This document shows positions 1-64,000 of a DNA stretch of 64,000 bases, in pieces. The DNA comes from Propionibacteriaceae bacterium (GTDB lineage: Bacteria > Actinomycetota > Actinomycetes > Propionibacteriales > Propionibacteriaceae): assembly GCA_031261485.1 (NCBI GenBank), contig JAISJO010000091.1, positions 1-64,000 of the forward strand, given 5' to 3'. The notes beneath the pieces were generated by a model. That model had not been told where the DNA came from. It ran no database searches and saw only the letters and a list, made by a program, of their open reading frames with translations. The position numbers were made by a program, and so were the translations under genes. How positions within the stretch are numbered: position 1 is the stretch's first letter; the number at the start of each line of letters is the position of its first letter.

Positions 1-198
1 CACGACCATGACGAAGAAGGCCGCCACTTGCCCGTCGAGGATTCCCCAGACGTCGGACATGGCCACGAGCATGAGGTTCGAGGCGTTGAGCATCAATTCC
101 ACACACATGAAGATGACCAAGGCGTTGCGACGCACGAGGAATCCGACCAGCCCAATGGCGAACAGGATGACCGCAAGAACGGGATACAAATTACTCAT
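1..198 (-). CDS. nuoK: NADH-quinone oxidoreductase subunit K, 3' part missing at window edge
   Basis: My translation from the ATG at 198 gives 66 codons with no stop. It starts [10 protein letters not shown] and contains the family stretch [18 protein letters not shown], with the conserved membrane glutamate of the proton channel. NuoK is a roughly 100-residue, three-helix subunit of the complex I membrane arm, so the C-terminal third lies outside the window. The start ATGAGTAA contains the TAA stop of nuoJ (8-bp overlap), which points to translational coupling. The gene is not in the ORF track because it has no stop here. Confidence 0.93.
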
Positions 199-1231
199 TG
201 TCTCCTCCCTCCTTGTCTTCGCTTTCTTCCGTGGCCTCAGCCGCAGGCTCATCCTCTGGCTCGGTCTCAGCCTCGGACTCAGCTTCGACCTCGGACTCAG
301 TTTCGGTCCCGGTGTCTGGCGGACTTTCTGGTTCAGCGCCAGCATCAAAGGTTCCATCGTCACCTTCGACCGAGTCGACCTCAGTCACTTCGACAACCTC
401 GACCTCGATATCGTCGTCGTTTTCAGCATCCAGCACGTCCTCAATCTCCAGTAGGTCTTCGCCCTCCATTGCCATCAGCACCTCGTCATGGGGTGCCCAT
501 AGATCGTCGGCACTGGCGATGGCCACACGGTCAGCCAGGACCTTCGACACCGACTTCTCGGCGATGGACCCATCAGGCAAGAGAGCCGGGGTGGCAATGG
601 AGTTGTGACGAGCGAAAATACCCGAGTTCGGGCGCGGGCCGGGATGTGCGCCCGTGGCCGCGTATGCGTCCAACCGGGCCTGCGCCTTCTCGGTCTGGGA
701 GACCTTGGGCTTGAGTCGCTCAGGATGGGCGAGCACCATGGCTGCAACGGCAGCGGTAATGAGCAGAGCCGCCGTGGCTTCGAAGGCGATGACGTATTTC
801 GAGAAGAGAATCGCCGCGATGCCCTCGACGTTGCCGTCCGCATTCGCCGCGTCCAAACCGACGGGAGCAGTGATCACGCCTTGGACGACCGCCAGAATCA
901 GCAGGGCAAGGACACCCAAACCAACAATGGCTGAGGCCACCCTGTGACCCCGAAGCCCATCGACGAAGGAGTCTTTCGCATCCACTCCGACGAGCATGAT
1001 GACGAAGAGGAAGAGCATGAGGACCGCACCGGTGTACACGATGATCTGCACGGCGAAAAGGAAGGGAGCGTTGAGGCTCGCGTAAATCACGGCCAAGGAG
1101 ACCATGACCAGTGCCAGCCACAGTGCGGAATACACGGGTTTGCTAGACACCACCAAACCGACCGCTCCTGCGATGGCAAGGACGGCGCATATCCAGAAGG
1201 TGATATTCACCCCTGTCACAAGGAGAATCAT
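191..1231 (-). CDS. nuoJ: NADH-quinone oxidoreductase subunit J with long acidic C-terminal tail
   Basis: This is a membrane-arm subunit of complex I. Residues 1-170 hold five predicted transmembrane helices and the typical NuoJ core ([20 protein letters not shown], then [17 protein letters not shown]). The remaining ~175 residues are hydrophilic. The last ~90 are strongly acidic, rich in Glu/Asp with Ser/Thr/Pro, and end in [12 protein letters not shown]. Family members are usually 170-290 residues, so at 346 this one is long. The start ATG overlaps the nuoI stop (ATGA). The tail shows no motif I recognise. It is in frame with no sign of a shift, so it is probably a real disordered cytoplasmic extension. 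Confidence 0.94.
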
Positions 1232-1776
1232 GCCTCGGCCCCCTTTCGAGCGACGCGGTTGTCAGGCCCCGAATCGGGCAGGCCCAAGAAGTACGCCGTC
1301 TCATCGTCGCCCAGATAACGCGGATGTGGCGGTTCCTCCATGCCCTCGACCAGAGGCGCGAGCAACTCTTCCTTGGTGAAGATGAGCGATTCCCGCGAGC
1401 GGTCAGCCAACTTGAACTCATTGGTCATTGTGAGCGCCCGTGTCGGACACGCCTCAATGCACATCCCGCAGAAGATGCAGCGCAGGTAGTTGATTTCGTA
1501 CACCTTGCCGTAACGTTCGCCGGGGCTGTACCTCTCGTCGTCGGTGTTGGCGCCGGCCTCGACGTAGATGGCATCCGCAGGACAAGCCCACGCGCACAAC
1601 TCGCAGCCGACGCATTTCTCCAAGCCATCGGGCCAACGGTTGAGTTGGTGACGGCCATGGAACCTCGGCTCGGTGACCTTCTCCTTACCTTTTTCCGGGT
1701 AACCCTGGGTGAAGGTCTTGCGGAACATGGTGGCGAAGGTGATACCGAATCCCTTCCATCCATCGAGGAATGCCAT
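1228..1776 (-). CDS. nuoI: NADH-quinone oxidoreductase subunit I (2x 4Fe-4S)
   Basis: This ferredoxin-like subunit carries the two tetranuclear clusters (N6a/N6b) that pass electrons from NuoG towards NuoB. Two CxxCxxCxxxCP motifs are visible: [12 protein letters not shown] near residue 56 and [12 protein letters not shown] near residue 100. The 182-residue length is normal. It follows nuoH after a 2-bp gap and overlaps nuoJ by 4 bp. The ~40 residues after the second cluster are charged and Pro-rich, as in other actinobacterial NuoI. Confidence 0.97.
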
Positions 1777-1778
1777 GC

Positions 1779-3170
1779 TTACTCCTCTCCCTCAGACTCG
1801 GCAACGGGCGTGTCGGCCTCAATGAGGTCGCCGTCAGGCCCAACAAGCACATCTGCGAACTCGGGCAGAATCTGGCCTGCCATGGGTGGCACCGGATAGC
1901 CTCCCGCGAAGGGGTCGAAGACACCTTGAGGCACCTTCGGGATGCGGCTCACTTCGGAACGCGCCTCCTCCTTCTTCTCGGGGATGAACAAAATCACGAG
2001 GAGCACCACGACGACGACCGCAGCAGCGATGCCCATGACCCTCGCCGAGACAGCACCTTCAGCGCTGGCGACACGCAGGCCGGCGACGAGCACGATCCAC
2101 ACCAGGTTGATGGGGATGAGCGCCTTCCACCCGAGGTGCATGAATTGGTCGTACCTCAGTCTGGGCAGAGTCCCGCGCAACCACACGAAGAGGAAGATGA
2201 AGCCGAGGACCTTGGCGAGGAACCACACTGGCCCCATCCAGCCCGAATCTATCCAGGCCAGGGCGTCGAACCTTGTCAGAAGGTTGAGAGGCCACGGGAT
2301 ATGATACCCACCAAGGAACAATGTCGTCGCAATCCCGGAAACGGTGGCCATGTTGATGTATTCAGCGAGGAAGTAAATGGCGTACCGGAACCCGGAATAG
2401 TCGGTGAGGTAACCAGAGACCAACTCCTGCTCGCATTCGACCAGGTCAAAGGGGGCGCGGTTGGTCTCGGCGACCATGGAGATGACGTAAATCACGAAAC
2501 TCGGGAAGAGCAGAAGCCAGTACCAACCGGGGATGTGCAGGATGTTCACCCATGACAGCCAGCCACCCAGTTGGATGTCAGCGGATTGGGCGACGACGAT
2601 GTCGTTGGTGGACATCGACCCTGCGTACATGAAGACAGCCACCAGGGACAACCCCATGGCGATCTCATACGAAATCATCTGCGCGGTGGAACGGATGCCG
2701 CCGACCAGGGAGTACTCCGACGTCGAGGCCCAGCCAGCGAGCACGACTCCGTAGATGCCCACGGCCGCAACCGACAAGACAAAGAGCACACCCATGGGCA
2801 GGTCGGTGAGTTGGAGGTGTGTCTTCACGCCGAACATGGAGACCTCGCCGCCCAGTGGGATGACCGACCAGGCGGTGAAGGCGGCAGTGCCGGTGAGGAT
2901 GGGGGCCAAGGTGAAGACGACGCGGTCGGCGCCTTTGGGGCGGAAGTCCTCTTTGAGAAGCAGTTTTGTTCCGTCAGCGAGCGCCTGGGCGAGTCCCAGC
3001 GGACCGTTCATGATGGGGCCCTTGCGCTGCTGCATCTTGCCCACGACACGGCGCTCGAACCATACATTGAAAATCGTGAACACAAGGAGGAATACCACGA
3101 TGCCAACGACTTTGATGAGAATGATCCACCAAGGATCAGTCCCGAACACGGCAGTGTCAAGCAACATCAC
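1779..3170 (-). CDS. nuoH: NADH-quinone oxidoreductase subunit H
   Basis: NuoH is the membrane subunit next to the quinone-binding chamber. It has eight or more hydrophobic segments and conserved loop motifs such as [15 protein letters not shown] near the N-terminus and [21 protein letters not shown] in the middle. At 463 residues it is longer than the E. coli type (~325). As in other actinobacterial NuoH proteins there is an extra C-terminal helix followed by a ~75-residue acidic tail. Its start overlaps the nuoG stop by 4 bp. The tail echoes the acidic tail on NuoJ. Confidence 0.96.
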
Positions 3171-5554
3171 TCACCTTCTTTCGTCGGGGCGGGAGCGGCG
3201 GCAAGGATGACATTCGCACCCACGCCCAGTCCCGTCTGATTGAGTCGCCACGAATGGGGGTTGAACGGCACCCAGATGGCGCCGTCGACCATAGTCGGCT
3301 CGACGCGGATGGGATACACCACCGAGCCTTTCGTGCCTGTCAGACGGACGTACGTGCTCGTCGCAAGGCCTTCATCGCGCAGGGTTTGCGGCGATATGCG
3401 GGCGACGACTTCTCGCGCAGTGGCGAGTAGAGCGTCAGCGCCATCGAGGCAGCGGGAGTCATCCAGCAATTCGCGCCATGTCACCAATTGGATGGACCTG
3501 CCCGGTTCAAGGGCCGCGACCGGGGTCATCGGCTCACGAGGCCCTGTCCACGTGGGCAGTGATGCGAGTTCGATACGAGCGGCGGCGGCTGTGCGGAATC
3601 CCAGGTCCTTACCCAGACCCTCGGCGAGCGCAGCCAGGACACGGATATCAGTCATCGCGGCTCTCGGGTTGGGCACTGCCTCGTCGACCGGGCACACTCG
3701 ATGCTCCCAGTTGAGGAAGGTGCCCTCGGTGGTCTCTAGCAAGTCCACGGGGAGGACGACGTTGGCCAAGGCGGCCACATCGGACATCCGGTTCTCCAGA
3801 GATACAACAAAGGCTTTCTCGAAACCAGCCAGGGCCGCGTCGGGGTCGAGGAAATCGCGCGCCTCAATTCCTGCGGTGACAAGGGCCTTGATATTACCTT
3901 CGCTGGCCGCCTGGAGGAGTTCGAGTGCCGATAGGCCGGGGGTCGAGGGAAGGCGACTGCCCCAGACTTCGCTCATCTCATCGCGGGAAGCATCGTCAGA
4001 CACGAGATGCCCCGACGGAAGCAGCGTCGGCAGGCATCCTGCTTCGAGAGCGCCGATTTCTCCAGCGCGGCGCGGCACCCAAGCCAAACGCGCGCCAGAC
4101 TCGGCGACCTTGTCAGCCAGCGCGGTGAACGACCCAGGAATCTGTGTCAGCGGCACACCGGCCAAAATGATGGCGTCCTTGTCGATATCCAGGTCACGGA
4201 TGGCTTGGGGAACGTCGCTCGGACGCGCGGGAATCAGTTCAGCGCCCATCTTGGCCGCCCCACGCGAGGCATAAGCGGCGATGGTCACAATCTTGAGGCC
4301 CTTCTTGCGGTTGGCTTTGCGCAACCTCAGGAAGACCATGGGCGACTCGTCTTCAGGCTCGAAAGAAACCAGGACAACTTTACTTGCCTTCTCCAGGTCT
4401 GCGTACGTCACGCAATCTTGTCCGGCCCGACCTGCGACGTGCTGGGCGAGGAACTGTGCCTCTTCCGCTGATTGGGAACGCGAGCGGAAATCGATGGAGT
4501 TCGTGTGCAGGACGGCTCGTGCGAAACGGGAGTAAGCGTAATTCGTCTCCACTGTGAGTCGCCCGCCTGTGAGGACGCCCACGTCGAGGCGGGCCCTCTT
4601 GAGGCCTGTCACAGCGGCTTCGATAGCCTCGGGCCAACTCACGGGAACCAATTCGCCGCTCTTGCGCACCATTGGCCTTGTCAGACGGTCTTTCTGGTGG
4701 CCGGACACGAAACCGAAACGGCCCCTGTCGCAGCTCCACTCCTCGTTGACTTCTGCGTTCTCGCCTGCCAAGCGACGGCGAACCACACCACGGCGAGCGT
4801 CCACACGGATCTGGCACCCACTCGCGCAGTTCTCGCAGGTCGTCACTGTCGACGTCAGGTCGAAGGGACGAGCAGAGAAACGGTAATCAGCACTTGTCAA
4901 CGCGCCGACTGGGCAAATCTGTGTGACATTGCCGGAGAAGTATGAGTCATAGGGCTCGTCGGGGTAGATGCCGATCTGGGACTTGGCTCCCCGCTCGACC
5001 AGGTTGATCATGGGGTCGCCGGAAATCTGGTCGGAGAAGCGTGTACACCGAGCGCACAAGACGCAACGTTCACGATCCAAGAGGATCAAGTCGGACAGCG
5101 GTATGGGCTTCGGATACGTCCGCTTCACACCATCGAAACGGGTATTGGCACGTCCATCGGCCAGAGCCTGATTCTGCAAGGGGCATTCGCCGCCCTTGTC
5201 GCAGATGGGGCAATCCAGCGGGTGGTTGAGCAAGAGCAATTCCAGAATCTGCTCTTGGGCGTCCTTGGCCATCTGGGAGGTGGCTTGGGTCTTGATGACC
5301 ATGCCGTTGGCAGCCTCGGTTGTACAGGAGGGCTGCGGTTTGGGGAAACCCCGCCCATTGCCCGCATCGGGGATCTCCACGAGGCACTGGCGACACGCGC
5401 CCGCAGGGTCGAGCAGAGGGTGATCGCAGAAGCGCGGGATGGCAACCCCTGCGGCCTCGGCAGCCCGAATGGCCAGCGTTCCCTTGGGCACGCTCACCTG
5501 GGCGCCGTCGATGGTGAGGGTAATCATCTCAGCCATGGAAATGGGCTCGCTCAT
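3167..5554 (-). CDS. nuoG: NADH-quinone oxidoreductase subunit G
   Basis: This is the large peripheral-arm iron-sulfur subunit. The N-terminal 2Fe-2S ferredoxin domain shows RFCDHPLLDPAGACRQC. It is followed by the 4Fe-4S-binding G domain (CPICDKGGECPLQ) and a CVLCARC site. A molybdopterin-oxidoreductase-like domain begins with CENCASGCQ, the extra N7-type cluster site. The 795-residue length fits the family. It overlaps both neighbours by 4 bp. The C-terminal catalytic-like domain is degenerate, as is usual for NuoG, and has no molybdenum function. Confidence 0.97.
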   Translation of the reverse strand: MSEPISMAEMITLTIDGAQVSVPKGTLAIRAAEAAGVAIPRFCDHPLLDPAGACRQCLVEIPDAGNGRGFPKPQPSCTTEAANGMVIKTQATSQMAKDAQEQILELLLLNHPLDCPICDKGGECPLQNQALADGRANTRFDGVKRTYPKPIPLSDLILLDRERCVLCARCTRFSDQISGDPMINLVERGAKSQIGIYPDEPYDSYFSGNVTQICPVGALTSADYRFSARPFDLTSTVTTCENCASGCQIRVDARRGVVRRRLAGENAEVNEEWSCDRGRFGFVSGHQKDRLTRPMVRKSGELVPVSWPEAIEAAVTGLKRARLDVGVLTGGRLTVETNYAYSRFARAVLHTNSIDFRSRSQSAEEAQFLAQHVAGRAGQDCVTYADLEKASKVVLVSFEPEDESPMVFLRLRKANRKKGLKIVTIAAYASRGAAKMGAELIPARPSDVPQAIRDLDIDKDAIILAGVPLTQIPGSFTALADKVAESGARLAWVPRRAGEIGALEAGCLPTLLPSGHLVSDDASRDEMSEVWGSRLPSTPGLSALELLQAASEGNIKALVTAGIEARDFLDPDAALAGFEKAFVVSLENRMSDVAALANVVLPVDLLETTEGTFLNWEHRVCPVDEAVPNPRAAMTDIRVLAALAEGLGKDLGFRTAAAARIELASLPTWTGPREPMTPVAALEPGRSIQLVTWRELLDDSRCLDGADALLATAREVVARISPQTLRDEGLATSTYVRLTGTKGSVVYPIRVEPTMVDGAIWVPFNPHSWRLNQTGLGVGANVILAAAPAPTKEGE

Positions 5555-6876
5555 GCGCGTACCTCCAAGTCATCCTGGGCAACGGGGAACAGAGCGGACT
5601 TGGCATAGGGCAAGTACTCCCATGCCGGAGTGTGGTAGCCCACCTCGAACTCCTCTCGGAAGTTCCTGACCGCGCTCGTGACACAAGCGACAGCCCCTTC
5701 GGCCAATGTGCAGAAACTCTTGCCGGTTATGTCGTCGCAGACACTGAGGAGCTTGTCCACATCGCCCTCGTGAGCGGTGCCTTCCTCGAAGCGGGCGAGC
5801 AGCTGGGCCAGCCACCACGTCCCTTCACGGCACGGTGTACATTTTCCGCACGATTCGTGCTTGTAAAACTCCACCCAACGCCGCGTCGTGCGCACAATGG
5901 ATGTCGTCTCATCGAATATCTGCATGGCCTTGGTCCCCAACATGGTACCCGCAGCAGCCAGACCCTCGAAGTCCATGACTGTGTCCAAGGCGTCAGGGGT
6001 CAGAATCGGAGTGGAGGACCCGCCAGGGGTGAAGAACTTGAGTTGATGCCCTTCGCGGATGCCGCCAGCCAAGTCGATGAGTTCGCGCATCGTGATACCC
6101 ATGGGCGCCTCGTACTGGCCGGGGTGGGCCACGTGTCCGGACAAGGAGTAAATCGTGAACCCCTTGGACTTCTCGGTCCCCATCGAGGTGAACCAGTCTT
6201 TACCATAGGCCAGAATCGACGGGACTGTGGAGATGGATTCGACATTGTTGACCACAGTCGGCGAAGCGTACAAACCAGCGACAGCAGGGAAAGGTGGACG
6301 CAATCGAGGTTGCCCACGCAAACCCTCCAGAGAGTTCAGCAGAGCAGTTTCCTCACCGCAGATGTACGCACCGGCACCCGAATGCACGATGACGTCCAAG
6401 TCGTAGCCAGAGCCCAGAATGTCCTTGCCCAGCAGCCCAGCGTCGTACGCCTCCTGCACAGCCTTGCGGACTCTGCGGATGGGGTGGACGACCTCGCCGC
6501 GAATGTAAATGAAGGCGGTGTGCGCATTGATGGCGTAGCTGGAGATGATGACGCCCTCGACGAGAGTGTGCGGGCTGGCCATGAGCAGCGGGATGTCCTT
6601 GCACGTCCCCGGCTCGGATTCGTCGCCGTTGACCACGAGGTATTTCGGGTTGGGGTTGTCTTGGGGGACGAAGGACCACTTCATGCCCGTCGGGAACCCG
6701 GCGCCGCCCCTGCCTCGCAGGTTGGCGTCTTTGACCTCGTTCATGACCTCGGTCGGGGTCATCGTCAGGGCTTTCTTGAGTCCTTCGTAGCCGCCTTGGG
6801 CGCGGTATTCATCCAGGACCCATGAGCGGGGTTGTCCCCAGTTGCGTGTCAGAACGGGGGTGAGCGTGTCCGTCAT
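5551..6876 (-). CDS. nuoF: NADH-quinone oxidoreductase subunit F (NADH/FMN binding)
   Basis: NuoF binds NADH and FMN and carries cluster N3. The glycine-rich nucleotide motif GRGGAGFPTGMKWSF lies near residue 55 and the FMN-region motif GAGAYICGEETALLNSLEG near residue 170. The 4Fe-4S site is ESCGKCTPCREG near residue 345 plus a later Cys. The 441-residue length is standard. It is translationally coupled to nuoE and nuoG by 4-bp overlaps. Confidence 0.98.
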   Translation of the reverse strand: MTDTLTPVLTRNWGQPRSWVLDEYRAQGGYEGLKKALTMTPTEVMNEVKDANLRGRGGAGFPTGMKWSFVPQDNPNPKYLVVNGDESEPGTCKDIPLLMASPHTLVEGVIISSYAINAHTAFIYIRGEVVHPIRRVRKAVQEAYDAGLLGKDILGSGYDLDVIVHSGAGAYICGEETALLNSLEGLRGQPRLRPPFPAVAGLYASPTVVNNVESISTVPSILAYGKDWFTSMGTEKSKGFTIYSLSGHVAHPGQYEAPMGITMRELIDLAGGIREGHQLKFFTPGGSSTPILTPDALDTVMDFEGLAAAGTMLGTKAMQIFDETTSIVRTTRRWVEFYKHESCGKCTPCREGTWWLAQLLARFEEGTAHEGDVDKLLSVCDDITGKSFCTLAEGAVACVTSAVRNFREEFEVGYHTPAWEYLPYAKSALFPVAQDDLEVRA

Positions 6877-7685
6877 TTCTTCCCCTTCTTGCCCTTGGCA
6901 GCGCCTGGCTTACTGGCCTTCTCAGGCTCGGAGGGCTCAGCAGATCCAGCGGGACTCGGCTTGGGCAAAGCCGCCAACCCAGGAGTTCCCTTCGGCACGC
7001 CTGACCAACCCTTCTCAGCAGCAATTTCCACACCACGCAGCGAAGCGGGACCGGCGGAGGGTCCTTCGTCGGCCAACCCGTCGTCGATTCCTGCGAGTGC
7101 CATCTCGGTGTCGCGCCATCCGGTCAGCTTCGGTCCGCGGGTGGAGTACACGTCCCGTTCATCCGCCAAGTCATCCAGAAGCTGTTTTGCCTTGTCAGGA
7201 GTCATATTGTCCATGAACTCCCAGTTGACCATCATGACGGGCGCGAAGTCGCACGCGGCATTGCATTCGATTCTCTCCAGAGAGAACAGGCCGTCAGCGG
7301 TGGTTTGTTCAGGGGCGATGCCCAACTCCTTCTCGACAGTCTCCAGCAAGATGTCGCCACCCATGACCGCGCACAAGGCTGTTGTACAGACCCCGATGTG
7401 GTGGGTGCCAGCCGGGCGGCGCTTGTACATGGTGTAAAACGTCGCCACACCGGAGACTTGCGCAGGGGTGATCTCAAGGATCTGGGCGATGACCTCGATA
7501 CCGCGAGGACTGACTCGCCCATCCACCGACTGCACATAGTGAAGCATGGGCATGAGCGCCGAACGCTTCAGAGGGTAACGGTCGGCCAAGGATTGCAGAA
7601 CCTCAATAGTCGATTTATCGATATTGGTTGCCCTCTCGGACATGTCGACCGACCCAGTGTGTTCGAAATAGGTCTCGTCGCTCAT
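6873..7685 (-). CDS. nuoE: NADH-quinone oxidoreductase subunit E with basic C-terminal tail
   Basis: This is the thioredoxin-like 2Fe-2S subunit (cluster N1a). The cluster ligands are visible as [16 protein letters not shown] and [15 protein letters not shown]. The catalytic fold ends near residue 180. About 90 further residues are Pro/Ala/Ser-rich and end in a lysine-rich stretch ([10 protein letters not shown]). Such extensions are seen in other actinobacterial NuoE. It overlaps nuoF and nuoD by 4 bp each. Confidence 0.96.
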
Positions 7686-9031
7686 CGGTCAACACCTCCC
7701 AGCACGGGATCCAAGCTGGCCACGGCCACGACGACATCGGACAACATGCCCCCTTCGCACAGGGTGGGTACGGATTGCAGATGGTGGAAGCCAGGGTCAC
7801 GGAAGTGAACCCTGTACGGCTGGGTCCCACCGTCGGAGACAACGTGGCAGCCCAACTCGCCCTTGGGCGATTCGATGGCTTGGTAAGCCTGGCCGGCCGG
7901 GACTGAGAAGCCTTCGGTGACCAGCTTGAAGTGGTGGATGAGCGCTTCCATCGATTGGCCCATCACTTCCTTGACATGGGGGAAGGAGTTGCCTTGACCG
8001 TCCGAGCCCAAGGTCAGCGCCCCCGGCATGGCGATCTTGGCGTCCTCGACCATGTGCGGTTGGCCAGCGGTGGATTCGAGCTTGTCATAGCACTGTTCCA
8101 CGATCTTGAGTGACTCCCACATCTCCTGGAGCCTGACCCTGAAACGCCCGTAAGCATCGCAGGTGTCCCAGGTGGGAACCTCGAAATCGTAGTCTTCGTA
8201 TCCGCTGTACGGCTGCTTTTTGCGCAAGTCCCAGGCGTACCCCGTGGCACGCAGGGGCGGCCCGGTGACACCGAGGGCCATCGCCTGCGACAGTGTGAGG
8301 GTTGCCACATCGCACATGCGGCCCTTGAAGATGGGGTTTTCGTTGCAGAAACCCGCATATTCGGGGAGGTGCTTGTGCAGCCATTCGATGACTGTGCGCA
8401 GCCTGGCCAAACCGTCGTCGGGAAGGTCGATGCTGACCCCGCCTGGGCGGACATAAGCGTGGTTCATGCGGGTGCCGCACAACGACTCGAAGAAGTCAAG
8501 AATCATTTCGCGTTCACGGAAACCGATGGTCATCACGGTCAGTGCGCCCAGTTCCATGCCGCCTGTGCCGATAGCCACCAGATGGGAAGCGATACGGTTC
8601 AATTCCATGACCAGCACACGCAGAATCTGCGCCCGCTGCGGCACTTCGATGCCCATGGCCTTCTCGACGGCCAGGGCATATGCCGTCTCGTTGAACATCG
8701 GCATGACGTAATCCATGCGCGTGACGTACGTCGAGCACTGCGACCAGGTGCGGAACTCCATCGACTTCTCGATGCCCGTGTGGAGGAAGCCGATGCCGGG
8801 GCGGATGGACGTGACTGTCTCTCCGTCCAACTCGACCTCCAGGCGCAGGACACCGTGGGTGGAGGGATGCTGCGGGCCCATGTTGATGACGATGGTTTCA
8901 TCGCCCTTTTCACGAGCCGCTGCCACGATTTCGTCGAAGTCCCCGCCTTGGGTCAGGTATTCGGTCGGCACAGACTTCGCTGGCGTGTCGACGGAGACAT
9001 GAAGACTTTCGTCTTGGCGTTCTTCGGACAT
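7682..9031 (-). CDS. nuoD: NADH-quinone oxidoreductase subunit D
   Basis: NuoD is the 49-kDa-type subunit that forms the quinone site with NuoB. The typical segment [15 protein letters not shown] is present, as is [13 protein letters not shown] place the start at ATG 9031 (MSEERQDES), giving 449 residues. The ORF-track start at 9133 lies inside nuoC and has no support. The chosen start is preceded by GAGGAGGT and shares one base with the nuoC stop (TGATG). The protein ends ...DPVLGGVDR, like other NuoD C-termini. Confidence 0.96.
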
Positions 9032-9690
9032 CAGTATGACCTCCTCTGGTCGGGCGGAGGCACCTGCGCGCCCTTGAACTCCACCGGTATCCCGCCCAGC
9101 GCGTAATCCTTGCGCTGAGGATGACCGTCCCAATCGTCGGGCATGAGGATGCGGGTGAGCGCTGGGTGGTCGTCGAAGACGATACCGAACATGTCCCAGG
9201 TTTCGCGCTCATGCCAATCAGTGTGCGGATAAACACCAGTCACCGAAGGGATGAAGGGGTCGTCGTCGGGAGCGGTGACCTCCAAACGGATACGTCGGTT
9301 GTGCGTCATCGAGAGCAGGTGGTACACGACGTGCAGTTCCGCGCCTTCTTCGTCGGGATAGTGGACCCCCGACACTGACTGGCATGTCTCGAAGCGCAGG
9401 TACGCATCGTCGCGGCACGCGCGTACAACTTCCAGCAAGCGCTCCCGCGGGATGTAGAAAGTCAACTCACCATGTTCGGTGTTTACCTCGTCGGCCAGAC
9501 CGGGAACGAGGGATTCCAGCTTGTCAGCGACCTCATCGAACCAGGAACCGAAGGGTCTCGAAGCGCGCACGTGCCGCACAATCGGACGGGAGATGCCGCC
9601 GAACCCGGACACGTCGCCGGGGCCCGAGCCCCACATGCCTTGGCGGGTGAGGACTGGTGTCGGTTTGGGTGTGATCTCAATGTCGGTCAT
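9031..9690 (-). CDS. nuoC: NADH-quinone oxidoreductase subunit C
   Basis: NuoC is the 30-kDa peripheral subunit that joins NuoD and NuoB. The conserved stretch [20 protein letters not shown] and the following [16 protein letters not shown] identify it. The 219-residue length is normal for the unfused form. The start overlaps the nuoB stop (ATGA). Confidence 0.96.
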
Positions 9691-10241
9691 CGCATCAACC
9701 CCCTCTGCTCCAACGTCGTCGGGGCTTCGAGAAGGGCGTCCTCGCGGGAATCGGCCTGCTCGGTGATGTGCTTGCCGATGGGGGCGTGCATGACCTCGCG
9801 CTTACGCAACTTGAAAATCGCGTCAATGAGCTGGTCAGGACGCGGAGGGCAACCAGGAATGTACACATCCACAGGCACGATGTGGTCGCAGCCCTGGACG
9901 ATGGCGTAGTTGTTGAATATGCCACCCGACGACGCGCACGCACCCATGGAGATGACCCACTTGGGCTCGGGCATCTGGTCGTACACCTGTCTCACCACAG
10001 GGGCCATCTTGTGCGAAAGCCGCCCGGAGACGATGAGAAGGTCCGCCTGACGAGGGGAAGCGCGGAATACCTCCATGCCCCAGCGTCCGGAGTCGAAACG
10101 AGGCGCGCCAAATGCCATCATCTCGATGGCGCAGCACGCCAATCCCATAGTCGCTGGCCAGAACGACGCCTGCCGCAGCCATCCGAACACGGACTCCACC
10201 GTGGTCAAAAGAACCCCGGGAATCTTGTCCTCTACACCCAT
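9687..10241 (-). CDS. nuoB: NADH-quinone oxidoreductase subunit B (cluster N2)
   Basis: This subunit holds cluster N2, the terminal electron donor to quinone. The ligands are visible: the adjacent cysteines in [10 protein letters not shown], then MGACASSGG, and [10 protein letters not shown]. The 184-residue length is normal. It starts 7 bp after the nuoA stop and overlaps nuoC by 4 bp. Confidence 0.97.
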
Positions 10242-10248
10242 CTTTGCC

Positions 10249-10608
10249 TCAATCCCAGTTCAACCCGCCACGGCGGAAGACGTACATATATGCGATGAAT
10301 ACGGTGACAATGAAGAGCACCATCTCAATCAACGCGAACAGGCCCATCTTGTCGAAGGACACCGCCCACGGGTAAAGGAAGACGATTTCAATGTCGAAGA
10401 CGATATAGAGCATCGCCGTGATGTAGTACTTGACTGGGACACGCCCACCCTCAGCCGGTTGGGGGGTCGCTTCAATGCCGCACTCGTACGGGTCGTACTT
10501 GGCTCGGTTCTTTCGCGCTGGTCCCACAATCTTGGAGAGACCGATAGCCAGAGCCATGAACGCGGCAGCGAGTGCTAGCAACCCCACGACTGGTGTGTAT
10601 ATGTTCAT
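10249..10608 (-). CDS. nuoA: NADH-quinone oxidoreductase subunit A
   Basis: NuoA is a small three-helix membrane subunit with the conserved loop [19 protein letters not shown] choose the internal ATG at 10608 ([11 protein letters not shown]), giving 119 residues, because AAGGACTGAGG precedes it. The upstream extension in the track (MRGGRTTREGLR) is polar and atypical. This is the first gene of the minus-strand nuo operon. Confidence 0.95.
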
Positions 10609-10743
10609 CCTCAGTCCTTCTCGTGTGGTCCGACCCCCACGCATGAGGGCACCTAATGATACTAGTGCATGGCGAGAGAGGATACCTATGAGCGAAGGGT
10701 TCCAGAAAGGAAAAACTCATGCCAGTCCACGGCCAGGGGCGGT
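10609..10743 (-). promoter_or_regulatory. probable nuo operon promoter region
   Basis: This 135-bp gap separates the menB stop from nuoA. On the minus strand the cluster TAGTATCAT at about 10664-10656 could serve as a -10 element about 50 bp before the nuoA start. I see no convincing -35, so the exact promoter is uncertain. Confidence 0.3.
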
Positions 10744-11712
10744 TCAGAAGTAATACGGAAAGTCGGACCAGTCGGGGTCGCGCTTCTCCAGGAAGGAATC
10801 ACGGCCCTCTCGGGCTTCGTCGGTCATGTACGCGAGGCGCGTGGTCTCCCCGGCGAAAATCTGCTGTCCGACAAGGCCATCGTCTATGGCATTGAAGGCA
10901 TATTTCAACATCCGAATGGCCGTGGGCGACTTTCCAGCGATGAGTGACGCCCATTCCAAACCGACTGTCTCAAGCTCGCCGTGCGGCACGACCGCGTTGA
11001 CTGTGCCCATTTCGTACCCTTTGGCGCCGTCGTAGGTTTGGCCCAGGAAGAATATCTCGCGGGCGAACTTCTGTCCCACCTGACGAGCGAGGTACGCGGA
11101 ACCGAACCCTGCATCGAAGGACCCCACATCGGCGTCAGTTTGCTTGAAACGGGCGTGCTCGCGGGAGGCCAGGGTCAGGTCGCACACCACCGCGAGGGAG
11201 TGCCCGCCACCAGCCGCCCACCCGTTGACAAGGGCAATCACCGGCTTTGGCATGAATCTGATGAGACGTTGTACTTCCAGAATGTGCAGTCGGCCCAGCT
11301 TGGCGCGCTCATGTACGGATGGTTCGGCCGGTACAGTCTCGCCACTTGTCCCGGTTGCCCGCTCATGTACGGATGGTTCGGCCGGTCCGTCCTCAGTTTG
11401 GCGGTCGACGTACTCATATCCCTGCCGTCCACGTACACGCTGGTCGCCGCCGGAACAGAAGGCCCAACCGCCATCCTTGGGCGAGGGACCGTTCCCGGTG
11501 AGCAGGACACAGGCGATGTCTGGGCTCATCCGGGCGTGGTCCAAAGCGGTGTACAACTCATCCACCGTGTGGGGGCGGAAGGCATTGCGGACCTCGGGAC
11601 GGTCTATCGCCACTCGTACAGCCCGGACGTGCTTGGCGCGATGGTACGTGATGTCTGTGAAAGAAAATCCGGGAACTTCGTCCCACTCTTCGGGGTGAAA
11701 AGGTTGCTCCAT
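10744..11712 (-). CDS. menB: 1,4-dihydroxy-2-naphthoyl-CoA synthase with repeat-containing insert
   Basis: MenB closes the naphthoate ring in menaquinone synthesis (crotonase family). Hallmarks are NAFRPHTVDELY, GNGPSPKDGGWAFCSGGDQRVRG, GWAAGGGHSLAVVCDLTLAS and RFKQTDADVGSFDAGFGSAY. It closely resembles the mycobacterial enzyme as I remember it. The exception is the loop after GRQGYEYV, which is ~20 residues longer and holds PAEPSVHERA twice. The loop normally covers the active site and is often disordered. The reading frame is intact. The product would serve the quinone pool used by the adjacent nuo operon. Confidence 0.95.
   Translation of the reverse strand: MEQPFHPEEWDEVPGFSFTDITYHRAKHVRAVRVAIDRPEVRNAFRPHTVDELYTALDHARMSPDIACVLLTGNGPSPKDGGWAFCSGGDQRVRGRQGYEYVDRQTEDGPAEPSVHERATGTSGETVPAEPSVHERAKLGRLHILEVQRLIRFMPKPVIALVNGWAAGGGHSLAVVCDLTLASREHARFKQTDADVGSFDAGFGSAYLARQVGQKFAREIFFLGQTYDGAKGYEMGTVNAVVPHGELETVGLEWASLIAGKSPTAIRMLKYAFNAIDDGLVGQQIFAGETTRLAYMTDEAREGRDSFLEKRDPDWSDFPYYF
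11307..11386. repeat. 26-bp direct repeat inside menB
   Basis: An identical 26-bp unit occurs at 11307-11332 and 11361-11386, a period of 54 bp (18 codons), so the frame is kept. Each unit encodes most of PAEPSVHERA on the minus strand. The core reads GTACGGATGGTTCGGCCGGT. Confidence 0.9.
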
Positions 11713-11779
11713 GAGTTCAGGCTAGCGTGTTTGCACCTCACACCATCGGCACGCCCCGTGTTGCGACCCCTCTCCAGCC

Positions 11780-12517
11780 TCAGTCCAGACCAAGCGCCTC
11801 GATGCGGGCACGCACACGGTCGGGGTAGTTGGTGATGATCCCGTCGACTTCTTGACGCAGCATCGCGTCAATGTCCTCGACCTCGTTGACCGTCCACGCA
11901 TTGACCTCCAACAAGGAGTTATGGGCCTCGGCGATGAGGTTGTCCACTGCCTTGACGTACTCAATCGGGGGATGCAGAGCGGTGGCCCACAGTTGATGCG
12001 CATAGTTCCACGGCTCGTACAAGACGTCCTGGAAAAGCACACCCGTGGACACCAGCGACCCGACCTGGCGAATGTGCGCCAAGGTCATGTGGTTGAAGCT
12101 GGAGATCACGGTTCGATACTCCCAATCGCGGTCGTCGACGAGGTCGAGCACCTTCTCCGCGATCCCTGGATAGTCGACCACAGAGTCTTTGATTTCCACG
12201 TTGATCAGCATCGACGTGCCGGACAATAGGTCGAAGACCTCGCCCAGCGTCGGTACCTTTTCACCAGGGTATTGCTCATTGCCCAGAGAAGCGTCAAGCG
12301 TCTTGATTTGGTCCAGCGTGTGGTCTTTTACCCAACCATGCCCCGATGTCGTGCGGTCGAGAGTCTCGTCATGGATGACAATCAGTTCGCCGTCCGCGCT
12401 CAACTGCACATCCAATTCGACGCCATCAGCCAACTGATCATGGGCTAGGGAGAAAGCAGCCAATGTGTTCTCTGGTGCATAGCCACTGGCCCCCCGATGA
12501 GCCCAAATCCTTGTCAT
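11780..12517 (-). CDS. glycerophosphodiester phosphodiesterase
   Basis: This is a GDPD-family hydrolase that cleaves glycerophosphodiesters to an alcohol and glycerol 3-phosphate. The catalytic signature is present: AHRGASGYAPENTLAAF at the N-terminus and VELDVQLSADGELIVIHDE near residue 40 (Glu, Asp, His). I start at ATG 12517 (MTRIWAHRG), preceded by AAGGGG, giving 245 residues. The 19-residue track extension lacks support. There is no signal peptide, so it is probably cytoplasmic and UgpQ-like. It may feed glycerol 3-phosphate into the pathway that also uses GlpK. Confidence 0.9.
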   Translation of the reverse strand: MTRIWAHRGASGYAPENTLAAFSLAHDQLADGVELDVQLSADGELIVIHDETLDRTTSGHGWVKDHTLDQIKTLDASLGNEQYPGEKVPTLGEVFDLLSGTSMLINVEIKDSVVDYPGIAEKVLDLVDDRDWEYRTVISSFNHMTLAHIRQVGSLVSTGVLFQDVLYEPWNYAHQLWATALHPPIEYVKAVDNLIAEAHNSLLEVNAWTVNEVEDIDAMLRQEVDGIITNYPDRVRARIEALGLD

Positions 12518-12579
12518 GACAATCCCCTTACTCAGGACAGCAGCCACACTGCCGCCTAACTCAGAGTACCCCAACTATT

Positions 12580-13878
12580 TCATGGGCGGTAGGGGTTGGA
12601 CTCGTGTGGATCCTCGATGACCAAATGTGGCGGGAAGCCCTCAATATGCGCACTCATGTGCCAGTTGCGATGTATCCACATCAGCGCTCCACACGCCACC
12701 AGGATGGCCGCAGCCGCGCCGACACCGATGGCCCATCGAGTTCCGACGCTTTCGGCAATCCACCCAATAATGGGTGAACCAATGGGAGTTGCGCCTTGGT
12801 TGATCAGCATGTACAGCGCGATGACGCGCCCACGCATTGCCGGTTCTGTGGAAATCTGAATGGTGGAATTGGCGGCTGTCAGAAGAGTCAGAGTAAAGAT
12901 ACCGACGAAGATGCCCGCCAATCCGAACGTGAGGTACGTGGGCATGACCGCCGAGACGGCCGAGGCGATCCCAAATCCCATAGCCGCACCCACAATGAGC
13001 CGAACTCTGGGACGTGGTCGATGTGCCGCCATGAGAGCGCCGATGAGCGCGCCTCCACCGAACATCGACGAGAGGAGCCCGAACTGACCCGCCTGCCTGT
13101 CGAATACCTGCGTGGCCATCATGGCGATGGTCAGTTGGGAGTTGAAGCCGAGGCACGACACGGCACAAATGATGACAAGGATGATTTTGAGGTCCGAGCG
13201 GTTGCGGATGTACGCGAATGCCTCGCGTATCGAACCCTTGGCTCGCCGAGCCGACTCAACAATGTGAAGCTCTGCTCGACGCATGATGCTCAGCGCCACA
13301 ATGGTGGCCGCGAAAGTGACGCCATTGATGAGGAAGGCCCACCCCGTCCCAAAGGCTTGGATGAGGAACCCGGCCAAGGCAGGCCCAACCAGACGCGACG
13401 AGTTGAAGGAAGCGGAGTTCAGCCCCACAGCGTTGGGCAGGTTGTCGAGGGGTACCATTTCGGCAACGAAGGTTTGACGGACAGGGCCGTCGATGGCCGT
13501 GACGCAGCCCAGCAGGAACGCGAAGACGTACACATGCCAAAGCTGGGCGTGGCCCGTCAAGACGATAGCGCCCAATCCGAAGGCCAAAACCCCTTGGCCC
13601 GCCTGAGTGGCGATAAGCAACTTGCGTCGTGGCAGCCGGTCAGCGACTACTCCCGCCCATGCCGAAAGGGCAAGGACAGGCGCAAACTGGAGAGCTGTCA
13701 CCACACCTGCGGCCAGACCGGAATTATCGGTCAGCTCCTTGAGAACCAACCAATCCTGGCCGATGCGCTGCACCCACGCGCCCATATTGGAAATGAGCGC
13801 GCCACAAAACCACAAACGGTAATTGAAGAACTTCAGAGAAGTGAAAGTGGCGAGAAAGCTACGCCACACCTTCCGCAT
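12580..13878 (-). CDS. MFS transporter, EntS-like exporter family
   Basis: This 432-residue protein has about 12 hydrophobic segments. The N-terminal pattern FRLWFCGALISN-like, WVQRIGQDWLVLKEL and DRLPRRKLLIATQ match the MFS_3/EntS group (siderophore or drug exporters). The loop motif between helices 2 and 3 (GVVADRLPRRK) is the MFS motif A. It is encoded separately, 62 bp after the GDPD start and 33 bp before the DUF1508 gene. The substrate is unknown. Confidence 0.82.
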   Translation of the reverse strand: MRKVWRSFLATFTSLKFFNYRLWFCGALISNMGAWVQRIGQDWLVLKELTDNSGLAAGVVTALQFAPVLALSAWAGVVADRLPRRKLLIATQAGQGVLAFGLGAIVLTGHAQLWHVYVFAFLLGCVTAIDGPVRQTFVAEMVPLDNLPNAVGLNSASFNSSRLVGPALAGFLIQAFGTGWAFLINGVTFAATIVALSIMRRAELHIVESARRAKGSIREAFAYIRNRSDLKIILVIICAVSCLGFNSQLTIAMMATQVFDRQAGQFGLLSSMFGGGALIGALMAAHRPRPRVRLIVGAAMGFGIASAVSAVMPTYLTFGLAGIFVGIFTLTLLTAANSTIQISTEPAMRGRVIALYMLINQGATPIGSPIIGWIAESVGTRWAIGVGAAAAILVACGALMWIHRNWHMSAHIEGFPPHLVIEDPHESNPYRP

Positions 13879-13911
13879 CCCTGCTCCTTCACACCTCAGT
13901 CATTGAGGAGT

Positions 13912-14094
13912 TTACTTGTCGACCTCGACAATGGTCGCGTCCTCGGCCGCGCGCTGCACAGCTTCGCACCCCTTGAGTGCCGCCGACTTGGATTCGTAGG
14001 CCTCGCCGCTCGCCACGACCTGACCGTTGCCTGCCTTCAAGCGGAAGCGGAACTTGCCAGCCTTGTCTTCGTATACTTCAAACTTGCCCGCCAT
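13912..14094 (-). CDS. DUF1508 (YegP-like) small protein
   Basis: The 60-residue protein MAGKFEVYEDKAGKFRFRL... with KAGNGQVVASGEAYESKSAA is a single YegP-like DUF1508 repeat, a small beta-beta-beta-alpha fold found in one or two copies. The family's role is not established. ATG 14094 is preceded by AAAGGCAG. The longer track start (MSVRTMGSHRKAD) is probably not used. It shares orientation with the MFS gene but likely has its own transcript. Confidence 0.85.
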   Translation of the reverse strand: MAGKFEVYEDKAGKFRFRLKAGNGQVVASGEAYESKSAALKGCEAVQRAAEDATIVEVDK

Positions 14095-14140
14095 GTCTGC
14101 CTTTCTGTGCGACCCCATTGTTCGCACAGACACATTCTAG

Positions 14141-15313
14141 TCATTCCACGCGAGTTGCTGGGCCCGCTGCCACCGCGTGAATGAACTGGGGAACGGCGAA
14201 TCCGTGAGCAGTAAAGGAAGTGGAAATGGCTTTTTCTGTCGCCGCGAGAGCTTCGGTATAAACCAGAGCCATGGCCGATCCGCCGAAACCGCCGCCAGTC
14301 ATACGGGCCCCGAGCGCTCCGGACTCCAGAGAAGAGGTAACCGCGCAATCCAGTTCTGCGCAGGATATCTCGTAGTCATCCCGCATAGAAGCATGAGAAT
14401 CCACGAACAACCGACCCAACTCGGCGAAATCATCGTTGTTGAGGGCTGTGGCTGCGAGGCGTACACGCGCTATCTCCGTGACAATATGACGCACTCTCTT
14501 GCGCAGGCGCTCCGCCCCGAAACCAGTCAGGCGTGCCAGACTCGCATCCAGAGCGGTGGGTTCGATTTCTCGCAGAGAAGAGATACCCAACTTGTCGCAG
14601 GCCTTCTCGCAGTCCGCGCGCCGCTTGCCATATTGTCCGTCCGAGTTCTTGTGCTCTGCGCGAGTGTCGATGACCAGGAGGGTCAAACCGTGGTCCTCCA
14701 GGGTGAAAGGCACATGGGTCACGGAACCGTCGCGGCAGTCGAGGTACAAGGCATGTCCGGCCTCAGCTCGAAGACTGGCTGCCTGGTCCATGCCGCCCGT
14801 GGGTGCCCCGGCGATGTCGTTCTCCGCCTTCTGGCACAAGCCAGCTAGGGTTGCCCGTCCTTGGTCGTCCGCGAGCAGGTCGAAACCGAACAGGTCGGAG
14901 GCCGCAGCGCCGATGGCCCCTTCGATGGCGGCAGAACTCGACAACCCGGAACCGATGGGCACCTCGGAGACGAAGGCCACGTCCAGTCCGCCCACCTGGT
15001 AGTTGGCGCCCAAGGCCCATAGGACCCCGGCGGGATACCGTGTCCAATCGGTTGGTCGTCCAGGAGCAATGGTGCTGAGTTCCATCTGCTTGACGGGGCC
15101 CATACCGCTTGAAACCATGCGTAACCCCAAGTCATCGCGCCTTCTCACCGCCGCATATGTCCGCTGAGGCAAAGCAATGGGCAAGACTAGTCCAGAATTG
15201 TAGTCGGTGTGCTCCCCTATCAGGTTGACCCGCCCAGGCGCTGCCCAAACCCCTTCAGGTGCTGAACCGTATGCCTTCTGAAACTCGACGGCCACCGCCT
15301 CGCGCGCTTCCAT
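14141..15313 (-). CDS. galK: galactokinase
   Basis: This GHMP kinase phosphorylates galactose at C1 (Leloir pathway). Signatures are GRVNLIGEHTDYNSGLVLPIA at the N-terminus, the ATP-binding motif VPIGSGLSSSAAIEGA, and the C-terminal GARMTGGGFGGSAMAL. The start at ATG 15313 (MEAREAVAV) follows a strong AAGGAGGT and gives 390 residues, the usual length. The 40-residue upstream extension in the track is rejected. No galT or galE is nearby. Confidence 0.95.
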   Translation of the reverse strand: MEAREAVAVEFQKAYGSAPEGVWAAPGRVNLIGEHTDYNSGLVLPIALPQRTYAAVRRRDDLGLRMVSSGMGPVKQMELSTIAPGRPTDWTRYPAGVLWALGANYQVGGLDVAFVSEVPIGSGLSSSAAIEGAIGAAASDLFGFDLLADDQGRATLAGLCQKAENDIAGAPTGGMDQAASLRAEAGHALYLDCRDGSVTHVPFTLEDHGLTLLVIDTRAEHKNSDGQYGKRRADCEKACDKLGISSLREIEPTALDASLARLTGFGAERLRKRVRHIVTEIARVRLAATALNNDDFAELGRLFVDSHASMRDDYEISCAELDCAVTSSLESGALGARMTGGGFGGSAMALVYTEALAATEKAISTSFTAHGFAVPQFIHAVAAGPATRVE

Positions 15314-15447
15314 GAAACCTCCTTGCGCCCTGATTCTCCCATATGCGCGCAAACTCTGGCACACATTGGCGGGCGTTGTCGGCAATCGATCAGGTAAGTG
15401 CTCATTTGCGCTGTGCTGGCGGCGGGGAAGCACTGACTAGTCCATCC

Positions 15448-15475
15448 CGTCATTCTGCCCGAAGTCGCAGAATGA
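15448..15475. repeat. REP-like hairpin
   Basis: A perfect inverted repeat, GTCATTCTGC / GCAGAATGAC, has an 8-nt loop. It lies between galK and the upstream lipoprotein gene on the same strand. There is no following T-run, so it is not a standard terminator. Related sequences occur at 24792-24873 and 44801-44822, so it is probably a dispersed intergenic element. Confidence 0.75.
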
Positions 15476-15504
15476 CAGAGAACATGACGGCATTCAGTGG
15501 TTCT

Positions 15505-16578
15505 TTACGTCTCTTCGTCCGTCGGTTCTGGGGTGGGCGTGGGCGTGGGAGTGGGAATTGGGGGCAGACTCGGTGTGGGTAGGTTCTTCGGGGTGTAATA
15601 GAAGCCGTCGCCGGGCAGTGCGCCGCCCACCAACTCGGGGTTGACATCGTACAATGCTTTCAGGTAGCCCGACACTTGTTTCTTCATGTCCTCGCCGTCG
15701 ATGTACACAATGTTGCTCTTCGGTATGGCTGCGATCGCCAACTCTTCAGAGCCAAGGACGCCGAGCCTGACAATGAGTGGGGCTGCTAGTTCAGGGGTGT
15801 TGTTCGTGTAGTCGATGGACCGTTTGTACGCCGCCAGGAGGGTGGCCATCCAGTCCGCGCGCTTGGTGACGTCCTTGCGGGCCACCATGACTCCGCTGAC
15901 CACGGGAGCCCCAGTTGCTTGCTGGAAAAGGGCTCCCAGGTCGAGAGCGACCGTGATGGATGGGTCTTGGCTTATCAGAGCCGTGATGTACGGTTCGGGC
16001 AGGACCGCGACGCCAGTTTCGACGGCTGAAAGTTGGGCGGCAGCCTCGGTCGGCTTGGAGTAATACTGCACATTCACCTTGCCTGTGAGGTCGTTGGCCG
16101 CGAGCACTGCAACCATGACCGCCTCGGGGGTGCCCCCTTTACCCGTGGAGAATACAGTCATGCCCTCTAGGTCGGCGATGCTTTCGACTGTGACACCCTT
16201 TGTGACAATGTACAATACTGAGAGTGTATTGATAGCAACGACCTGAATCGTGTCAGGTGTCTCTTTGTTCAAGATGGCGGCGAGGTTGGCAGGAATCATG
16301 GCGACATCCGTTGTGCCGTCGGCGATGCCGGTGGCGATGGGGTCGGTCGTTGATTCGATACCGTAGTAGAGCGCCCCCGGCCCGCCATCTGTCTCAGGCA
16401 GTGAAGTGATATCCCTCATCAACTCAACCATCCCCATGGTGGATGGCCCGCTGAGTGCGGCGACATCCACATTGTGGTTTGCGGTCGCGTCGCCCGAGTC
16501 AACAGGGAAAATGAGCGAGCACGATGCCAAGGTGGCAAGCGCCACAGCAGCAGCCAGGACCGCATACCCTCTCTTCAT
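15505..16578 (-). CDS. substrate-binding lipoprotein (NMT1/TauA-like), orphan
   Basis: This 357-residue exported lipoprotein has a signal peptide MKRGYAVLAAAVALATLASC, with the lipobox cysteine at residue 20. The body resembles periplasmic-binding proteins of the nitrate/sulfonate/thiamine-precursor group (SVLYIVTKGVTVESIADLEGMTVFSTGKGGTPEA). The end is a Pro-Thr repeat tail. ATG 16578 follows GAAGGAGA. Such proteins normally work with a permease and ATPase, and neither is adjacent. The ligand is not predictable. The distal partner genes may lie elsewhere. Confidence 0.82.
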   Translation of the reverse strand: MKRGYAVLAAAVALATLASCSLIFPVDSGDATANHNVDVAALSGPSTMGMVELMRDITSLPETDGGPGALYYGIESTTDPIATGIADGTTDVAMIPANLAAILNKETPDTIQVVAINTLSVLYIVTKGVTVESIADLEGMTVFSTGKGGTPEAVMVAVLAANDLTGKVNVQYYSKPTEAAAQLSAVETGVAVLPEPYITALISQDPSITVALDLGALFQQATGAPVVSGVMVARKDVTKRADWMATLLAAYKRSIDYTNNTPELAAPLIVRLGVLGSEELAIAAIPKSNIVYIDGEDMKKQVSGYLKALYDVNPELVGGALPGDGFYYTPKNLPTPSLPPIPTPTPTPTPEPTDEET

Positions 16579-16708
16579 GGCTTCTCCTTCACCACATTCT
16601 TGTGGATTCACTCTACCGTGGTGGGACGTGGGTCTTCATCGTCCCGACGAGACTCGGGTCACGTGCCCGCGTGGTGGGTCATCTGCTGCATTCGGCGACG
16701 GGTTCGTC

Positions 16709-16749
16709 TTGGAAACTTATTGGATTCGTTCTAGACTAATGCTATTAGT
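16709..16749 (+). promoter_or_regulatory. promoter and palindromic operator of TetR/YhgE operon
   Basis: TTGGAA at 16709-16714 and TAGACT at 16732-16737 are spaced 17 bp, a good sigma-70-type promoter. The palindrome ACTAAT-GCT-ATTAGT (16735-16749) overlaps the -10 and the expected start point. This is the expected position for autoregulation by the TetR protein encoded just downstream. Confidence 0.65.
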
Positions 16750-16770
16750 TAGGAATCAAGGAGAACCACT

Positions 16771-17340
16771 GTGCCTCAGAAGAGGAACCTGACACCGGAA
16801 ATCATCCGGCGAGCGGCAGTTGAGATTATCGAAATGAACGGTGCTCAAGCGCTGACGATGCATTCTTTGGCGGACGCCCTCGGTGTGAAGTCGCCCTCGC
16901 TGTACAACCATGTTTCGGGTCTGCGCGAGGTGTGGACCATGCTGGCAGACGAAGGGTTGAAGCAGGTCATCGCTGCTGTTCGCGGCGCGGCTATCGGGCG
17001 CTCGGCTGACACTGCCCTGCGCGAGATCGCCTACGCTTACCGGTCGTTCGGACTCACTCGGCCGCACTTGTACGCCGCGTTCGACTCCCTGCCTAGGCTC
17101 GACAGCAAAGAGGTGCGCGCGGCCTCGTCTGAACTGGTCGGCGTGCTGGGTCAGGTCTTGGCGGTCTACCATCTGGAGGCGGAGGAACAAACCAATATCA
17201 TTCGTGTTCTTCTTGTCGGTCTGCACGGCTTCGTGTCCAGGGAGAATGCCGGTTTTTTCACTGGCCCCATCCCGGCAGACACCACCTTCGAGCGGCTGAT
17301 CGACTCATGGTTGGCTCTGCTTCCCAGGAGGCAGGCATGA
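16771..17340 (+). CDS. TetR-family transcriptional regulator
   Basis: The 189-residue protein has an N-terminal TetR helix-turn-helix (TMHSLADALGVKSPSLYNHVSGLREV, residues ~30-55). The C-terminal ligand/dimer domain carries LLVGLHGFVSRENAGFF. GTG 16771 follows AAGGAG by 6 nt. The stop overlaps the next start as ATGA, so it is cotranscribed and coupled with the YhgE/Pip protein. It most likely represses its own operon through the palindrome at 16735. The inducer is unknown. Confidence 0.92.
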   Translation: MPQKRNLTPEIIRRAAVEIIEMNGAQALTMHSLADALGVKSPSLYNHVSGLREVWTMLADEGLKQVIAAVRGAAIGRSADTALREIAYAYRSFGLTRPHLYAAFDSLPRLDSKEVRAASSELVGVLGQVLAVYHLEAEEQTNIIRVLLVGLHGFVSRENAGFFTGPIPADTTFERLIDSWLALLPRRQA

Positions 17341-18743
17341 ACATCTGGCAAATATGCTGGGCGGGCGTGAAGAGCAATTTCACTTCCGTTGTACGGGTGA
17401 TCACCCTGATTTGTATAGCCATTGTCCCGGTCCTGTACCCGCTGTTTTATCTCCAGGCATTCTGGGATCCCTATGGCAATTTGGAGCATCTGCCCGTGGC
17501 GATGGTCAACCTCGACACCGGTTCTGGCTCTGTCAATCTCGGTGCCAATCTGGTGACTAGCCTGCAGGACAGCCACGACATTGAATGGCACTTTGTGGAC
17601 CTTGAGACCGCCGACTCTGGTCTGGTTGATATGACGTATTACGCCGAGTTCGTCATACCCTCCGACTTCAGCACAACGCTGGAAGCAGTCAAGGACGGGC
17701 ATCCCCAAACAGCGCACATTGAACTGCGCACCAACTCGAAGAATAGTTTCATGTCTTCCTTGCTGGCTCAGCAGGTCGAGACCCGTCTGCAAACCAAGTT
17801 ATCGCAGCAGGTGGCAACGACGTACCTCACCGCGATGTTGGACTCCCTGGCGCAAGGTTCCGGCAAGTTGGCTGCCGGGGCAGGGCTGGCTGACCCGACC
17901 GGCAAGTCCCCCCTTACCCAAGGCACACAGGCATTCGCCGCTCAAGTCGAAGCCCTGAGCCAGGCCGGTATCGCGGACTTCGTCGCCAACCCCATTGACG
18001 CCGTCGTGACTGACACGAACCCTGTGCCCAACTACGGCACTGGCTTCGCGCCCTACTTCTTGTCCTTGTCAGGCTGGATTGGCGCCCTGCTCATCACCTT
18101 GACCATCGGCAGTCGGTTGCGCCGTGTGCCCACCAAGGCGGGCCCGGTGCGAACAGTCATCGGGCGGTATCTGGCCTGTGCGGTGGTCGGCGCCATCCAG
18201 TCTGTCCTCATGGTCGGCGTCATCGCCCTGGTCGGCATCGAGCCCAAGAGTTGGGCCGGCCTGCTCGGTGTCCTGCTCGCCAGTTCGTTCGCCTCAGTCG
18301 CCATTGTCTCCACCCTGGTGGCGCTGCTTGGCCGCCTAGGACAGTTGTTCGCCATGATCATCCTGGTTTTCCAACTGACCGGCTGCGGCGGCACCTTCCC
18401 CACCCCGCTGACCAACGGTACTTTCTTCACCGACATCCACCCGTACGTCTCGTTCACCTACTCGATTCGAGCCTTGCGTGAGGTCATCTCCGCCCAAACC
18501 ATCAACGTTGGTGGAGTCTGGAAGGCAGTCGGGTTCCTGGCGGTGTACATCGTGGCGTCCCTAGTCATCAATGTCGCCCTGTACCCCCTGCTCAACCGAG
18601 TGAAAAAGCGTGTCATGTCCCGATCCGAAGAGTCAGCCGACGGCTCTGTTGGGGAAGCCAACACCAAAATGCAAACGCAGGGCGAACCCGCCGAGGTCCT
18701 GGCGGCAGACATGGCAGTACCGGTAGGGGCTGGCACAAATTGA
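17337..18743 (+). CDS. YhgE/Pip-family membrane protein
   Basis: This is a 468-residue membrane protein. One N-terminal helix near residues 15-35 is followed by a large extracellular domain with PVAMVNLDTGS-type sequence, then five hydrophobic segments in the C-terminal half. The arrangement matches the YhgE/Pip family, related to ABC-2-type permeases and phage-infection proteins. I use ATG 17337, which overlaps the TetR stop, instead of the track start at 17307. TetR-YhgE pairs are a common configuration. At 468 residues it is a short form without the long coiled region of Pip. Confidence 0.85.
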   Translation: MNIWQICWAGVKSNFTSVVRVITLICIAIVPVLYPLFYLQAFWDPYGNLEHLPVAMVNLDTGSGSVNLGANLVTSLQDSHDIEWHFVDLETADSGLVDMTYYAEFVIPSDFSTTLEAVKDGHPQTAHIELRTNSKNSFMSSLLAQQVETRLQTKLSQQVATTYLTAMLDSLAQGSGKLAAGAGLADPTGKSPLTQGTQAFAAQVEALSQAGIADFVANPIDAVVTDTNPVPNYGTGFAPYFLSLSGWIGALLITLTIGSRLRRVPTKAGPVRTVIGRYLACAVVGAIQSVLMVGVIALVGIEPKSWAGLLGVLLASSFASVAIVSTLVALLGRLGQLFAMIILVFQLTGCGGTFPTPLTNGTFFTDIHPYVSFTYSIRALREVISAQTINVGGVWKAVGFLAVYIVASLVINVALYPLLNRVKKRVMSRSEESADGSVGEANTKMQTQGEPAEVLAADMAVPVGAGTN

Positions 18744-18806
18744 TGCTACCGGCAGGTTAATTCTGCTGCTGTTGGTGGATTGGTGGTGCCGCCGTCCTGG
18801 AAGGTC

Positions 18807-18950
18807 AAAACCCATCCGCAAACGGCCTGGTTTGGGGGTACTGGGACGCTTGAGGATGGGTAATGTCGGATTTCAAGCCATTTTGGCGACATTTCCCATC
18901 CGGAAACGTTCGGAAGTGCCTGAACCACCCCGTTTGCGGATGGGTTATTT
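18807..18950. repeat. nested imperfect palindrome (MITE-like or structured RNA)
   Basis: The 381-bp gap between the YhgE gene and the YwaF gene holds no ORF I support. Outer arms AACCCATCCGCAAACGG (18809-18825) and their exact complement (18930-18946) enclose inner arms GGATGGG-T-AATGTCG (18854-18868) and CGACATT-T-CCCATCC (18887-18901). The two halves also match loosely in between. The symmetry over ~140 bp suggests a non-autonomous element or a large hairpin. Confidence 0.8.
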
Positions 18951-19124
18951 GGGTCCTCAGAGATGGGATTCCCCGTCCAGGGGCGCCTTGCCCCACACCC
19001 GAGTCTGCCAAGAGGACCCGCTCAATGTCTCGCGAACAACACGTCACGATGAGCCACATCTCCACTAGACTGACAAACGTTTGCTTACCGTGCGCTTGTG
19101 GCGCAGAGTTTGGGGAGGTCCGCT

Positions 19125-19901
19125 GTGGATGGAATCTTCAATATCCTCTTCACGCAGCAGGTGCCCGAGTCGACCTTATGGACGCCGTGGGATCCCATGC
19201 AATGGGTTTACCTCGTCCTCGGAATCCTTGGCATTGTTCTGGTCCTTCGCTGGATGACGCATGTCGCCCCGGAAAAGCAGAGTCGAGTTGTCGCGTTTGT
19301 CGCCGCCGTGGTCTTCTCGATGTGGATCATCCCACCGGTGTTGCAGTGCATCACTGACACGGGCGAGCGCTGGATTGACCATATCCCACTGCACTTGTGC
19401 TCGTCCGCCTGCATTCTCATCCCCATCGGATTGCTGGCCCGCAACAAGCCGCTGATGAATTACGCCTATGGTTTGTGCTTGGCCGGGGCGGTCGCGGCGG
19501 TCGTTTTCCCCGGTGAGCTCTACCGGCGACTCAGCACTTACTCCTTCCACTTCTTCCTTTTCAACTTCTCGCACATGTGTATCATTGTCGCCTGTCTCGC
19601 CCCAATCGCCTTGGGATTCTTCCGTCCGCAGTGGCGTTATTACTTGTCATCGGTCGGTATCGGCATCGCGCTGATGGGAATCGCGTACCCCATAAACAAG
19701 GTCCTCGGGTCCAACTACTTCTTCGTCAACTGGCCCGAGAAGGGCACGATTCTAGAGTCCTTCGCCAACATCGCCGGGCGGGCCATGTACATCCCTGTCC
19801 TCATCGTGGTAGCAGGTATTGTCATTGCCCTCCTCTTTGCGATCTGGACCGTCATTACAAGAGTAAGAAAACCCGCTGCCGCGATACCCGTGGCCGGCTG
19901 A
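19125..19901 (+). CDS. YwaF-like (TIGR02206-type) integral membrane protein
   Basis: This is a 258-residue membrane protein with seven hydrophobic segments and the characteristic IPLHLCSSACILIPIG stretch in the second to third helix. GTG 19125 is preferred because GGGGAGG lies 6 nt upstream. The track start at 19098 has no ribosome-binding site. Family function is not established. The gene appears monocistronic or coupled with the small ORF that follows 50 bp later. Confidence 0.75.
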   Translation: MDGIFNILFTQQVPESTLWTPWDPMQWVYLVLGILGIVLVLRWMTHVAPEKQSRVVAFVAAVVFSMWIIPPVLQCITDTGERWIDHIPLHLCSSACILIPIGLLARNKPLMNYAYGLCLAGAVAAVVFPGELYRRLSTYSFHFFLFNFSHMCIIVACLAPIALGFFRPQWRYYLSSVGIGIALMGIAYPINKVLGSNYFFVNWPEKGTILESFANIAGRAMYIPVLIVVAGIVIALLFAIWTVITRVRKPAAAIPVAG

Positions 19902-19951
19902 TTCATTCTGTGGCAGTCGCAAGCGCTGCCAACCAATCTCAAGGAGAAGAA

Positions 19952-20155
19952 ATGACCACTATCGACACCAGCAGGTACCGCTACATTCCCGGTGTCAGCG
20001 AAGTCGGGGACATCGATCTCGACGTGACTGTCATCCATGACCAAAGTGGGCGAAGGGTGACCGAGGCCGATGCCCGCCGCGACAGCCAGGAAGCCGAACG
20101 CCGCTATCGTGCCGGACTAGTCCCCGGAAGCAAGCCCCCTCGGCAGGAAAGCTGA
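19952..20155 (+). CDS. small hypothetical protein (67 aa)
   Basis: ATG 19952 follows AAGGAGAAG at good spacing and opens a 67-codon frame (MTTIDTSRYRYIPGVSEVGD). It is hydrophilic, with no signal peptide or helix span. The longer 192-aa track ORF in the same frame starts inside the YwaF gene and its N-terminal part is a shadow. I do not recognise the family. Charged C-terminal residues (RRDSQEAERRYRAG) suggest a short helix. Confidence 0.6.
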   Translation: MTTIDTSRYRYIPGVSEVGDIDLDVTVIHDQSGRRVTEADARRDSQEAERRYRAGLVPGSKPPRQES

Positions 20156-20165
20156 CAGGTAACCC

Positions 20166-21596
20166 TTACTTCTGTGGGCTGAAACCAAGGTGTGACACAA
20201 AGCGCATTATCGCCTGTTTGGCATCTGTGTACGGCGGGTACACAATCCCCAGCGTGTCAGGGTGCAGCGGTTTGGAGACCACGGGTTTGTCGTGCGTGAA
20301 GGTGTCGAAACTGCGGCGACCATGGTAATTGCCCATGCCGCTGTTTCCTGTACCCCCAAAAGGCAAGCGAGACGAAACTAAATGCCCATTTGTCATGCCG
20401 AAAACCAAGGCCCCGGAGTTCGTCTGGTACTGGAACTGCGCCCGCACCCTCCGAGAGGAAGAAAAGACATACAGCGCCAGAGGCCGGGGCCGCGCGTTGA
20501 TGAAGGCGATGGCTTCGCTGGCGTTCTTGACGGCCAATATCGGAAGGACCGGCCCGAAAATCTCCTCGCCCATCACCGGATCATCGCCGGACACACCGCC
20601 AAGCATGGTTGGCTCAATGTAACGGGTCTTGGCGTCGCGCCTGCCGCCATGAAGGATTGTCCCAGAAGAATCGATCAGCCCTGTGACGCGCTCGAAGTGG
20701 CGGTCATTGACGATACGTGAGTAGTCGGGGCTCTTCGATGGGTCCTCGCCGTACATCCGAGTCGCCGCCCTATGAAGCTCATCGGCCAGCGGACGTACAA
20801 GGTTTTCCGTTGTCAGAATGTAATCGGGAGAAACGCAGGTTTGGCCGGAGTTGGTGAATCGCCCCCACGCTATCCGGTCGGCAGTGACCCCCAGGTCCAC
20901 CGACGAGTCCACAAAGACAGGTGATTTCCCGCCCAATTCCAGCGTCACAGGAGTCAAGTGTTGAGCCGCAGCACTCATGACTGTGCGCGCCAAAGCGGGA
21001 GAGCCAGTGAAGAAGATATGGTCGAACTCTTGCTCCAAAATGGCCGTGTTCATTGCCGAGCCGCCGTTGAGAATCTGGACGGTGTCCGAATCCAGATAGC
21101 GCGGAATGAGCTTGGTGATGAGCTCCGACGTGTTCGGTGAATGGTTGCTTGGCTTGAGCAATACTCGATTGCCGGCGGCGAGTGCGCCAGCAAGAGGCTC
21201 AAGGAGCAATAACACAGGGTAGTTCCAAGGAGCAATGATGAGTACGACGCCCTTGGGTTCCTTCACGACCTTGCCCGACGCGGGAAGCAGCAGAAACGGC
21301 AGAGCCACCGGGCGAGAGGTCATCCAACCACGGAGGCGGTGAAGGATGAAATCGATCTCAGAGATGGCCAGGTTGATTTCCATCAGGAACGTCTCAGAAG
21401 GGGCCTTACCAGTGTCGTCATGTACAGCGGCGGCTAGATCGTCGGCGTTGTCAGCCAGTAAGTGTCGTAGTGCCCTCAGGTTGCGCACACGCTGGCGATG
21501 GCTCGGATAGGGATGCTTGCCATAGGCGTCTCGTAGGGTTGTTACCGCTTGCTGTGCGGCAAATCGCGTGTCCTCTGGAACGTGCATGTCCGTCAT
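20166..21596 (-). CDS. aldehyde dehydrogenase (class 3-like)
   Basis: This 476-residue NAD(P)-dependent aldehyde dehydrogenase oxidises aldehydes to acids. The general-base glutamate sits in TLELGGKSPVFVD and the catalytic cysteine in NSGQTCVSPDY. VVLIIAPWNYPVLLLLEPLAGALAAGN-like sequence is the dinucleotide-binding core. Length and the C-terminal region resemble class 3/fatty-aldehyde dehydrogenases. It overlaps the upstream short-chain dehydrogenase by 4 bp, so both are cotranscribed and may act on the same alcohol/aldehyde substrate. Confidence 0.93.
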   Translation of the reverse strand: MTDMHVPEDTRFAAQQAVTTLRDAYGKHPYPSHRQRVRNLRALRHLLADNADDLAAAVHDDTGKAPSETFLMEINLAISEIDFILHRLRGWMTSRPVALPFLLLPASGKVVKEPKGVVLIIAPWNYPVLLLLEPLAGALAAGNRVLLKPSNHSPNTSELITKLIPRYLDSDTVQILNGGSAMNTAILEQEFDHIFFTGSPALARTVMSAAAQHLTPVTLELGGKSPVFVDSSVDLGVTADRIAWGRFTNSGQTCVSPDYILTTENLVRPLADELHRAATRMYGEDPSKSPDYSRIVNDRHFERVTGLIDSSGTILHGGRRDAKTRYIEPTMLGGVSGDDPVMGEEIFGPVLPILAVKNASEAIAFINARPRPLALYVFSSSRRVRAQFQYQTNSGALVFGMTNGHLVSSRLPFGGTGNSGMGNYHGRRSFDTFTHDKPVVSKPLHPDTLGIVYPPYTDAKQAIMRFVSHLGFSPQK

Positions 21597-22426
21597 TTTT
21601 CAACCTTACCTTGGCGTCCTTGGAAATTGTCCATGGCGTGGTTCAGACCAAGGAAATTCAGAACATGGTCGGAGACAATGGGCGGGCTGAGCTTGGCCAA
21701 GGCGGTCAGAACGATGAAACGAGGCATCATCAGTCGTTGCCGGTCGCATTCAATGAAGCGCAGGATGCGCTTGACCGCGTACTCGGGAGACAGAATAGGC
21801 AACAGTGCCGGGAACTTGGTTGTGACTCCGTCGAACATGCCGGTGCTGATGTAATACGGGGTGACCGTCAGCGTGGAGATGTCGGCCGCACCATTCTCTT
21901 TGTGGTCGCGTGTGAGTTCGGCCCGCAGCGCGTCCATGAAGCCGACGGCCGCGAACTTGCTCGCCGAATAGTCAGTCATGCTGGCTGGGGCGATGAGCCC
22001 GGCAGCAGAGGCAGTGGTCACAATCTTGGCCCGCGAACGCTTCCGCAAATAGGGCAGGAACGCCCGAGTCACCCAAAACAGCGAGAGAGTATTCACTCCC
22101 AATGTTCGTTCAATCTGTTCGTCCGTGAGCTCGCTCAGGGGACGACCGGACACGACTCCAGCATTGTTGATAATGATGTCAACGCGCCCAAAATCAGCCG
22201 CCACCTGGTCAGCGGCTTTCTTAACCGCTTCCTTGTCGGTCACGTCTACCTGGTAGAAACGGGCCTGATCCCCGACTTCGGCTCGAACCGATTCCCCGTT
22301 GACGGCATCGATATCCCATATGGCGACCCGCGCACCCCGCTGTGCCGCGCCTATCGCCAGGAGTCGTCCCATGCCCAAGCCAGCGCCAGTGATGACAACG
22401 ACTTTGTTCACAAATGATGTACTCAT
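21593..22426 (-). CDS. short-chain dehydrogenase/reductase
   Basis: This classical SDR of 277 residues has the cofactor motif VITGAGLGMGR near the N-terminus, NNAGVV in the middle, and the catalytic S...YSASK (TDYSASKFAAVGF). After the core the C-terminus carries a hydrophobic extension, as in membrane-associated SDRs of the DHRS/retinol type. ATG 22426 follows GGAGAGG, and the 11-residue upstream extension in the track is unlikely. It is the first gene of a two-gene unit with the aldehyde dehydrogenase. Substrate unknown. Confidence 0.9.
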   Translation of the reverse strand: MSTSFVNKVVVITGAGLGMGRLLAIGAAQRGARVAIWDIDAVNGESVRAEVGDQARFYQVDVTDKEAVKKAADQVAADFGRVDIIINNAGVVSGRPLSELTDEQIERTLGVNTLSLFWVTRAFLPYLRKRSRAKIVTTASAAGLIAPASMTDYSASKFAAVGFMDALRAELTRDHKENGAADISTLTVTPYYISTGMFDGVTTKFPALLPILSPEYAVKRILRFIECDRQRLMMPRFIVLTALAKLSPPIVSDHVLNFLGLNHAMDNFQGRQGKVEK

Positions 22427-22555
22427 CCATTCCTCTCCTGCACAACCAGGGTACGGCAATACTGGGTCCCCGCTTTCCCCGACTCAGCCTCTACTAATTC
22501 TACCTGGGGAGAGGTGTCTTCGAGGGGAGTGATAGTTGCTCGTCAGATGGGGCAA

Positions 22556-24730
22556 CTACCACGTACCTCCGCCGGAACCGGAGGAACCGCCGCCCGAACT
22601 GCCGGAGGAACCTGAACCGCCGGAACCGCCAGATGACGAACTTGAGGAGCCACCGCCCGAGGACGTGCTCCAGATTCCACCAGACCCACTCGACCACGTT
22701 GAAGGTTTGTAGCGCGCGGACTCGGAGATGGAGTGCATCGACCGTGTGAACTCCCCGGCATTGAACGTTCCGCCCCCAGACCCATACCAGACAGAGGTGG
22801 CGGTCGTCAGGCCTTTGCCCAGGGCCTCTTGGAAGACCTTCGCCCAGCGGTCCACGCAATCGAAGCCGATGGCGTAAGGCAGGTAGCGCGAGAAAATGTC
22901 ACTTCGCTCTTCCCATGCGATTTGGTCGGCTTCAGCAGTTGCTAAATACTTCTTGAAGCCCAGCACTTGTGCCGCCATTGCTGAGCCAGCGGGGGTACGG
23001 ACAGGCATCCTTGGCGCTATGACGATGCAGCCTACGCCGAAGGCCGCGACTCCCAACCCGACCAGTCCCCATCCTGCGTGCCCGAAGTACCCCATGACAA
23101 GGCCAATAAGCAAGGAGACTGGAAGCGCCAGCCAGATCATCTTCCGCCCAAGGCTCCTCCACCAGGCCGGAATCTTCTCCGGGGTCTTCTTGTAATAGCC
23201 CTCTTTGACAAGCATGGTGTTGATTTGTCCGACAACGATTGATAGTTTCGGGCCGACTACGGAATCGACGAGTTCGTGTGCCTGGGCGGTTGCCTCTGAT
23301 TCGCGCCGACGTTTTGCCGCGAAGACAAAGCCCAGAACAATACAAACAATGGCGAGTGTGAGCGGCACGAGGAAGAGCCAGATCCACCCTGGCGCGCGAT
23401 ACGTGAGGATGCCGCCGAGGATCAGGAAGGGAATGACCAGGAGCATCAACCAGGCAGCGGCGAGGTTCCATCGGGAACGCACTGTGCGTGGTCCGTCTTT
23501 GGACGCGACAAGGGGGTACGCTTTCCCGCCCGACCTGAAGAGAGCATTGAGAACGGCAGTCTCGTGCTTCTCCAGGCCCACCCACGGTCGCGTGGTGAGA
23601 TGGAGGGTGAAGTCCTTGCCCCCATCAATCGGCGTGATGGTGAGGTAATTCCTCACGGCGAGGTCAACAATGGTTGCTGTCACATCCCGCATATCGGCCT
23701 TTTCCCTAGCCAAGGCACATGCGAGCGCCGGGGAGATATCCTGCGGCGGCGTGAAGAACACTGGCGGGTTTCGCGTCTCCTTTCGCACAATCGCGGCGTC
23801 TCCGGTCGATGTGGAGTCCTTCTCACGGAAAGGCGCCTGACCTGGGACTTCTCCGGCATACTGCTGGTCGCGCCCGCGTCGGGCCAGGAGAACGGCGCCG
23901 ACGACCGCAAGAAGCACAGACAATGCTCCGGCGCCATATCCGACAGGGTCCGGTTTCCAGGCGAGCTTGCCGGGAAGTGTGGCCCGCAAGACCGCCGGGC
24001 TATCTGGGAAAGTGTCTGCGGGGAAACCAAGGAACACGGTCAGGTTGCCGTATGCCGGCAATGTGTCAGTGTGAAAGAACGTCGCGGGTCCGTCAGTGTG
24101 GAAGTCGGCACACTCGTCGTCGGACCCGACCCCACCGGTCATCCAGCAATTGGTCGCAGTCGCAACCATGGGAGTGGTTTGGATGACGACGCTCAGGTTC
24201 TGAATCTCCATGGCCCAACCCGCGCCCGATCCCCCCAGGATGTTCCAATACAGCTCGTCAAGTCCCGATTCCGGGTTGCGTGTGTTCATCACGTCGGCGA
24301 TGGTGTACTCCACGTTGTACGTCTGCGTGCCCGAGACCAGGGTGTCGGGATCACCCACCCTGACTCGCAAGATCCCATTCGAGACGGTCTGTGTGAAATC
24401 TGTCGGCGCACCAGTGTCCGATGTGACCGAGACAATGTCATAGTCGTACTTCCGAATCCAGCCAGCATCAAAGTCCGTGCCCTCGTAAGGCTGAGAGACG
24501 ACAAAGCTCAGGTAAGGTCCGTGCCCCTGCGTGGCGTAGGCCACGTCGAAGCTATTGACCACGCTGACCGTCCCCTTGGCATTCACGAAAGCAGAAATGT
24601 CCATCCGCGTGATCTGGTCGTGGGCGTCCGCATTCGCAGCGGGAACCGTGAGAAATCCTAGGAAGAGAGAAGCAAACACAGCGATTGTTCTGGACAGTCG
24701 TTTAGCCATGCCTCCAGTGTAAGGGGTCAT
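22556..24730 (-). CDS. DUF2207 membrane protein with Gly/Ser-rich tail
   Basis: This is an exported membrane protein of about 724 residues. A signal peptide (RLSRTIAVFASLFLGFLTVPAANA) precedes a ~220-residue extracellular DUF2207 domain. Then come a transmembrane helix, a cytoplasmic or linker part, two or more further hydrophobic segments, and a Gly/Ser-rich tail ending SGSGGGTW. ATG 24730 has AAGG at suitable spacing. An alternative ATG at 24709 has GGAGG only one base away. The family is widespread in Firmicutes and Actinomycetota and has no established function. Confidence 0.88.
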   Translation of the reverse strand: MTPYTGGMAKRLSRTIAVFASLFLGFLTVPAANADAHDQITRMDISAFVNAKGTVSVVNSFDVAYATQGHGPYLSFVVSQPYEGTDFDAGWIRKYDYDIVSVTSDTGAPTDFTQTVSNGILRVRVGDPDTLVSGTQTYNVEYTIADVMNTRNPESGLDELYWNILGGSGAGWAMEIQNLSVVIQTTPMVATATNCWMTGGVGSDDECADFHTDGPATFFHTDTLPAYGNLTVFLGFPADTFPDSPAVLRATLPGKLAWKPDPVGYGAGALSVLLAVVGAVLLARRGRDQQYAGEVPGQAPFREKDSTSTGDAAIVRKETRNPPVFFTPPQDISPALACALAREKADMRDVTATIVDLAVRNYLTITPIDGGKDFTLHLTTRPWVGLEKHETAVLNALFRSGGKAYPLVASKDGPRTVRSRWNLAAAWLMLLVIPFLILGGILTYRAPGWIWLFLVPLTLAIVCIVLGFVFAAKRRRESEATAQAHELVDSVVGPKLSIVVGQINTMLVKEGYYKKTPEKIPAWWRSLGRKMIWLALPVSLLIGLVMGYFGHAGWGLVGLGVAAFGVGCIVIAPRMPVRTPAGSAMAAQVLGFKKYLATAEADQIAWEERSDIFSRYLPYAIGFDCVDRWAKVFQEALGKGLTTATSVWYGSGGGTFNAGEFTRSMHSISESARYKPSTWSSGSGGIWSTSSGGGSSSSSSGGSGGSGSSGSSGGGSSGSGGGTW

Positions 24731-24791
24731 CGCGCGCGCCTTGTCACTCCTGTTTGGGGCAGGGAGGTGCTGATTGTCGACCAGATTTCCT

Positions 24792-24873
24792 GTCATCCTG
24801 CGCCCGTCAGATGGATTCTGCGACCGAGCCTGTGCTGCGCGAAGCCGCAGTGCGCAGAATGACGGCAGGTGTC
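24792..24873. repeat. REP-like inverted repeat, long form
   Basis: GTCATCCTGCGC and GCGCAGAATGAC form imperfect 12-bp arms around internal copies of the same ATTCTGCG theme. It lies between the DUF2207 promoter and the FMN-reductase stop. It is related to the hairpins at 15448 and 44801. The sequence CAGATGGATTCTGCGAC is shared with the 44794 copy. Confidence 0.7.
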
Positions 24874-24909
24874 AATCAGTCTTTCCCAGGGATTCTGCGA
24901 AGGTGGGGC

Positions 24910-25536
24910 TCACTTGGCCGGACGCTGGTACAACTGCTTCGTTGTCAGACCATGCTTCTTGGCCAGTTTCCGCCACTCGCTATGGGCCGATAATTGGTAG
25001 ACGAACCGAGGCAGGTTCGAGGTGATGAACACGTCTTCACCGATGGCGCCCTTCGCCACGGCATCAGCAAAGTCATCTAGCGCCTTGTCGAGTGGGCGCA
25101 GCGGCCACGAGTCCATGGGCACAGCGGTGATCACTCCACCCGCGCCAACGCCCAAGCCTTGCCCCCATGTCAGGCCGTACCGAGCGCAGAAGTTTCGCAG
25201 TATCTCCAGGGCAACCGCGTTCTGACGCCCTTCGTAAAAACCATTGTTCACGACGGCATAGACCTTTGCCCCTGGCGCGGCAGCCGACAGGGCCCCGCCT
25301 TGCGTGTCCAGGAGGCGCAGTAAGTGTGAAGGGATACTGTCAACATACAGGGGAAAGACCAAGACAATGGCATCACTCATGGTTGCGGTCTCGACCACTT
25401 TCGGGCCAGCCCACAAGGCCGCATGGCACACCGTACACTCCGCATTGGGGCCCAGTTTGCTCTGAAAAGCCTTGATGATGAGTTCGGAGGCGCTGCCCCT
25501 GGCCTTGGGACTGCCGTTGATGATGGTGATTTTCAT
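24910..25536 (-). CDS. NADPH-dependent FMN reductase / flavodoxin-fold oxidoreductase
   Basis: This 208-residue flavodoxin-like protein shows the FMN phosphate-loop NGSPKARGSASELI at the N-terminus. AIVLVFPLYVDSIPSHLLRLLD is the typical beta-strand plus loop around the isoalloxazine ring, and FYEGRQNAVALEIL follows. The substrate is not predictable. It overlaps the upstream flavodoxin-like gene by 4 bp, so the two are cotranslated and may work as a pair. Confidence 0.82.
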   Translation of the reverse strand: MKITIINGSPKARGSASELIIKAFQSKLGPNAECTVCHAALWAGPKVVETATMSDAIVLVFPLYVDSIPSHLLRLLDTQGGALSAAAPGAKVYAVVNNGFYEGRQNAVALEILRNFCARYGLTWGQGLGVGAGGVITAVPMDSWPLRPLDKALDDFADAVAKGAIGEDVFITSNLPRFVYQLSAHSEWRKLAKKHGLTTKQLYQRPAK

Positions 25537-26075
25537 GGCAAAGCCCCAACAGCTTCTTGGGGTGAGCCATAGAAGTCAACGGAGTAGTTCTCGGGTTCGA
25601 AATTGATCATGTTTGCTCTTACCAACTTGCGGGCAGTCGCCACTTCTTGCTCGGTCGCGTCCCCATAGAAGAGGTAATGGAAGTCTGGTCGCTTGTCGTA
25701 GCGCAACCCATGATGCATTTCCTTGTGCGTGGTTCTGAAGAACGGCAGGAGGATGCCGATGCTGCGGTCCAATACCGCCTTGACATCGGGAGACAGACCG
25801 CCGAAAACCAGGCGGCTGACAACATAGAAGTTCTCATGCCTGGAGAACAGTCCCGCGAATTCACTGCCGCGATCCTTCAGAACGCATGTGCCCGGGGTTC
25901 TCAGCCAACACCCAAAACAACCCATACAGTAGTGAACGGCAGGCAATGCTGAAAACACCGCGAAAGAAGCCGAGTCGCCGGGCAGAAGATCAGCCGCCTG
26001 AAGAGCAGGCAGGTCGTGCAGAACCAGCGTGCTTTTCGTCTGTGCTCCTTCGCCCATGTATGAATCATGCCACAA
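25533..26075 (-). CDS. atypical flavodoxin-like protein with CxxCxxC motif
   Basis: This 180-residue protein has CMGCFGCWLRTPGTC near residue 55, a cysteine pattern of iron-sulfur flavoproteins and some NAD(P)H reductases. VVSRLVFGGLSPDVKAVLDR resembles the following flavin-loop region. The N-terminus lacks the usual (N/T)GSPR-type phosphate loop. Neither possible start (26075 or 26057) has a clear ribosome-binding site. It overlaps the normal FMN reductase downstream by 4 bp. It may be a cofactor-poor partner or a scaffold of that enzyme, but this is inference. Confidence 0.62.
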   Translation of the reverse strand: MWHDSYMGEGAQTKSTLVLHDLPALQAADLLPGDSASFAVFSALPAVHYCMGCFGCWLRTPGTCVLKDRGSEFAGLFSRHENFYVVSRLVFGGLSPDVKAVLDRSIGILLPFFRTTHKEMHHGLRYDKRPDFHYLFYGDATEQEVATARKLVRANMINFEPENYSVDFYGSPQEAVGALP

Positions 26076-26141
26076 CGAAGCCAGTTGCGTTCAGTTCGGC
26101 CTCCACGACTGCCTGTATCCTGTTGATAAGGAGGAACAGTG

Positions 26142-26696
26142 ATGTCTCGTTCTCGCACGTGGGTGATCCCGATTGTGCTCTTGGTGGGCGTGGCCGTGGT
26201 CGCGGCAGTAGCTGCCTACAACTTCCGAGACCGAATCCACTTCGGCACGGACAGCCGCACAGTTGACCGAGTGTACGTTTCTTACAATGATGGCTCTGCG
26301 AACTGTGAGTCTTACCCCTTTTACCGCATCGACTTGACCGACGCGACTTTCTGGGACGGTACCTGCCCTGACGGCGAGTGGCGGCATATCGACGTCGATA
26401 CCTCCGCTGGCTCGTCGGCCGAGACGGAAGGGTTCTTGTATGGGCGGGCCCTTTCGGATGATGAAGTGGCGGCCTTCCGGGCGGCTCTTCAGGGGGCCCA
26501 TGTGAACGCCTGGAAACCGCAGTACGGCAACTGCCAGGACGGCGGAGGGTGGCGGATGGAGTTTGTCTATACCAATGGCGATGTGGAATCAACGGGTGTG
26601 GAGTATTGCTCCACTAACGAGCATCCCCATAGCGACTACGAACCTCCCAATAGCGCCACCGTGCATGCGGCGATCAGGGCCATAACTGGCCCCTGA
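26142..26696 (+). CDS. membrane-anchored or exported hypothetical protein
   Basis: The 184-residue protein has one N-terminal hydrophobic helix (WVIPIVLLVGVAVVAAVAAY) and no lipobox or obvious cleavage site, so it is probably a type II anchored protein. The outside part has four cysteines in small hydrophilic contexts (ANCESY, GTCPDG, GNCQDG, EYCSTN), which may pair as two disulfides. ATG 26142 follows AAGGAGG. The track start at 26139 is three bases upstream. I do not recognise the family. Confidence 0.75.
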   Translation: MSRSRTWVIPIVLLVGVAVVAAVAAYNFRDRIHFGTDSRTVDRVYVSYNDGSANCESYPFYRIDLTDATFWDGTCPDGEWRHIDVDTSAGSSAETEGFLYGRALSDDEVAAFRAALQGAHVNAWKPQYGNCQDGGGWRMEFVYTNGDVESTGVEYCSTNEHPHSDYEPPNSATVHAAIRAITGP

Positions 26697-26714
26697 GTTC
26701 GCGCACGTTCGGAC

Positions 26715-27194
26715 CTAGTCCTGAAGCAGTTTTTCGATGTCCGCCGTCATGGCCTCTGGCGTCTTCGTAGAACCAAACCGCTTGACGACCTCGCCGCTTG
26801 GATTGACAAGGAACTTTGTGAAGTTCCATTTGATGTTCGGGTTGCCGACGCCGCCGCGCTGAGCCTTGAGGTACGTGTACAGCGGGCTCTCGTTGTCCCC
26901 GTTGACGTCGATTTTCCCGAACTGCGGGAAGGTCGTGTGGAATTTCGCTGAGCAGAACTCGTGTATCTCGGCATTCGTGCCCGGCGCCTGCTGACCAAAC
27001 TGGTTGCAGGGGAAGGCCAGTATCTCGAAGCCTTTGTCCCGGTACGTGTCATACAACTGTTGCAACCCGGCAAGCTGCGGAGTGAAACCACAGTGTGTTG
27101 CGATGTTGACGATCAGGAGCACCTTGCCAGCGTATTCCGAGAGCGAAACCTCCCGCTCGTCCACGTCCTTGACCGTAAAATCGTAAATGTTCAT
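26715..27194 (-). CDS. glutathione peroxidase family (thiol peroxidase)
   Basis: The 159-residue thioredoxin-fold peroxidase has NIATHCGFTPQ (peroxidatic cysteine, not selenocysteine), FPCNQFG and KWNFTKFLV, the three family signatures. Bacterial members with Cys in FPCNQF generally use thioredoxin as reductant, so that is more likely than glutathione here. ATG 27194 follows AAAGGAGA. The 8 upstream residues in the track are doubtful. Confidence 0.93.
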   Translation of the reverse strand: MNIYDFTVKDVDEREVSLSEYAGKVLLIVNIATHCGFTPQLAGLQQLYDTYRDKGFEILAFPCNQFGQQAPGTNAEIHEFCSAKFHTTFPQFGKIDVNGDNESPLYTYLKAQRGGVGNPNIKWNFTKFLVNPSGEVVKRFGSTKTPEAMTADIEKLLQD

Positions 27195-27270
27195 ATCACT
27201 CTCCTTTTGAATAGCCATTCGTGATGCACTCTCTCAATTATAGAACTTCCCCTCCGAGGCGAGTGTCTGA

Positions 27271-27525
27271 TTATGCGAGGTCGGCTGGCGGGTGGAGGAG
27301 GAACTCGTCAAGGGACAGGTGTCGTGCGCCGTCGCGGTCTTGGGTGATGGGGTCCATGCTGATGACAAAACGAGGGTAGCCGTCAGTCAAGGTGGAAAAG
27401 GCCCCAAACTCGCGGGTGGCGACATCGGATGTGGCGATCAGATAGGCGACCTGGATGTAACGGGGACTTCCATCTTTGACCGCGATGAAGTCGATTTCAC
27501 CCGTCGGATCAGAGCCGTGTCCCCC
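27271..27525 (-). pseudogene. C-terminal remnant of a DUF4143 ATPase
   Basis: Reading the minus strand in the frame that stops at TAA 27271-27273 gives a ~75-residue tail. It contains GEIDFIAVKDGSPRYIQVAY, VATREFGAFSTL and RDGARHLSLDEFLLH. This is the end of AAA_14/DUF4143 ATPases, where the nuclease-like C-terminal part carries this pattern. An in-frame TAG lies just upstream and there is no room for the ATPase domain, so about 80% of the gene has gone. It is not listed as an ORF on this strand. A complete family member lies at 41272. Confidence 0.8.
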
Positions 27526-27539
27526 GTCCTAGCAACTCC

Positions 27540-27638
27540 TTCCATTACGCTGGAAGAATGTGCCCAAACGAGGAAGTTCTTCCAGCGTAGTGGAATTATC
27601 GTGCGGTCATCGGACTTTCTTCCAACACGATGGAAGAA
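27540..27638. repeat. three TTCCA-N6-TGGAA palindromes at exact 40-bp spacing
   Basis: TTCCA-N6-TGGAA occurs at 27540-27555, 27580-27595 and 27620-27635, with starts exactly 40 bp apart. Copies 1 and 3 read TTCCAnnACGnTGGAAGAA forward. Copy 2 reads the same in reverse, and copies 1 and 2 differ at one base over 19. The array lies between the ATPase remnant and the TetR promoter. Confidence 0.88.
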
Positions 27639-27668
27639 TCCATGGCAAGTGTGAGGCGACCCAGTAGA

Positions 27669-27697
27669 TTGACTGAACTCATTCAATGACTTACACT
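27669..27697 (+). promoter_or_regulatory. TetR promoter with overlapping operator
   Basis: TTGACT (27669-27674) and TACACT (27692-27697) are spaced 17 bp. The 18-bp palindromic sequence TTGACTGAACTCATTCAA (27669-27686) covers the -35 and most of the spacer. It matches a second copy at 28364 in 15 of 18 positions, so it is a strong candidate site for the TetR protein. Confidence 0.72.
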
Positions 27698-27728
27698 CGA
27701 AATATGCCCACAGAGAGGGGACGCGACT

Positions 27729-28313
27729 GTGTCAAGAGTGACTAAGCCAGTTGAGGAGCGTCGGCAAGAGATAATCGACACTGCGCAACGTCTGTTCAAG
27801 GCCAACGGCTTCGACAAGACGCAGGTGGCAGACATTTCCAAAGCCATGAACACCGCCCAGGGACTCGTTTACCATTACTTCAAGTCAAAAACAGACATTC
27901 TCTATGCAGTTATCGATGCAATGGCGGCGGAACAGTCTCTCAAGACGAGCAAGATATTGTCTCAAAGCGACGGTTCCGCGCTTGAGAAGATGACACTGCT
28001 CTTCAACACCAGGCCCGATTTTGAGGACCTCGACACCTTGGTCTCAAGCCTCAAGAGCGACAGGGCCGTCCTCGAGTATTGCTCGAACAAGATGACGGCG
28101 TCCGCCATGCCGGTTCTGCTCTCGCTCATCGAGTCTGGGAATGAAGACGGATCCTGGACCTGTGAATACCCGAGAGAGACCGCTGTGTTCATTCTGCAAG
28201 GGCTTTCCGGGTTGGTTGAACTCATCTACTCTTCGACAAAAGACGACTCCAGGGTGAAGACCTTCACAAACTTCATTTTCCGCATCCTCGACTCGGGAGC
28301 ATCCCCGAAGTAA
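27729..28313 (+). CDS. TetR/AcrR-family regulator of the downstream ABC operon
   Basis: The 194-residue protein has a typical N-terminal helix-turn-helix (QVADISKAMNTAQGLVYHYFKSKTDILYAVID) and an all-helical C-terminal domain. GTG 27729 follows GAGAGGGG. It lies 94 bp before a two-ATPase ABC exporter on the same strand. A shared palindromic operator in front of both indicates that it controls itself and the transporter, in the manner of local efflux repressors. Codon use looks less GC-rich than in the nuo genes. Confidence 0.93.
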   Translation: MSRVTKPVEERRQEIIDTAQRLFKANGFDKTQVADISKAMNTAQGLVYHYFKSKTDILYAVIDAMAAEQSLKTSKILSQSDGSALEKMTLLFNTRPDFEDLDTLVSSLKSDRAVLEYCSNKMTASAMPVLLSLIESGNEDGSWTCEYPRETAVFILQGLSGLVELIYSSTKDDSRVKTFTNFIFRILDSGASPK

Positions 28314-28363
28314 GCACGCAAGTCTAGGCACGATGGCCGAGACGGTTCTCGCGTGCCAAGACT

Positions 28364-28381
28364 TTGAATGAATTCAATCAA
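28364..28381 (+). promoter_or_regulatory. operator copy upstream of ABC exporter
   Basis: TTGAATGAATTCAATCAA is a near-perfect 18-bp palindrome (half-site TTGAnTGAA) 27 bp before the first ATPase gene. Its first six bases can serve as a -35 (TTGAAT), the same arrangement as at 27669. A matching -10 around 28387-28392 is weak. Confidence 0.7.
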
Positions 28382-28407
28382 ACCATCAACTAGTAGGAGA
28401 CTCGGCA

Positions 28408-29349
28408 ATGTCGGTTTTACAGATTGAGCACCTGACCAAGGATTATGGGTCGGGGCGCGGGGTGTTCGACGTGTCTTTCGAGGTCAACCAAGGAGAGGTA
28501 TTCGGTTTTCTCGGGCCGAATGGCGCAGGGAAGACCACCACCATCCGACATATCATGGGCTTTTCTCGACCGCAGCATGGCACGACATCCGTCAACGGAC
28601 TGGACAGTTGGAAGGACCATTACATCATTCACAAGGACGTGGGCTACCTCCCCGGCGAAATCGCTTTGCCAGAAGCACTGACGGGGACTCAGTTCATTTC
28701 CATGATGGCGGAACTGCGCCATATCACTGACATGACGCACACCGATTACCTCATTGAGAAGTTCGCACTGGAACCTTCAGGCGGGCTGAAGCGGATGTCA
28801 CTTGGGATGAAACGAACGCTGGCGATTGTCACTGCCTTCATGCACGATCCACAGATTCTTGTCCTCGACGAACCGACGAGTGGGCTGGACCCCATGATGC
28901 AAGATATCTTTATCGGTTTCTTGAATGAGGAAAAGGCGCGTGGGAAGACAATACTGTTGTCCAGCCATATCTTCTCCGAAGTGGACGCCACCTGCGACAG
29001 AATCGCCATCATCAAGGATGGCCGTCTCGTTTCGACCTTTGTGGCAGACGACTTGCGCCACAACGAATCGAAGACCTTCAAGATTGAGTTCGCTTCCAAG
29101 GAGGACTTCGAACGATTCCGCACAGAAGTGGAGTATCCCCAGAAACTCAATGTCATCTCGGTGAAGAGGCACCGCAACCAGGCGAGAGTGCTCATCGATG
29201 ACAAGGACGTCAATAGCCTCATTGCGATTCTGTCGGACTATCACTTGAACTTCTTCACAGAAATCAAATTCACGCTGGAGGACTATTTCATGAAGTTTTA
29301 TGACGAGAATCAGAGTGTGGAAGAAGGCGTCGAAAATGCCGCTCATTGA
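28408..29349 (+). CDS. ABC transporter ATP-binding protein 1
   Basis: This 313-residue ABC ATPase shows Walker A GPNGAGKTTTIR and Walker B ILVLDEPTSGLDP. The signature region RMSLGMKRTLAI replaces the classical LSGGQ, and the switch sequence is LLSSHIFSEVDATCDRIAI. This variant signature is usual in ABC-2 exporters for lipids, antibiotics or peptides. A ~90-residue C-terminal domain follows the fold. ATG 28408 follows TAGGAGA. It overlaps ATPase 2 by 14 bp. Confidence 0.94.
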   Translation: MSVLQIEHLTKDYGSGRGVFDVSFEVNQGEVFGFLGPNGAGKTTTIRHIMGFSRPQHGTTSVNGLDSWKDHYIIHKDVGYLPGEIALPEALTGTQFISMMAELRHITDMTHTDYLIEKFALEPSGGLKRMSLGMKRTLAIVTAFMHDPQILVLDEPTSGLDPMMQDIFIGFLNEEKARGKTILLSSHIFSEVDATCDRIAIIKDGRLVSTFVADDLRHNESKTFKIEFASKEDFERFRTEVEYPQKLNVISVKRHRNQARVLIDDKDVNSLIAILSDYHLNFFTEIKFTLEDYFMKFYDENQSVEEGVENAAH

Positions 29350-30217
29350 AATCGAGAGTGTGACAAAAGACTACGGCGAAGGGCGTGGCAATTTTGATGT
29401 CAGCCTTTCCATTGAGAAGGGCGAAGTCTTCGGTTTTGTCGGCACAAACGGCGCTGGAAAGACGACACTGATTCGCCAGATGATGGGATTTCTCAAGTCA
29501 GACAAAGGCCACATAAGGATCAATGGTCTAGATGCTTGGTCCCAGTCTGCCGACATCAAGAAGCTGGTTGGGTATGTCCCTGGTGAGATCGCGTTCCCCG
29601 ATGCGCCAACGGGAACCGAGTTCCTGCGCCGCCAAGCGGAACTCTTGGGGCTCACGGACATGACCTACGCGGACTACGTCACGGCGAAGCTACAGCTTGA
29701 CCCTACGGCCAACCTCAAACGCATGTCCAAAGGCATGAAACAGAAGACCGCCATCGTCGCCGCATTCATGGCTGACTCCGAAATTCTGATCATGGACGAG
29801 CCCACAACTGGTCTCGATCCACTCATGCGAGCCGAGTTTGTGGACATCCTTACTGACGAAAAGGCCAAGGGCAAGACAATGTTCATGTCTAGCCACATGT
29901 TCGAGGAGGTGGAGGACACGTGCGACAAGGTTGCACTCATCAAGGACGGCAGAATCATCGCCGTCAAGTCGACTCTTGAGATCAGGCACAACCAGGACAA
30001 AGTGTACAAAGTCGAGTTCACCTCAGCCGAGGACTACAAACTCTTCTTAGCCGAGGCGTTTGAGTACTCCGAACAACGAGAAGACCAGAACCAAGTGCTG
30101 GTCAATGTGCACGACAGAGACATTGACCGCTTCCTACACGTCCTCAAGGACTATCACATCAAGTTTATTACTGAAATCAAATACTCTCTTGAAAAGTATT
30201 TCAAGAGCCTTTATTAA
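29336..30217 (+). CDS. ABC transporter ATP-binding protein 2
   Basis: This 293-residue paralogue of the upstream ATPase has Walker A GTNGAGKTTLIR, signature RMSKGMKQKTAI, and Walker B ILIMDEPTTGLDP. The two proteins match across the whole length, including the start (TKDYG-GRG-FDVS). They probably form a heterodimer under one permease. ATG 29336 (MPLIEIESV) is chosen, and the 12 track residues before it lie inside ATPase 1. The 14-bp overlap implies coupled translation. Confidence 0.93.
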   Translation: MPLIEIESVTKDYGEGRGNFDVSLSIEKGEVFGFVGTNGAGKTTLIRQMMGFLKSDKGHIRINGLDAWSQSADIKKLVGYVPGEIAFPDAPTGTEFLRRQAELLGLTDMTYADYVTAKLQLDPTANLKRMSKGMKQKTAIVAAFMADSEILIMDEPTTGLDPLMRAEFVDILTDEKAKGKTMFMSSHMFEEVEDTCDKVALIKDGRIIAVKSTLEIRHNQDKVYKVEFTSAEDYKLFLAEAFEYSEQREDQNQVLVNVHDRDIDRFLHVLKDYHIKFITEIKYSLEKYFKSLY

Positions 30218-30231
30218 GAAGGAACCGCGCA

Positions 30232-31476
30232 ATGTTTAGCAAGACGATTTTCAAACAGACGCTCAAATCCAACTGGAAGCTGTGGGCCGTCTTCACGGGG
30301 ATCATGGCTGTGATGAGCGCCCTTGTCATCGCGGTGTTCGACCGCAAGATGATTTCTTCCATGATGAATATGGTCAAAAACATGCCAGGCATCGCCGATA
30401 TCATCGGCGACCGGATGGACTCGATGACCTCGGTTCTCGGCCTGCTCGGGCAGAGTTTCTACTCACTGCAAGGCATCATCCTGGGGCTCATCTTCGTCAT
30501 CATGACAGCGAATTCGCTGGTCGCCTCGCAGGTCGACAAAGGCTCCATGGCGTACCTGCTGTCCACCCCGATCAAGCGTAGCAAGGTCGTCCGCACACAG
30601 GCTCTCTACCTGATTTCGAGCGTCTTGTGCATGTTCCTCATCGTCACCTCGGTCGGGCTTGTCACTGTGCAAGTCGCTCATCATGGCTTGTGGGCTGAGG
30701 AATACACTGCCGACGTGAAAGCCGCTGCGCAGGTCCTGGACCTCAGTGACGAGACTGTGGCGGGCGACCTCACGCTCATCCTCGCTGACGATGATGCGGT
30801 GACCTCTGGAGCCGAAGCTCGCGGCATCGACAAGGATGTCTACACAACATATCTTGGGCTCAAGATGGCGGAGAACGCCGGCGTTGAACAGCCGGGGATA
30901 CCTGCTGACCAGATGGAGAAAATACAGGCCAGTTTCATGGCAGGCATCACTGCTGCGGCGGAGGTCTTGGATGTCGATGCCTCGGACCTGGCCACAGACA
31001 TGGGGAAGATCAAGAACAGCGACGCTGCGATGACTGCCGCTGTTGACGCATCCGGCCTCCCCAAAGAGCTCTTCGTCACCATTGTCAACGGACAGCTTGC
31101 GAACGACGAACTCACTCTTGACCAGGGAATTGAGTTCAGCGTGAAGGACTATTTACTGCTCAACCTCGGCGCGTTCCTGCTGTTGTTTGCTCTGTCCAGT
31201 ATCTCCTTCCTCTTCTCTTGCGTGTTCAACCTGTCCAAGAACTCGCTGATGCTGGGCGCCGGAATCCCGATTGCGTTCTTCCTTTTCCAGATTATGTCGC
31301 AGGTCGGAAGCAGTTTGGAGGACTTCAAGTACGTGTCGCTGAACACGCTGTTCGCGCCCGGCGACATCACTGGTGGCGGTACCTTCTGGCCGCAGTTCGC
31401 TGTCTTGGCGGCCCTGGGTGTGGTTCTTTACACGGTTGGTGTCGAGGTCTTCAAGGAGAAGGACCTGCCGCTGTAA
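30232..31476 (+). CDS. ABC-2 type permease
   Basis: This 414-residue membrane protein has one N-terminal helix (LWAVFTGIMAVMSALVIAVFD), a group of three helices near residues 75-155, a ~150-residue hydrophilic Ala/Asp-rich domain, and three C-terminal helices. It starts 14 bp after ATPase 2. It is the only permease of the operon and may therefore dimerise or act as a long single chain under an ATPase heterodimer. The substrate is unknown. The layout recalls efflux pumps for lipophilic or antimicrobial compounds. Confidence 0.88.
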   Translation: MFSKTIFKQTLKSNWKLWAVFTGIMAVMSALVIAVFDRKMISSMMNMVKNMPGIADIIGDRMDSMTSVLGLLGQSFYSLQGIILGLIFVIMTANSLVASQVDKGSMAYLLSTPIKRSKVVRTQALYLISSVLCMFLIVTSVGLVTVQVAHHGLWAEEYTADVKAAAQVLDLSDETVAGDLTLILADDDAVTSGAEARGIDKDVYTTYLGLKMAENAGVEQPGIPADQMEKIQASFMAGITAAAEVLDVDASDLATDMGKIKNSDAAMTAAVDASGLPKELFVTIVNGQLANDELTLDQGIEFSVKDYLLLNLGAFLLLFALSSISFLFSCVFNLSKNSLMLGAGIPIAFFLFQIMSQVGSSLEDFKYVSLNTLFAPGDITGGGTFWPQFAVLAALGVVLYTVGVEVFKEKDLPL

Positions 31477-31553
31477 CTTGGGTAGCGCACAGGTATCATT
31501 GTGTCTATTCTCGTCGGGGTATGGTGGGTTTGACGAACTCGGCAGCAACCTTA

Positions 31554-32423
31554 CTAGTTCTGTAATCCGATGTAGTTTCTGACTTCTCGGTTCCAGGCTA
31601 GGCGGAGGACAACGACCAGGACCACGGCGACGGCAACTGACACTAGCGGTAGCCACCAGGAGGACCAGCCGAAGAACACCCGCGACGGGACGGTGGTGAT
31701 CAGGACGACGGGGAAGATGGACGACAGGAAGATGCGGAGAATGGGGCCGTACATGTCGACGGGCATGCGGCCGAGGTTGTGCATGGCGTTGAGGGCGACT
31801 GTGCCGTCGAACTCGCGCAGCGTCATGACTTTGTACGACGAAAAGACGGCGACGCACCAGAAGATGACTGACGCTGCCAGCAGACAGACGATGAAGGCCA
31901 AAATCGACCACAGCCCACCGGGCATTGCCCCTGCCCAGATGGCATATCCTCCCAGGGCCAGCGCGATGACGACCTTGGGCAGGTCTTGTACAGACAAGTG
32001 CCCCAGCATCGTCCGAGCCAGCGAACTGGTGGGTAGGAGGAGTTGCCCATCGAGGGTGCCAACTCGTACATCCTCGGCCAGGCGTTGGATCGAGCCGAAG
32101 CAGAAGACCCACATGATGGCGTCCATCCAGTACCAGATAGCCTGAAGGAACAATAGTCGAGGCTGAGTCCAGCCGTCGCCATCGCCTAGGAACTTGCCCG
32201 CCACTAGGACAGGAGCAATGGCGAAGAACAGCCAGATGATGTTGACGCCTGTTCCGATGACCATGTCGAAACGGAACTTTACTGCTGCTTTGAAATCCAA
32301 GACCCAGCAGGCTCTCAGTGTCCGCCAGGTGTGGAGAGTCCCGCCCACACGGCCCATGCCCCTTGTTTTCTTGTATGGTGCCGACGGCACGAGGAGGGGC
32401 GATGATGACTCGACTGCGCTCAT
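31554..32423 (-). CDS. ABC-2 family permease subunit
   Basis: This 289-residue protein has six hydrophobic segments. It belongs to the ABC-2 family 6 type, with FDMVIGTGVNIIWLFFAIAP and DVRVGTLDGQLLLPTSSL. It overlaps the second permease by 4 bp, which overlaps the ATPase by 4 bp, giving a standard three-gene exporter unit read leftwards. The substrate is not predictable. It is convergent with the TetR-controlled ABC operon across a 77-bp gap. Confidence 0.86.
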   Translation of the reverse strand: MSAVESSSPLLVPSAPYKKTRGMGRVGGTLHTWRTLRACWVLDFKAAVKFRFDMVIGTGVNIIWLFFAIAPVLVAGKFLGDGDGWTQPRLLFLQAIWYWMDAIMWVFCFGSIQRLAEDVRVGTLDGQLLLPTSSLARTMLGHLSVQDLPKVVIALALGGYAIWAGAMPGGLWSILAFIVCLLAASVIFWCVAVFSSYKVMTLREFDGTVALNAMHNLGRMPVDMYGPILRIFLSSIFPVVLITTVPSRVFFGWSSWWLPLVSVAVAVVLVVVLRLAWNREVRNYIGLQN

Positions 32424-33205
32424 ATGCCCACCGCCTCAAACCGACGCATGGCCCTCGGCCAGGCCAGTCGGAAGAGCAGTCCCAGCACCACAATCCAACC
32501 CACTGCAGACACCGGCATCCACCACTGCAAAGCCATCACGCCGGCGAGCAGTTCCCCCATACCGCCTTCGGCAAGCCAAAACGGCGAGAGCCTCATACAC
32601 CAGGCCAGCCATGTCGGCATGAAAGCGCTGGGGGCGACCAGCCCGCCCAAGACCCACTGGACCCCGGACAACAGCCCCATGATGCCGTTCCATTTGCCCA
32701 CCCAGAGGGCGGCCAAGGCGTAAAGCCAAGAGAACGCCACGGTGGAAATCCAGCCCAAGAGCCCCAGCCCGACAGCAGCAGCAATGACCAGTGGGTCCCG
32801 AGTGAAACTGGCATTCATAGCTATTGCCATCAGTGGAATGATGACGACAAGTGGCAAGGAGCGGATGACTGCGGTTACAACCGGGCGTGCCAGAATCACC
32901 AACACAGACGAGTACGGCATCATCAGCAGAGTGGACAACTCGCCGGAATAGACCATCGGCCCGAAGCTGAAGATGATATCTCCCGAGATACCAAAGTTCG
33001 TGGCGACGAGGAGAACGATGTAGTACGCCGTGGATTGCCCGCTCGTCATCACACCTGAATTGCTGGCTGCGGTGTTCCACAGGGCCATGAAGGCCAGCGG
33101 CACAACCCAGCCGAACAACGAAAGGAACAATTGGACGCGGTAGGCGGCTACGGCTGTGCCCTCAAGGCGCACCCAGGCACCATACTTGCGCACGGCGGCA
33201 ATCAC
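32420..33205 (-). CDS. ABC-2 type permease subunit
   Basis: This 261-residue membrane protein has six hydrophobic segments and an N-terminal amphipathic stretch MIAAVRKYGAWVRLEGTAV. It resembles permeases of DUF990/ABC-2 exporters. It sits between the ATPase gene and the other permease with 4-bp overlaps on both sides, so it is the second membrane half of the same exporter. Confidence 0.86.
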   Translation of the reverse strand: MIAAVRKYGAWVRLEGTAVAAYRVQLFLSLFGWVVPLAFMALWNTAASNSGVMTSGQSTAYYIVLLVATNFGISGDIIFSFGPMVYSGELSTLLMMPYSSVLVILARPVVTAVIRSLPLVVIIPLMAIAMNASFTRDPLVIAAAVGLGLLGWISTVAFSWLYALAALWVGKWNGIMGLLSGVQWVLGGLVAPSAFMPTWLAWCMRLSPFWLAEGGMGELLAGVMALQWWMPVSAVGWIVVLGLLFRLAWPRAMRRFEAVGI

Positions 33206-34227
33206 GGTATCTGCTCCGCGTCGGCTTCCGACGAGACGGTGGCGTATATCTGCGACAGGGCCGTCTCCAGTGGAGGGTCAGACAACGACAGGGCGCTGAC
33301 ACCGGACAATGCACCCACTTGTGCCAAGATGTGCGGCGCTTCGTCACGGAGCACTTCCAGGTGTATCTCCCCCGGCTTGGGTTCGGTGACTTTGTCCTCC
33401 CAAGAGAACTGGCTGAAATCGGGTCTGACTTCGGTGTACTGGATGGTGATGAGCTGATGCCCGCCGTCCATGTGCCTCAGTTCGGCCAGAGAGCCGGTGA
33501 AGGCAATATGTCCCTTGGCCATGACGATGACCCGGCCCGCCAGTGCCTCGATGTCCGCCAGATAGTGCGAGGTGAGCAGGACGGTGGCGTGATGTGCCCG
33601 GACGTACCCCTCGACGAAACGGCGAATGCTTGCTTGCGCGTCGAAATCCAGGCCAATGGTCGGTTCGTCCAGCAAGACCAAGCTGGGCCGATGCAGCAGG
33701 GCCGCCGCGAACTCGCAGCGCATCCGCTGCCCCAGACTGAGTTGGCGCACCGGCGCGTCACCGAATTCCGCCAAGCCCAAGAGCTCAGTCAATTCGTTCA
33801 AGGAGGCCTGGTAATCATCGTCAGACAAAGAATAAATGACTTTGCGTAATTGCAGGGAATCGAAGACCGACACGTCGGGGTGGAGCTGGCTGCGTTGACC
33901 CATGATGAACCCAATACGCCGCAAGAACTCGGGATCGCGCTCATGCGGGGTGAACCCCATCACGTCCACCTTGCCTGAAGTCGGCGTCAGCAATCCAGAG
34001 ATGCATTTCAGCGTGGTGGTCTTGCCGGAACCATTCGGCCCGAGCACACCCAGTATTTCCCCCGAACACGCAGTGAAAGCCACGTTACTGATTGCTGGAA
34101 TCTGTGTGTACTTCCGGTGAAAGAAGCCCCTTACCGTGTCCCCAAATCCGACCGTCCGCTCGGCCACCTTGAAGGTGCGGGTCACGTTGTCAAGGGTGAC
34201 AACACTATCTTCGTCAATGGATGCCAT
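33202..34227 (-). CDS. ABC transporter ATP-binding protein
   Basis: The 341-residue ATPase shows Walker A GPNGSGKTTTLKC, signature RQLSLGQRMRCEF, Walker B LVLLDEPTIGLDF, and the His switch LLTSHYLADIEAL. An N-terminal extension with GFFHRKYTQIPAIS is typical of the family paired with DUF990 permeases. ATG 34227 (MASIDEDSVV) follows AAGGACA. The 38-residue track extension is rejected. It is the first gene of the exporter operon and divergent from the EamA gene. Confidence 0.92.
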   Translation of the reverse strand: MASIDEDSVVTLDNVTRTFKVAERTVGFGDTVRGFFHRKYTQIPAISNVAFTACSGEILGVLGPNGSGKTTTLKCISGLLTPTSGKVDVMGFTPHERDPEFLRRIGFIMGQRSQLHPDVSVFDSLQLRKVIYSLSDDDYQASLNELTELLGLAEFGDAPVRQLSLGQRMRCEFAAALLHRPSLVLLDEPTIGLDFDAQASIRRFVEGYVRAHHATVLLTSHYLADIEALAGRVIVMAKGHIAFTGSLAELRHMDGGHQLITIQYTEVRPDFSQFSWEDKVTEPKPGEIHLEVLRDEAPHILAQVGALSGVSALSLSDPPLETALSQIYATVSSEADAEQIP

Positions 34228-34411
34228 GGCGGTGTCCTTGAATATGCCGTGGGCGAGGTCCCACACAAGAGTAACACCTTGCTGCTCTGAATCTGGATGC
34301 ACGTCGACAGTTCCCCACAATCTCCCGGCAATTACCGGCATTCCTGACCATCACAGGCAGGAGAGCCACGGCCAAGGGTAGCCTTGTCCTCGTGTATGTG
34401 CGAGAACGACT

Positions 34412-35281
34412 GTGAAGAAAGCCCTCCTCTTGGTCTTGGGTTCCATCGTGTCCGTGCAACTCGGAGCGGCGGCGGCCAAGTCACTCTTTCCCGAAGTCGG
34501 GCCACTGGCAATGGCATGGCTGCGTTTCACAGGTGCGACGGTCATCCTGGTCTTTGTGGGGCGCATCTCGTTCCGGGGCCATTCTCGCCGTGCTTGGCTG
34601 GACCTGCTGGTGTACTGTGCGTCGCTGGCATGTATGAATGTTTTGTTCTATCAGGGGGTCGCGCGCATCCCCCTTGGGTTGGCTGTCACCATCGAGTTTC
34701 TCGGACCGCTGGGGGTCGCCCTCGCCAAGACCCGTCGGGCACGCGACCTTCTCTGGGTGGTATTGGCCGGGGCCGGAGTCGCCCTCCTTGGTTGGTCGCC
34801 CGGGTCACTGAATTGGGCAGGGGTCGGGTTCATCCTCGGAGCGGCGGTGTGCTGGACCACGTACATCCTTGTCACTCCTCGCGTCGGCAAACAGTGGGGA
34901 GGTGCACAAGCCGTCACCTACGCCAACATACTGGGTGCGTTGTCCCTTGTCATCCCCGTCTTGATGTGGCATAGGCAAGGTCTCGGCTCGTGGCACATTT
35001 GGGTTCTCGGTTTGGTCGTCGGGCTGCTTTCTTCAGTTGTGCCGTACGTCTTCGAATTACAGGCGCTCAAGACCATCGAACCGCGTATCTTCTCCATCCT
35101 GATGAGCGCCGAACCCGCGATGGCCGCATTGGCGGGGCTGGTCATTCTGGGTGAGCACTTGTCCGCCACAGATGTTGTGGCGATGGGGTGTGTCGTGGCT
35201 GCGTCTGTTGGGGTGACATGGACGGCTACTCGGGGAAAACCCAAGATATCTAGCGGAGCGGTCGAGCCGTCGCAGGAGTAA
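34412..35281 (+). CDS. EamA-family (RhtA-like) exporter
   Basis: This 289-residue protein has ten hydrophobic segments in two EamA repeats. The N-terminal GAAAAKSLFPEVGPLAMAWLR and the LEIEFLGPLGVAL-like stretch resemble threonine/homoserine exporter RhtA. It starts with GTG. No strong ribosome-binding site is evident. It stands alone in the divergent space from the ABC exporter. An amino-acid or metabolite efflux role is family knowledge, not shown here. Confidence 0.85.
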   Translation: MKKALLLVLGSIVSVQLGAAAAKSLFPEVGPLAMAWLRFTGATVILVFVGRISFRGHSRRAWLDLLVYCASLACMNVLFYQGVARIPLGLAVTIEFLGPLGVALAKTRRARDLLWVVLAGAGVALLGWSPGSLNWAGVGFILGAAVCWTTYILVTPRVGKQWGGAQAVTYANILGALSLVIPVLMWHRQGLGSWHIWVLGLVVGLLSSVVPYVFELQALKTIEPRIFSILMSAEPAMAALAGLVILGEHLSATDVVAMGCVVAASVGVTWTATRGKPKISSGAVEPSQE

Positions 35282-35416
35282 ATGAGTAGGGGGCGTTTCT
35301 TCTTCCACCGTTCATTTTCCAACTCCCCGACCTGCCTCGGCTAACCCCCACACATCCTCGGGCGGCCCAGCCTTGGGCGCACTAGATATTGCGCGGCCGT
35401 CCTCCGGTATGTGGGG

Positions 35417-35440
35417 CCCCCCGCGCCGGGCGCGGCGGGG
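35417..35440. terminator. GC-rich hairpin between convergent genes
   Basis: CCCC-CCGCGC-CGG-GCGCGG-CGGGG forms a stable stem in the 210-bp gap between the EamA gene and the VWA-SGNH gene. No U-run follows on either strand, so it could be a bidirectional terminator without a tail. The rest of the gap shows no gene. Confidence 0.45.
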
Positions 35441-35491
35441 TTGGAAAGTGACACGTTTTGTCCGACATCACCTGACATCTTCGTCAGATCA

Positions 35492-38062
35492 TCAAGACCT
35501 GCTACTGCGTCTACGAACCGCTCCCCAGATCAGAAGGACTATCCCTCCAATGAGTAGTGCTCCTGCCATACCTGAGGCTGCCCAGACATACCACCTAATA
35601 GGCTCAACCACCCGAATTGGGATCTCAAACTCGACCGCTGTCCAGTTTTCATCGAATCCGGACACCACGATGGTGTGCAATCCGGGAGAGAGGTCCGGGG
35701 GTATTGTGAATGTGAGGTTCGCCACTCCATCTTCGCCCACCAGGAACTGGCCTAGCCGCACCGGCGTTGAGTGCAGGTCCACATAGACGTAGCTCCCGAC
35801 CACCATGTCTCGCACATTCATCTGGATTTTGTCGCATGTGGCAATATCTGGACGTGATGACTCGGTGATGGTTGCGTTCTCAGAGCCCGAGAGATCCTTC
35901 AGCGTCTTCGCGGGAGAGCTGGTGCAGATTCGTTGTCTCCACACCTGTCCTGAAACATACGGCCCTGGTGCGGAGAATGCGTTCGTGAACTCCGGCGAGG
36001 ACAGGTATCCACGCAGAGCCGTCCCCTCTGCTTTGTAGCCATCAATTGTGGGATGGGCACTTTCTGGGTCAAGCGAAATCTTGTTGATCCAGGCTTGGTC
36101 TTCGGACCTACATATGGAGTGGCCAAGAGTCGCATAGTGCACAGGGTTTGCAAAGAAGATAGCGTAGCTGAGGCTACCGTCAAACCGAGCTTCGGCGGCA
36201 GCCTCGACTTCCACTCTGATAACGCCATTAAGAGTTGCTTCCAGGTCATTGAGCCTGACAACGTCGGATGCTGACAAGGCATACGTTGGTCCACCCATGC
36301 CACAACTCTGATTGCCACTTTGGGCGATCACTGGATAGGGCAAGACCACAACTGGCGCGTATTCGTTGGCCCCCTCATCAAGCCTTGCTTGTCGATACGC
36401 GGCCGTATTCGCAGCATGCCAAATTGCTCTGTAGGCCGCAGCCAGCCGCCCCGAGGCAACAGAACCATTGACAGCACCTGACTGCAGTCGGACCATGTCT
36501 TGAAATGCCTTGTAGATCGGCGATTCTCGGTCGTCTGCGCTAGGGCATTTGTTTGTCCTAAACGGATTGGGGCTAGCTTCAAATGGATTGACACAAGAAC
36601 TGATGATGTTCGCAAAACCAATGTCATTGCCTCCCAGGGTCAGAAACACAATCCGAGGGGCGGTCTCTAACTGCGCCAATTTGTCCAACTGCGCATCAGC
36701 GTCGGTGTGAGTATTGTCATCCGTTTGCCGAGTTATCAGGTTCTGAATGACTGCCCCGCTGCACGCAAGATTCTTCGCCTCATACATCGGATATTCCCCG
36801 CTATGCCAGTCTTCACCAATTTTGGGGATGAACGCATAGCTCTTGTGGGAAGTATGACACCCGTTGTCCACGATGTAGTATTCGGGAATCACTCCATCCC
36901 TCCAGTCCATGTACTCGAACGTACCCTGGCCCGACGAATATGAATCTCCCATGATGACGATCTGGTTATTTCCGTCGATGGTAATTGGTCCCCAATCATT
37001 AGGGCCGACATCGGTCCCCTGAACCATTATTGTGCCGTCGACAGGTTCGCCGTATGCTCCTTTCCCATAGGCGAAGACTCGGTAATTCAGTTGCTTAGAA
37101 CCGCTGTCCAGACCAGCCAAAGAGAGCGTCCAGGAGGCCACGAGCGTGCCGTCTGGGCTGATAGCGCCGAGGCTCTTGCGAGGAGGCACCACGGCAGGAA
37201 GAGAATCCGAGCCAGCAGTAAACGTCAATGTGACATTCACTTTTTCGATAAGGAAGGCTGCCGGGTTGTGAATCGTGGCAGTGACAGTCACATCCCCGCC
37301 CGCCACAACAGTTTGCGGGGAAGTGGTCACCGAGACATTGAGCGCCCCACTGGTCGCGTCTGCAATTTCTTCGATGAGTTCTTCCCCATCTTCAGCATCA
37401 ACATACTTCCCCTCGGTTGCAGCCGCAATACACTGCAGTTCGGTGCGACCTTTGTCAGATATCTGGAATCCGATGGTGTTGACCGTGATAGCGAAACCTT
37501 TGGCAGCCAGTTCCTTGGCAACTTCGCATGGCGTTTTCGGCGGGCTGCAATTCGATTCACCATCCGACACAAGGATAATTGATGCCCCATAGTCACCGTC
37601 AGCAATGAGTCGCTCCCCTAGAGCTTCCAATGCTTGTGCCGTGGGAGTATTGCCGTTTGCCTGCAGGTTTGTGATTGTCGCATGGAGTTTGGGTGCGTCC
37701 GCATTGTCAGCGGGAGTGACAACGTACTGTCCAGCGCCGCAATTGCCGTCGTTGGGAAAGGTCCAGACTCCCACATCGCGCAGTCCTAGACTTGTGGAGA
37801 TGGCGTCATTCATACCCTGTTTGGCAGAGTCGAGTTTGGTCAGGCCACCGCTCGCTTGCCCGTCCATCGAACTTGACAAATCGATAAGGAGAACAATTGG
37901 CGCGCCTGGGTTTCTGGGGGCCGCGACGGCAGGTGCCACTGAAAGAGAAGTTGGGATGGATGCCATCATCGCCGCAGCAAGAATGGCAGTTATCAAGGTC
38001 ATCGGTCGAAAACCTATCGACGCCAAGCAGTCAGACTGGTCGCCATGCTCTTTCCTGGACAC
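35492..38062 (-). CDS. surface protein: VWA domain + SGNH hydrolase + C-terminal TM anchor
   Basis: This 856-residue exported protein starts with GTG 38062 (AAAGGA upstream). A signal peptide ends around AVAA (residue 48). Residues ~50-245 are a von Willebrand A domain with the metal site DLSSSMDG. Residues ~250-345 are a beta-sandwich repeat (VTVTATIHNPAAF). Residues ~360-680 are an SGNH/GDSL hydrolase with GDSYSSGQG (Ser), LTLGGNDIGF (Gly, Asn) and SAHPTIDGY (His). After another beta domain comes a transmembrane helix followed by RRRSSRS. All catalytic blocks are present, so an esterase or deacetylase is likely. The upstream gene ends 15 bp away and is probably cotranscribed. The VWA-plus-SGNH fusion is not one I know. 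Confidence 0.85.
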   Translation of the reverse strand: MSRKEHGDQSDCLASIGFRPMTLITAILAAAMMASIPTSLSVAPAVAAPRNPGAPIVLLIDLSSSMDGQASGGLTKLDSAKQGMNDAISTSLGLRDVGVWTFPNDGNCGAGQYVVTPADNADAPKLHATITNLQANGNTPTAQALEALGERLIADGDYGASIILVSDGESNCSPPKTPCEVAKELAAKGFAITVNTIGFQISDKGRTELQCIAAATEGKYVDAEDGEELIEEIADATSGALNVSVTTSPQTVVAGGDVTVTATIHNPAAFLIEKVNVTLTFTAGSDSLPAVVPPRKSLGAISPDGTLVASWTLSLAGLDSGSKQLNYRVFAYGKGAYGEPVDGTIMVQGTDVGPNDWGPITIDGNNQIVIMGDSYSSGQGTFEYMDWRDGVIPEYYIVDNGCHTSHKSYAFIPKIGEDWHSGEYPMYEAKNLACSGAVIQNLITRQTDDNTHTDADAQLDKLAQLETAPRIVFLTLGGNDIGFANIISSCVNPFEASPNPFRTNKCPSADDRESPIYKAFQDMVRLQSGAVNGSVASGRLAAAYRAIWHAANTAAYRQARLDEGANEYAPVVVLPYPVIAQSGNQSCGMGGPTYALSASDVVRLNDLEATLNGVIRVEVEAAAEARFDGSLSYAIFFANPVHYATLGHSICRSEDQAWINKISLDPESAHPTIDGYKAEGTALRGYLSSPEFTNAFSAPGPYVSGQVWRQRICTSSPAKTLKDLSGSENATITESSRPDIATCDKIQMNVRDMVVGSYVYVDLHSTPVRLGQFLVGEDGVANLTFTIPPDLSPGLHTIVVSGFDENWTAVEFEIPIRVVEPIRWYVWAASGMAGALLIGGIVLLIWGAVRRRSSRS

Positions 38063-38077
38063 TGCGTGGTCCTTTCT

Positions 38078-39481
38078 TCAGTTCTGCAGGAGTTCGTCCA
38101 TGGCAGTCGCGGAGCCAACGACTCGAGCGTCACCCAGACCGAACATTGTTGTGAGGTTAGCTCCATTCGGAGTGTTGCGTAGCTGAACCCAGATTTCAAA
38201 GCGATTGACACCCGTTACGTCTAGATCAACGTCCACAGGCGCATTGTAGATTGCCTCGAATTCGCCCACTGTCACGCCATCTGCCTTGAATATCACATGG
38301 ACTGCTCCCCCGGTATCTGTCACGTCATCGGGAATGCCGAATACCGCCTGGAAACGGTTCGCTTTCACCCCCAACAAGTATGTCCACGCGGCCCAATCAT
38401 CTGGCTTTCTTGAATCGAACTGGACACGCCCGGTGACCGAGTTTGTGAAACTTTGACCATGCAAGAGCAAATCTTTGGAAACGCTCATTGACCCTCCGAC
38501 TGACTTCAGCTGGCCCACATAAATCCCAGTTCCTGATTCGGCAACGGTGACTGTCACTTCACTGGGAAGAGGTTTGCCGACATCCGGATCGACGGAAAGG
38601 ATTGAACCTGGCGCTGCCAATGGGTCGTACGCATAGACGACACGGACATTTGCACCTAGGTCGCGCACGCGCGTCGTGAGGTCATTGAGCGTGAGCCCTG
38701 ATGGATCTGGGACGGTCGCCGGAATGGATAAAGTGAGTGCGATTGTTCCTACGTTCGTCACTCCCGATGATGGAGACTGCGCCACAACAACATTGGCTTC
38801 ACCTGCAAACGGTTCCTTGGTAAGAATCACTTTCGTGGGATCCCAGCCTTGATCAGCGATGACCTGCAGTGCCTCATCCTTGCTCAAACCACGCACGTCG
38901 GGCATACGCAGGGTCGTGGGCTCGTCGGGGTGGAGGGTGACTGTGATGACCTCTGGCGTAATATCCGATCCCGATTGAAGAGACAAGTCATAGTTGCGTG
39001 TAATCCAGCCTGCAACAAATCCCCCCACCACGAGTGCCAGGAGCAAGAGACCAATCCCAGCAACGAAAAGTAGTCTGTGACGTTTCTTGGACTCTCCTGA
39101 AGGAGTTGAGTGACGTGTGAACCGAGCTTTCGATGGTTTGGATGCCGACTGTGTCGCAGCATCCACCTGTGGCTCGTCCGGGGCGCTGGCACTGCTCGAC
39201 ATGTCTGTTGGCGGCTTTGACTCGCCTTCCTCTGCAGAGTTGGCTCCCTCTGGGGCGGACACGTTCTGAGGCTCCGTCTGAGATGGATCGTCAGCAGATG
39301 TCGGATGGGTTTGGGTGTTCTGCGCCTCGGCCGCCGCAATCCAGTCAATTAGCCCCTGATAGGCGGCAGGATGAGAAGCAACCGCAGAGCGAAGATCGGG
39401 AAATTGCTGAGCAATCTGGGCCAGTGTTGTCGGTGTCGTCGCAGAGTCTGCGAGAGCTTCTTGAGCGGCAATCTCGTCCAT
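38078..39481 (-). CDS. LRV + TM + PASTA x2 + NPCBM-like surface protein
   Basis: This is a 467-residue protein. Residues 1-50 are a variant leucine-rich (LRV-type) repeat domain (ALADSATTPTTLAQIAQQFP). Then comes a Ser/Pro/Glu-rich linker, a transmembrane helix at ~155-178 (FVAGIGLLLLALVVGGFVAG), two PASTA-like domains (MPDVRGLSKDEALQVIADQG; VPDPSGLTLNDLTTRVRDLG), and a C-terminal ~125-residue beta domain resembling NPCBM glycan-binding modules. The LRV part is cytoplasmic, the rest outside. I start at ATG 39481, since the track start at 39538 is unsupported. It lies 15 bp before the VWA-SGNH gene. PASTA domains usually contact peptidoglycan or muropeptides, so a wall-sensing complex with the hydrolase is plausible. 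No kinase domain is present. Confidence 0.8.
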   Translation of the reverse strand: MDEIAAQEALADSATTPTTLAQIAQQFPDLRSAVASHPAAYQGLIDWIAAAEAQNTQTHPTSADDPSQTEPQNVSAPEGANSAEEGESKPPTDMSSSASAPDEPQVDAATQSASKPSKARFTRHSTPSGESKKRHRLLFVAGIGLLLLALVVGGFVAGWITRNYDLSLQSGSDITPEVITVTLHPDEPTTLRMPDVRGLSKDEALQVIADQGWDPTKVILTKEPFAGEANVVVAQSPSSGVTNVGTIALTLSIPATVPDPSGLTLNDLTTRVRDLGANVRVVYAYDPLAAPGSILSVDPDVGKPLPSEVTVTVAESGTGIYVGQLKSVGGSMSVSKDLLLHGQSFTNSVTGRVQFDSRKPDDWAAWTYLLGVKANRFQAVFGIPDDVTDTGGAVHVIFKADGVTVGEFEAIYNAPVDVDLDVTGVNRFEIWVQLRNTPNGANLTTMFGLGDARVVGSATAMDELLQN

Positions 39482-39553
39482 GATGATTCTCGTTATCGTC
39501 CCGTGGCCGCATGGCGGCATCAACCTGTTGCGAGTCACACTATCAGTTGCGCT

Positions 39554-41047
39554 CTACGCCGTCGATGGTTCCCTATTCGCCGAAGGACCCAGAGTCCCGC
39601 AGGCTCCAGGACTCCGCAGGACCCCCGACTGTCTGGCGGCCCACCACTCCAGCAACTCCTTGGTTGCTTCTTCTTCGCCAACCGGGCCACGGTCCAGGCG
39701 GCGCTCCAGCAGGAATGCGTACGCCTGACCTACCGTCTTGCTCGGGCCGATGTTCAGTAGGGCCATGATCTGGTTGCCGTCGAGGTCGGGGCGGATGGCG
39801 TCGAGCTCCTCTCGGGTGGCAAGGTCGTCGATGCGCCATTCGAGTTCTTCGTACGTCACTGCCAGACGGTCAGCCTTCTTCTTGTTGCGGGTCGTGCAAT
39901 CCGCCCTTGTCAGCATGTGCAAACGCTCCAGCTCCGGGCCAGCGTCTCGTACATAGCGGCGCACGGCCGAGTCCGTCCAGCCGGATTCGCCGTACCCATG
40001 GAAGCGCAGATGTAACTCGATGAGTTTCGCCACAGAGTCGACGACGTCTTTGGGGTACTTCATGGCCGTCAGGCGTTTGCGAGCCATCCTTGAGCCGACG
40101 AGGTCATGGTTGTGGAAACTTACCTTGCCTCCGGCCTCGTGGCGTTTGGTCTTCGGCTTGCCGATGTCGTGGAGAAGAGCGGCGAGGCGGTTCACGAGGT
40201 CGGGTTCGTGGTTGCGGGCCTTCTCCAGGGCAATGGCCTGGTCGAGGACGGTCAGCGAATGCTCGTACACGTCCTTGTGCCGGTGGTGCTCGTCAATCTC
40301 CAACTGGAGGGCGGGTAATTCGGGAATGAACTGGTCGGCCAACCCCGTCTTGACAAGCATATCCACACCGATGCGCGGCTCATCGCACATCAGGAGTTTG
40401 GAGAACTCGTCGCGGATGCGCTCTTCGGAAACGATGGCGAGGCGACCGTTCATGTCCATCATGGCCTTGATGACTTCGGGAGTCGGCTTGAACTGGAAGC
40501 GCGCGGCGAAACGGGCGGCCCGCATCATGCGCAGGGGGTCGTCGGAGAAGGACTGTTCGGCGGTGGCGGGTGTACGAATGACCCCTTCCTCCAGATCGAC
40601 TTGCCCTCGATACGGGTCTACAAAGAGACTTGTAGATAAGTCGATAGCCATCGCATTGATGGTGAAGTCACGGCGGACCAAGTCCCCCTCGATGGTGTCA
40701 CCGAAACGTACCTCCGGTTTGCGGGAGTCTGGGTCGTAAGAGTCGGCACGGAACGTCGTGACCTCGACGGTCCACTCCTGCCCGCCCTTGCGCAGGACAG
40801 TCCCGATAGTGCCGAACTCGCGCCCCATGTCCCAGATGGGACCCTTCAGTGTGCGCAGAATCGCCTCGATGTCATCGGGACGAGCCGAGGTCGTGAAGTC
40901 CAAGTCATGTGCCGGGATTTCCAAGAGGGCGTCGCGCACAGGCCCCCCAACAAGGTACAATGAATGTCCAGCCGCCGCAAAGGCACGCTCCAGCGGCCTT
41001 GTCACAGGTTCGAGGGACTCCAGTGCATTTTCGATGTTCATTGGCAT
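39554..41047 (-). CDS. CCA tRNA nucleotidyltransferase (HD-domain type)
   Basis: The enzyme adds or repairs the 3'-CCA of tRNAs. The class II nucleotidyltransferase head shows YLVGGPVRDALLEIPAHDLDFTTSA and RRDFTINAMAIDL. The middle has the RNA/ATP-binding region (DPLRMMRAARFAARF). An HD domain follows (ALLHDIGKPKTKRHEAGGKVSFHNHDLVG). The 497-residue length is usual in Actinomycetota. The tRNA-Pro gene in this window has no encoded CCA, consistent with need for this enzyme. No strong ribosome-binding site precedes ATG 41047. Confidence 0.94.
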   Translation of the reverse strand: MPMNIENALESLEPVTRPLERAFAAAGHSLYLVGGPVRDALLEIPAHDLDFTTSARPDDIEAILRTLKGPIWDMGREFGTIGTVLRKGGQEWTVEVTTFRADSYDPDSRKPEVRFGDTIEGDLVRRDFTINAMAIDLSTSLFVDPYRGQVDLEEGVIRTPATAEQSFSDDPLRMMRAARFAARFQFKPTPEVIKAMMDMNGRLAIVSEERIRDEFSKLLMCDEPRIGVDMLVKTGLADQFIPELPALQLEIDEHHRHKDVYEHSLTVLDQAIALEKARNHEPDLVNRLAALLHDIGKPKTKRHEAGGKVSFHNHDLVGSRMARKRLTAMKYPKDVVDSVAKLIELHLRFHGYGESGWTDSAVRRYVRDAGPELERLHMLTRADCTTRNKKKADRLAVTYEELEWRIDDLATREELDAIRPDLDGNQIMALLNIGPSKTVGQAYAFLLERRLDRGPVGEEEATKELLEWWAARQSGVLRSPGACGTLGPSANREPSTA

Positions 41048-41203
41048 AGCTCAGCCATTCTACTGGAGATGCCGAAAACACCTTTCAGCGGGGCGAGTCG
41101 TAGTGTCGAAATCCTTGCATCACAACGAAGCCACGAGTCAATGGCAAGTTGTCCGAGCGACTGCCGCTCTCGGAGGTAGTTCTCCGCCCAGAGGAAGAAA
41201 TGC

Positions 41204-41259
41204 GTGATGATTATCACAGAATTATGTATAATTACGTGAGAACTACCACACGATTATAC
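41204..41259 (+). promoter_or_regulatory. palindromic promoter region of DUF4143 ATPase
   Basis: TATAAT at 41227-41232 is a perfect -10. It sits inside the left arm of GTATAAT...ATTATAC (41226-41232 and 41253-41259). A second inverted repeat GTGAT-gatt-ATCAC (41204-41217) occupies the -35 position. The arrangement suggests autoregulation or tight repression. The region is visibly AT-rich compared with its surroundings. Confidence 0.6.
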
Positions 41260-41271
41260 AAGGAGGTCGGC

Positions 41272-42606
41272 GTGGACCGCGACGCGATGAGAAAGCTCGT
41301 ACAGTGGCAGCAGTCGCCTCGGCGCAAGCCGTTGGTGGTGCAGGGCATTCGCCAGTGTGGGAAGACGTGGCTGCTCAAAGAGTTCGGGCGGACCCGCTTC
41401 CGCTCTACTGCCTATGTCAGCTTTGATGAGAACCCTGAATATGAAGAGTTCTTTGCTGTCAAGGATGTCGAACGTATCGTCGAGAATCTGTCTCTGGTGA
41501 CCGGTGTGCCAATTACCGGCCCGGACTCTCTGCTCATCCTCGACGAGATCCAGAATTGCCCAGCGGCTCTGAACTCACTGAAGTATTTTCACGAGAATCG
41601 ACCTGACCTGCCTGTCGCCGCTGCCGGGTCGCTGCTGGGCATCAGCCTGGCCGGGTCAGGATTTCCCGTCGGGCAAGTGGACTTCCTGAAGATGTACCCT
41701 CTGACCTTCGGCGAGTTTCTGCGAGCCAACGGGGCTGACACCCTGGCCGACTACGCTGAACAGGTTAGCCGTCTTGAACCTGTACCAGCAGCCTTCCTCA
41801 ACCCACTCGACGAGCAACTGAAGACTTATCTTGTCACTGGTGGGATGCCGGAACCGATAAGGGCATGGGCCGAAGAGCGTGACTTGTCGCTGGTGGAAAC
41901 AGCCTTGTCGCAGATACTTCGGGCGTATGAACTGGACTTCGCCAAACATGCCAAACCGACTGATTTCCCCAAGATCTCCCTAATCTGGGCGTCGCTGCCT
42001 TCTCAGTTGAGCCGCGAGAACAAGAAGTTTCTTTATCAGAGCGTCAAGCCTGGGGCACGAGCCCGAGAATACGAAGATGCGCTGCAGTGGCTGATTGGGG
42101 CAGACTTGGTCACCAAGGTTTTCCGCTCGACCGCTCCGGGCTTGCCCATCAGCGCTTACGACGACCTCGGAGCCTTCAAGATCTATCTCGCAGACGTTGG
42201 TCTGCTGCGTCGTCTGGCGCGTCTGACCCCGAGCGCGGTCCTGGAGCAAGACCAGAACCTCACTGAGTTTCGTGGGGCCATGACAGAAAACTATGTCCTA
42301 CAATCCTTGCTTCCACAATTGGATGGTGTTCCGCGCTATTGGTCCCAAAGCAATCCTCCCTACGAAGTCGATTTCCTTGTCCAACACGAAAACCGGGTGC
42401 TCCCCGTTGAGGTGAAGTCAGGGAAAGCCGTGGCGAGTCGCAGTTTGACGAAGTTCTCGACGGTATTTCCTGGACAGACTCCGCTTCGGGTCAGGTTTTC
42501 AGCGCAGAATCTGCGCCTCGACTCTGACGTGCTCAATATCCCGCTGAGTCTTGCACACCAGGGTAACCGCCTGATTTCTCTGGCGTTGGCGCAGCTGCAT
42601 CAGTGA
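41272..42606 (+). CDS. AAA_14/DUF4143 ATP-binding protein
   Basis: The 444-residue protein has an N-terminal AAA_14 ATPase (Walker A GIRQCGKTW; Walker B SLLILDEIQNCP) and a C-terminal DUF4143 domain with a nuclease-like core (WSQSNPPYEVDFLVQHEN...VEVKSGKAV, resembling E-x-K). GTG 41272 follows AGGAGG by 5 nt. The 41 track residues before it are not supported. The family is widespread, often multicopy and horizontally moved, with no firm role. The gene sits alone between the CCA enzyme and the ribosomal operon, a likely late insertion. Confidence 0.88.
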   Translation: MDRDAMRKLVQWQQSPRRKPLVVQGIRQCGKTWLLKEFGRTRFRSTAYVSFDENPEYEEFFAVKDVERIVENLSLVTGVPITGPDSLLILDEIQNCPAALNSLKYFHENRPDLPVAAAGSLLGISLAGSGFPVGQVDFLKMYPLTFGEFLRANGADTLADYAEQVSRLEPVPAAFLNPLDEQLKTYLVTGGMPEPIRAWAEERDLSLVETALSQILRAYELDFAKHAKPTDFPKISLIWASLPSQLSRENKKFLYQSVKPGARAREYEDALQWLIGADLVTKVFRSTAPGLPISAYDDLGAFKIYLADVGLLRRLARLTPSAVLEQDQNLTEFRGAMTENYVLQSLLPQLDGVPRYWSQSNPPYEVDFLVQHENRVLPVEVKSGKAVASRSLTKFSTVFPGQTPLRVRFSAQNLRLDSDVLNIPLSLAHQGNRLISLALAQLHQ

Positions 42607-42717
42607 GGTTTCACCATGGGCTGGAGGTACCGAAGAGTGCCTTGAGCCTCCCGTTGAGCGGATGCCACGACAATACCCTTGTCACCCCGAAGCTCGGCAA
42701 ATCGGGGAACTTGCTCC

Positions 42718-42809
42718 CGGCAGATTACGGGATAAGCCATCGGCAGATTGTCGAATAGAGTTCCGGCAGATTGTCGAATAGAACGGCGGCAGATTGGGGA
42801 CTACACCGG
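42718..42809. repeat. four 23-bp tandem repeats (CGGCAGATT...)
   Basis: CGGCAGATT begins at 42718, 42741, 42764 and 42787, exactly 23 bp apart. Units 2 and 3 share CGGCAGATTGTCGAATAGA. The outer units are diverged after the first nine bases. The 372-bp gap between the ATPase and rplI holds this array and the rplI terminator. No gene is supported. Confidence 0.9.
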
Positions 42810-42929
42810 AGGTTTGCGTCAAAGGGGCGGCACAACAAGCCACCAATCGTGCCCAAATCAGTAGAAAGTGCTACAGGTACAGCCCACCCGTTGCGTTATC
42901 TGCTGCAGCCCACGGTGGCGAACACGAGA

Positions 42930-42960
42930 AAGAGGGGCAGCACAATGTACTGCCCCTCTT
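42930..42960 (-). terminator. Rho-independent terminator of rpsF-rplI operon
   Basis: AAGAGGGGCAG and CTGCCCCTCTT form an 11-bp perfect stem with a 9-nt loop, 18 bp after the rplI stop. On the minus strand the stem is followed by a short T-rich tail (TTTCTCG). Confidence 0.85.
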
Positions 42961-42978
42961 GCCTAACGCTGAGGTTTT

Positions 42979-43425
42979 CTAGCCAGCGACAACTTCGACC
43001 GGGATGTGTGCGGTCACTGCGTCGTGCAGTTTGATGCCGACGGTGTGGGTGCCCAAGGTCTTGATGGGCTTGACGAGCACAATCGAACGCTTGTCCACCG
43101 ACGGGCCACCGGCTGCTTTGACCGCGAGGGCCAGGGCGGCAGTGGTCACAGCGCCGAACAGGGTTCCGGACTCGCCTGCGTGGGCCTTGACCGACACGTT
43201 CAGAGTTTCAAGCTGTGTGCGCAACTGATTGGCGTGGTCCACGCCACGCACCTCGCGGGCGTCACGAGCACGCTGAATGCCTTCGATTTGCTTCTCGGAA
43301 CCCTTGGTCCACGCAATGGCATGGCCCTGGGGCAGGAGGAAGTTGCGGCCATAGCCGGGACGAACGTCGACGATGTCCCCAGCGATGCCGAGGTTGGCGA
43401 CAGTGGTGGTCAGAATGAGTTTCAT
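42979..43425 (-). CDS. rplI: 50S ribosomal protein L9
   Basis: L9 binds 23S rRNA domain V at its N-terminal domain. MKLILTTTVANLGIAGDIVDVRPGYGRNFLLP is the standard start and domain. ATG 43425 follows AAGGAG, so the track's MIP extension is dropped, leaving 148 residues. It is the last gene of the rpsF-ssb-rpsR-rplI operon, 15 bp after rpsR. Confidence 0.97.
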   Translation of the reverse strand: MKLILTTTVANLGIAGDIVDVRPGYGRNFLLPQGHAIAWTKGSEKQIEGIQRARDAREVRGVDHANQLRTQLETLNVSVKAHAGESGTLFGAVTTAALALAVKAAGGPSVDKRSIVLVKPIKTLGTHTVGIKLHDAVTAHIPVEVVAG

Positions 43426-43440
43426 TGGTATCACTCCTTA

Positions 43441-43674
43441 TCAGCGGCCCGAAGTCGCGTAGGGCAGCAGGGCCACTTCGCGGGCGTTCTTGATGGCTTG
43501 GGCGACCTTGCGCTGATCCTGGACAGTCAGCCCGGTCACGCGGCGCGAACGAATCTTGCCACGGTCGGAGATGAACTTGCGCAGCAGCGCGGTGTCTTTG
43601 TAATCGACGGCCCCGATGTGAATTGTCTTCACCGGGACGATCTTCTTCTTCATGATTGGCTTACGTGCGGCCAT
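43441..43674 (-). CDS. rpsR: 30S ribosomal protein S18
   Basis: The 77-residue S18 contains [24 protein letters not shown], the family signature, and pairs with S6 on the platform of the 30S subunit. There is no CxxC zinc pattern (C- form). It follows ssb after an 81-bp gap. Confidence 0.97.
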
Positions 43675-43755
43675 TTCGGTGCTCCCTTTCTTGAGCCCAG
43701 CTTTCGCTGGAATGCGCCTTGCCCTTGCGGGCGGTTATTGGTTGTGGGCCGTCGA

Positions 43756-44232
43756 TCAGAACGGCGGTTCATCGGATTGAGCGGACGCCCAGGGGTCGGC
43801 TGCGGGAGCCGACGACTGCGGGGCCGATGACCATCCCGCACTCCCCCCTTGCTGGAACCCACCCGAAGATGGGTTGCGCGTGACCTTGGCCGACGCATAT
43901 TTCAGCGCTGGCCCGACCTCGTCCACGTCGACCTCGAAAACCACCCGACGCTCGCCGGACTGGGTTTCGTAGGAGCGCGACTTGAGGCGGCCCTGGACAA
44001 TGACCCTCATCCCCTTGGTCAGCGACTCGGCCACGTTTTCCGCGACCTGGCGCCACACCGCGCAGTTGAGGAACATGGCCTCCCCGTCTTTCCATTCGTT
44101 CGAGTTACGGTCGAATGTTCTCGGTGTTGAGGCCACGGTGAAATTGGCCACGGCAGCCCCTGAGGGCGTGAACCGAAGCTCGGGGTCGGCTGTCAGGTTG
44201 CCGACGATGGTGATGATTGTGTCGCCTGCCAT
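43756..44232 (-). CDS. ssb: single-stranded DNA-binding protein
   Basis: The 158-residue SSB has an OB-fold domain (residues 1-110; [41 protein letters not shown]). A Gly/Ser/Pro-rich linker leads to the acidic protein-binding tip SDEPPF. It lies in the usual place between rpsF and rpsR. Confidence 0.97.
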
Positions 44233-44270
44233 GTGTCTTCCTTCTCTTGTGCCTCTAGTGTCTCAGACAC

Positions 44271-44627
44271 CTACGACACTTTTGAGCCCTTGGCTTCAGG
44301 AGCTTTGGGGGTCTTCTCTTCAGACTCGTCGGAGGGCTTTACTTCCTCGGGGCGGAAAACCTTGGCGCGCATGACCTTCTCATCAATGGAGAGCCTACGG
44401 TCGAACTCCTTGACAACGGCCGGTTCGCAGTCCAAATTGACCACAATGTACGTTCCCTCAGACTTCTTGTTGATGTCATACGCAAGACGGCGGCGACCTA
44501 GGATTTCGAGGTTGGTCACCTTCGCTCCAGCCTTTGTGACGGGCTTGAGGTGAGCATCGATCAGGGGTTGCACTTGGCGGTCATCAACGTCGGGGTCAAC
44601 GATGATCATGACTTCATAACTACGCAT
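44271..44627 (-). CDS. rpsF: 30S ribosomal protein S6
   Basis: The 118-residue S6 begins MRSYEVMIIVDPDVDD and contains GRRRLAYDINKKSEGTY. ATG 44627 follows GAGGAGA, and the 21-residue extension in the track is rejected. The C-terminal tail is acidic and Lys/Pro-rich. First gene of the operon. Confidence 0.97.
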   Translation of the reverse strand: MRSYEVMIIVDPDVDDRQVQPLIDAHLKPVTKAGAKVTNLEILGRRRLAYDINKKSEGTYIVVNLDCEPAVVKEFDRRLSIDEKVMRAKVFRPEEVKPSDESEEKTPKAPEAKGSKVS

Positions 44628-44800
44628 TCGCGTCGTCTCCTCTGGACTATCGGCTGTGGGGAGGTCCCGCAGCAGGAGTTGTGCGCACACCCAAGGGGCG
44701 AAGCGCCAAGGGGATACTTTACCGTGTGAAGCCCAGTCGTGTCACTTTCACATCCGAACGTGCTCGGCGCTGGGGCAGAAGACCTACGCCTGCCAGATGG

Positions 44801-44822
44801 ATTCTGCGACTCCGCGCAGAAT
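44801..44822. repeat. REP-like hairpin, short form
   Basis: ATTCTGCG and CGCAGAAT with a 6-nt loop lie between rpsF and pta. The upstream CAGATGG also occurs in the 24792 copy. It is one of several related dispersed sequences in the window. Confidence 0.6.
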
Positions 44823-44857
44823 GACGATGTGGTGGGTTACCGAGGCAGGCCGGTGTC

Positions 44858-46495
44858 CTACTCCTCTATCTGCGCTTGGATGGCGGTGATGGCGACTGTG
44901 TTGACGATATCGTCCACAAGGGCGCCGCGCGACAAGTCGTTGACCGGCTTGCGCAGACCTTGGAGGATGGGACCGATGGCGATGGCTTTGGCTGTCCGCT
45001 GAACGGCTTTGTATGTTGTATTGCCCGTGTTCAAGCTGGGGAAAATGAACACTGTCGCATGGCCGGCGACGGGAGAATCAGGCCGCTTCGTCTTCGCCAC
45101 GACCGGGTCGACAGCGGCGTCGAATTGGATGGGGCCCTCGGAGGGTAATTCCGGTGCCCTCTCGCGCAAGATCCGAGTGGCCTCGACGGCAGCGTCCACA
45201 TCCGGGCCAGTCCCAGACGTACCTGTGGAGTAAGACAGTATTGCCACCTTGGGGTCGATATTGAACGTGCGAGCTGTTTCCGCCGACGCGATGGCGATGT
45301 CGGCCAACTGGTCGGGGGTGGGGTTGGTGTTGACCGCGCAGTCGGCGAAGACGTACACCCTGTCGGACAGGCACATGAGGAAGTAACCCGACACGATGGC
45401 CGCACCAGGCTTGGTCTTGATGAACTCCAACGCAGGACGAATGGTATTTGCTGTTGTATGAACCGCGCCGGAAACCATGCCGTCAGCCAGACCAAAGTGA
45501 ATCATCATGGTCCCGAAGTACGACAAGTCTTTGAGCGTCTCGCGGGCCTGCTCGACTGTCACACCCTTCTTCGCGCGAAGTTTCGCATACTCCTCAGCGA
45601 AAGTCCCCAGGAGTTCAGGCTCGTCGGGGTTCTGGATGGTGACACCACTCAAGTCCAACCCCAGTTCGTCCGCACGAGCCAGAATGGTCGCCTCGTCACC
45701 CAGCAAAATGAGGTTGGCGATGCCGCGCTGCTTGATGATGGCCGCCGACGTCAAGATTCGGTCGTCGTCGGCTTCGGGCAGGACCACGGTTCGCAGGTCC
45801 GCGCCCGCCCTTGTCATCAGCTCGTATTGGAACCTCAGCGGTGTACACACGTTGGACTCGGCCGCCTGGACAGCGTCAACGAAGGCATCAGGCAATACAA
45901 CTTCAGAGGACACTCGCCCTGGAATGGCCAGTGTCCAGTCGATGCCATGGCAGTCGAGGGCTTTGCGGTAATTGACGGCGTCCTCCGGGTCGATGTTGAC
46001 CCCGATGACTCCCATGGGAGCAGCATGTCTCTTGCGCAACTCGGCAAGACAGAAGTCAGCCGCATAACGCAGGTCGTCGGGGGATTCGTTGCCTTCGAGG
46101 ACGAGCAGCGCGGGTGTGTTCAGGTTTGCGGCGATCTCGGCATTGAGAGAGAACTCGATGGGGTTGATGACGTCGGAGTAATCGGAACCGACGATGACAA
46201 CCACGTCACACGCCGCCGCGACCTGCTGGTAGCGCCCGATGATGTCGGTGATGGCACCGTCACGGTCTTCGCGCACTCGCGCGTACGTCACGCCGTAGGC
46301 CTGGTCGTATTCCTGGTCCGCAGTGGCTGCAGGAAGCAGAGATTCAAGGATCTGGTCGACGCTGTTTGTGGAGATGATAGGGCGGAACACGCCAACGCGG
46401 GGGAACGCGCCGCGCAGCGCCTCAAGAGCGCCAAAGGCAATTGCTGATTTACCGAGAAGAGAGTCGGGAGCGACGATGTACACACTTTTAGCCAT
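44858..46495 (-). CDS. pta: phosphate acetyltransferase
   Basis: Pta interconverts acetyl phosphate and acetyl-CoA. The N-terminal ~190 residues are a P-loop-like (AAA_26/BioD-type) domain (APDSLLGKSAIAFGALEAL). The C-terminal catalytic domain has YFLMCLSDRVYVFADCAVNTNPT and AILSYSTGTSGTG. The middle DRTGG-type domain of longer Pta proteins is absent, so 545 residues is the short actinobacterial form. No ackA is adjacent. Together with the phosphoketolase at 59064 it links the xylulose/fructose phosphate shunt to acetyl-CoA. Confidence 0.95.
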   Translation of the reverse strand: MAKSVYIVAPDSLLGKSAIAFGALEALRGAFPRVGVFRPIISTNSVDQILESLLPAATADQEYDQAYGVTYARVREDRDGAITDIIGRYQQVAAACDVVVIVGSDYSDVINPIEFSLNAEIAANLNTPALLVLEGNESPDDLRYAADFCLAELRKRHAAPMGVIGVNIDPEDAVNYRKALDCHGIDWTLAIPGRVSSEVVLPDAFVDAVQAAESNVCTPLRFQYELMTRAGADLRTVVLPEADDDRILTSAAIIKQRGIANLILLGDEATILARADELGLDLSGVTIQNPDEPELLGTFAEEYAKLRAKKGVTVEQARETLKDLSYFGTMMIHFGLADGMVSGAVHTTANTIRPALEFIKTKPGAAIVSGYFLMCLSDRVYVFADCAVNTNPTPDQLADIAIASAETARTFNIDPKVAILSYSTGTSGTGPDVDAAVEATRILRERAPELPSEGPIQFDAAVDPVVAKTKRPDSPVAGHATVFIFPSLNTGNTTYKAVQRTAKAIAIGPILQGLRKPVNDLSRGALVDDIVNTVAITAIQAQIEE

Positions 46496-46632
46496 AACTG
46501 GAGTCTATCTGATTTGGCCTGTGCACAGGCGCGCCTGCTTGTGCGAGGGGCACATCGTTGCGGGGGCAGGATTCGGATGTGTCGGACTCCGACGCCGAAC
46601 TAAGATTGGCCCAAACTGGCTTCCCGTCTGAC

Positions 46633-46661
46633 TTGCATCAAGTCACGCTGGGACGTACCCT
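46633..46661 (+). promoter_or_regulatory. candidate promoter of small gene 46767
   Basis: TTGCAT (46633-46638) and TACCCT (46656-46661) are 17 bp apart. The ~100-nt leader that follows contains GGACA-gcta-TGTCC, a weak stem. The rest of the 271-bp gap upstream shows nothing further. Confidence 0.5.
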
Positions 46662-46766
46662 AGTAAAGCTTCAATTGCACAATCCTCCCGCCTGACTCAG
46701 GACAGCTATGTCCGGAGCTGGGTGGTGCGCGTACACACCGCGTAAACAATTACAGAGAGGGATTGT

Positions 46767-47057
46767 GTGATTACTACAGAACTACCGGGGGTTGTCACCC
46801 GGCGAATGGCTCAGGACCCGGACATGCGCAGGCGGGTCATCCGGGCAGTCGATACCGCGTTCCGCGACGTACACACCAGGCGCATGGCGCAATGGGCAAC
46901 CGACGACTCCGTGCCGATGCCCACCAGGGACGAGTCCCGGCGCATCGCCGAACACGAGGTGGGCGCACTCATCAGGGCGCTCGGACCGCTCGCCGCCTGG
47001 AAGCCTGAGCGGTACGACCAGGAGCGGTCCTGGGTCGCTGAACGTTTGGCGGCGTGA
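46767..47057 (+). CDS. hypothetical protein (96 aa)
   Basis: GTG 46767 follows GAGAGGGA, and the frame runs 96 codons (MITTELPGVVTRRMAQDPDM). It is hydrophilic and Arg-rich, predicted mostly helical, with no signal peptide, helix span or motif that I know. It has its own promoter candidate and stands alone between pta and the guaB1 cassette. The Arg content could fit nucleic-acid contact, but this is a guess. Confidence 0.6.
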   Translation: MITTELPGVVTRRMAQDPDMRRRVIRAVDTAFRDVHTRRMAQWATDDSVPMPTRDESRRIAEHEVGALIRALGPLAAWKPERYDQERSWVAERLAA

Positions 47058-47097
47058 GCGCCCGAGGGATGGGGGGACGAGGGGTGGGAGCAATCCC

Positions 47098-47137
47098 GCC
47101 CCTCACCACGACGTGGGTGCCAGTCGGCCCTCATCGA
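47098..47137. repeat. direct repeat R1, duplicated guaB1 3' end
   Basis: This 40-bp segment matches 47815-47854 in 36 positions, same orientation. On the minus strand it encodes DEGRLAPTSW and a stop, mirroring the real guaB1 end [11 protein letters not shown]1 and R2 flank a 677-bp segment with the SMI1-like gene. This is the layout expected after insertion at a gene 3' end. Confidence 0.8.
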
Positions 47138-47263
47138 GCGAGTTTCCGCTTACATAACCCTTCAGAGATGCCGTGGACAAGTATCTCGCCACAGTCTGAA
47201 CTAGCGATACCCCTCCTACTCCAGAGAACTAGCTGTCGCCATGCTGCTCATCGCGCAAGAACA

Positions 47264-47758
47264 CTAGAAAGACCATTTTGTCAGCGCAGATTCAATGAGG
47301 GAAGCCAGTGTGGCGAATTCACATCCCTCACCGAGGCTAGTATTGCCCGCATCGCCTAGGCAGTACTTGCCATTGACCCACCGCACAATGTCATCATCCT
47401 TGGTCGCTAGCCAGAGGGACTTTTCGCTGTCCCACCACTCATACAAAATGTCGTCATCACATTGATGGAAATCAAGACTGTTGAGACAAGGCACTCCGTT
47501 GGTGAGCCTATAGAAGCAAGTCAGCTCGTCTATCGCCTGTTCAGAGATGCCATGGAGTCTCGCTTTCCGCGCGAATGCAGTGATCTTTACTTCCGACGGC
47601 GGTTGCATTGTCACTTCGTAATCGTCAAACAGCGGTTGGAGCAGAGCACGGATTTTCTCTTGGTCCGCTGTACTCTTCATACGCTCGCCAGAAAGGCTTT
47701 CGTCCGTAGTGGTCGCATCTTTCTTTCCAAACAGCTTTCCCAATACGCTCATGTTCAT
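47264..47758 (-). CDS. SMI1/KNR4 (SUKH)-like protein, possible immunity protein
   Basis: The 164-residue protein starts at ATG 47758 (MNMSVLGKLFGKK) after GAAGGCAG. The 48-residue track extension would overlap guaB1 and is rejected. The C-terminal half has FYRLTNGVPCLNSL, WWDSEKSLWLATKDDDI and YCLGDAGNTSLGEGCEFATL, resembling SUKH/SMI1 folds. Such proteins often act as immunity factors against contact toxins, but no toxin is adjacent. It lies inside the guaB1 direct-repeat cassette and has lower GC than guaB1 by eye. The domain assignment is tentative. Confidence 0.6.
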   Translation of the reverse strand: MNMSVLGKLFGKKDATTTDESLSGERMKSTADQEKIRALLQPLFDDYEVTMQPPSEVKITAFARKARLHGISEQAIDELTCFYRLTNGVPCLNSLDFHQCDDDILYEWWDSEKSLWLATKDDDIVRWVNGKYCLGDAGNTSLGEGCEFATLASLIESALTKWSF

Positions 47759-47814
47759 ACCTGCCTTCTCGAGAAATCGACGGTTACGGTGTGGTGGAGT
47801 TGTGCAGTCTCGCT

Positions 47815-49364
<1,550 letters not shown>

Positions 49365-49465
49365 TCAGACTTGTGTACCAAGAACGTGCTCTTTCCCAAC
49401 CGATTCCCTTACGAAACTGATACACAAGTCGATGCAGCGGGTGGGAAAGCCCCCAGAACGCGCAA

Positions 49466-49489
49466 AGTGCCCCTCCGAAGAGGGGCACT
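49466..49489 (-). terminator. Rho-independent terminator of glpF-glpK
   Basis: AGTGCCCCTC and GAGGGGCACT form a 10-bp perfect stem. On the minus strand the loop reads TTCG, closed by C-G, the very stable UUCG tetraloop, and the stem is followed by TTTGC. It lies 18 bp after the glpK stop. Confidence 0.85.
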
Positions 49490-49506
49490 CGCACTTGAGT
49501 CAGGAA

Positions 49507-51024
49507 TTACTCCGTGGGGACGTCAGCATCGACCCAGTCGAAGGTCTTGGTGACGGCTTTCTTCCAGTTGCGGTACTGACGAGCGCTCTCGGCGGGATCG
49601 GAAGCGGGCACCCAACGCTTGTCTTCTGCCCAGTTGTCGATGACGTCCTGCTCGCCATTCCAGAAGCCCACCGCGATACCGGCTGCGTAGGCCGCACCCA
49701 GAGCAGTCGTCTCAGCGACGACGGGGAGGATGACGGGCACGCCGACCTGGTCGGCCTGGAACTGCATGAGGGTGTTGTTAGCGGTCATGCCGCCGTCAAC
49801 CTTGAGACCAGCGAGCTTGGCGCCGGAGTCGGCTTCCATAGCATCGAGGACTTCGCGGGTCTGGTAAGCCGTGGCTTCCAGTGCCGCACGCGCGATGTGG
49901 CCGCGATTGACGTACCTTGTCAGGCCGACAATTGCGCCGCGAGCATCGCCACGCCAATACGGAGCGAACAGGCCGGAGAACGCAGGCACGAAGTACGCAC
50001 CACCGTTGTCGTCGACCGATGCGGCAAGGGCCTCGACATCAGGAGATGTCTCGATGATCTTGAGGTTGTCGCGCAGCCACTGGATGAGCGAGCCGGTCAC
50101 CGCGATGGAGCCTTCGAGTGCGTACACCGCAGGCGCGTCGCCAATCTTGTAGCACAAGGTGGTGAGCAGACCGTTCTTGGAGAAGACGGGCTCGGTGCCG
50201 GTGTTCATGAGCATGAAGCAGCCGGTGCCGTACGTGTTCTTCGCCATGCCAATGTCGAAGCATGCCTGGCCGAATGTCGCGGCCTGCTGGTCGCCCAAGT
50301 CGCCCGCGATAGGCAGACCCTCGACGACTGGCTCCTTGGCCAAGCCATAGACCTCGGAGGAGCTCTTGATGGCGGGGAGCATGGACAGCGGGATTGTCAT
50401 GTCAGCAGCAATGGACGGATCCCATGCGAGCGTCTTGACATCCATGAGCATGGTGCGGGAAGCGTTGGTCACGTCGGTAACGTGCACGCCACCGTCGACG
50501 CCGCCGGTCAGGTTCCAGATGAGCCACGAGTCAACGGTGCCCATGAGGAGCTTGCCCTCTTCGGCAGCCGCGCGAGTGCCCTCGACGTTTTCGAGGATCC
50601 ACTTGACCTTGGGGCCGCAGAAGTACGTTGCCAGAGGCAGACCTACGCGCGAAGCGTACTTGTTCTGGTCGCCGCCGCCGAGCTCGTCGACGATGGCCTG
50701 GGTGCGGGTGTCCTGCCACACAATGGCGTTGTACACCGGCTTGCCAGTCGTCTTGTCCCACACAATGGTGGTTTCGCGCTGGTTGGTGATACCGATTGCT
50801 TCAATGTCATCTTTGGTGACGGAAGCGGCGTTGAGGGCCCCGGTGATGACCTGAACCGTGCGGGTCCAAATCTCAATGGGGTCATGCTCGACCCAGCCAG
50901 CCTTCGGGAAGATCTGCTCGTGCTCGAGTTGATGAGAGCCGACGATACGGCCCGAGTGGTTGAAGACGATGGCCCTGGAGCTCGTGGTGCCAGAGTCGAT
51001 AGCGAGAATGTATTTTTCAGTCAT
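49507..51024 (-). CDS. glpK: glycerol kinase
   Basis: GlpK phosphorylates glycerol to glycerol 3-phosphate. The FGGY-family phosphate loop [14 protein letters not shown] is at the N-terminus. [23 protein letters not shown] and [19 protein letters not shown] are the other signatures. ATG 51024 follows GAAGGAAA and gives 505 residues. The M-K-E-I extension in the track is unlikely. It follows glpF in one unit, with a hairpin between. Confidence 0.97.
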
Positions 51025-51168
51025 GATTTCCTTCACATCTTTGGGAGTGGGTTGGTTTGCCCCGCTTGGGCTATGCGCTAGTCAGCGCACGCAAACCGAG
51101 GGCGGCAAGCGGAGTTGGGCCATGCCGACGGTTGAATAGAAAGTTGCGTACTTAGTTGTTGGGGAGCA

Positions 51169-51192
51169 CGGCCAGCCCCGATGGGCTGGCCG
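51169..51192 (-). promoter_or_regulatory. intercistronic hairpin between glpF and glpK
   Basis: CGGCCAGCCC and GGGCTGGCCG form a 10-bp stem with a 4-nt loop, 15 bp after the glpF stop. No T-run follows, so it may stabilise or attenuate the message instead of ending it. The rest of the 182-bp gap has no gene. Confidence 0.55.
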
Positions 51193-51206
51193 TACCCTTG
51201 AGTTCT

Positions 51207-51968
51207 TTAGGCGTACACGGACTTCGTGACGATGAAGACCAGAGCTGCGACGATAGCGCCGAGGATCGGGCCGACAACGGGAATCCAGGAGTAACCCCAG
51301 TTGTTGCCATCCTTGCCGGGGCAAGGCATAACGGCATGCCACAGACGAGGTCCGAGGTCACGAGCTGGGTTGATGGCGTATCCAGTGGGGCCACCGAGCG
51401 AAGCGCCGATGCCGACAATCAGGATGGCCACGCCGAGTGCGTTCAACCAACCGAGGTTGGAAGCGTTGCCCTGGTAACCGGAGATGAGGACCACGAAGAC
51501 GAGCACGAAGGTGCCAATTGCTTCTGTAACGAGGTTCCAACCAGTCGAACGAACTTCAGGACCTGTGGAGAACACGCCCAAGCGGACGCCATTATCCTGG
51601 TTCTCGTCGAACTGCTTCTTGTAAGCCAGCCACACCAAAGCAGCGCCGATGAAGGCGCCGATGAACTGTGCAACGATGTACCCAACGGCCTCGCCGTAGT
51701 AAGCGCCACCTGCACTAGCGGCCACTCCGCCGATGTCCTTCTGGGCGACCAGCATGCCGACTGTGACGGCCGGGTTCAGATGTCCGCCGGACTTCGCAGC
51801 GACCAAGACGCCAGAGAAAACCGCGATACCCCAGCCCCAGTTCACTGTAAGCCACCCGGCTCCCTTCGACTTGGACTTGTTGAGGCTTGCACCAGCATTC
51901 ACTCCGCAGCCCATGAGGATAAGGACGCACGTTCCCAGAGCCTCCAAGATGATATGTGTCCAATTCAT
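51207..51968 (-). CDS. glpF: glycerol uptake facilitator / aquaglyceroporin
   Basis: The 253-residue MIP-family channel has six hydrophobic segments and both pore boxes: GGHLNPAVTVG, and GYAINPARDLGPR with the selectivity-filter arginine. The aspartate after the second NPA (NPARD) is the glycerol-facilitator hallmark. ATG 51968 follows GAAAGAGAGA; the 18-residue track extension is rejected. It is the first gene before glpK and divergent from the SorC regulator. Confidence 0.95.
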   Translation of the reverse strand: MNWTHIILEALGTCVLILMGCGVNAGASLNKSKSKGAGWLTVNWGWGIAVFSGVLVAAKSGGHLNPAVTVGMLVAQKDIGGVAASAGGAYYGEAVGYIVAQFIGAFIGAALVWLAYKKQFDENQDNGVRLGVFSTGPEVRSTGWNLVTEAIGTFVLVFVVLISGYQGNASNLGWLNALGVAILIVGIGASLGGPTGYAINPARDLGPRLWHAVMPCPGKDGNNWGYSWIPVVGPILGAIVAALVFIVTKSVYA

Positions 51969-52084
51969 TGAATGTCTCTCTTTCTGGCATCCACACCGAT
52001 GCCTTTTGTCGATAGGGTCCATCTTGCCGAATCCTGAACATTCTTGCTACCGTTTGGGAGAACGTGCAAGCAAGGAGGCGAAGA

Positions 52085-53041
52085 GTGCACGACCGATACG
52101 ACGAGATGTACGAGGCGTGTGTGCGCTATTACGTACAGAGCGAAACAATGGAATCCATTGCGAGGCATTTGAAGCTGTCACGGTCTTCGGTGTCGCGGGT
52201 GCTGGCAGAGGCAAAGAAGTCTGGAATGGTGCGGATTTCCCTGGTCACTCCGAAGGGTTCCCAATCTCCGGTTGCGCGGAAGTTGGCGAATGTCTTCGGC
52301 ATCAGGGTTCATATCTCCACTGTGGGGGATTCTGCGCCCATTACCACCCGATTTGAGAGAGTGTCACGCCTTGCCGCGACCCTATTGACTGACTCGGTCA
52401 AGGACGGTGATCTGATTGGCGCTGCCTGGGGCGTGACATTGTCTAATGTCGTTCCATATTTGGAACCCAAGCCACTCCACGATGCCACCATTGTCCAGAT
52501 GAACGGAGGGACGAATGCGCTGGACACGTCGGCGAGTCACATGACCTCGATTTTGCAGGCCCTATCTCGCAACTTCGATGCGGCAGTTGTGCAATTCCCT
52601 GTGCCGGCGTTCTTCGATTACTCCGAAACAAAACAAGCAATGTGGCGTGAGCGCTCAGTGAAATCTGTCTTGGAACTTCACGACAAGTTGGATGTGTCGA
52701 TCTTTGGGATTGGTTCGATATACGGCAAAGTCCCTAGTCATGTGTATTCCGCAGGGTACTTGGACCAGGCGGAGATGATGGCGCTCAAGGAACAAGGAGT
52801 TGTGGGAGACGTGTGTACTGTCCTCTTGCGCGAGGATGGGACGTACGAGGATTTGGAAATCAACCAGAGGGCTAGTGGGTTGACACCCGCCGAGTCGAAA
52901 CGTATTCCCATACGTATTGGCGTGGTGGCCGACCCTGCGCGTGCATCGGCACTCTTGGGTGCGTTGCGAGCCGGGTCCATCACAGACTTGGTGTGCGATG
53001 ACACGACGGCTCGGGCCGTTATCGAGTTGATAGATAGGTAA
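52085..53041 (+). CDS. SorC/DeoR-type sugar-binding transcriptional regulator
   Basis: The 318-residue regulator has an N-terminal helix-turn-helix (YYVQSETMESIARHLKLSRSSVSRVLAEAKKSG) and a C-terminal sugar-phosphate-binding domain of the SorC type (GAAWGVTLSNVVPYL, VGDVCTVLLREDGTYED). GTG 52085 follows AAGGAGG by 6 nt and is preferred to the track start at 52064. It is divergent from glpF-glpK across 116 bp, so it likely controls that operon, with glycerol 3-phosphate or dihydroxyacetone phosphate as a possible effector. Confidence 0.9.
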   Translation: MHDRYDEMYEACVRYYVQSETMESIARHLKLSRSSVSRVLAEAKKSGMVRISLVTPKGSQSPVARKLANVFGIRVHISTVGDSAPITTRFERVSRLAATLLTDSVKDGDLIGAAWGVTLSNVVPYLEPKPLHDATIVQMNGGTNALDTSASHMTSILQALSRNFDAAVVQFPVPAFFDYSETKQAMWRERSVKSVLELHDKLDVSIFGIGSIYGKVPSHVYSAGYLDQAEMMALKEQGVVGDVCTVLLREDGTYEDLEINQRASGLTPAESKRIPIRIGVVADPARASALLGALRAGSITDLVCDDTTARAVIELIDR

Positions 53042-53064
53042 GGACGCTGGGCTGTTTGGGCTAA

Positions 53065-53706
53065 CTACTCGGCGAGGCCATAGAGGCGGTCGCCTGCATC
53101 GCCGAGGCCGGGGACGATGTACCCGTGTTCGTTGAGGTGGTCGTCCAGGGCGGCGAGTACCAAGGTGAAGGGCACGTCGAGGTCTTTGGTGAGGTCCTTG
53201 ATGTGCTCGATACCTTCGGGGGCGCCAATGAGGCACACAGCCGTGATGTCAGTGGCGCCACGGTCGCGCAGGAATTGCACCGCGCCACCCAGGGAACCGC
53301 CGGTGGCGAGCATGGGGTCGAGGACGTAGCATTGGCGGCCGGAGAGGTCCTTGGGGAGGCGCTCGGCGTACGTGAAAGGTTTGAGAGTTGTCTCGTCACG
53401 CACCATGCCGACAAACCCGACTTCAGCAGATGGCATGAGTCGTGTCATGCCTTCGAGCATGCCCAAACCGGCGCGCAAAATGGGTACGACAAGGGGTTTC
53501 GGTTGCGTCAGACGGACACCTATCGTTTCAGCCACTGGCGTCGAAATGGGGCAGGGTTCCACGCGCACATCGCGCGTTGCTTCATACGCAAGAAGTGTTA
53601 CCAATTCCTCAACCAACTGGCGAAAGAGCGGGGAAGGTGTGTCGAGAGAACGGAGGAGGGAGATTTTATGTGCCACGAGGGGGTGATCAATTACGCGAAG
53701 TTCCAC
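53065..53706 (-). CDS. upp: uracil phosphoribosyltransferase
   Basis: Upp salvages uracil to UMP using PRPP. The real protein starts at GTG 53706 ([19 protein letters not shown]), 213 residues, the usual length. The track's 352-residue ORF has ~139 spurious upstream residues that are antisense to the next gene. The PRPP site [16 protein letters not shown] and the uracil-binding C-terminus [15 protein letters not shown] are present. It is convergent with the SorC gene and divergent from the next gene. Confidence 0.96.
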
Positions 53707-53863
53707 GCCACAAGCCTTGCACAACCAGGCGGCTGAGGCGAACCTGTGAGGCATCGTTGGCAGAAGTCTTGAGTGCGGTTGTGACCAAATCGTTACCAAA
53801 CGCACTTGCCCCAAGCGGGTTCGTGGGGGAGGATGGATGGGCACGCGACAACTTGGAGGCGAC

Positions 53864-54538
53864 ATGGCATGGGAGTCTGAAGAAGGCACGGTCGGCGATG
53901 CCCTCGAAGAGTTGGATGCCCCGCCGCAGACCGGCTTGGACGAGCTCGACGATGATGACGTGGACGAGTTGATCGACGACGACGTGGACGACCTGGGCGA
54001 CGACGACCTGGACGCGGAGGACGACTTGGAAGACGCGGAGGAAGAGGAAATCGACTTCTGCGTGGGGTTGTACCGCGAGGACGGCGAGCCAACAGGTGTG
54101 GCTTTGGACCCGGAACTGGCCAATGATTTCGAGGAATTGATCGCGCAGTTGCAGCGGGTGCCAGGGGATGCTGGGGCTATTGGCCTTGTTTCATTGGACT
54201 CCGAAGTACTTGTTGCCGCGCGGGTACGCGGGCCGCGGCATGTGCAAGTGTTCGTGTCGGATGCGTACCACTATGACACATGGCCGCTGGTACGCGATGC
54301 CATCGACTTCCTCGGTTTGGAACCAGGCGTGGACGATGCGCCCGAGGACGGTGCTATCGGCGACCTCAACATTTTCGCGGACCAGGGCTTGTCAGAGATG
54401 GCGCTAGAAGCAATGTGTATGGATGAGGAAGAGGTAACGAGCGAAGAACTAGCCACTCGTATTGCCAAAGCCATCCGCTTCGAAACCCCGTTCCGCAAAG
54501 CAGTCGAGGATTACTGGGACGTGGAAGACGTCGACTGA
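53864..54538 (+). CDS. tRNA adenosine deaminase-associated protein
   Basis: The 224-residue protein has an extremely acidic N-terminal ~60 residues ([17 protein letters not shown]) and a folded C-terminal part with [21 protein letters not shown] and [19 protein letters not shown]. This matches the TIGR03941-type family usually encoded next to tadA. ATG 53864 follows GGAGG. Here tadA is not adjacent: tRNA-Pro follows instead. The biochemical role of the family is unknown. Confidence 0.85.
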
Positions 54539-54694
54539 GCGGTCGACTGGGGCCTGAGGTAGGGCCATCGGATTGGGCGAGGATTCGCATCGTGGGATAG
54601 ACTGATCTGCGGTTTGAGTGGCTCTGCGAGCAAACCCGATTCGCAGAATGGCCCTCATATCGGGGGTGCCTCACGACACTCCCTCCTCACACCT

Positions 54695-54815
<121 letters not shown>

Positions 54816-54914
54816 AATAGGGCGCAAGCCCGAGTACCCCGACGCAGACTGAGAGTGGTGCGAGTTTATTCGCACTGCCGAAGCCAAGGAAGGGGTCGTA
54901 GGGCAAAGCCCGAA

Positions 54915-54960
54915 CACCCCGACAACGAGAATCAACGAACTCGCTCGATTGATTCGAGGC
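54915..54960. repeat. att-like direct repeat copy B (partial)
   Basis: The core CACCCCGACAACGAGAATCA and the following CTCGATTGATTCGAGGC recur here, about 150 bp after copy A. It lacks the T-arm. The preceding AGGGCAAAGCCC element is also found after copy C. A third partial copy suggests more than one recombination event. Confidence 0.75.
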
Positions 54961-54961
54961 C

Positions 54962-55063
54962 GGAACTAATGATGACTTCTTCGAAGATCTCCAGAAGATA
55001 GTGATCCAAGAGGGAGTCTACGTTCCGGTAGAAGGTGATCAGGCTCTTGTGCTGCTGACCTAA
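54962..55063 (+). pseudogene. C-terminal fragment of an unknown gene at the repeat junction
   Basis: Directly after copy B the plus strand has a 33-codon frame (GTNDDFFEDLQKIVIQEGVY ... ALVLLT) ending at TAA 55061. It has no start and looks like a protein end cut by recombination at the repeat. Family not recognised. It could also be chance. Confidence 0.4.
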
Positions 55064-55089
55064 CATGAGTTGGGGCACAATTCTCAGGA

Positions 55090-55125
55090 TTGATACGACA
55101 CAGTGCTAGGATAGATTCAACCTAG
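55090..55125 (+). promoter_or_regulatory. promoter and operator of Phd-Doc operon
   Basis: TTGATA (55090-55095) and TAGATT (55112-55117) are spaced 16 bp. CTAGG...CCTAG (55106-55110 and 55121-55125) is an inverted repeat over the -10, a suitable site for antitoxin autorepression. Confidence 0.6.
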
Positions 55126-55141
55126 ATAACGGAGGCAACCG

Positions 55142-55381
55142 ATGCTAGTTGATACCCAAAATCTGGTCTCACTTACTGAGGCGAATCAGAACTTTTCGCG
55201 CGTCGCGCGGCTTGTGGATGAACGCGGATCAGTTGTCATCTTACGCAACAATGTTCCGCGCTACGTTGTGCTGGATTACCGTCAGGTTGAAGCAGAACAA
55301 ACCACAGACGATGAAGTGGCTACTGCCGGACGCCACTGGATCGCCAAGCACCTAGCAGCCTTTGAAGAACTGGCACAGTGA
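55142..55381 (+). CDS. Phd/YefM-family antitoxin
   Basis: The 79-residue protein's N-terminal part (SLTEANQNFSRVARLVDERGSVVILRNNVPRYVVLD) is the Phd/YefM DNA-binding fold. The C-terminal helix region binds the toxin. Its stop overlaps the toxin start (GTGA). It follows GGAGG. The pair lies between the tRNA-Pro repeats. Confidence 0.9.
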   Translation: MLVDTQNLVSLTEANQNFSRVARLVDERGSVVILRNNVPRYVVLDYRQVEAEQTTDDEVATAGRHWIAKHLAAFEELAQ

Positions 55382-55758
55382 AACACTTGAACAAGCGCCA
55401 AGTGTTGCTGCTACATGCGCAACTGTTGGCAGAGACAGGTGGCGCAGATGGCGTTCGAGATGAGGGGCTCTTGGAGTCTGCGCTTGATTCTCCGTACTCA
55501 GGTTTCGGTGGTCAGGAGTTCTACCCAAGTATCGAGTCGAAAGCAGCACGCTTAGCATTTGGATTAGTGAAGAACCATCCGTTCGTTGACGGCAACAAAC
55601 GAATCGGCCTTCTGGCGATGCTCGTCCTGCTCGACATCAATGGCGTTAGCATCGAAGTCGAAAACGCTGAACTCGTGGCACTAGGTCTGAGGCTAGCCAA
55701 AGGTGCAACGGATGCTGAAGCAGTGGAACAGTGGATCATCGACCACACGATTGGCTAG
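55378..55758 (+). CDS. doc: Doc-family toxin (Fic fold)
   Basis: The 126-residue protein contains HPFVDGNKRIG, the Fic/Doc active-site motif. Doc toxins of this size phosphorylate elongation factor Tu and block translation. The motif is intact, so the toxin is probably active unless antagonised by the Phd-type partner. It starts with GTG, overlapping the antitoxin stop. Confidence 0.9.
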   Translation: MKHLNKRQVLLLHAQLLAETGGADGVRDEGLLESALDSPYSGFGGQEFYPSIESKAARLAFGLVKNHPFVDGNKRIGLLAMLVLLDINGVSIEVENAELVALGLRLAKGATDAEAVEQWIIDHTIG

Positions 55759-55805
55759 AACCCTCCTGGGTTCACAAGAAGTACTCGAAACCCCCGTTGC
55801 CTGAT

Positions 55806-56537
55806 TCAGGACCATCCCCCTTGTAATGCGCACTCATCACACAGGGTCTTGTACCAGCTCCGTCGGCTCTTCATCGAACCGGTTTGCCCGCACAACTCGC
55901 AAGTAGTTGCCGATGCTTCTTCAGCAGTACGGATCAGTTCGGTGAATCTGGGCTGAAGAGCCTCGTGCCGCGTTACCCAAGAATCATAAGCAGCATCCAT
56001 TAACGCCATGTGCTCCGGTGTCTCATCATGCATTTCAAACAAGACGATCCACTCGTCGAGTGCCGCTCTATCCTCCTGATTCGGACGAGGATGCTCTACC
56101 TTCCAGTGCTCGCAACACTGGGGATCGGCCACCGATGGCAGTTCAGCGTAGTAACGCAACGTCCCGAATTTCTCCTTCACTTGGTGAACCACGTAATCCG
56201 GTGCCAAGGCTGCGAGGTCAGCATCTAGCTTGGTTATCAGCGGGTACCACCCAGCATCACAACTGAGCCACCTACCCCAGCTGTCTGGAATGCGCAGCAA
56301 TATCGCTGTGATCGACTCCCCATACTCGCCGGCATCCTCAGGAACATGCAGCGAGTCAAGAATTCGAGCAGTGTCGATCTTCACCTGCTTGAGTTGGTTG
56401 AGTCCTGCCTCAAGTGACGTTTCAGTCAATGTGCCCTCAACAATCTCATCGGCTATGGCACGAATGCCGGAACAGACGACATCCCACCTTGCCTGTTCTG
56501 TCTCCGACAGCACCGGAATATGCTTATCATCCGTCAT
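55806..56537 (-). CDS. hypothetical protein with C-terminal zinc-ribbon-like cysteines
   Basis: This 243-residue protein starts at ATG 56537 (AAGGGAGA upstream). The middle has CDAGWYPLITKLDADLAALA and VVHQVKEKFGTLRYYAEL, a pattern I associate with uncharacterised accessory proteins in islands and phages. The C-terminus has CELCG ... CDEC, a likely zinc ribbon. It is convergent with doc and lies inside the tRNA-Pro repeat region. Function unknown. Confidence 0.7.
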   Translation of the reverse strand: MTDDKHIPVLSETEQARWDVVCSGIRAIADEIVEGTLTETSLEAGLNQLKQVKIDTARILDSLHVPEDAGEYGESITAILLRIPDSWGRWLSCDAGWYPLITKLDADLAALAPDYVVHQVKEKFGTLRYYAELPSVADPQCCEHWKVEHPRPNQEDRAALDEWIVLFEMHDETPEHMALMDAAYDSWVTRHEALQPRFTELIRTAEEASATTCELCGQTGSMKSRRSWYKTLCDECALQGGWS

Positions 56538-56744
56538 GATGTCTCCCTTCATCTGAAGTCCATGTTGTCATGCCGGTACGACATTTTTGAGGTCACCGGA
56601 TTGCCACCAAAATCACTCCCAGCTAACCCCAAGTAACCGGCCATAATCAGAACTGGTCGAGCACCTGATTTCCCTAGTCAACCCGGGAATCCTCCACCAA
56701 CAAGAGGGTTCTGGAGACAACCAGAGAGCAGCCCGATCCGCGAT

Positions 56745-56822
56745 GAGGTCGCAGGTTCAAGTCCTGTCGCCCCGACAACGAGAATCAACGAGCTCGCTCG
56801 ATTGATTCGAGGCGGAAGGGGT
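56745..56822. repeat. att-like direct repeat copy C (tRNA 3' half only)
   Basis: This carries the T-arm, acceptor 3' strand and 47-bp flank of tRNA-Pro without the 5' half. It differs from copy A at three bases. The following GGAGGGCAAAGCCCAAATATCCCGAC resembles the end of copy A/B flanks. The 449-bp gap 56554-57002 holds only this repeat and the AbiEi promoter zone. Confidence 0.85.
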
Positions 56823-56970
56823 CGGAGGGCAAAGCCCAAATATCCCGACAAAATGCAAGCCACCCGAACATATTGGGCTCCGCTCGCAAGCCACCAATGC
56901 ACACGGCCACACAGCGGCGCAATGGACATACGTCTTTGGTGGTGCCCCCAGTGTACTCCCGGTGTATAGT

Positions 56971-56991
56971 TTGTATCAGTTCTAGTTACAA
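56971..56991 (+). promoter_or_regulatory. candidate AbiEi operator
   Basis: TTGTA-N11-TACAA just upstream of the AAGGAGG of the AbiEi gene, with a TATAGT -10-like box at 56965-56970. AbiEi proteins are known to repress their own promoter through inverted repeats. Confidence 0.5.
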
Positions 56992-57002
56992 GGAGGCATT
57001 GA

Positions 57003-57800
57003 GTGACACGTTCGATTAGTCCGTCTATGGCTCCTGTGCTGGAGCGGCTGGAGCTTGACCGACCGGAGGTGGTGACAACCGCTTCCCTGGCGGCCCTGCT
57101 TGATGAGGCGCACCTGGCGACGCCGACTCGGGTGGTGGCTTCGCGGTTGCGGGAGTCTGGGTGGCTGTTGGCGACGAGCCAGCGGGGGGTGTGGGAATTC
57201 GTTCCTGCAGAGGTTGCGGGGCCGTACTCGCGGCATGACCCGGTGATGCCGTTGAAGGCATTTCTCGTTGCGCACCCCTCTGACAGCGCAGCACTGACGT
57301 TCCAGGCCGCAGCTTGGGCACACGGTTTGGCCGACCGAGTGCCTGCGCGGCTGGAGGTGGCCGTCCCGAGTGGTTTGGTGTCTCGTCGCCTGCCGAATGC
57401 GCTGGCACCATCCGTGTTCGTGCCTGCACTACCCACTGTTGGGTTGCGTGGCGTGCCGACGCTCAGGGTCGAGTCAATTCTCGCCCACATGGCTGCCAAG
57501 CCCAACCACGTGCGTTCGTGGACGAGCGCCGCCGAGTGGCTGCCGGATGTTGCTGCGGCGGCGACTTGGGACAACCTCTTTCCAGAGCTTCAGAGTCGTC
57601 CCCAGTCTGTGGCCGCGCGGGCCGGGCATCTGCTACAAGGTTGGCGTCCTGACCTAGCCGACCAGATCGAGTCGTCGTTCCCGGTATCGAGTCGGACCTG
57701 GTTTGGGCCGCGTGGCAAGATGCTCCGTCATGATGCCCGCTGGCAGGTCGCGGACACGTTGCTGCCGTTCGACCCGCGCCAGATGGGAGCCGTCTCATGA
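57003..57800 (+). CDS. AbiEi-family antitoxin / regulator
   Basis: This 265-residue protein has an N-terminal winged-helix part (VVTTASLAALLDEAHLATPTRVVASRLRESGWL) and a C-terminal antitoxin domain (VPALPTVGLRGVPTLRVESILAHM...W). It matches the AbiEi type IV antitoxins of Actinomycetota. GTG 57003 follows AAGGAGG. Its stop overlaps the next start (ATGA), as in intact AbiE pairs. The toxin partner is truncated, so the antitoxin is probably an orphan. Confidence 0.85.
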   Translation: MTRSISPSMAPVLERLELDRPEVVTTASLAALLDEAHLATPTRVVASRLRESGWLLATSQRGVWEFVPAEVAGPYSRHDPVMPLKAFLVAHPSDSAALTFQAAAWAHGLADRVPARLEVAVPSGLVSRRLPNALAPSVFVPALPTVGLRGVPTLRVESILAHMAAKPNHVRSWTSAAEWLPDVAAAATWDNLFPELQSRPQSVAARAGHLLQGWRPDLADQIESSFPVSSRTWFGPRGKMLRHDARWQVADTLLPFDPRQMGAVS

Positions 57801-57964
57801 GTGAGATCAGGATCAATCCAGGACATCTCGCCCGTCACACTCCTCCAGGTGCTGGGGCGCAAGGACGGGATGCTGCCATCGTGGATATCGCCCAAGACCT
57901 GCTGCTGCGATACCTGCTCGCGGAACTGCCTGGAGGGCGCATGAACGGCATCGGTCTCTACTAG
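57797..57964 (+). pseudogene. truncated AbiEii toxin (N-terminal 55 residues)
   Basis: The frame starting ATG 57797 encodes 55 residues (IRINPGHLARHTPPGAGAQG ... AIVDIAQDLLLRYL) and stops at 57962. This is the start of AbiEii/AbiGii nucleotidyltransferase toxins, which are normally ~300 residues with a KGGTALRK-type catalytic site. The catalytic part is absent, so the toxin is dead. It is too short for the ORF track. The next 204 bp show no gene. Confidence 0.8.
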
Positions 57965-58168
57965 CCTCGGCCTGCAGTCCGGGGCCACAAGGTGTTTCCC
58001 GCAGCGGGGAACAGGCGTTTTCAGTGGATCTCGGTTACCCAGTCGCCACTGTCAGTTCTGGTTGTACTTGGTCTATGTGCGCCAATTGCGGCTTCCATTG
58101 ACAGTTGGCTGCTCGGGGATCATGCGAGCATCTTCCTACCGCGTCCTAGGACGTACCATGATGGTTAG

Positions 58169-58961
58169 ATGACGATGATTATGACGGAGGAACTGGGGTT
58201 GGTCGTTGCCCGGCTTCGCCTGAGTGCGGCTGAGCCGACCGCAGTCGAGGCGAAGTCTGCGGTCGGGAAGCTACCGAATTCGATGCCGGAAACGTTGAGC
58301 GCGTTCGCTAACGGCTCGGGCGGGGTGGTCATTCTTGGCCTAGATGAGCGCACCCGCTTCCACCCCGCTCAGGGCTTCCAGGCGGCTCCAATGCGTGACG
58401 CTCTGGCGGGCGCGTGCGCGGATCGACTGCAGCCGCCGTTGCGTCCTATCCTGGCGAGTCGAAAGCGGCAGTCATCGAAGACGGCGACCGGCTGCTGGAC
58501 TCGGCGTCCTTCGTCGGGCCGATTCCGGCACTGATTCGTGACGCCACGTCGGCGGTCATCCGCAACGCCCGTATGGCGGGCCGGATGAACGGAGTATTCC
58601 GTCGGGAGGTGCCCGAGTATCCACTGGCTGCGGTGCGCGAGGCAATCACAAACGCGCTTATGCACCGCGACTACTCGCCGTTGGCGTGCGGCACTCAAGT
58701 GCAGGTCAACTTGTTCACTGACCGACTGGAAATCCTCAACCCAGGTGGTCTGTTCGGCGCCGTCGCCCTGGCCAAACTCGGAAGTCCAGGGCTGTCTTCG
58801 GCGCGGAACCAGCATCCCAGATCGCTGAGGCGACCCGGGTGAGTCGTCCCGCCGTGGCCAAACACCTGCGGAAGTTCTTGGATGCGGGAACAATTGTTAG
58901 GACCCAACCCGCGCGAAGCAAGCTCCAGCGGTACCGCTGGCTCGGCGACCCGGCGGAGTAG
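58169..58961 (+). pseudogene. decayed AlbA_2 / helicase-like transcriptional regulator
   Basis: Three pieces in different frames line up with one ~500-residue AlbA_2-type protein. An N-terminal AlbA_2 domain (EAKSAVGKLPNSMPETLSAFAN; 58169-~58455) is followed by an ATPase-like middle (EYPLAAVREAITNALMHRDYS; ~58500-58760). A winged-helix C-terminus (ASQIAEATRVSRPAVAKHLRKF) runs to TAG 58961. Two frameshifts with internal loss break it. Track ORFs 58169-58534 and 58414-58842 are its fragments. Confidence 0.85.
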
Positions 58962-59063
58962 TTTCTTCGAACCACAAGCGCCGTGCAACAATTCCCGCAA
59001 TCTGTTGCGCCAACTTGCTGCGTGGCTCTAGCCAGACAACGTGACCACTGCTAGCGTGGTTGC

Positions 59064-61499
59064 ATGACTGTTTCCATCCCACCGCTGACCAAGGTCGAAC
59101 TGGACAAGATCGACGCTTGGTGGCGCGCATGTAATTACCTCACCATCGGCCAGATTTATCTGCAGGACAACCCGTTGCTGCGTCGTCCCTTGTCAGTCGA
59201 TGATATTAAGCCTCGCCTCCTCGGGCATTGGGGCACTTCAGCGGGTCTCGGTTTCATCTATTCCCATCTCAACCGACTCATCCGCGAAACCGGGCAAGAC
59301 GCCCTGTACATCGCAGGCCCCGGCCATGGCGGCCCAGCACTTGTTGCTGCAAGCTACCTTGAGGGGTACTACACCGATTGCTTCCCCAAGGTCACCACAG
59401 ATGACGAGGGTATGAAACTGCTCTTCCGCCAATTCTCCGCGCCGGGCGGCATCCCCTCCCACGCCTCGGTGACCACCCCCGGGTCCATCCACGAGGGTGG
59501 CGAACTCGGTTACGCACTCTCCCACGCTTTCGGCGCAGCCTTCGACAATCCAGACTTGCTCGTTGTCGCGGTTGTCGGCGATGGCGAGGCTGAGACCGGC
59601 CCGCTGGAGGGCGGTTGGAAGGGTATCTCCTTCCTCAACCCGCGCCACGACGGCGCCGTCTTGCCCATCCTCCACCTGAACGGCGCCAAGATTGCTGGCC
59701 CAACGATCCTTGCGCGCAAGGACCCCGAGTTGCTCCAGGAGCTCTTCGAGGGCCACGGGTACGAGGTTCTCTGGGTCGAGGGCGACGACTTGCCCTGGAT
59801 GCACGAGCGTTTCGCCGACACCTTGGCTTACGCCTGGACTCGCATCCAAGAGATACAAGAAGCCGCCCGCGCTGGCGATTCCTGGGATGGCGACATGCCG
59901 CAATGGCCAATGATCATCCTCCGCTCCCCCAAGGGTTGGACTGGCCCGAAGCTCGTGGACGGCCAGGTTGTCGAAGGCACATGGCGCGCCCACCAGGTCC
60001 CGCTGTCCGGCGTCAAGGAGAATCCCGATCACCTCAAGATTCTCGAGGATTGGCTGCGCTCTTACCGTATCGACGAGATTTTCGCCGCAGACGGAGCACC
60101 ATCTGCCCTTGTCAAGTCCAATAACCCGTCTGGCTCTAAGCGTATGAGTGCAAGCCCCTACGCAAATGGCGGACTCCTGACCGAAGAACTGGACCTGCCT
60201 GACTTCCGCGATTACGGCGTGGAGGTCTCCCCAGAAACGAGGGCGACCACGCACCTGGAATCCACGGGTCGCTTGGGCTTGTTCATGCGCGACATTTACA
60301 AGCGTAATCCGAACAATTTCCGCTTGTTCTGCCCTGATGAGACCAACTCCAACCGTCTCGGCGCGGTGTTCGAGGTCTCCGACCGTACATTCATGGAACC
60401 GACCAATGCCATCGACGTGAAAATCGGCAAGAATGGTCGTGTCATGGAGGTACTCTCTGAGCACAACTGTCATGGTTGGCTCGATGGGTACACCCTGACG
60501 GGCCGCCACGGAATGTTCGCCACCTATGAGGCGTTCGCCATGGTGAGTGCGTCGATGACCATGCAGCAGGCCAAGTGGCTCGACGAGGCCAACCATCTGG
60601 AATGGCGGGCCAAGGTCCCGAGCACGAACATTTTGCTGAGTTCGACTTGCTGGCGCAATGACCATAATGGGTTCTCGCACCAATCGCCCATGCTCATTCA
60701 GGTCGTTCTGAACATGCGCGGCGAAGTGTCCCGTGTGTACATGCCGCCGGACGCCAACTGCCTTGTCGAAGTGGCCGACCACTGCTTCAAGTCCCGCAAT
60801 TACGTCAACCTCATCGTGCAAGACAAGCAACCTCAACCCCAGTGGCTCACCATGGATGAGGCCATCGAACATTGCACACGCGGTTACGGCATTTGGGAAT
60901 GGGCCGGCACTGACGGTCTCGGAACCAAGAAGCCCGACATTGTCCTGGCTTGCGCTGGCGATGTCGTGACAATGGAAGCTGTGGCTGCCGCTGAGATCCT
61001 CAAGACGTATCTGCCGGAACTCAAGGTTCGCGTGGTCAACGTGGTCGATCTCATGACCTTGTACCGCCCGAAGGACCACCCGCACGGCATGTCCGCCAAG
61101 GCCTTCGCCGACACCTTCACCGACGACGTGGATGTTGTCTTCGCCTTCCATGGCTACCCAGGCGGCATCCACCAGTTGGTCCATGGCCGTCCAGATGCTG
61201 ACCGTTTCCGTGCTCGCGGATTCGTTGAGCAAGGCACGACGACAACCCCGTTCGACATGGTGGTACGCAACAAGGTGGACAGGTACCACCTCGTCATGGA
61301 CGCTATCAACAATGCTGCGGTCTCACCGAAGGGCGCACATGAGTTGTACCAATGGTGCGAAGGCAAGCTCGCCAAGCACGCGGAGTACATCGTGGAGTAT
61401 CTGGAGGACATCCCCGAAGTCCGCGAATGGGTGCTCGGCGCCGACCTCGGCCCGATGACCTCGCCCAAGGCCGCGAAGAAGCCCGCCAAGAAAGCGTAA
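59064..61499 (+). CDS. xfp: xylulose 5-phosphate/fructose 6-phosphate phosphoketolase
   Basis: This 811-residue thiamine-diphosphate enzyme splits xylulose 5-phosphate or fructose 6-phosphate to acetyl phosphate plus glyceraldehyde or erythrose 4-phosphate. The ThDP motif GDGEAETGPLEGGWKG lies near residue 175. The N-terminus (LGHWGTSAGLGFIYSHLNRL) and the later CPDETNSNR and STCWRNDHNGFSHQ are family hallmarks. No ribosome-binding site precedes ATG 59064. A TAGCGT box ends 6 bases before it, so a leaderless message is likely. Acetyl phosphate can pass to Pta. Confidence 0.97.
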   Translation: MTVSIPPLTKVELDKIDAWWRACNYLTIGQIYLQDNPLLRRPLSVDDIKPRLLGHWGTSAGLGFIYSHLNRLIRETGQDALYIAGPGHGGPALVAASYLEGYYTDCFPKVTTDDEGMKLLFRQFSAPGGIPSHASVTTPGSIHEGGELGYALSHAFGAAFDNPDLLVVAVVGDGEAETGPLEGGWKGISFLNPRHDGAVLPILHLNGAKIAGPTILARKDPELLQELFEGHGYEVLWVEGDDLPWMHERFADTLAYAWTRIQEIQEAARAGDSWDGDMPQWPMIILRSPKGWTGPKLVDGQVVEGTWRAHQVPLSGVKENPDHLKILEDWLRSYRIDEIFAADGAPSALVKSNNPSGSKRMSASPYANGGLLTEELDLPDFRDYGVEVSPETRATTHLESTGRLGLFMRDIYKRNPNNFRLFCPDETNSNRLGAVFEVSDRTFMEPTNAIDVKIGKNGRVMEVLSEHNCHGWLDGYTLTGRHGMFATYEAFAMVSASMTMQQAKWLDEANHLEWRAKVPSTNILLSSTCWRNDHNGFSHQSPMLIQVVLNMRGEVSRVYMPPDANCLVEVADHCFKSRNYVNLIVQDKQPQPQWLTMDEAIEHCTRGYGIWEWAGTDGLGTKKPDIVLACAGDVVTMEAVAAAEILKTYLPELKVRVVNVVDLMTLYRPKDHPHGMSAKAFADTFTDDVDVVFAFHGYPGGIHQLVHGRPDADRFRARGFVEQGTTTTPFDMVVRNKVDRYHLVMDAINNAAVSPKGAHELYQWCEGKLAKHAEYIVEYLEDIPEVREWVLGADLGPMTSPKAAKKPAKKA

Positions 61500-61515
61500 G
61501 GGTACGCTGAAGGCC

Positions 61516-62403
61516 ATGTTCGCCTGTCCGGTGTGTGGCCTGTCGCTCATGCCCAGGGCCGGTTCGTCCGACTCTGCGGCATGGGCTGGGGCTCGCCCCG
61601 GCGCTTTGGTTTGCGCCGCCGGGCACAGTTTCGACGTGGCGAAACAGGGGTATGTATCGCTTGTCACAGGTGACTCGCACATCGTGGGCGACACATCCGA
61701 CATGGTACAAGCCCGTGCGTCTTTCCTTGCCACAGGGGTGTACGAGCCAATAGTGAGTGCCCTGGTCGAGATGTTGGCGTCCTTCGACGGTCGGCTCCCA
61801 GTCGGCGAAGAACGAGCAATGTCTGAATCGGTTGGCATCCGGCCTCTCACCTTCGCCGACCTGGGCGGTGGCACAGGGTATTACTCGGCAAGCATCCTGG
61901 ACGCACTCCCCGCCTGGGACGGCGTGCTCCTAGACGTGTCGAAACATGCTGCCAAGCTAGCCGCCCGCGCCCACCGCAGGTTGAAGGTGGCGACCGCAGA
62001 CCTGCGAACGACCATCCCGCTCATCACCGCCTCGATGGACGCAGCCTTAGTTGTTTTCGCCCCCCGCAACGCAGCGGAAATACGCCGGATTCTGGCCCCC
62101 GGTGGAGTGTGCGTGGTGGTGACCCCGACCGAGCGCCATCTGCAAGAGTTGCGAGCCACCCAACACATGCTCGATATCGACCCCGACAAAGAAGACCGCC
62201 TGACAAGGCAGTTCGCTGACTTCAACCTTATGGAGCAACGACAGATCGAATGGCAGACAGACCTGACACAGCAGCAAGTGCAATGGGTCGTGGGCATGGG
62301 CCCAAGCGCCTTCCACACCGAATCAACAGACCGAGCAAGCCACATTCAAGACCCGGTCAACACAACAGTTTCCGTCACAGTTCGCGCATTTCAACCGAAG
62401 TAG
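61516..62403 (+). CDS. RlmA-type 23S rRNA (guanine-N1) methyltransferase
   Basis: The 295-residue SAM-dependent methyltransferase has an N-terminal zinc ribbon (CPVCGLSL...C..GHSFDVAKQGYVSL), the feature that separates RlmA/TlrB from other families. The SAM motif is FADLGGGTGYYSASIL. RlmAI modifies G745 and RlmAII/TlrB modifies G748 (tylosin resistance) in 23S rRNA. I cannot tell which from sequence alone. It begins 16 bp after xfp, with a TACGCT box just before it. Confidence 0.88.
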   Translation: MFACPVCGLSLMPRAGSSDSAAWAGARPGALVCAAGHSFDVAKQGYVSLVTGDSHIVGDTSDMVQARASFLATGVYEPIVSALVEMLASFDGRLPVGEERAMSESVGIRPLTFADLGGGTGYYSASILDALPAWDGVLLDVSKHAAKLAARAHRRLKVATADLRTTIPLITASMDAALVVFAPRNAAEIRRILAPGGVCVVVTPTERHLQELRATQHMLDIDPDKEDRLTRQFADFNLMEQRQIEWQTDLTQQQVQWVVGMGPSAFHTESTDRASHIQDPVNTTVSVTVRAFQPK

Positions 62404-62517
62404 ATCCCAAGCACCCCGAAGCACAGTAACGCTCCCCAAAGGTGCGGGGAGTTCTGCATGTGCAGGCTTGGGCTCAAATCGTCCCACCGATTTGGGGCGC
62501 CCATAGTGCAGCGAGTC

Positions 62518-62736
62518 GGTAAAGTGGCGCAGCCACCGCCTCGCGGAACGACCTGCACATGCAGCACTCCCCACACCAACCCACATGAGGCAACTCAACA
62601 ATCCTAGATACTGCGACTTCGCGCAGCATGACAACCGACAGGTAAAGTGGCGCAGCCACCGCCTCGCAGAACGACCTGCACATGCAGCACTCCCCACACC
62701 GCCCCACATGAGGCAACTCAACAATCCTGGATACTG
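62518..62736. repeat. 123-bp period tandem duplication
   Basis: Two ~96-bp units (62518-62613 and 62641-62736) start 123 bp apart and differ at about four bases. Both include TAAAGTGGCGCAGCCACCGC and end ACTCAACAATCC(T/C)... The spacer between them contains a REP-like ACTGCGACTTCGCGCAGCATGAC. The whole 399-bp gap 62404-62802 holds this and no supported gene. Confidence 0.88.
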
Positions 62737-62802
62737 CATCCTTCAACTGTCGTGCAAGACACCGCGCTCGGGCTCATACACACTGTGGCATGATAGGTCT
62801 TC

Positions 62803-63165
62803 ATGAGCGACAATGTCATGACCACTGTCGATGAATACATCGCGTCGTACCCGCCCGAGCAGCAAGCCGTCATGGAAAAGGTACGCGCCATCATCTTGGC
62901 TTCCACTCCCGGAGTCATTGAACGTATCGCCTGGCAAATGCCGAGTTACAAGCTGAAACGCCCACTCATCCACTTTGCCGCAACCAAGAAACATCTTGGC
63001 ATATACCCTGGCACGGTGCTCCCCGAAATATGGGGTGACATGCTCAAAGAGTACGACACATCCAAGGGGACCATCCGCTTCCCCTGGAACAAACCCATCC
63101 CCTACGACCTCATCGAACAGATTGTCGCCGCGCGCGTCCTCATGCTCCAAGGCGATGTCGAATAA
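62803..63165 (+). CDS. DUF1801 (YdhG-like) protein
   Basis: The 120-residue cytoplasmic protein has TVDEYIASYPPEQQAVMEKVRAIIL at the start and IRFPWNKPIPYDLIEQIVAAR at the end, the typical first and last parts of the DUF1801 fold. The family is common in Gram-positive bacteria and has no firm function. It is followed by a 133-bp gap before the LRV membrane protein. Confidence 0.88.
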   Translation: MSDNVMTTVDEYIASYPPEQQAVMEKVRAIILASTPGVIERIAWQMPSYKLKRPLIHFAATKKHLGIYPGTVLPEIWGDMLKEYDTSKGTIRFPWNKPIPYDLIEQIVAARVLMLQGDVE

Positions 63166-63298
63166 GGAGAACATGGCCAGGCGACACCCAGTTCTTCGCG
63201 GTGAGGGAACCACTGCCCAATCGTGCACTTCCTCCCAGGGGGGAGACACACCACGACTGAACGTGGGAGAATAGTTCGGCACCTAGTTGGGAGAAACC

Positions 63299-64000
63299 AT
63301 GGTTGATTGGAATGACAGGCCCGTTGCGAAGGCAGCGCTCGCAGATCCGACGACGTCTGCCGACGACCTGGCGGACATCGCTGGGGAGCAGCCTAGTCTG
63401 TGGCCGGATGTCGCCGCACATCCGAATGCCTATGCGGCGTTGTTGGACTGGTTAGATGCCCAGGGCGTGCCCGAAGTCAGTGCGGCTGTCGCTGCTCGCC
63501 GTCGCGCTGATGAAGGTCGTCTGGAACCCTCACCGGCAACCGAGACAGTGCTCATGATAACCGGCAATACCGAAACCACAAAGTATGACCCACAGGACGC
63601 CTTTGCAACCGCACCGTATTCTTATGGAGGCACCCCGCTGACAGCGGCATCCGAGGGCGGCCATGGCGCAACGACCAAGCTCGCCTCTGTGGAGAACCCA
63701 TTCTCCGATGAAGACCCTGACGAGCCAAAATCGCGCAAGCCGCTCATCATTGGACTGTGCGTGGCCTTGGGCGTCGTCCTGCTTGTGGCTGGAGCATTGG
63801 CGTATTACTTCGCCGTCGCGCGTCCCTTGTCTTCCGCGCAGGAAACCTACGACACCGCGGCAGCGAACCTGCAGTCCGCTCAAGACGATCTGAGCGAGTC
63901 AATAGACGAGGCCAACCGTATTTCAACTTCCACATCCACCCTCGTCCCCAGCGACATACGCGACAGTCTTTCTTCCTCAATCGAGACCGCACGCCCTCTG
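63299..64000 (+). CDS. LRV-domain membrane protein, 3' end outside window
   Basis: ATG 63299 opens a 234-codon frame with no stop to the window end, so it is missing from the ORF track. Residues ~7-55 (AALADPTTSADDLADIAGEQ ... AAHPNAYAALLDWLDAQG) match the LRV-type domain of the protein at 38078. An acidic linker and a transmembrane helix (LIIGLCVALGVVLLVAGALA, ~residue 145) follow, then a predicted coiled coil (QSAQDDLSESIDEANRIS). TTGGGAG precedes the start. It is probably a membrane-anchored surface protein of the same class. Confidence 0.8.
   Translation, partial: MVDWNDRPVAKAALADPTTSADDLADIAGEQPSLWPDVAAHPNAYAALLDWLDAQGVPEVSAAVAARRRADEGRLEPSPATETVLMITGNTETTKYDPQDAFATAPYSYGGTPLTAASEGGHGATTKLASVENPFSDEDPDEPKSRKPLIIGLCVALGVVLLVAGALAYYFAVARPLSSAQETYDTAAANLQSAQDDLSESIDEANRISTSTSTLVPSDIRDSLSSSIETARPL

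What the first reader, a model, noticed from the sequence alone, without database searches (positions are those of the whole stretch)
27540..27638. Three TTCCA-N6-TGGAA palindromes at exactly 40-bp intervals
Starts at 27540, 27580 and 27620 are exactly 40 bp apart, close to four helical turns, so all sites face the same side of the DNA. The consensus TTCCAnnACGnTGGAAGAA holds for copies 1 and 3 forward and copy 2 reversed. Phased palindromes suggest cooperative binding by an oligomer. They sit directly upstream of the surviving tail of a DUF4143 ATPase and may be its original control region.
Basis: partly seen in the sequence, partly recalled or inferred. Interest (0 to 1): 0.6.

Follow-up and report, generated by a model that had tools for sequence, protein, structure and literature searches.

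The report
Orphaned private operator array of ATPase
Three evenly spaced DNA palindromes are the leftover switch of a mostly deleted ATPase gene, and comparison with hundreds of relatives shows that many members of this very common, unexplained gene family carry their own private palindrome array, whose letters can be partly predicted from two amino acids in the protein that probably reads it.

Summary
The array sits at the 5' edge of a DUF4143 remnant (82-residue C-terminal tail, minus strand, 27274-27519). In two congeneric genomes nearly the same palindrome lies as a pair 39 bp apart directly before an intact orthologue. This is a family trait. In 227 upstream regions of the same subfamily (P-loop GVRRCGKS), paired 8-N6-8 palindromes pass the threshold only at spacings 39, 40 and 41 bp (6, 37, 2 genes) and at none of 46 other spacings, coding controls or shuffles. 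Each gene has its own 8-bp half-site. Half-site bases covary with two residues at the N-termini of two helices of the protein's own winged helix: Arg237 with G4, Glu/Asp253 with C6, Lys/Arg/His253 with G6, Asn/Gln253 with T6. The code predicted 13 of 15 arrays from plasmid and viral collections (p=0.0009). Best reading: these AAA+ ATPases (PADLOC candidate PDC-S01, function unproven) bind and probably repress their own promoter through a private array; here the gene was deleted and the array stayed. Binding and repression are inferred, not measured.

The parts
27617..27638 (-). Operator copy 3 (gene-distal), TTCTTCCA-TCGTGT-TGGAAGAA, both half-sites perfect
   Evidence: 23/23 identical to G007:C106:47439-47461 upstream of the intact orthologue
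27577..27598 (-). Operator copy 2 (middle), TAATTCCA-CTACGC-TGGAAGAA
   Evidence: centre 40 bp from copies 1 and 3
27537..27558 (-). Operator copy 1 (gene-proximal), TTCTTCCA-GCGTAA-TGGAAGGA
27510..27536 (-). Deletion junction: about 1 kb of the ATPase gene (P-loop, AAA domain, winged helix) is missing between array and tail
   Evidence: comparison with intact G007 and G017 copies; exact breakpoint inferred
27271..27519 (-). Surviving C-terminal tail of the DUF4143 ATPase (query residues 334-415, 63% identity) with stop codon
27668..27688 (.). Different palindrome ATTGACTGAACTCATTCAATG, likely operator of the neighbouring TetR repressor; not part of the array
   Evidence: same palindrome class upstream of TetR homologues in L005, L009, L010, L014, which lack TTCCA-N6-TGGAA
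27729..28313 (+). TetR-family repressor gene of an ABC transporter cassette; neighbour, not the owner of the array
   Evidence: Pfam TetR_N; 66% identity to an Oscillospiraceae MAG homologue

Best explanation
The three palindromes are the orphaned operator array of a deleted DUF4143/AAA_14 ATPase. In the intact family the ATPase carries a winged helix between its AAA+ core and a nuclease-like C-terminal fold. Two subunits are thought to bind each 8-N6-8 palindrome, with neighbouring palindromes 39-41 bp apart. Each gene has its own half-site, matched by residues at the start of winged-helix helices 2 and 3, so paralogues do not cross-talk. Because the array sits just upstream of the gene, probably across its promoter, and was seen almost nowhere else in the genomes checked, the main role is most likely autorepression. 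Shown here: array, position, privacy, spacing, covariation and its held-out prediction. Inferred: physical binding, oligomer state, repression, and that the window array is now without its protein.
For: Same palindrome before intact orthologues in G007 and G017. Spacing: 227 non-redundant upstreams, score >=12 only at 39/40/41 (6/37/2), zero at 46 other spacings, zero in coding and shuffled controls. Covariation: R237->G4 16/17 versus 4/62 others, E/D253->C6 30/33, K/R/H253->G6 10/11, N/Q253->T6C7 7/7; top MI Z 7.54, above the largest of 300 permutations (7.47); one representative per 60%-identity cluster still gives p=2e-7, 2e-4, 4e-6 and 5e-3. Held-out: 13/15 on plasmid, phage-collection and viral contigs, permutation p=0.0009, including Moraxella, Enterococcus, Listeria and an archaeal plasmid. 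AlphaFold model (pLDDT 91, pTM 0.91) puts both residues as second residue of helices 234-243 and 250-262 of a winged helix. Privacy: own array unique; the array of two similar own paralogues occurs only at those two genes. Best promoter-like -10 clusters at -14 from the proximal centre.
Against: No binding or expression data. Only about 35% of subfamily upstreams give a clear array at score >=10; start-site errors and divergent sites were not tested as causes. In held-out actinobacterial single palindromes the code is weaker (p=0.012, 0.027, 0.005, and 0.21 for K/R/H). With one representative per 45% cluster only R237 and E/D253 stay significant. 40 bp is not an integral number of turns. Promoter overlap rests on a weak consensus scan.
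Confidence: 0.85

Rival explanations
1. The palindromes are operators of the adjacent TetR/ABC transporter cassette.
For: They lie 90-190 bp upstream of the TetR gene.
Against: Eleven TetR homologues checked lack the motif within 150 bp; four carry a different palindrome, which the window has at 27668 and 28363. The same TTCCA palindrome sits before DUF4143 genes in G007 and G017.
Confidence: 0.04
2. The array is bound by its own ATPase but not mainly for gene control: it is a loading platform or origin-like site on which an ORC- or STAND-like AAA+ assembly forms, for example as part of a defence function.
For: Fold neighbours include archaeal ATPase 2qen, Avs5 STAND and Orc1/Cdc6 bound to origin DNA; arrays of 2-3 sites with constant spacing.
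Against: Arrays sit immediately upstream of the gene and a promoter-like -10 clusters in them, which autorepression explains more simply.
Confidence: 0.25
3. The palindromes act as RNA hairpins (attenuator or translational control) rather than DNA sites.
For: 8-bp stems with 6-nt loops lie near the start codon.
Against: Covariation with winged-helix residues following classical base contacts and the constant 40-bp spacing have no reason in RNA; the centre itself is conserved as AnTATAnT.
Confidence: 0.03
4. Dispersed repetitive element (REP, MITE, CRISPR-like) or chance.
For: Alternating-orientation short palindromes resemble REP arrays at first sight.
Against: Unique in the genome, not produced by simulation, orthologous position in relatives.
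Confidence: 0.01

Closest known systems
PADLOC PDC-S01 (DUF4143/AAA_14 single-gene phage defence candidates)
   Same: The intact orthologue matches the PDC-S01 model PDLC04787 at 2.8e-124; described as the fourth most common defence across prokaryotes and as an ATPase fused to a PD-(D/E)XK-superfamily domain, validation pending for most such candidates (PMC12988326).
   Different: No private operator array or recognition code was mentioned in the passages read; in this subfamily the lysine of the nuclease motif is missing (invariant Q-V-x).
Orc1/Cdc6 initiators and STAND ATPases
   Same: AAA+ core plus winged helix (Foldseek hits); Orc1/Cdc6 binds DNA with its winged helix (general knowledge).
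   Different: TM-scores are low (0.3-0.5), the nuclease-like C-terminal fold differs, and sites are upstream of its own gene, not shown to be an origin.
RptR repressor of defence islands (PMC12255303)
   Same: Represses a defence promoter by binding repeats within it (abstract).
Autoregulated TetR/XRE-type repressors
   Same: Palindromic operators next to the own gene (general knowledge).

Membership tests
AAA_14/DUF4143 ATPase (intact orthologue of the remnant) | Pfam AAA_14 and DUF4143 over gathering score | tested here: met
   G007 orthologue: AAA_14 103.5 bits (cut-off 27), DUF4143 55.2 bits (cut-off 28.1)
AAA_14/DUF4143 ATPase (window copy) | P-loop and winged helix present | tested here: not met
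   Only residues 334-415 remain: a pseudogene remnant
PDC-S01 defence candidate | Matches the PADLOC model | tested here: met
   Intact orthologue 2.8e-124
PDC-S01 defence candidate | Protects against phage | not testable with these tools
   No assay; validation described as pending for most PDCs
Private-operator ATPase arrays (defined here) | Two or more 8-N6-8 palindromes with shared half-site at 39-41 bp | tested here: met
   Window: three at 40 bp
Private-operator ATPase arrays (defined here) | Half-site agrees with residues 237/253 of the cognate protein | tested here: met
   Orthologues L100/L101 have E253 and C at position 6 of TTCTTCCA; the window's own protein lacks the region
Active PD-(D/E)XK nuclease | Catalytic D...(D/E)-x-K triad | tested here: not met
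   Subfamily alignments show E-x-D and invariant Q-V without the lysine
TetR operator of the neighbouring cassette | Shared with TetR homologues' promoters | tested here: not met

The most novel reading that the evidence does not exclude
The array is the docking platform of an AAA+ immune sensor: the ATPase sits on its private array in the resting state and both silences its gene and waits there; infection releases or rearranges it. Private operators then let many paralogues share one genome without interference, and orphan arrays such as this one are scars of their turnover.
Probability: 0.15. Interest if true: 0.92.

Novelty: new variant of a known kind. Interest (0 to 1): 0.76.

Why it matters
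DUF4143 ATPases are among the commonest uncharacterised genes of bacteria and archaea (29,494 bacterial and 9,986 archaeal PDC-S01 copies counted in PMC12988326) and I found no demonstrated function. A private array before the gene and a two-residue recognition code say what the protein probably touches, explain how many paralogues can coexist in one genome, and give a directly testable handle (DNA binding, repression, specificity) on the whole family.

Tried and rejected
Reading the palindromes as N-terminal coding sequence (SSIVLEE in the G007 open frame): rejected as an accident of an open upstream frame, since the site lies upstream of the usual start and is private in other members. TetR ownership: rejected. 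Correlation of local protein identity with half-site similarity: no global signal below 55% identity and only a weak bump over residues 175-260; column-wise MI was needed. Single-sequence fold of the window's other DUF4143 protein: useless (pLDDT 32). PDB search by sequence: no hit with one sequence, only 2fna at E=0.012 with a profile. Viral scan with one protein: nothing; with the alignment 72 loci. Literature: DUF4143 in one open paper, COG1373 in seven, none about gene control judging by title and abstract start.

Full report
Observation. With the minus strand as the gene strand, the 22-bp sites are TTCTTCCA-TCGTGT-TGGAAGAA (27617-27638), TAATTCCA-CTACGC-TGGAAGAA (27577-27598) and TTCTTCCA-GCGTAA-TGGAAGGA (27537-27558). 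The pattern TTCCA-N6-TGGAAGAA occurs nowhere else in the 2.8-Mb genome, and no equally spaced same-arm triple arises in 100 Markov simulations.

Owner. Next to the array lies the end of a DUF4143 ATPase on the minus strand (27274-27519, 63% identity to residues 334-415 of the intact relative). Two congeneric genomes hold intact orthologues: G007 (442-codon frame) and G017 (416 codons). Both carry the palindrome as a pair 39 bp apart directly before the gene; the G007 copy is identical to window copy 3 over 23 bp. Comparison with these copies shows that about 1 kb of the gene is missing in the window, between the proximal palindrome and the tail. The exact breakpoint is inferred. So the array outlived its gene.

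Family rule. I collected DUF4143 genes from own and related genomes, further families of the phylum, and clostridial genomes (stretches fetched). They split by P-loop. Type A (GVRRCGKS), to which the remnant belongs, was scanned with a score that asks for four matching 8-bp half-sites in two palindromes at distance d. Over 227 non-redundant upstream regions and d from 22 to 70, score >=12 is reached at d=39, 40 and 41 by 6, 37 and 2 genes, and at no other distance; none in the downstream coding control or in shuffled sequence. Half-sites differ from gene to gene (TCATCGGA, CGTCACTA, TTTGTCGA, TGTTTCAA, AGAATTAA and so on), while the centre resembles AnTATAnT. Own-genome check: the array sequence of two similar paralogues occurs only before these two genes; in G548 a half-site palindrome occurs at its gene and once elsewhere.

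Reader of the array. In 79 genes with arrays I aligned proteins and computed mutual information between residues and half-site bases. The strongest pair in the reduced alphabet is residue 253 (L105 numbering) with base 6 (Z 7.5; 95% of permutation maxima below 6.5, largest of 300 7.47), and the strongest in the full alphabet is residue 237 with base 4 (Z 6.3; 95% 5.7). The chemistry is classical: Arg237 with G4 (16/17), Glu/Asp253 with C6 (30/33), Lys/Arg/His253 with G6 (10/11), Asn/Gln253 with T6C7 (7/7). With one representative per 60% cluster (47) the associations stay at p=2e-7, 2e-4, 4e-6 and 5e-3; at 50% clusters the first three remain. On genes not used for discovery, from plasmid, phage and IMG/VR collections, residue 253 predicted base 6 in 13 of 15 arrays (expected 6.8, p=0.0009; L518 and L519 are near duplicates). 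For this test Thr253->C6 was counted as part of the code. These include Moraxella, Enterococcus gilvus, Listeria, Peptoclostridium and the archaeon Methanosphaera. In held-out genes of the first collection, where only single palindromes could be taken, the code is visible but weaker. A model of a viral-contig member (409 residues, pLDDT 91, pTM 0.91) shows an AAA+ core, a winged helix (214-226, 234-243, 250-262, wing) and a nuclease-like sheet; the two code residues are the second residues of helices 234-243 and 250-262 (mapping by invariant G229, T252 and Y256). Fold neighbours are archaeal ATPase 2qen, STAND proteins and Orc1/Cdc6.

Mechanism. The likeliest role is autorepression: best promoter-like -10 elements cluster 14 bp upstream of the proximal centre (13 of about 54), within the array. 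This step is weakly supported; assembly of an ATPase complex on the array for another purpose is the serious rival. The nuclease-like domain lacks the catalytic lysine in this subfamily, so DNA cleavage by it is unlikely.

Known context. The family is PADLOC's PDC-S01, called the fourth most common defence across prokaryotes with validation pending (PMC12988326). Genes in the annotated plasmid records stand alone, with varied neighbours. I found no paper describing the arrays, within an open-access library only.

Caveats. About a third of type A upstreams show a clear array at the looser threshold; the rest were not explained. The names of the held genomes are not told. All binding statements are inference from sequence.

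Noticed in passing
L130-L199, L219, L328 (upstreams of type B DUF4143 genes, P-loop GARQxGKST): Type B relatives carry 23-bp-period direct repeats instead: 30 of 72 upstreams at d=23 (2 in shuffles), 26 at d=46 (0), again with repeat sequences differing between genes.
   Followed up: partly
window 41149-42606: An intact type B DUF4143 ATPase (PDC-S01, 2e-157) lies in the same window; the genome holds at least 16 DUF4143 genes.
   Followed up: partly
window 27668-27688 and 28363-28382: Two palindromes of the class TTGAnTGAATTCAnTCAA flank the TetR gene, and the class recurs before clostridial TetR homologues: probable TetR operators.
   Followed up: partly
window 27729-31476: TetR/ABC cassette whose TetR is closest (66%) to Oscillospiraceae MAG genes, suggesting transfer between distant lineages.
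   Followed up: no
L256, L304, L223: A side group with palindrome pairs at about 32 bp instead of 40.
   Followed up: no
L411, L401, L409, L246, L102: In some arrays the two palindromes are mirror images with different inner and outer half-sites, so the whole array is one dyad.
   Followed up: no
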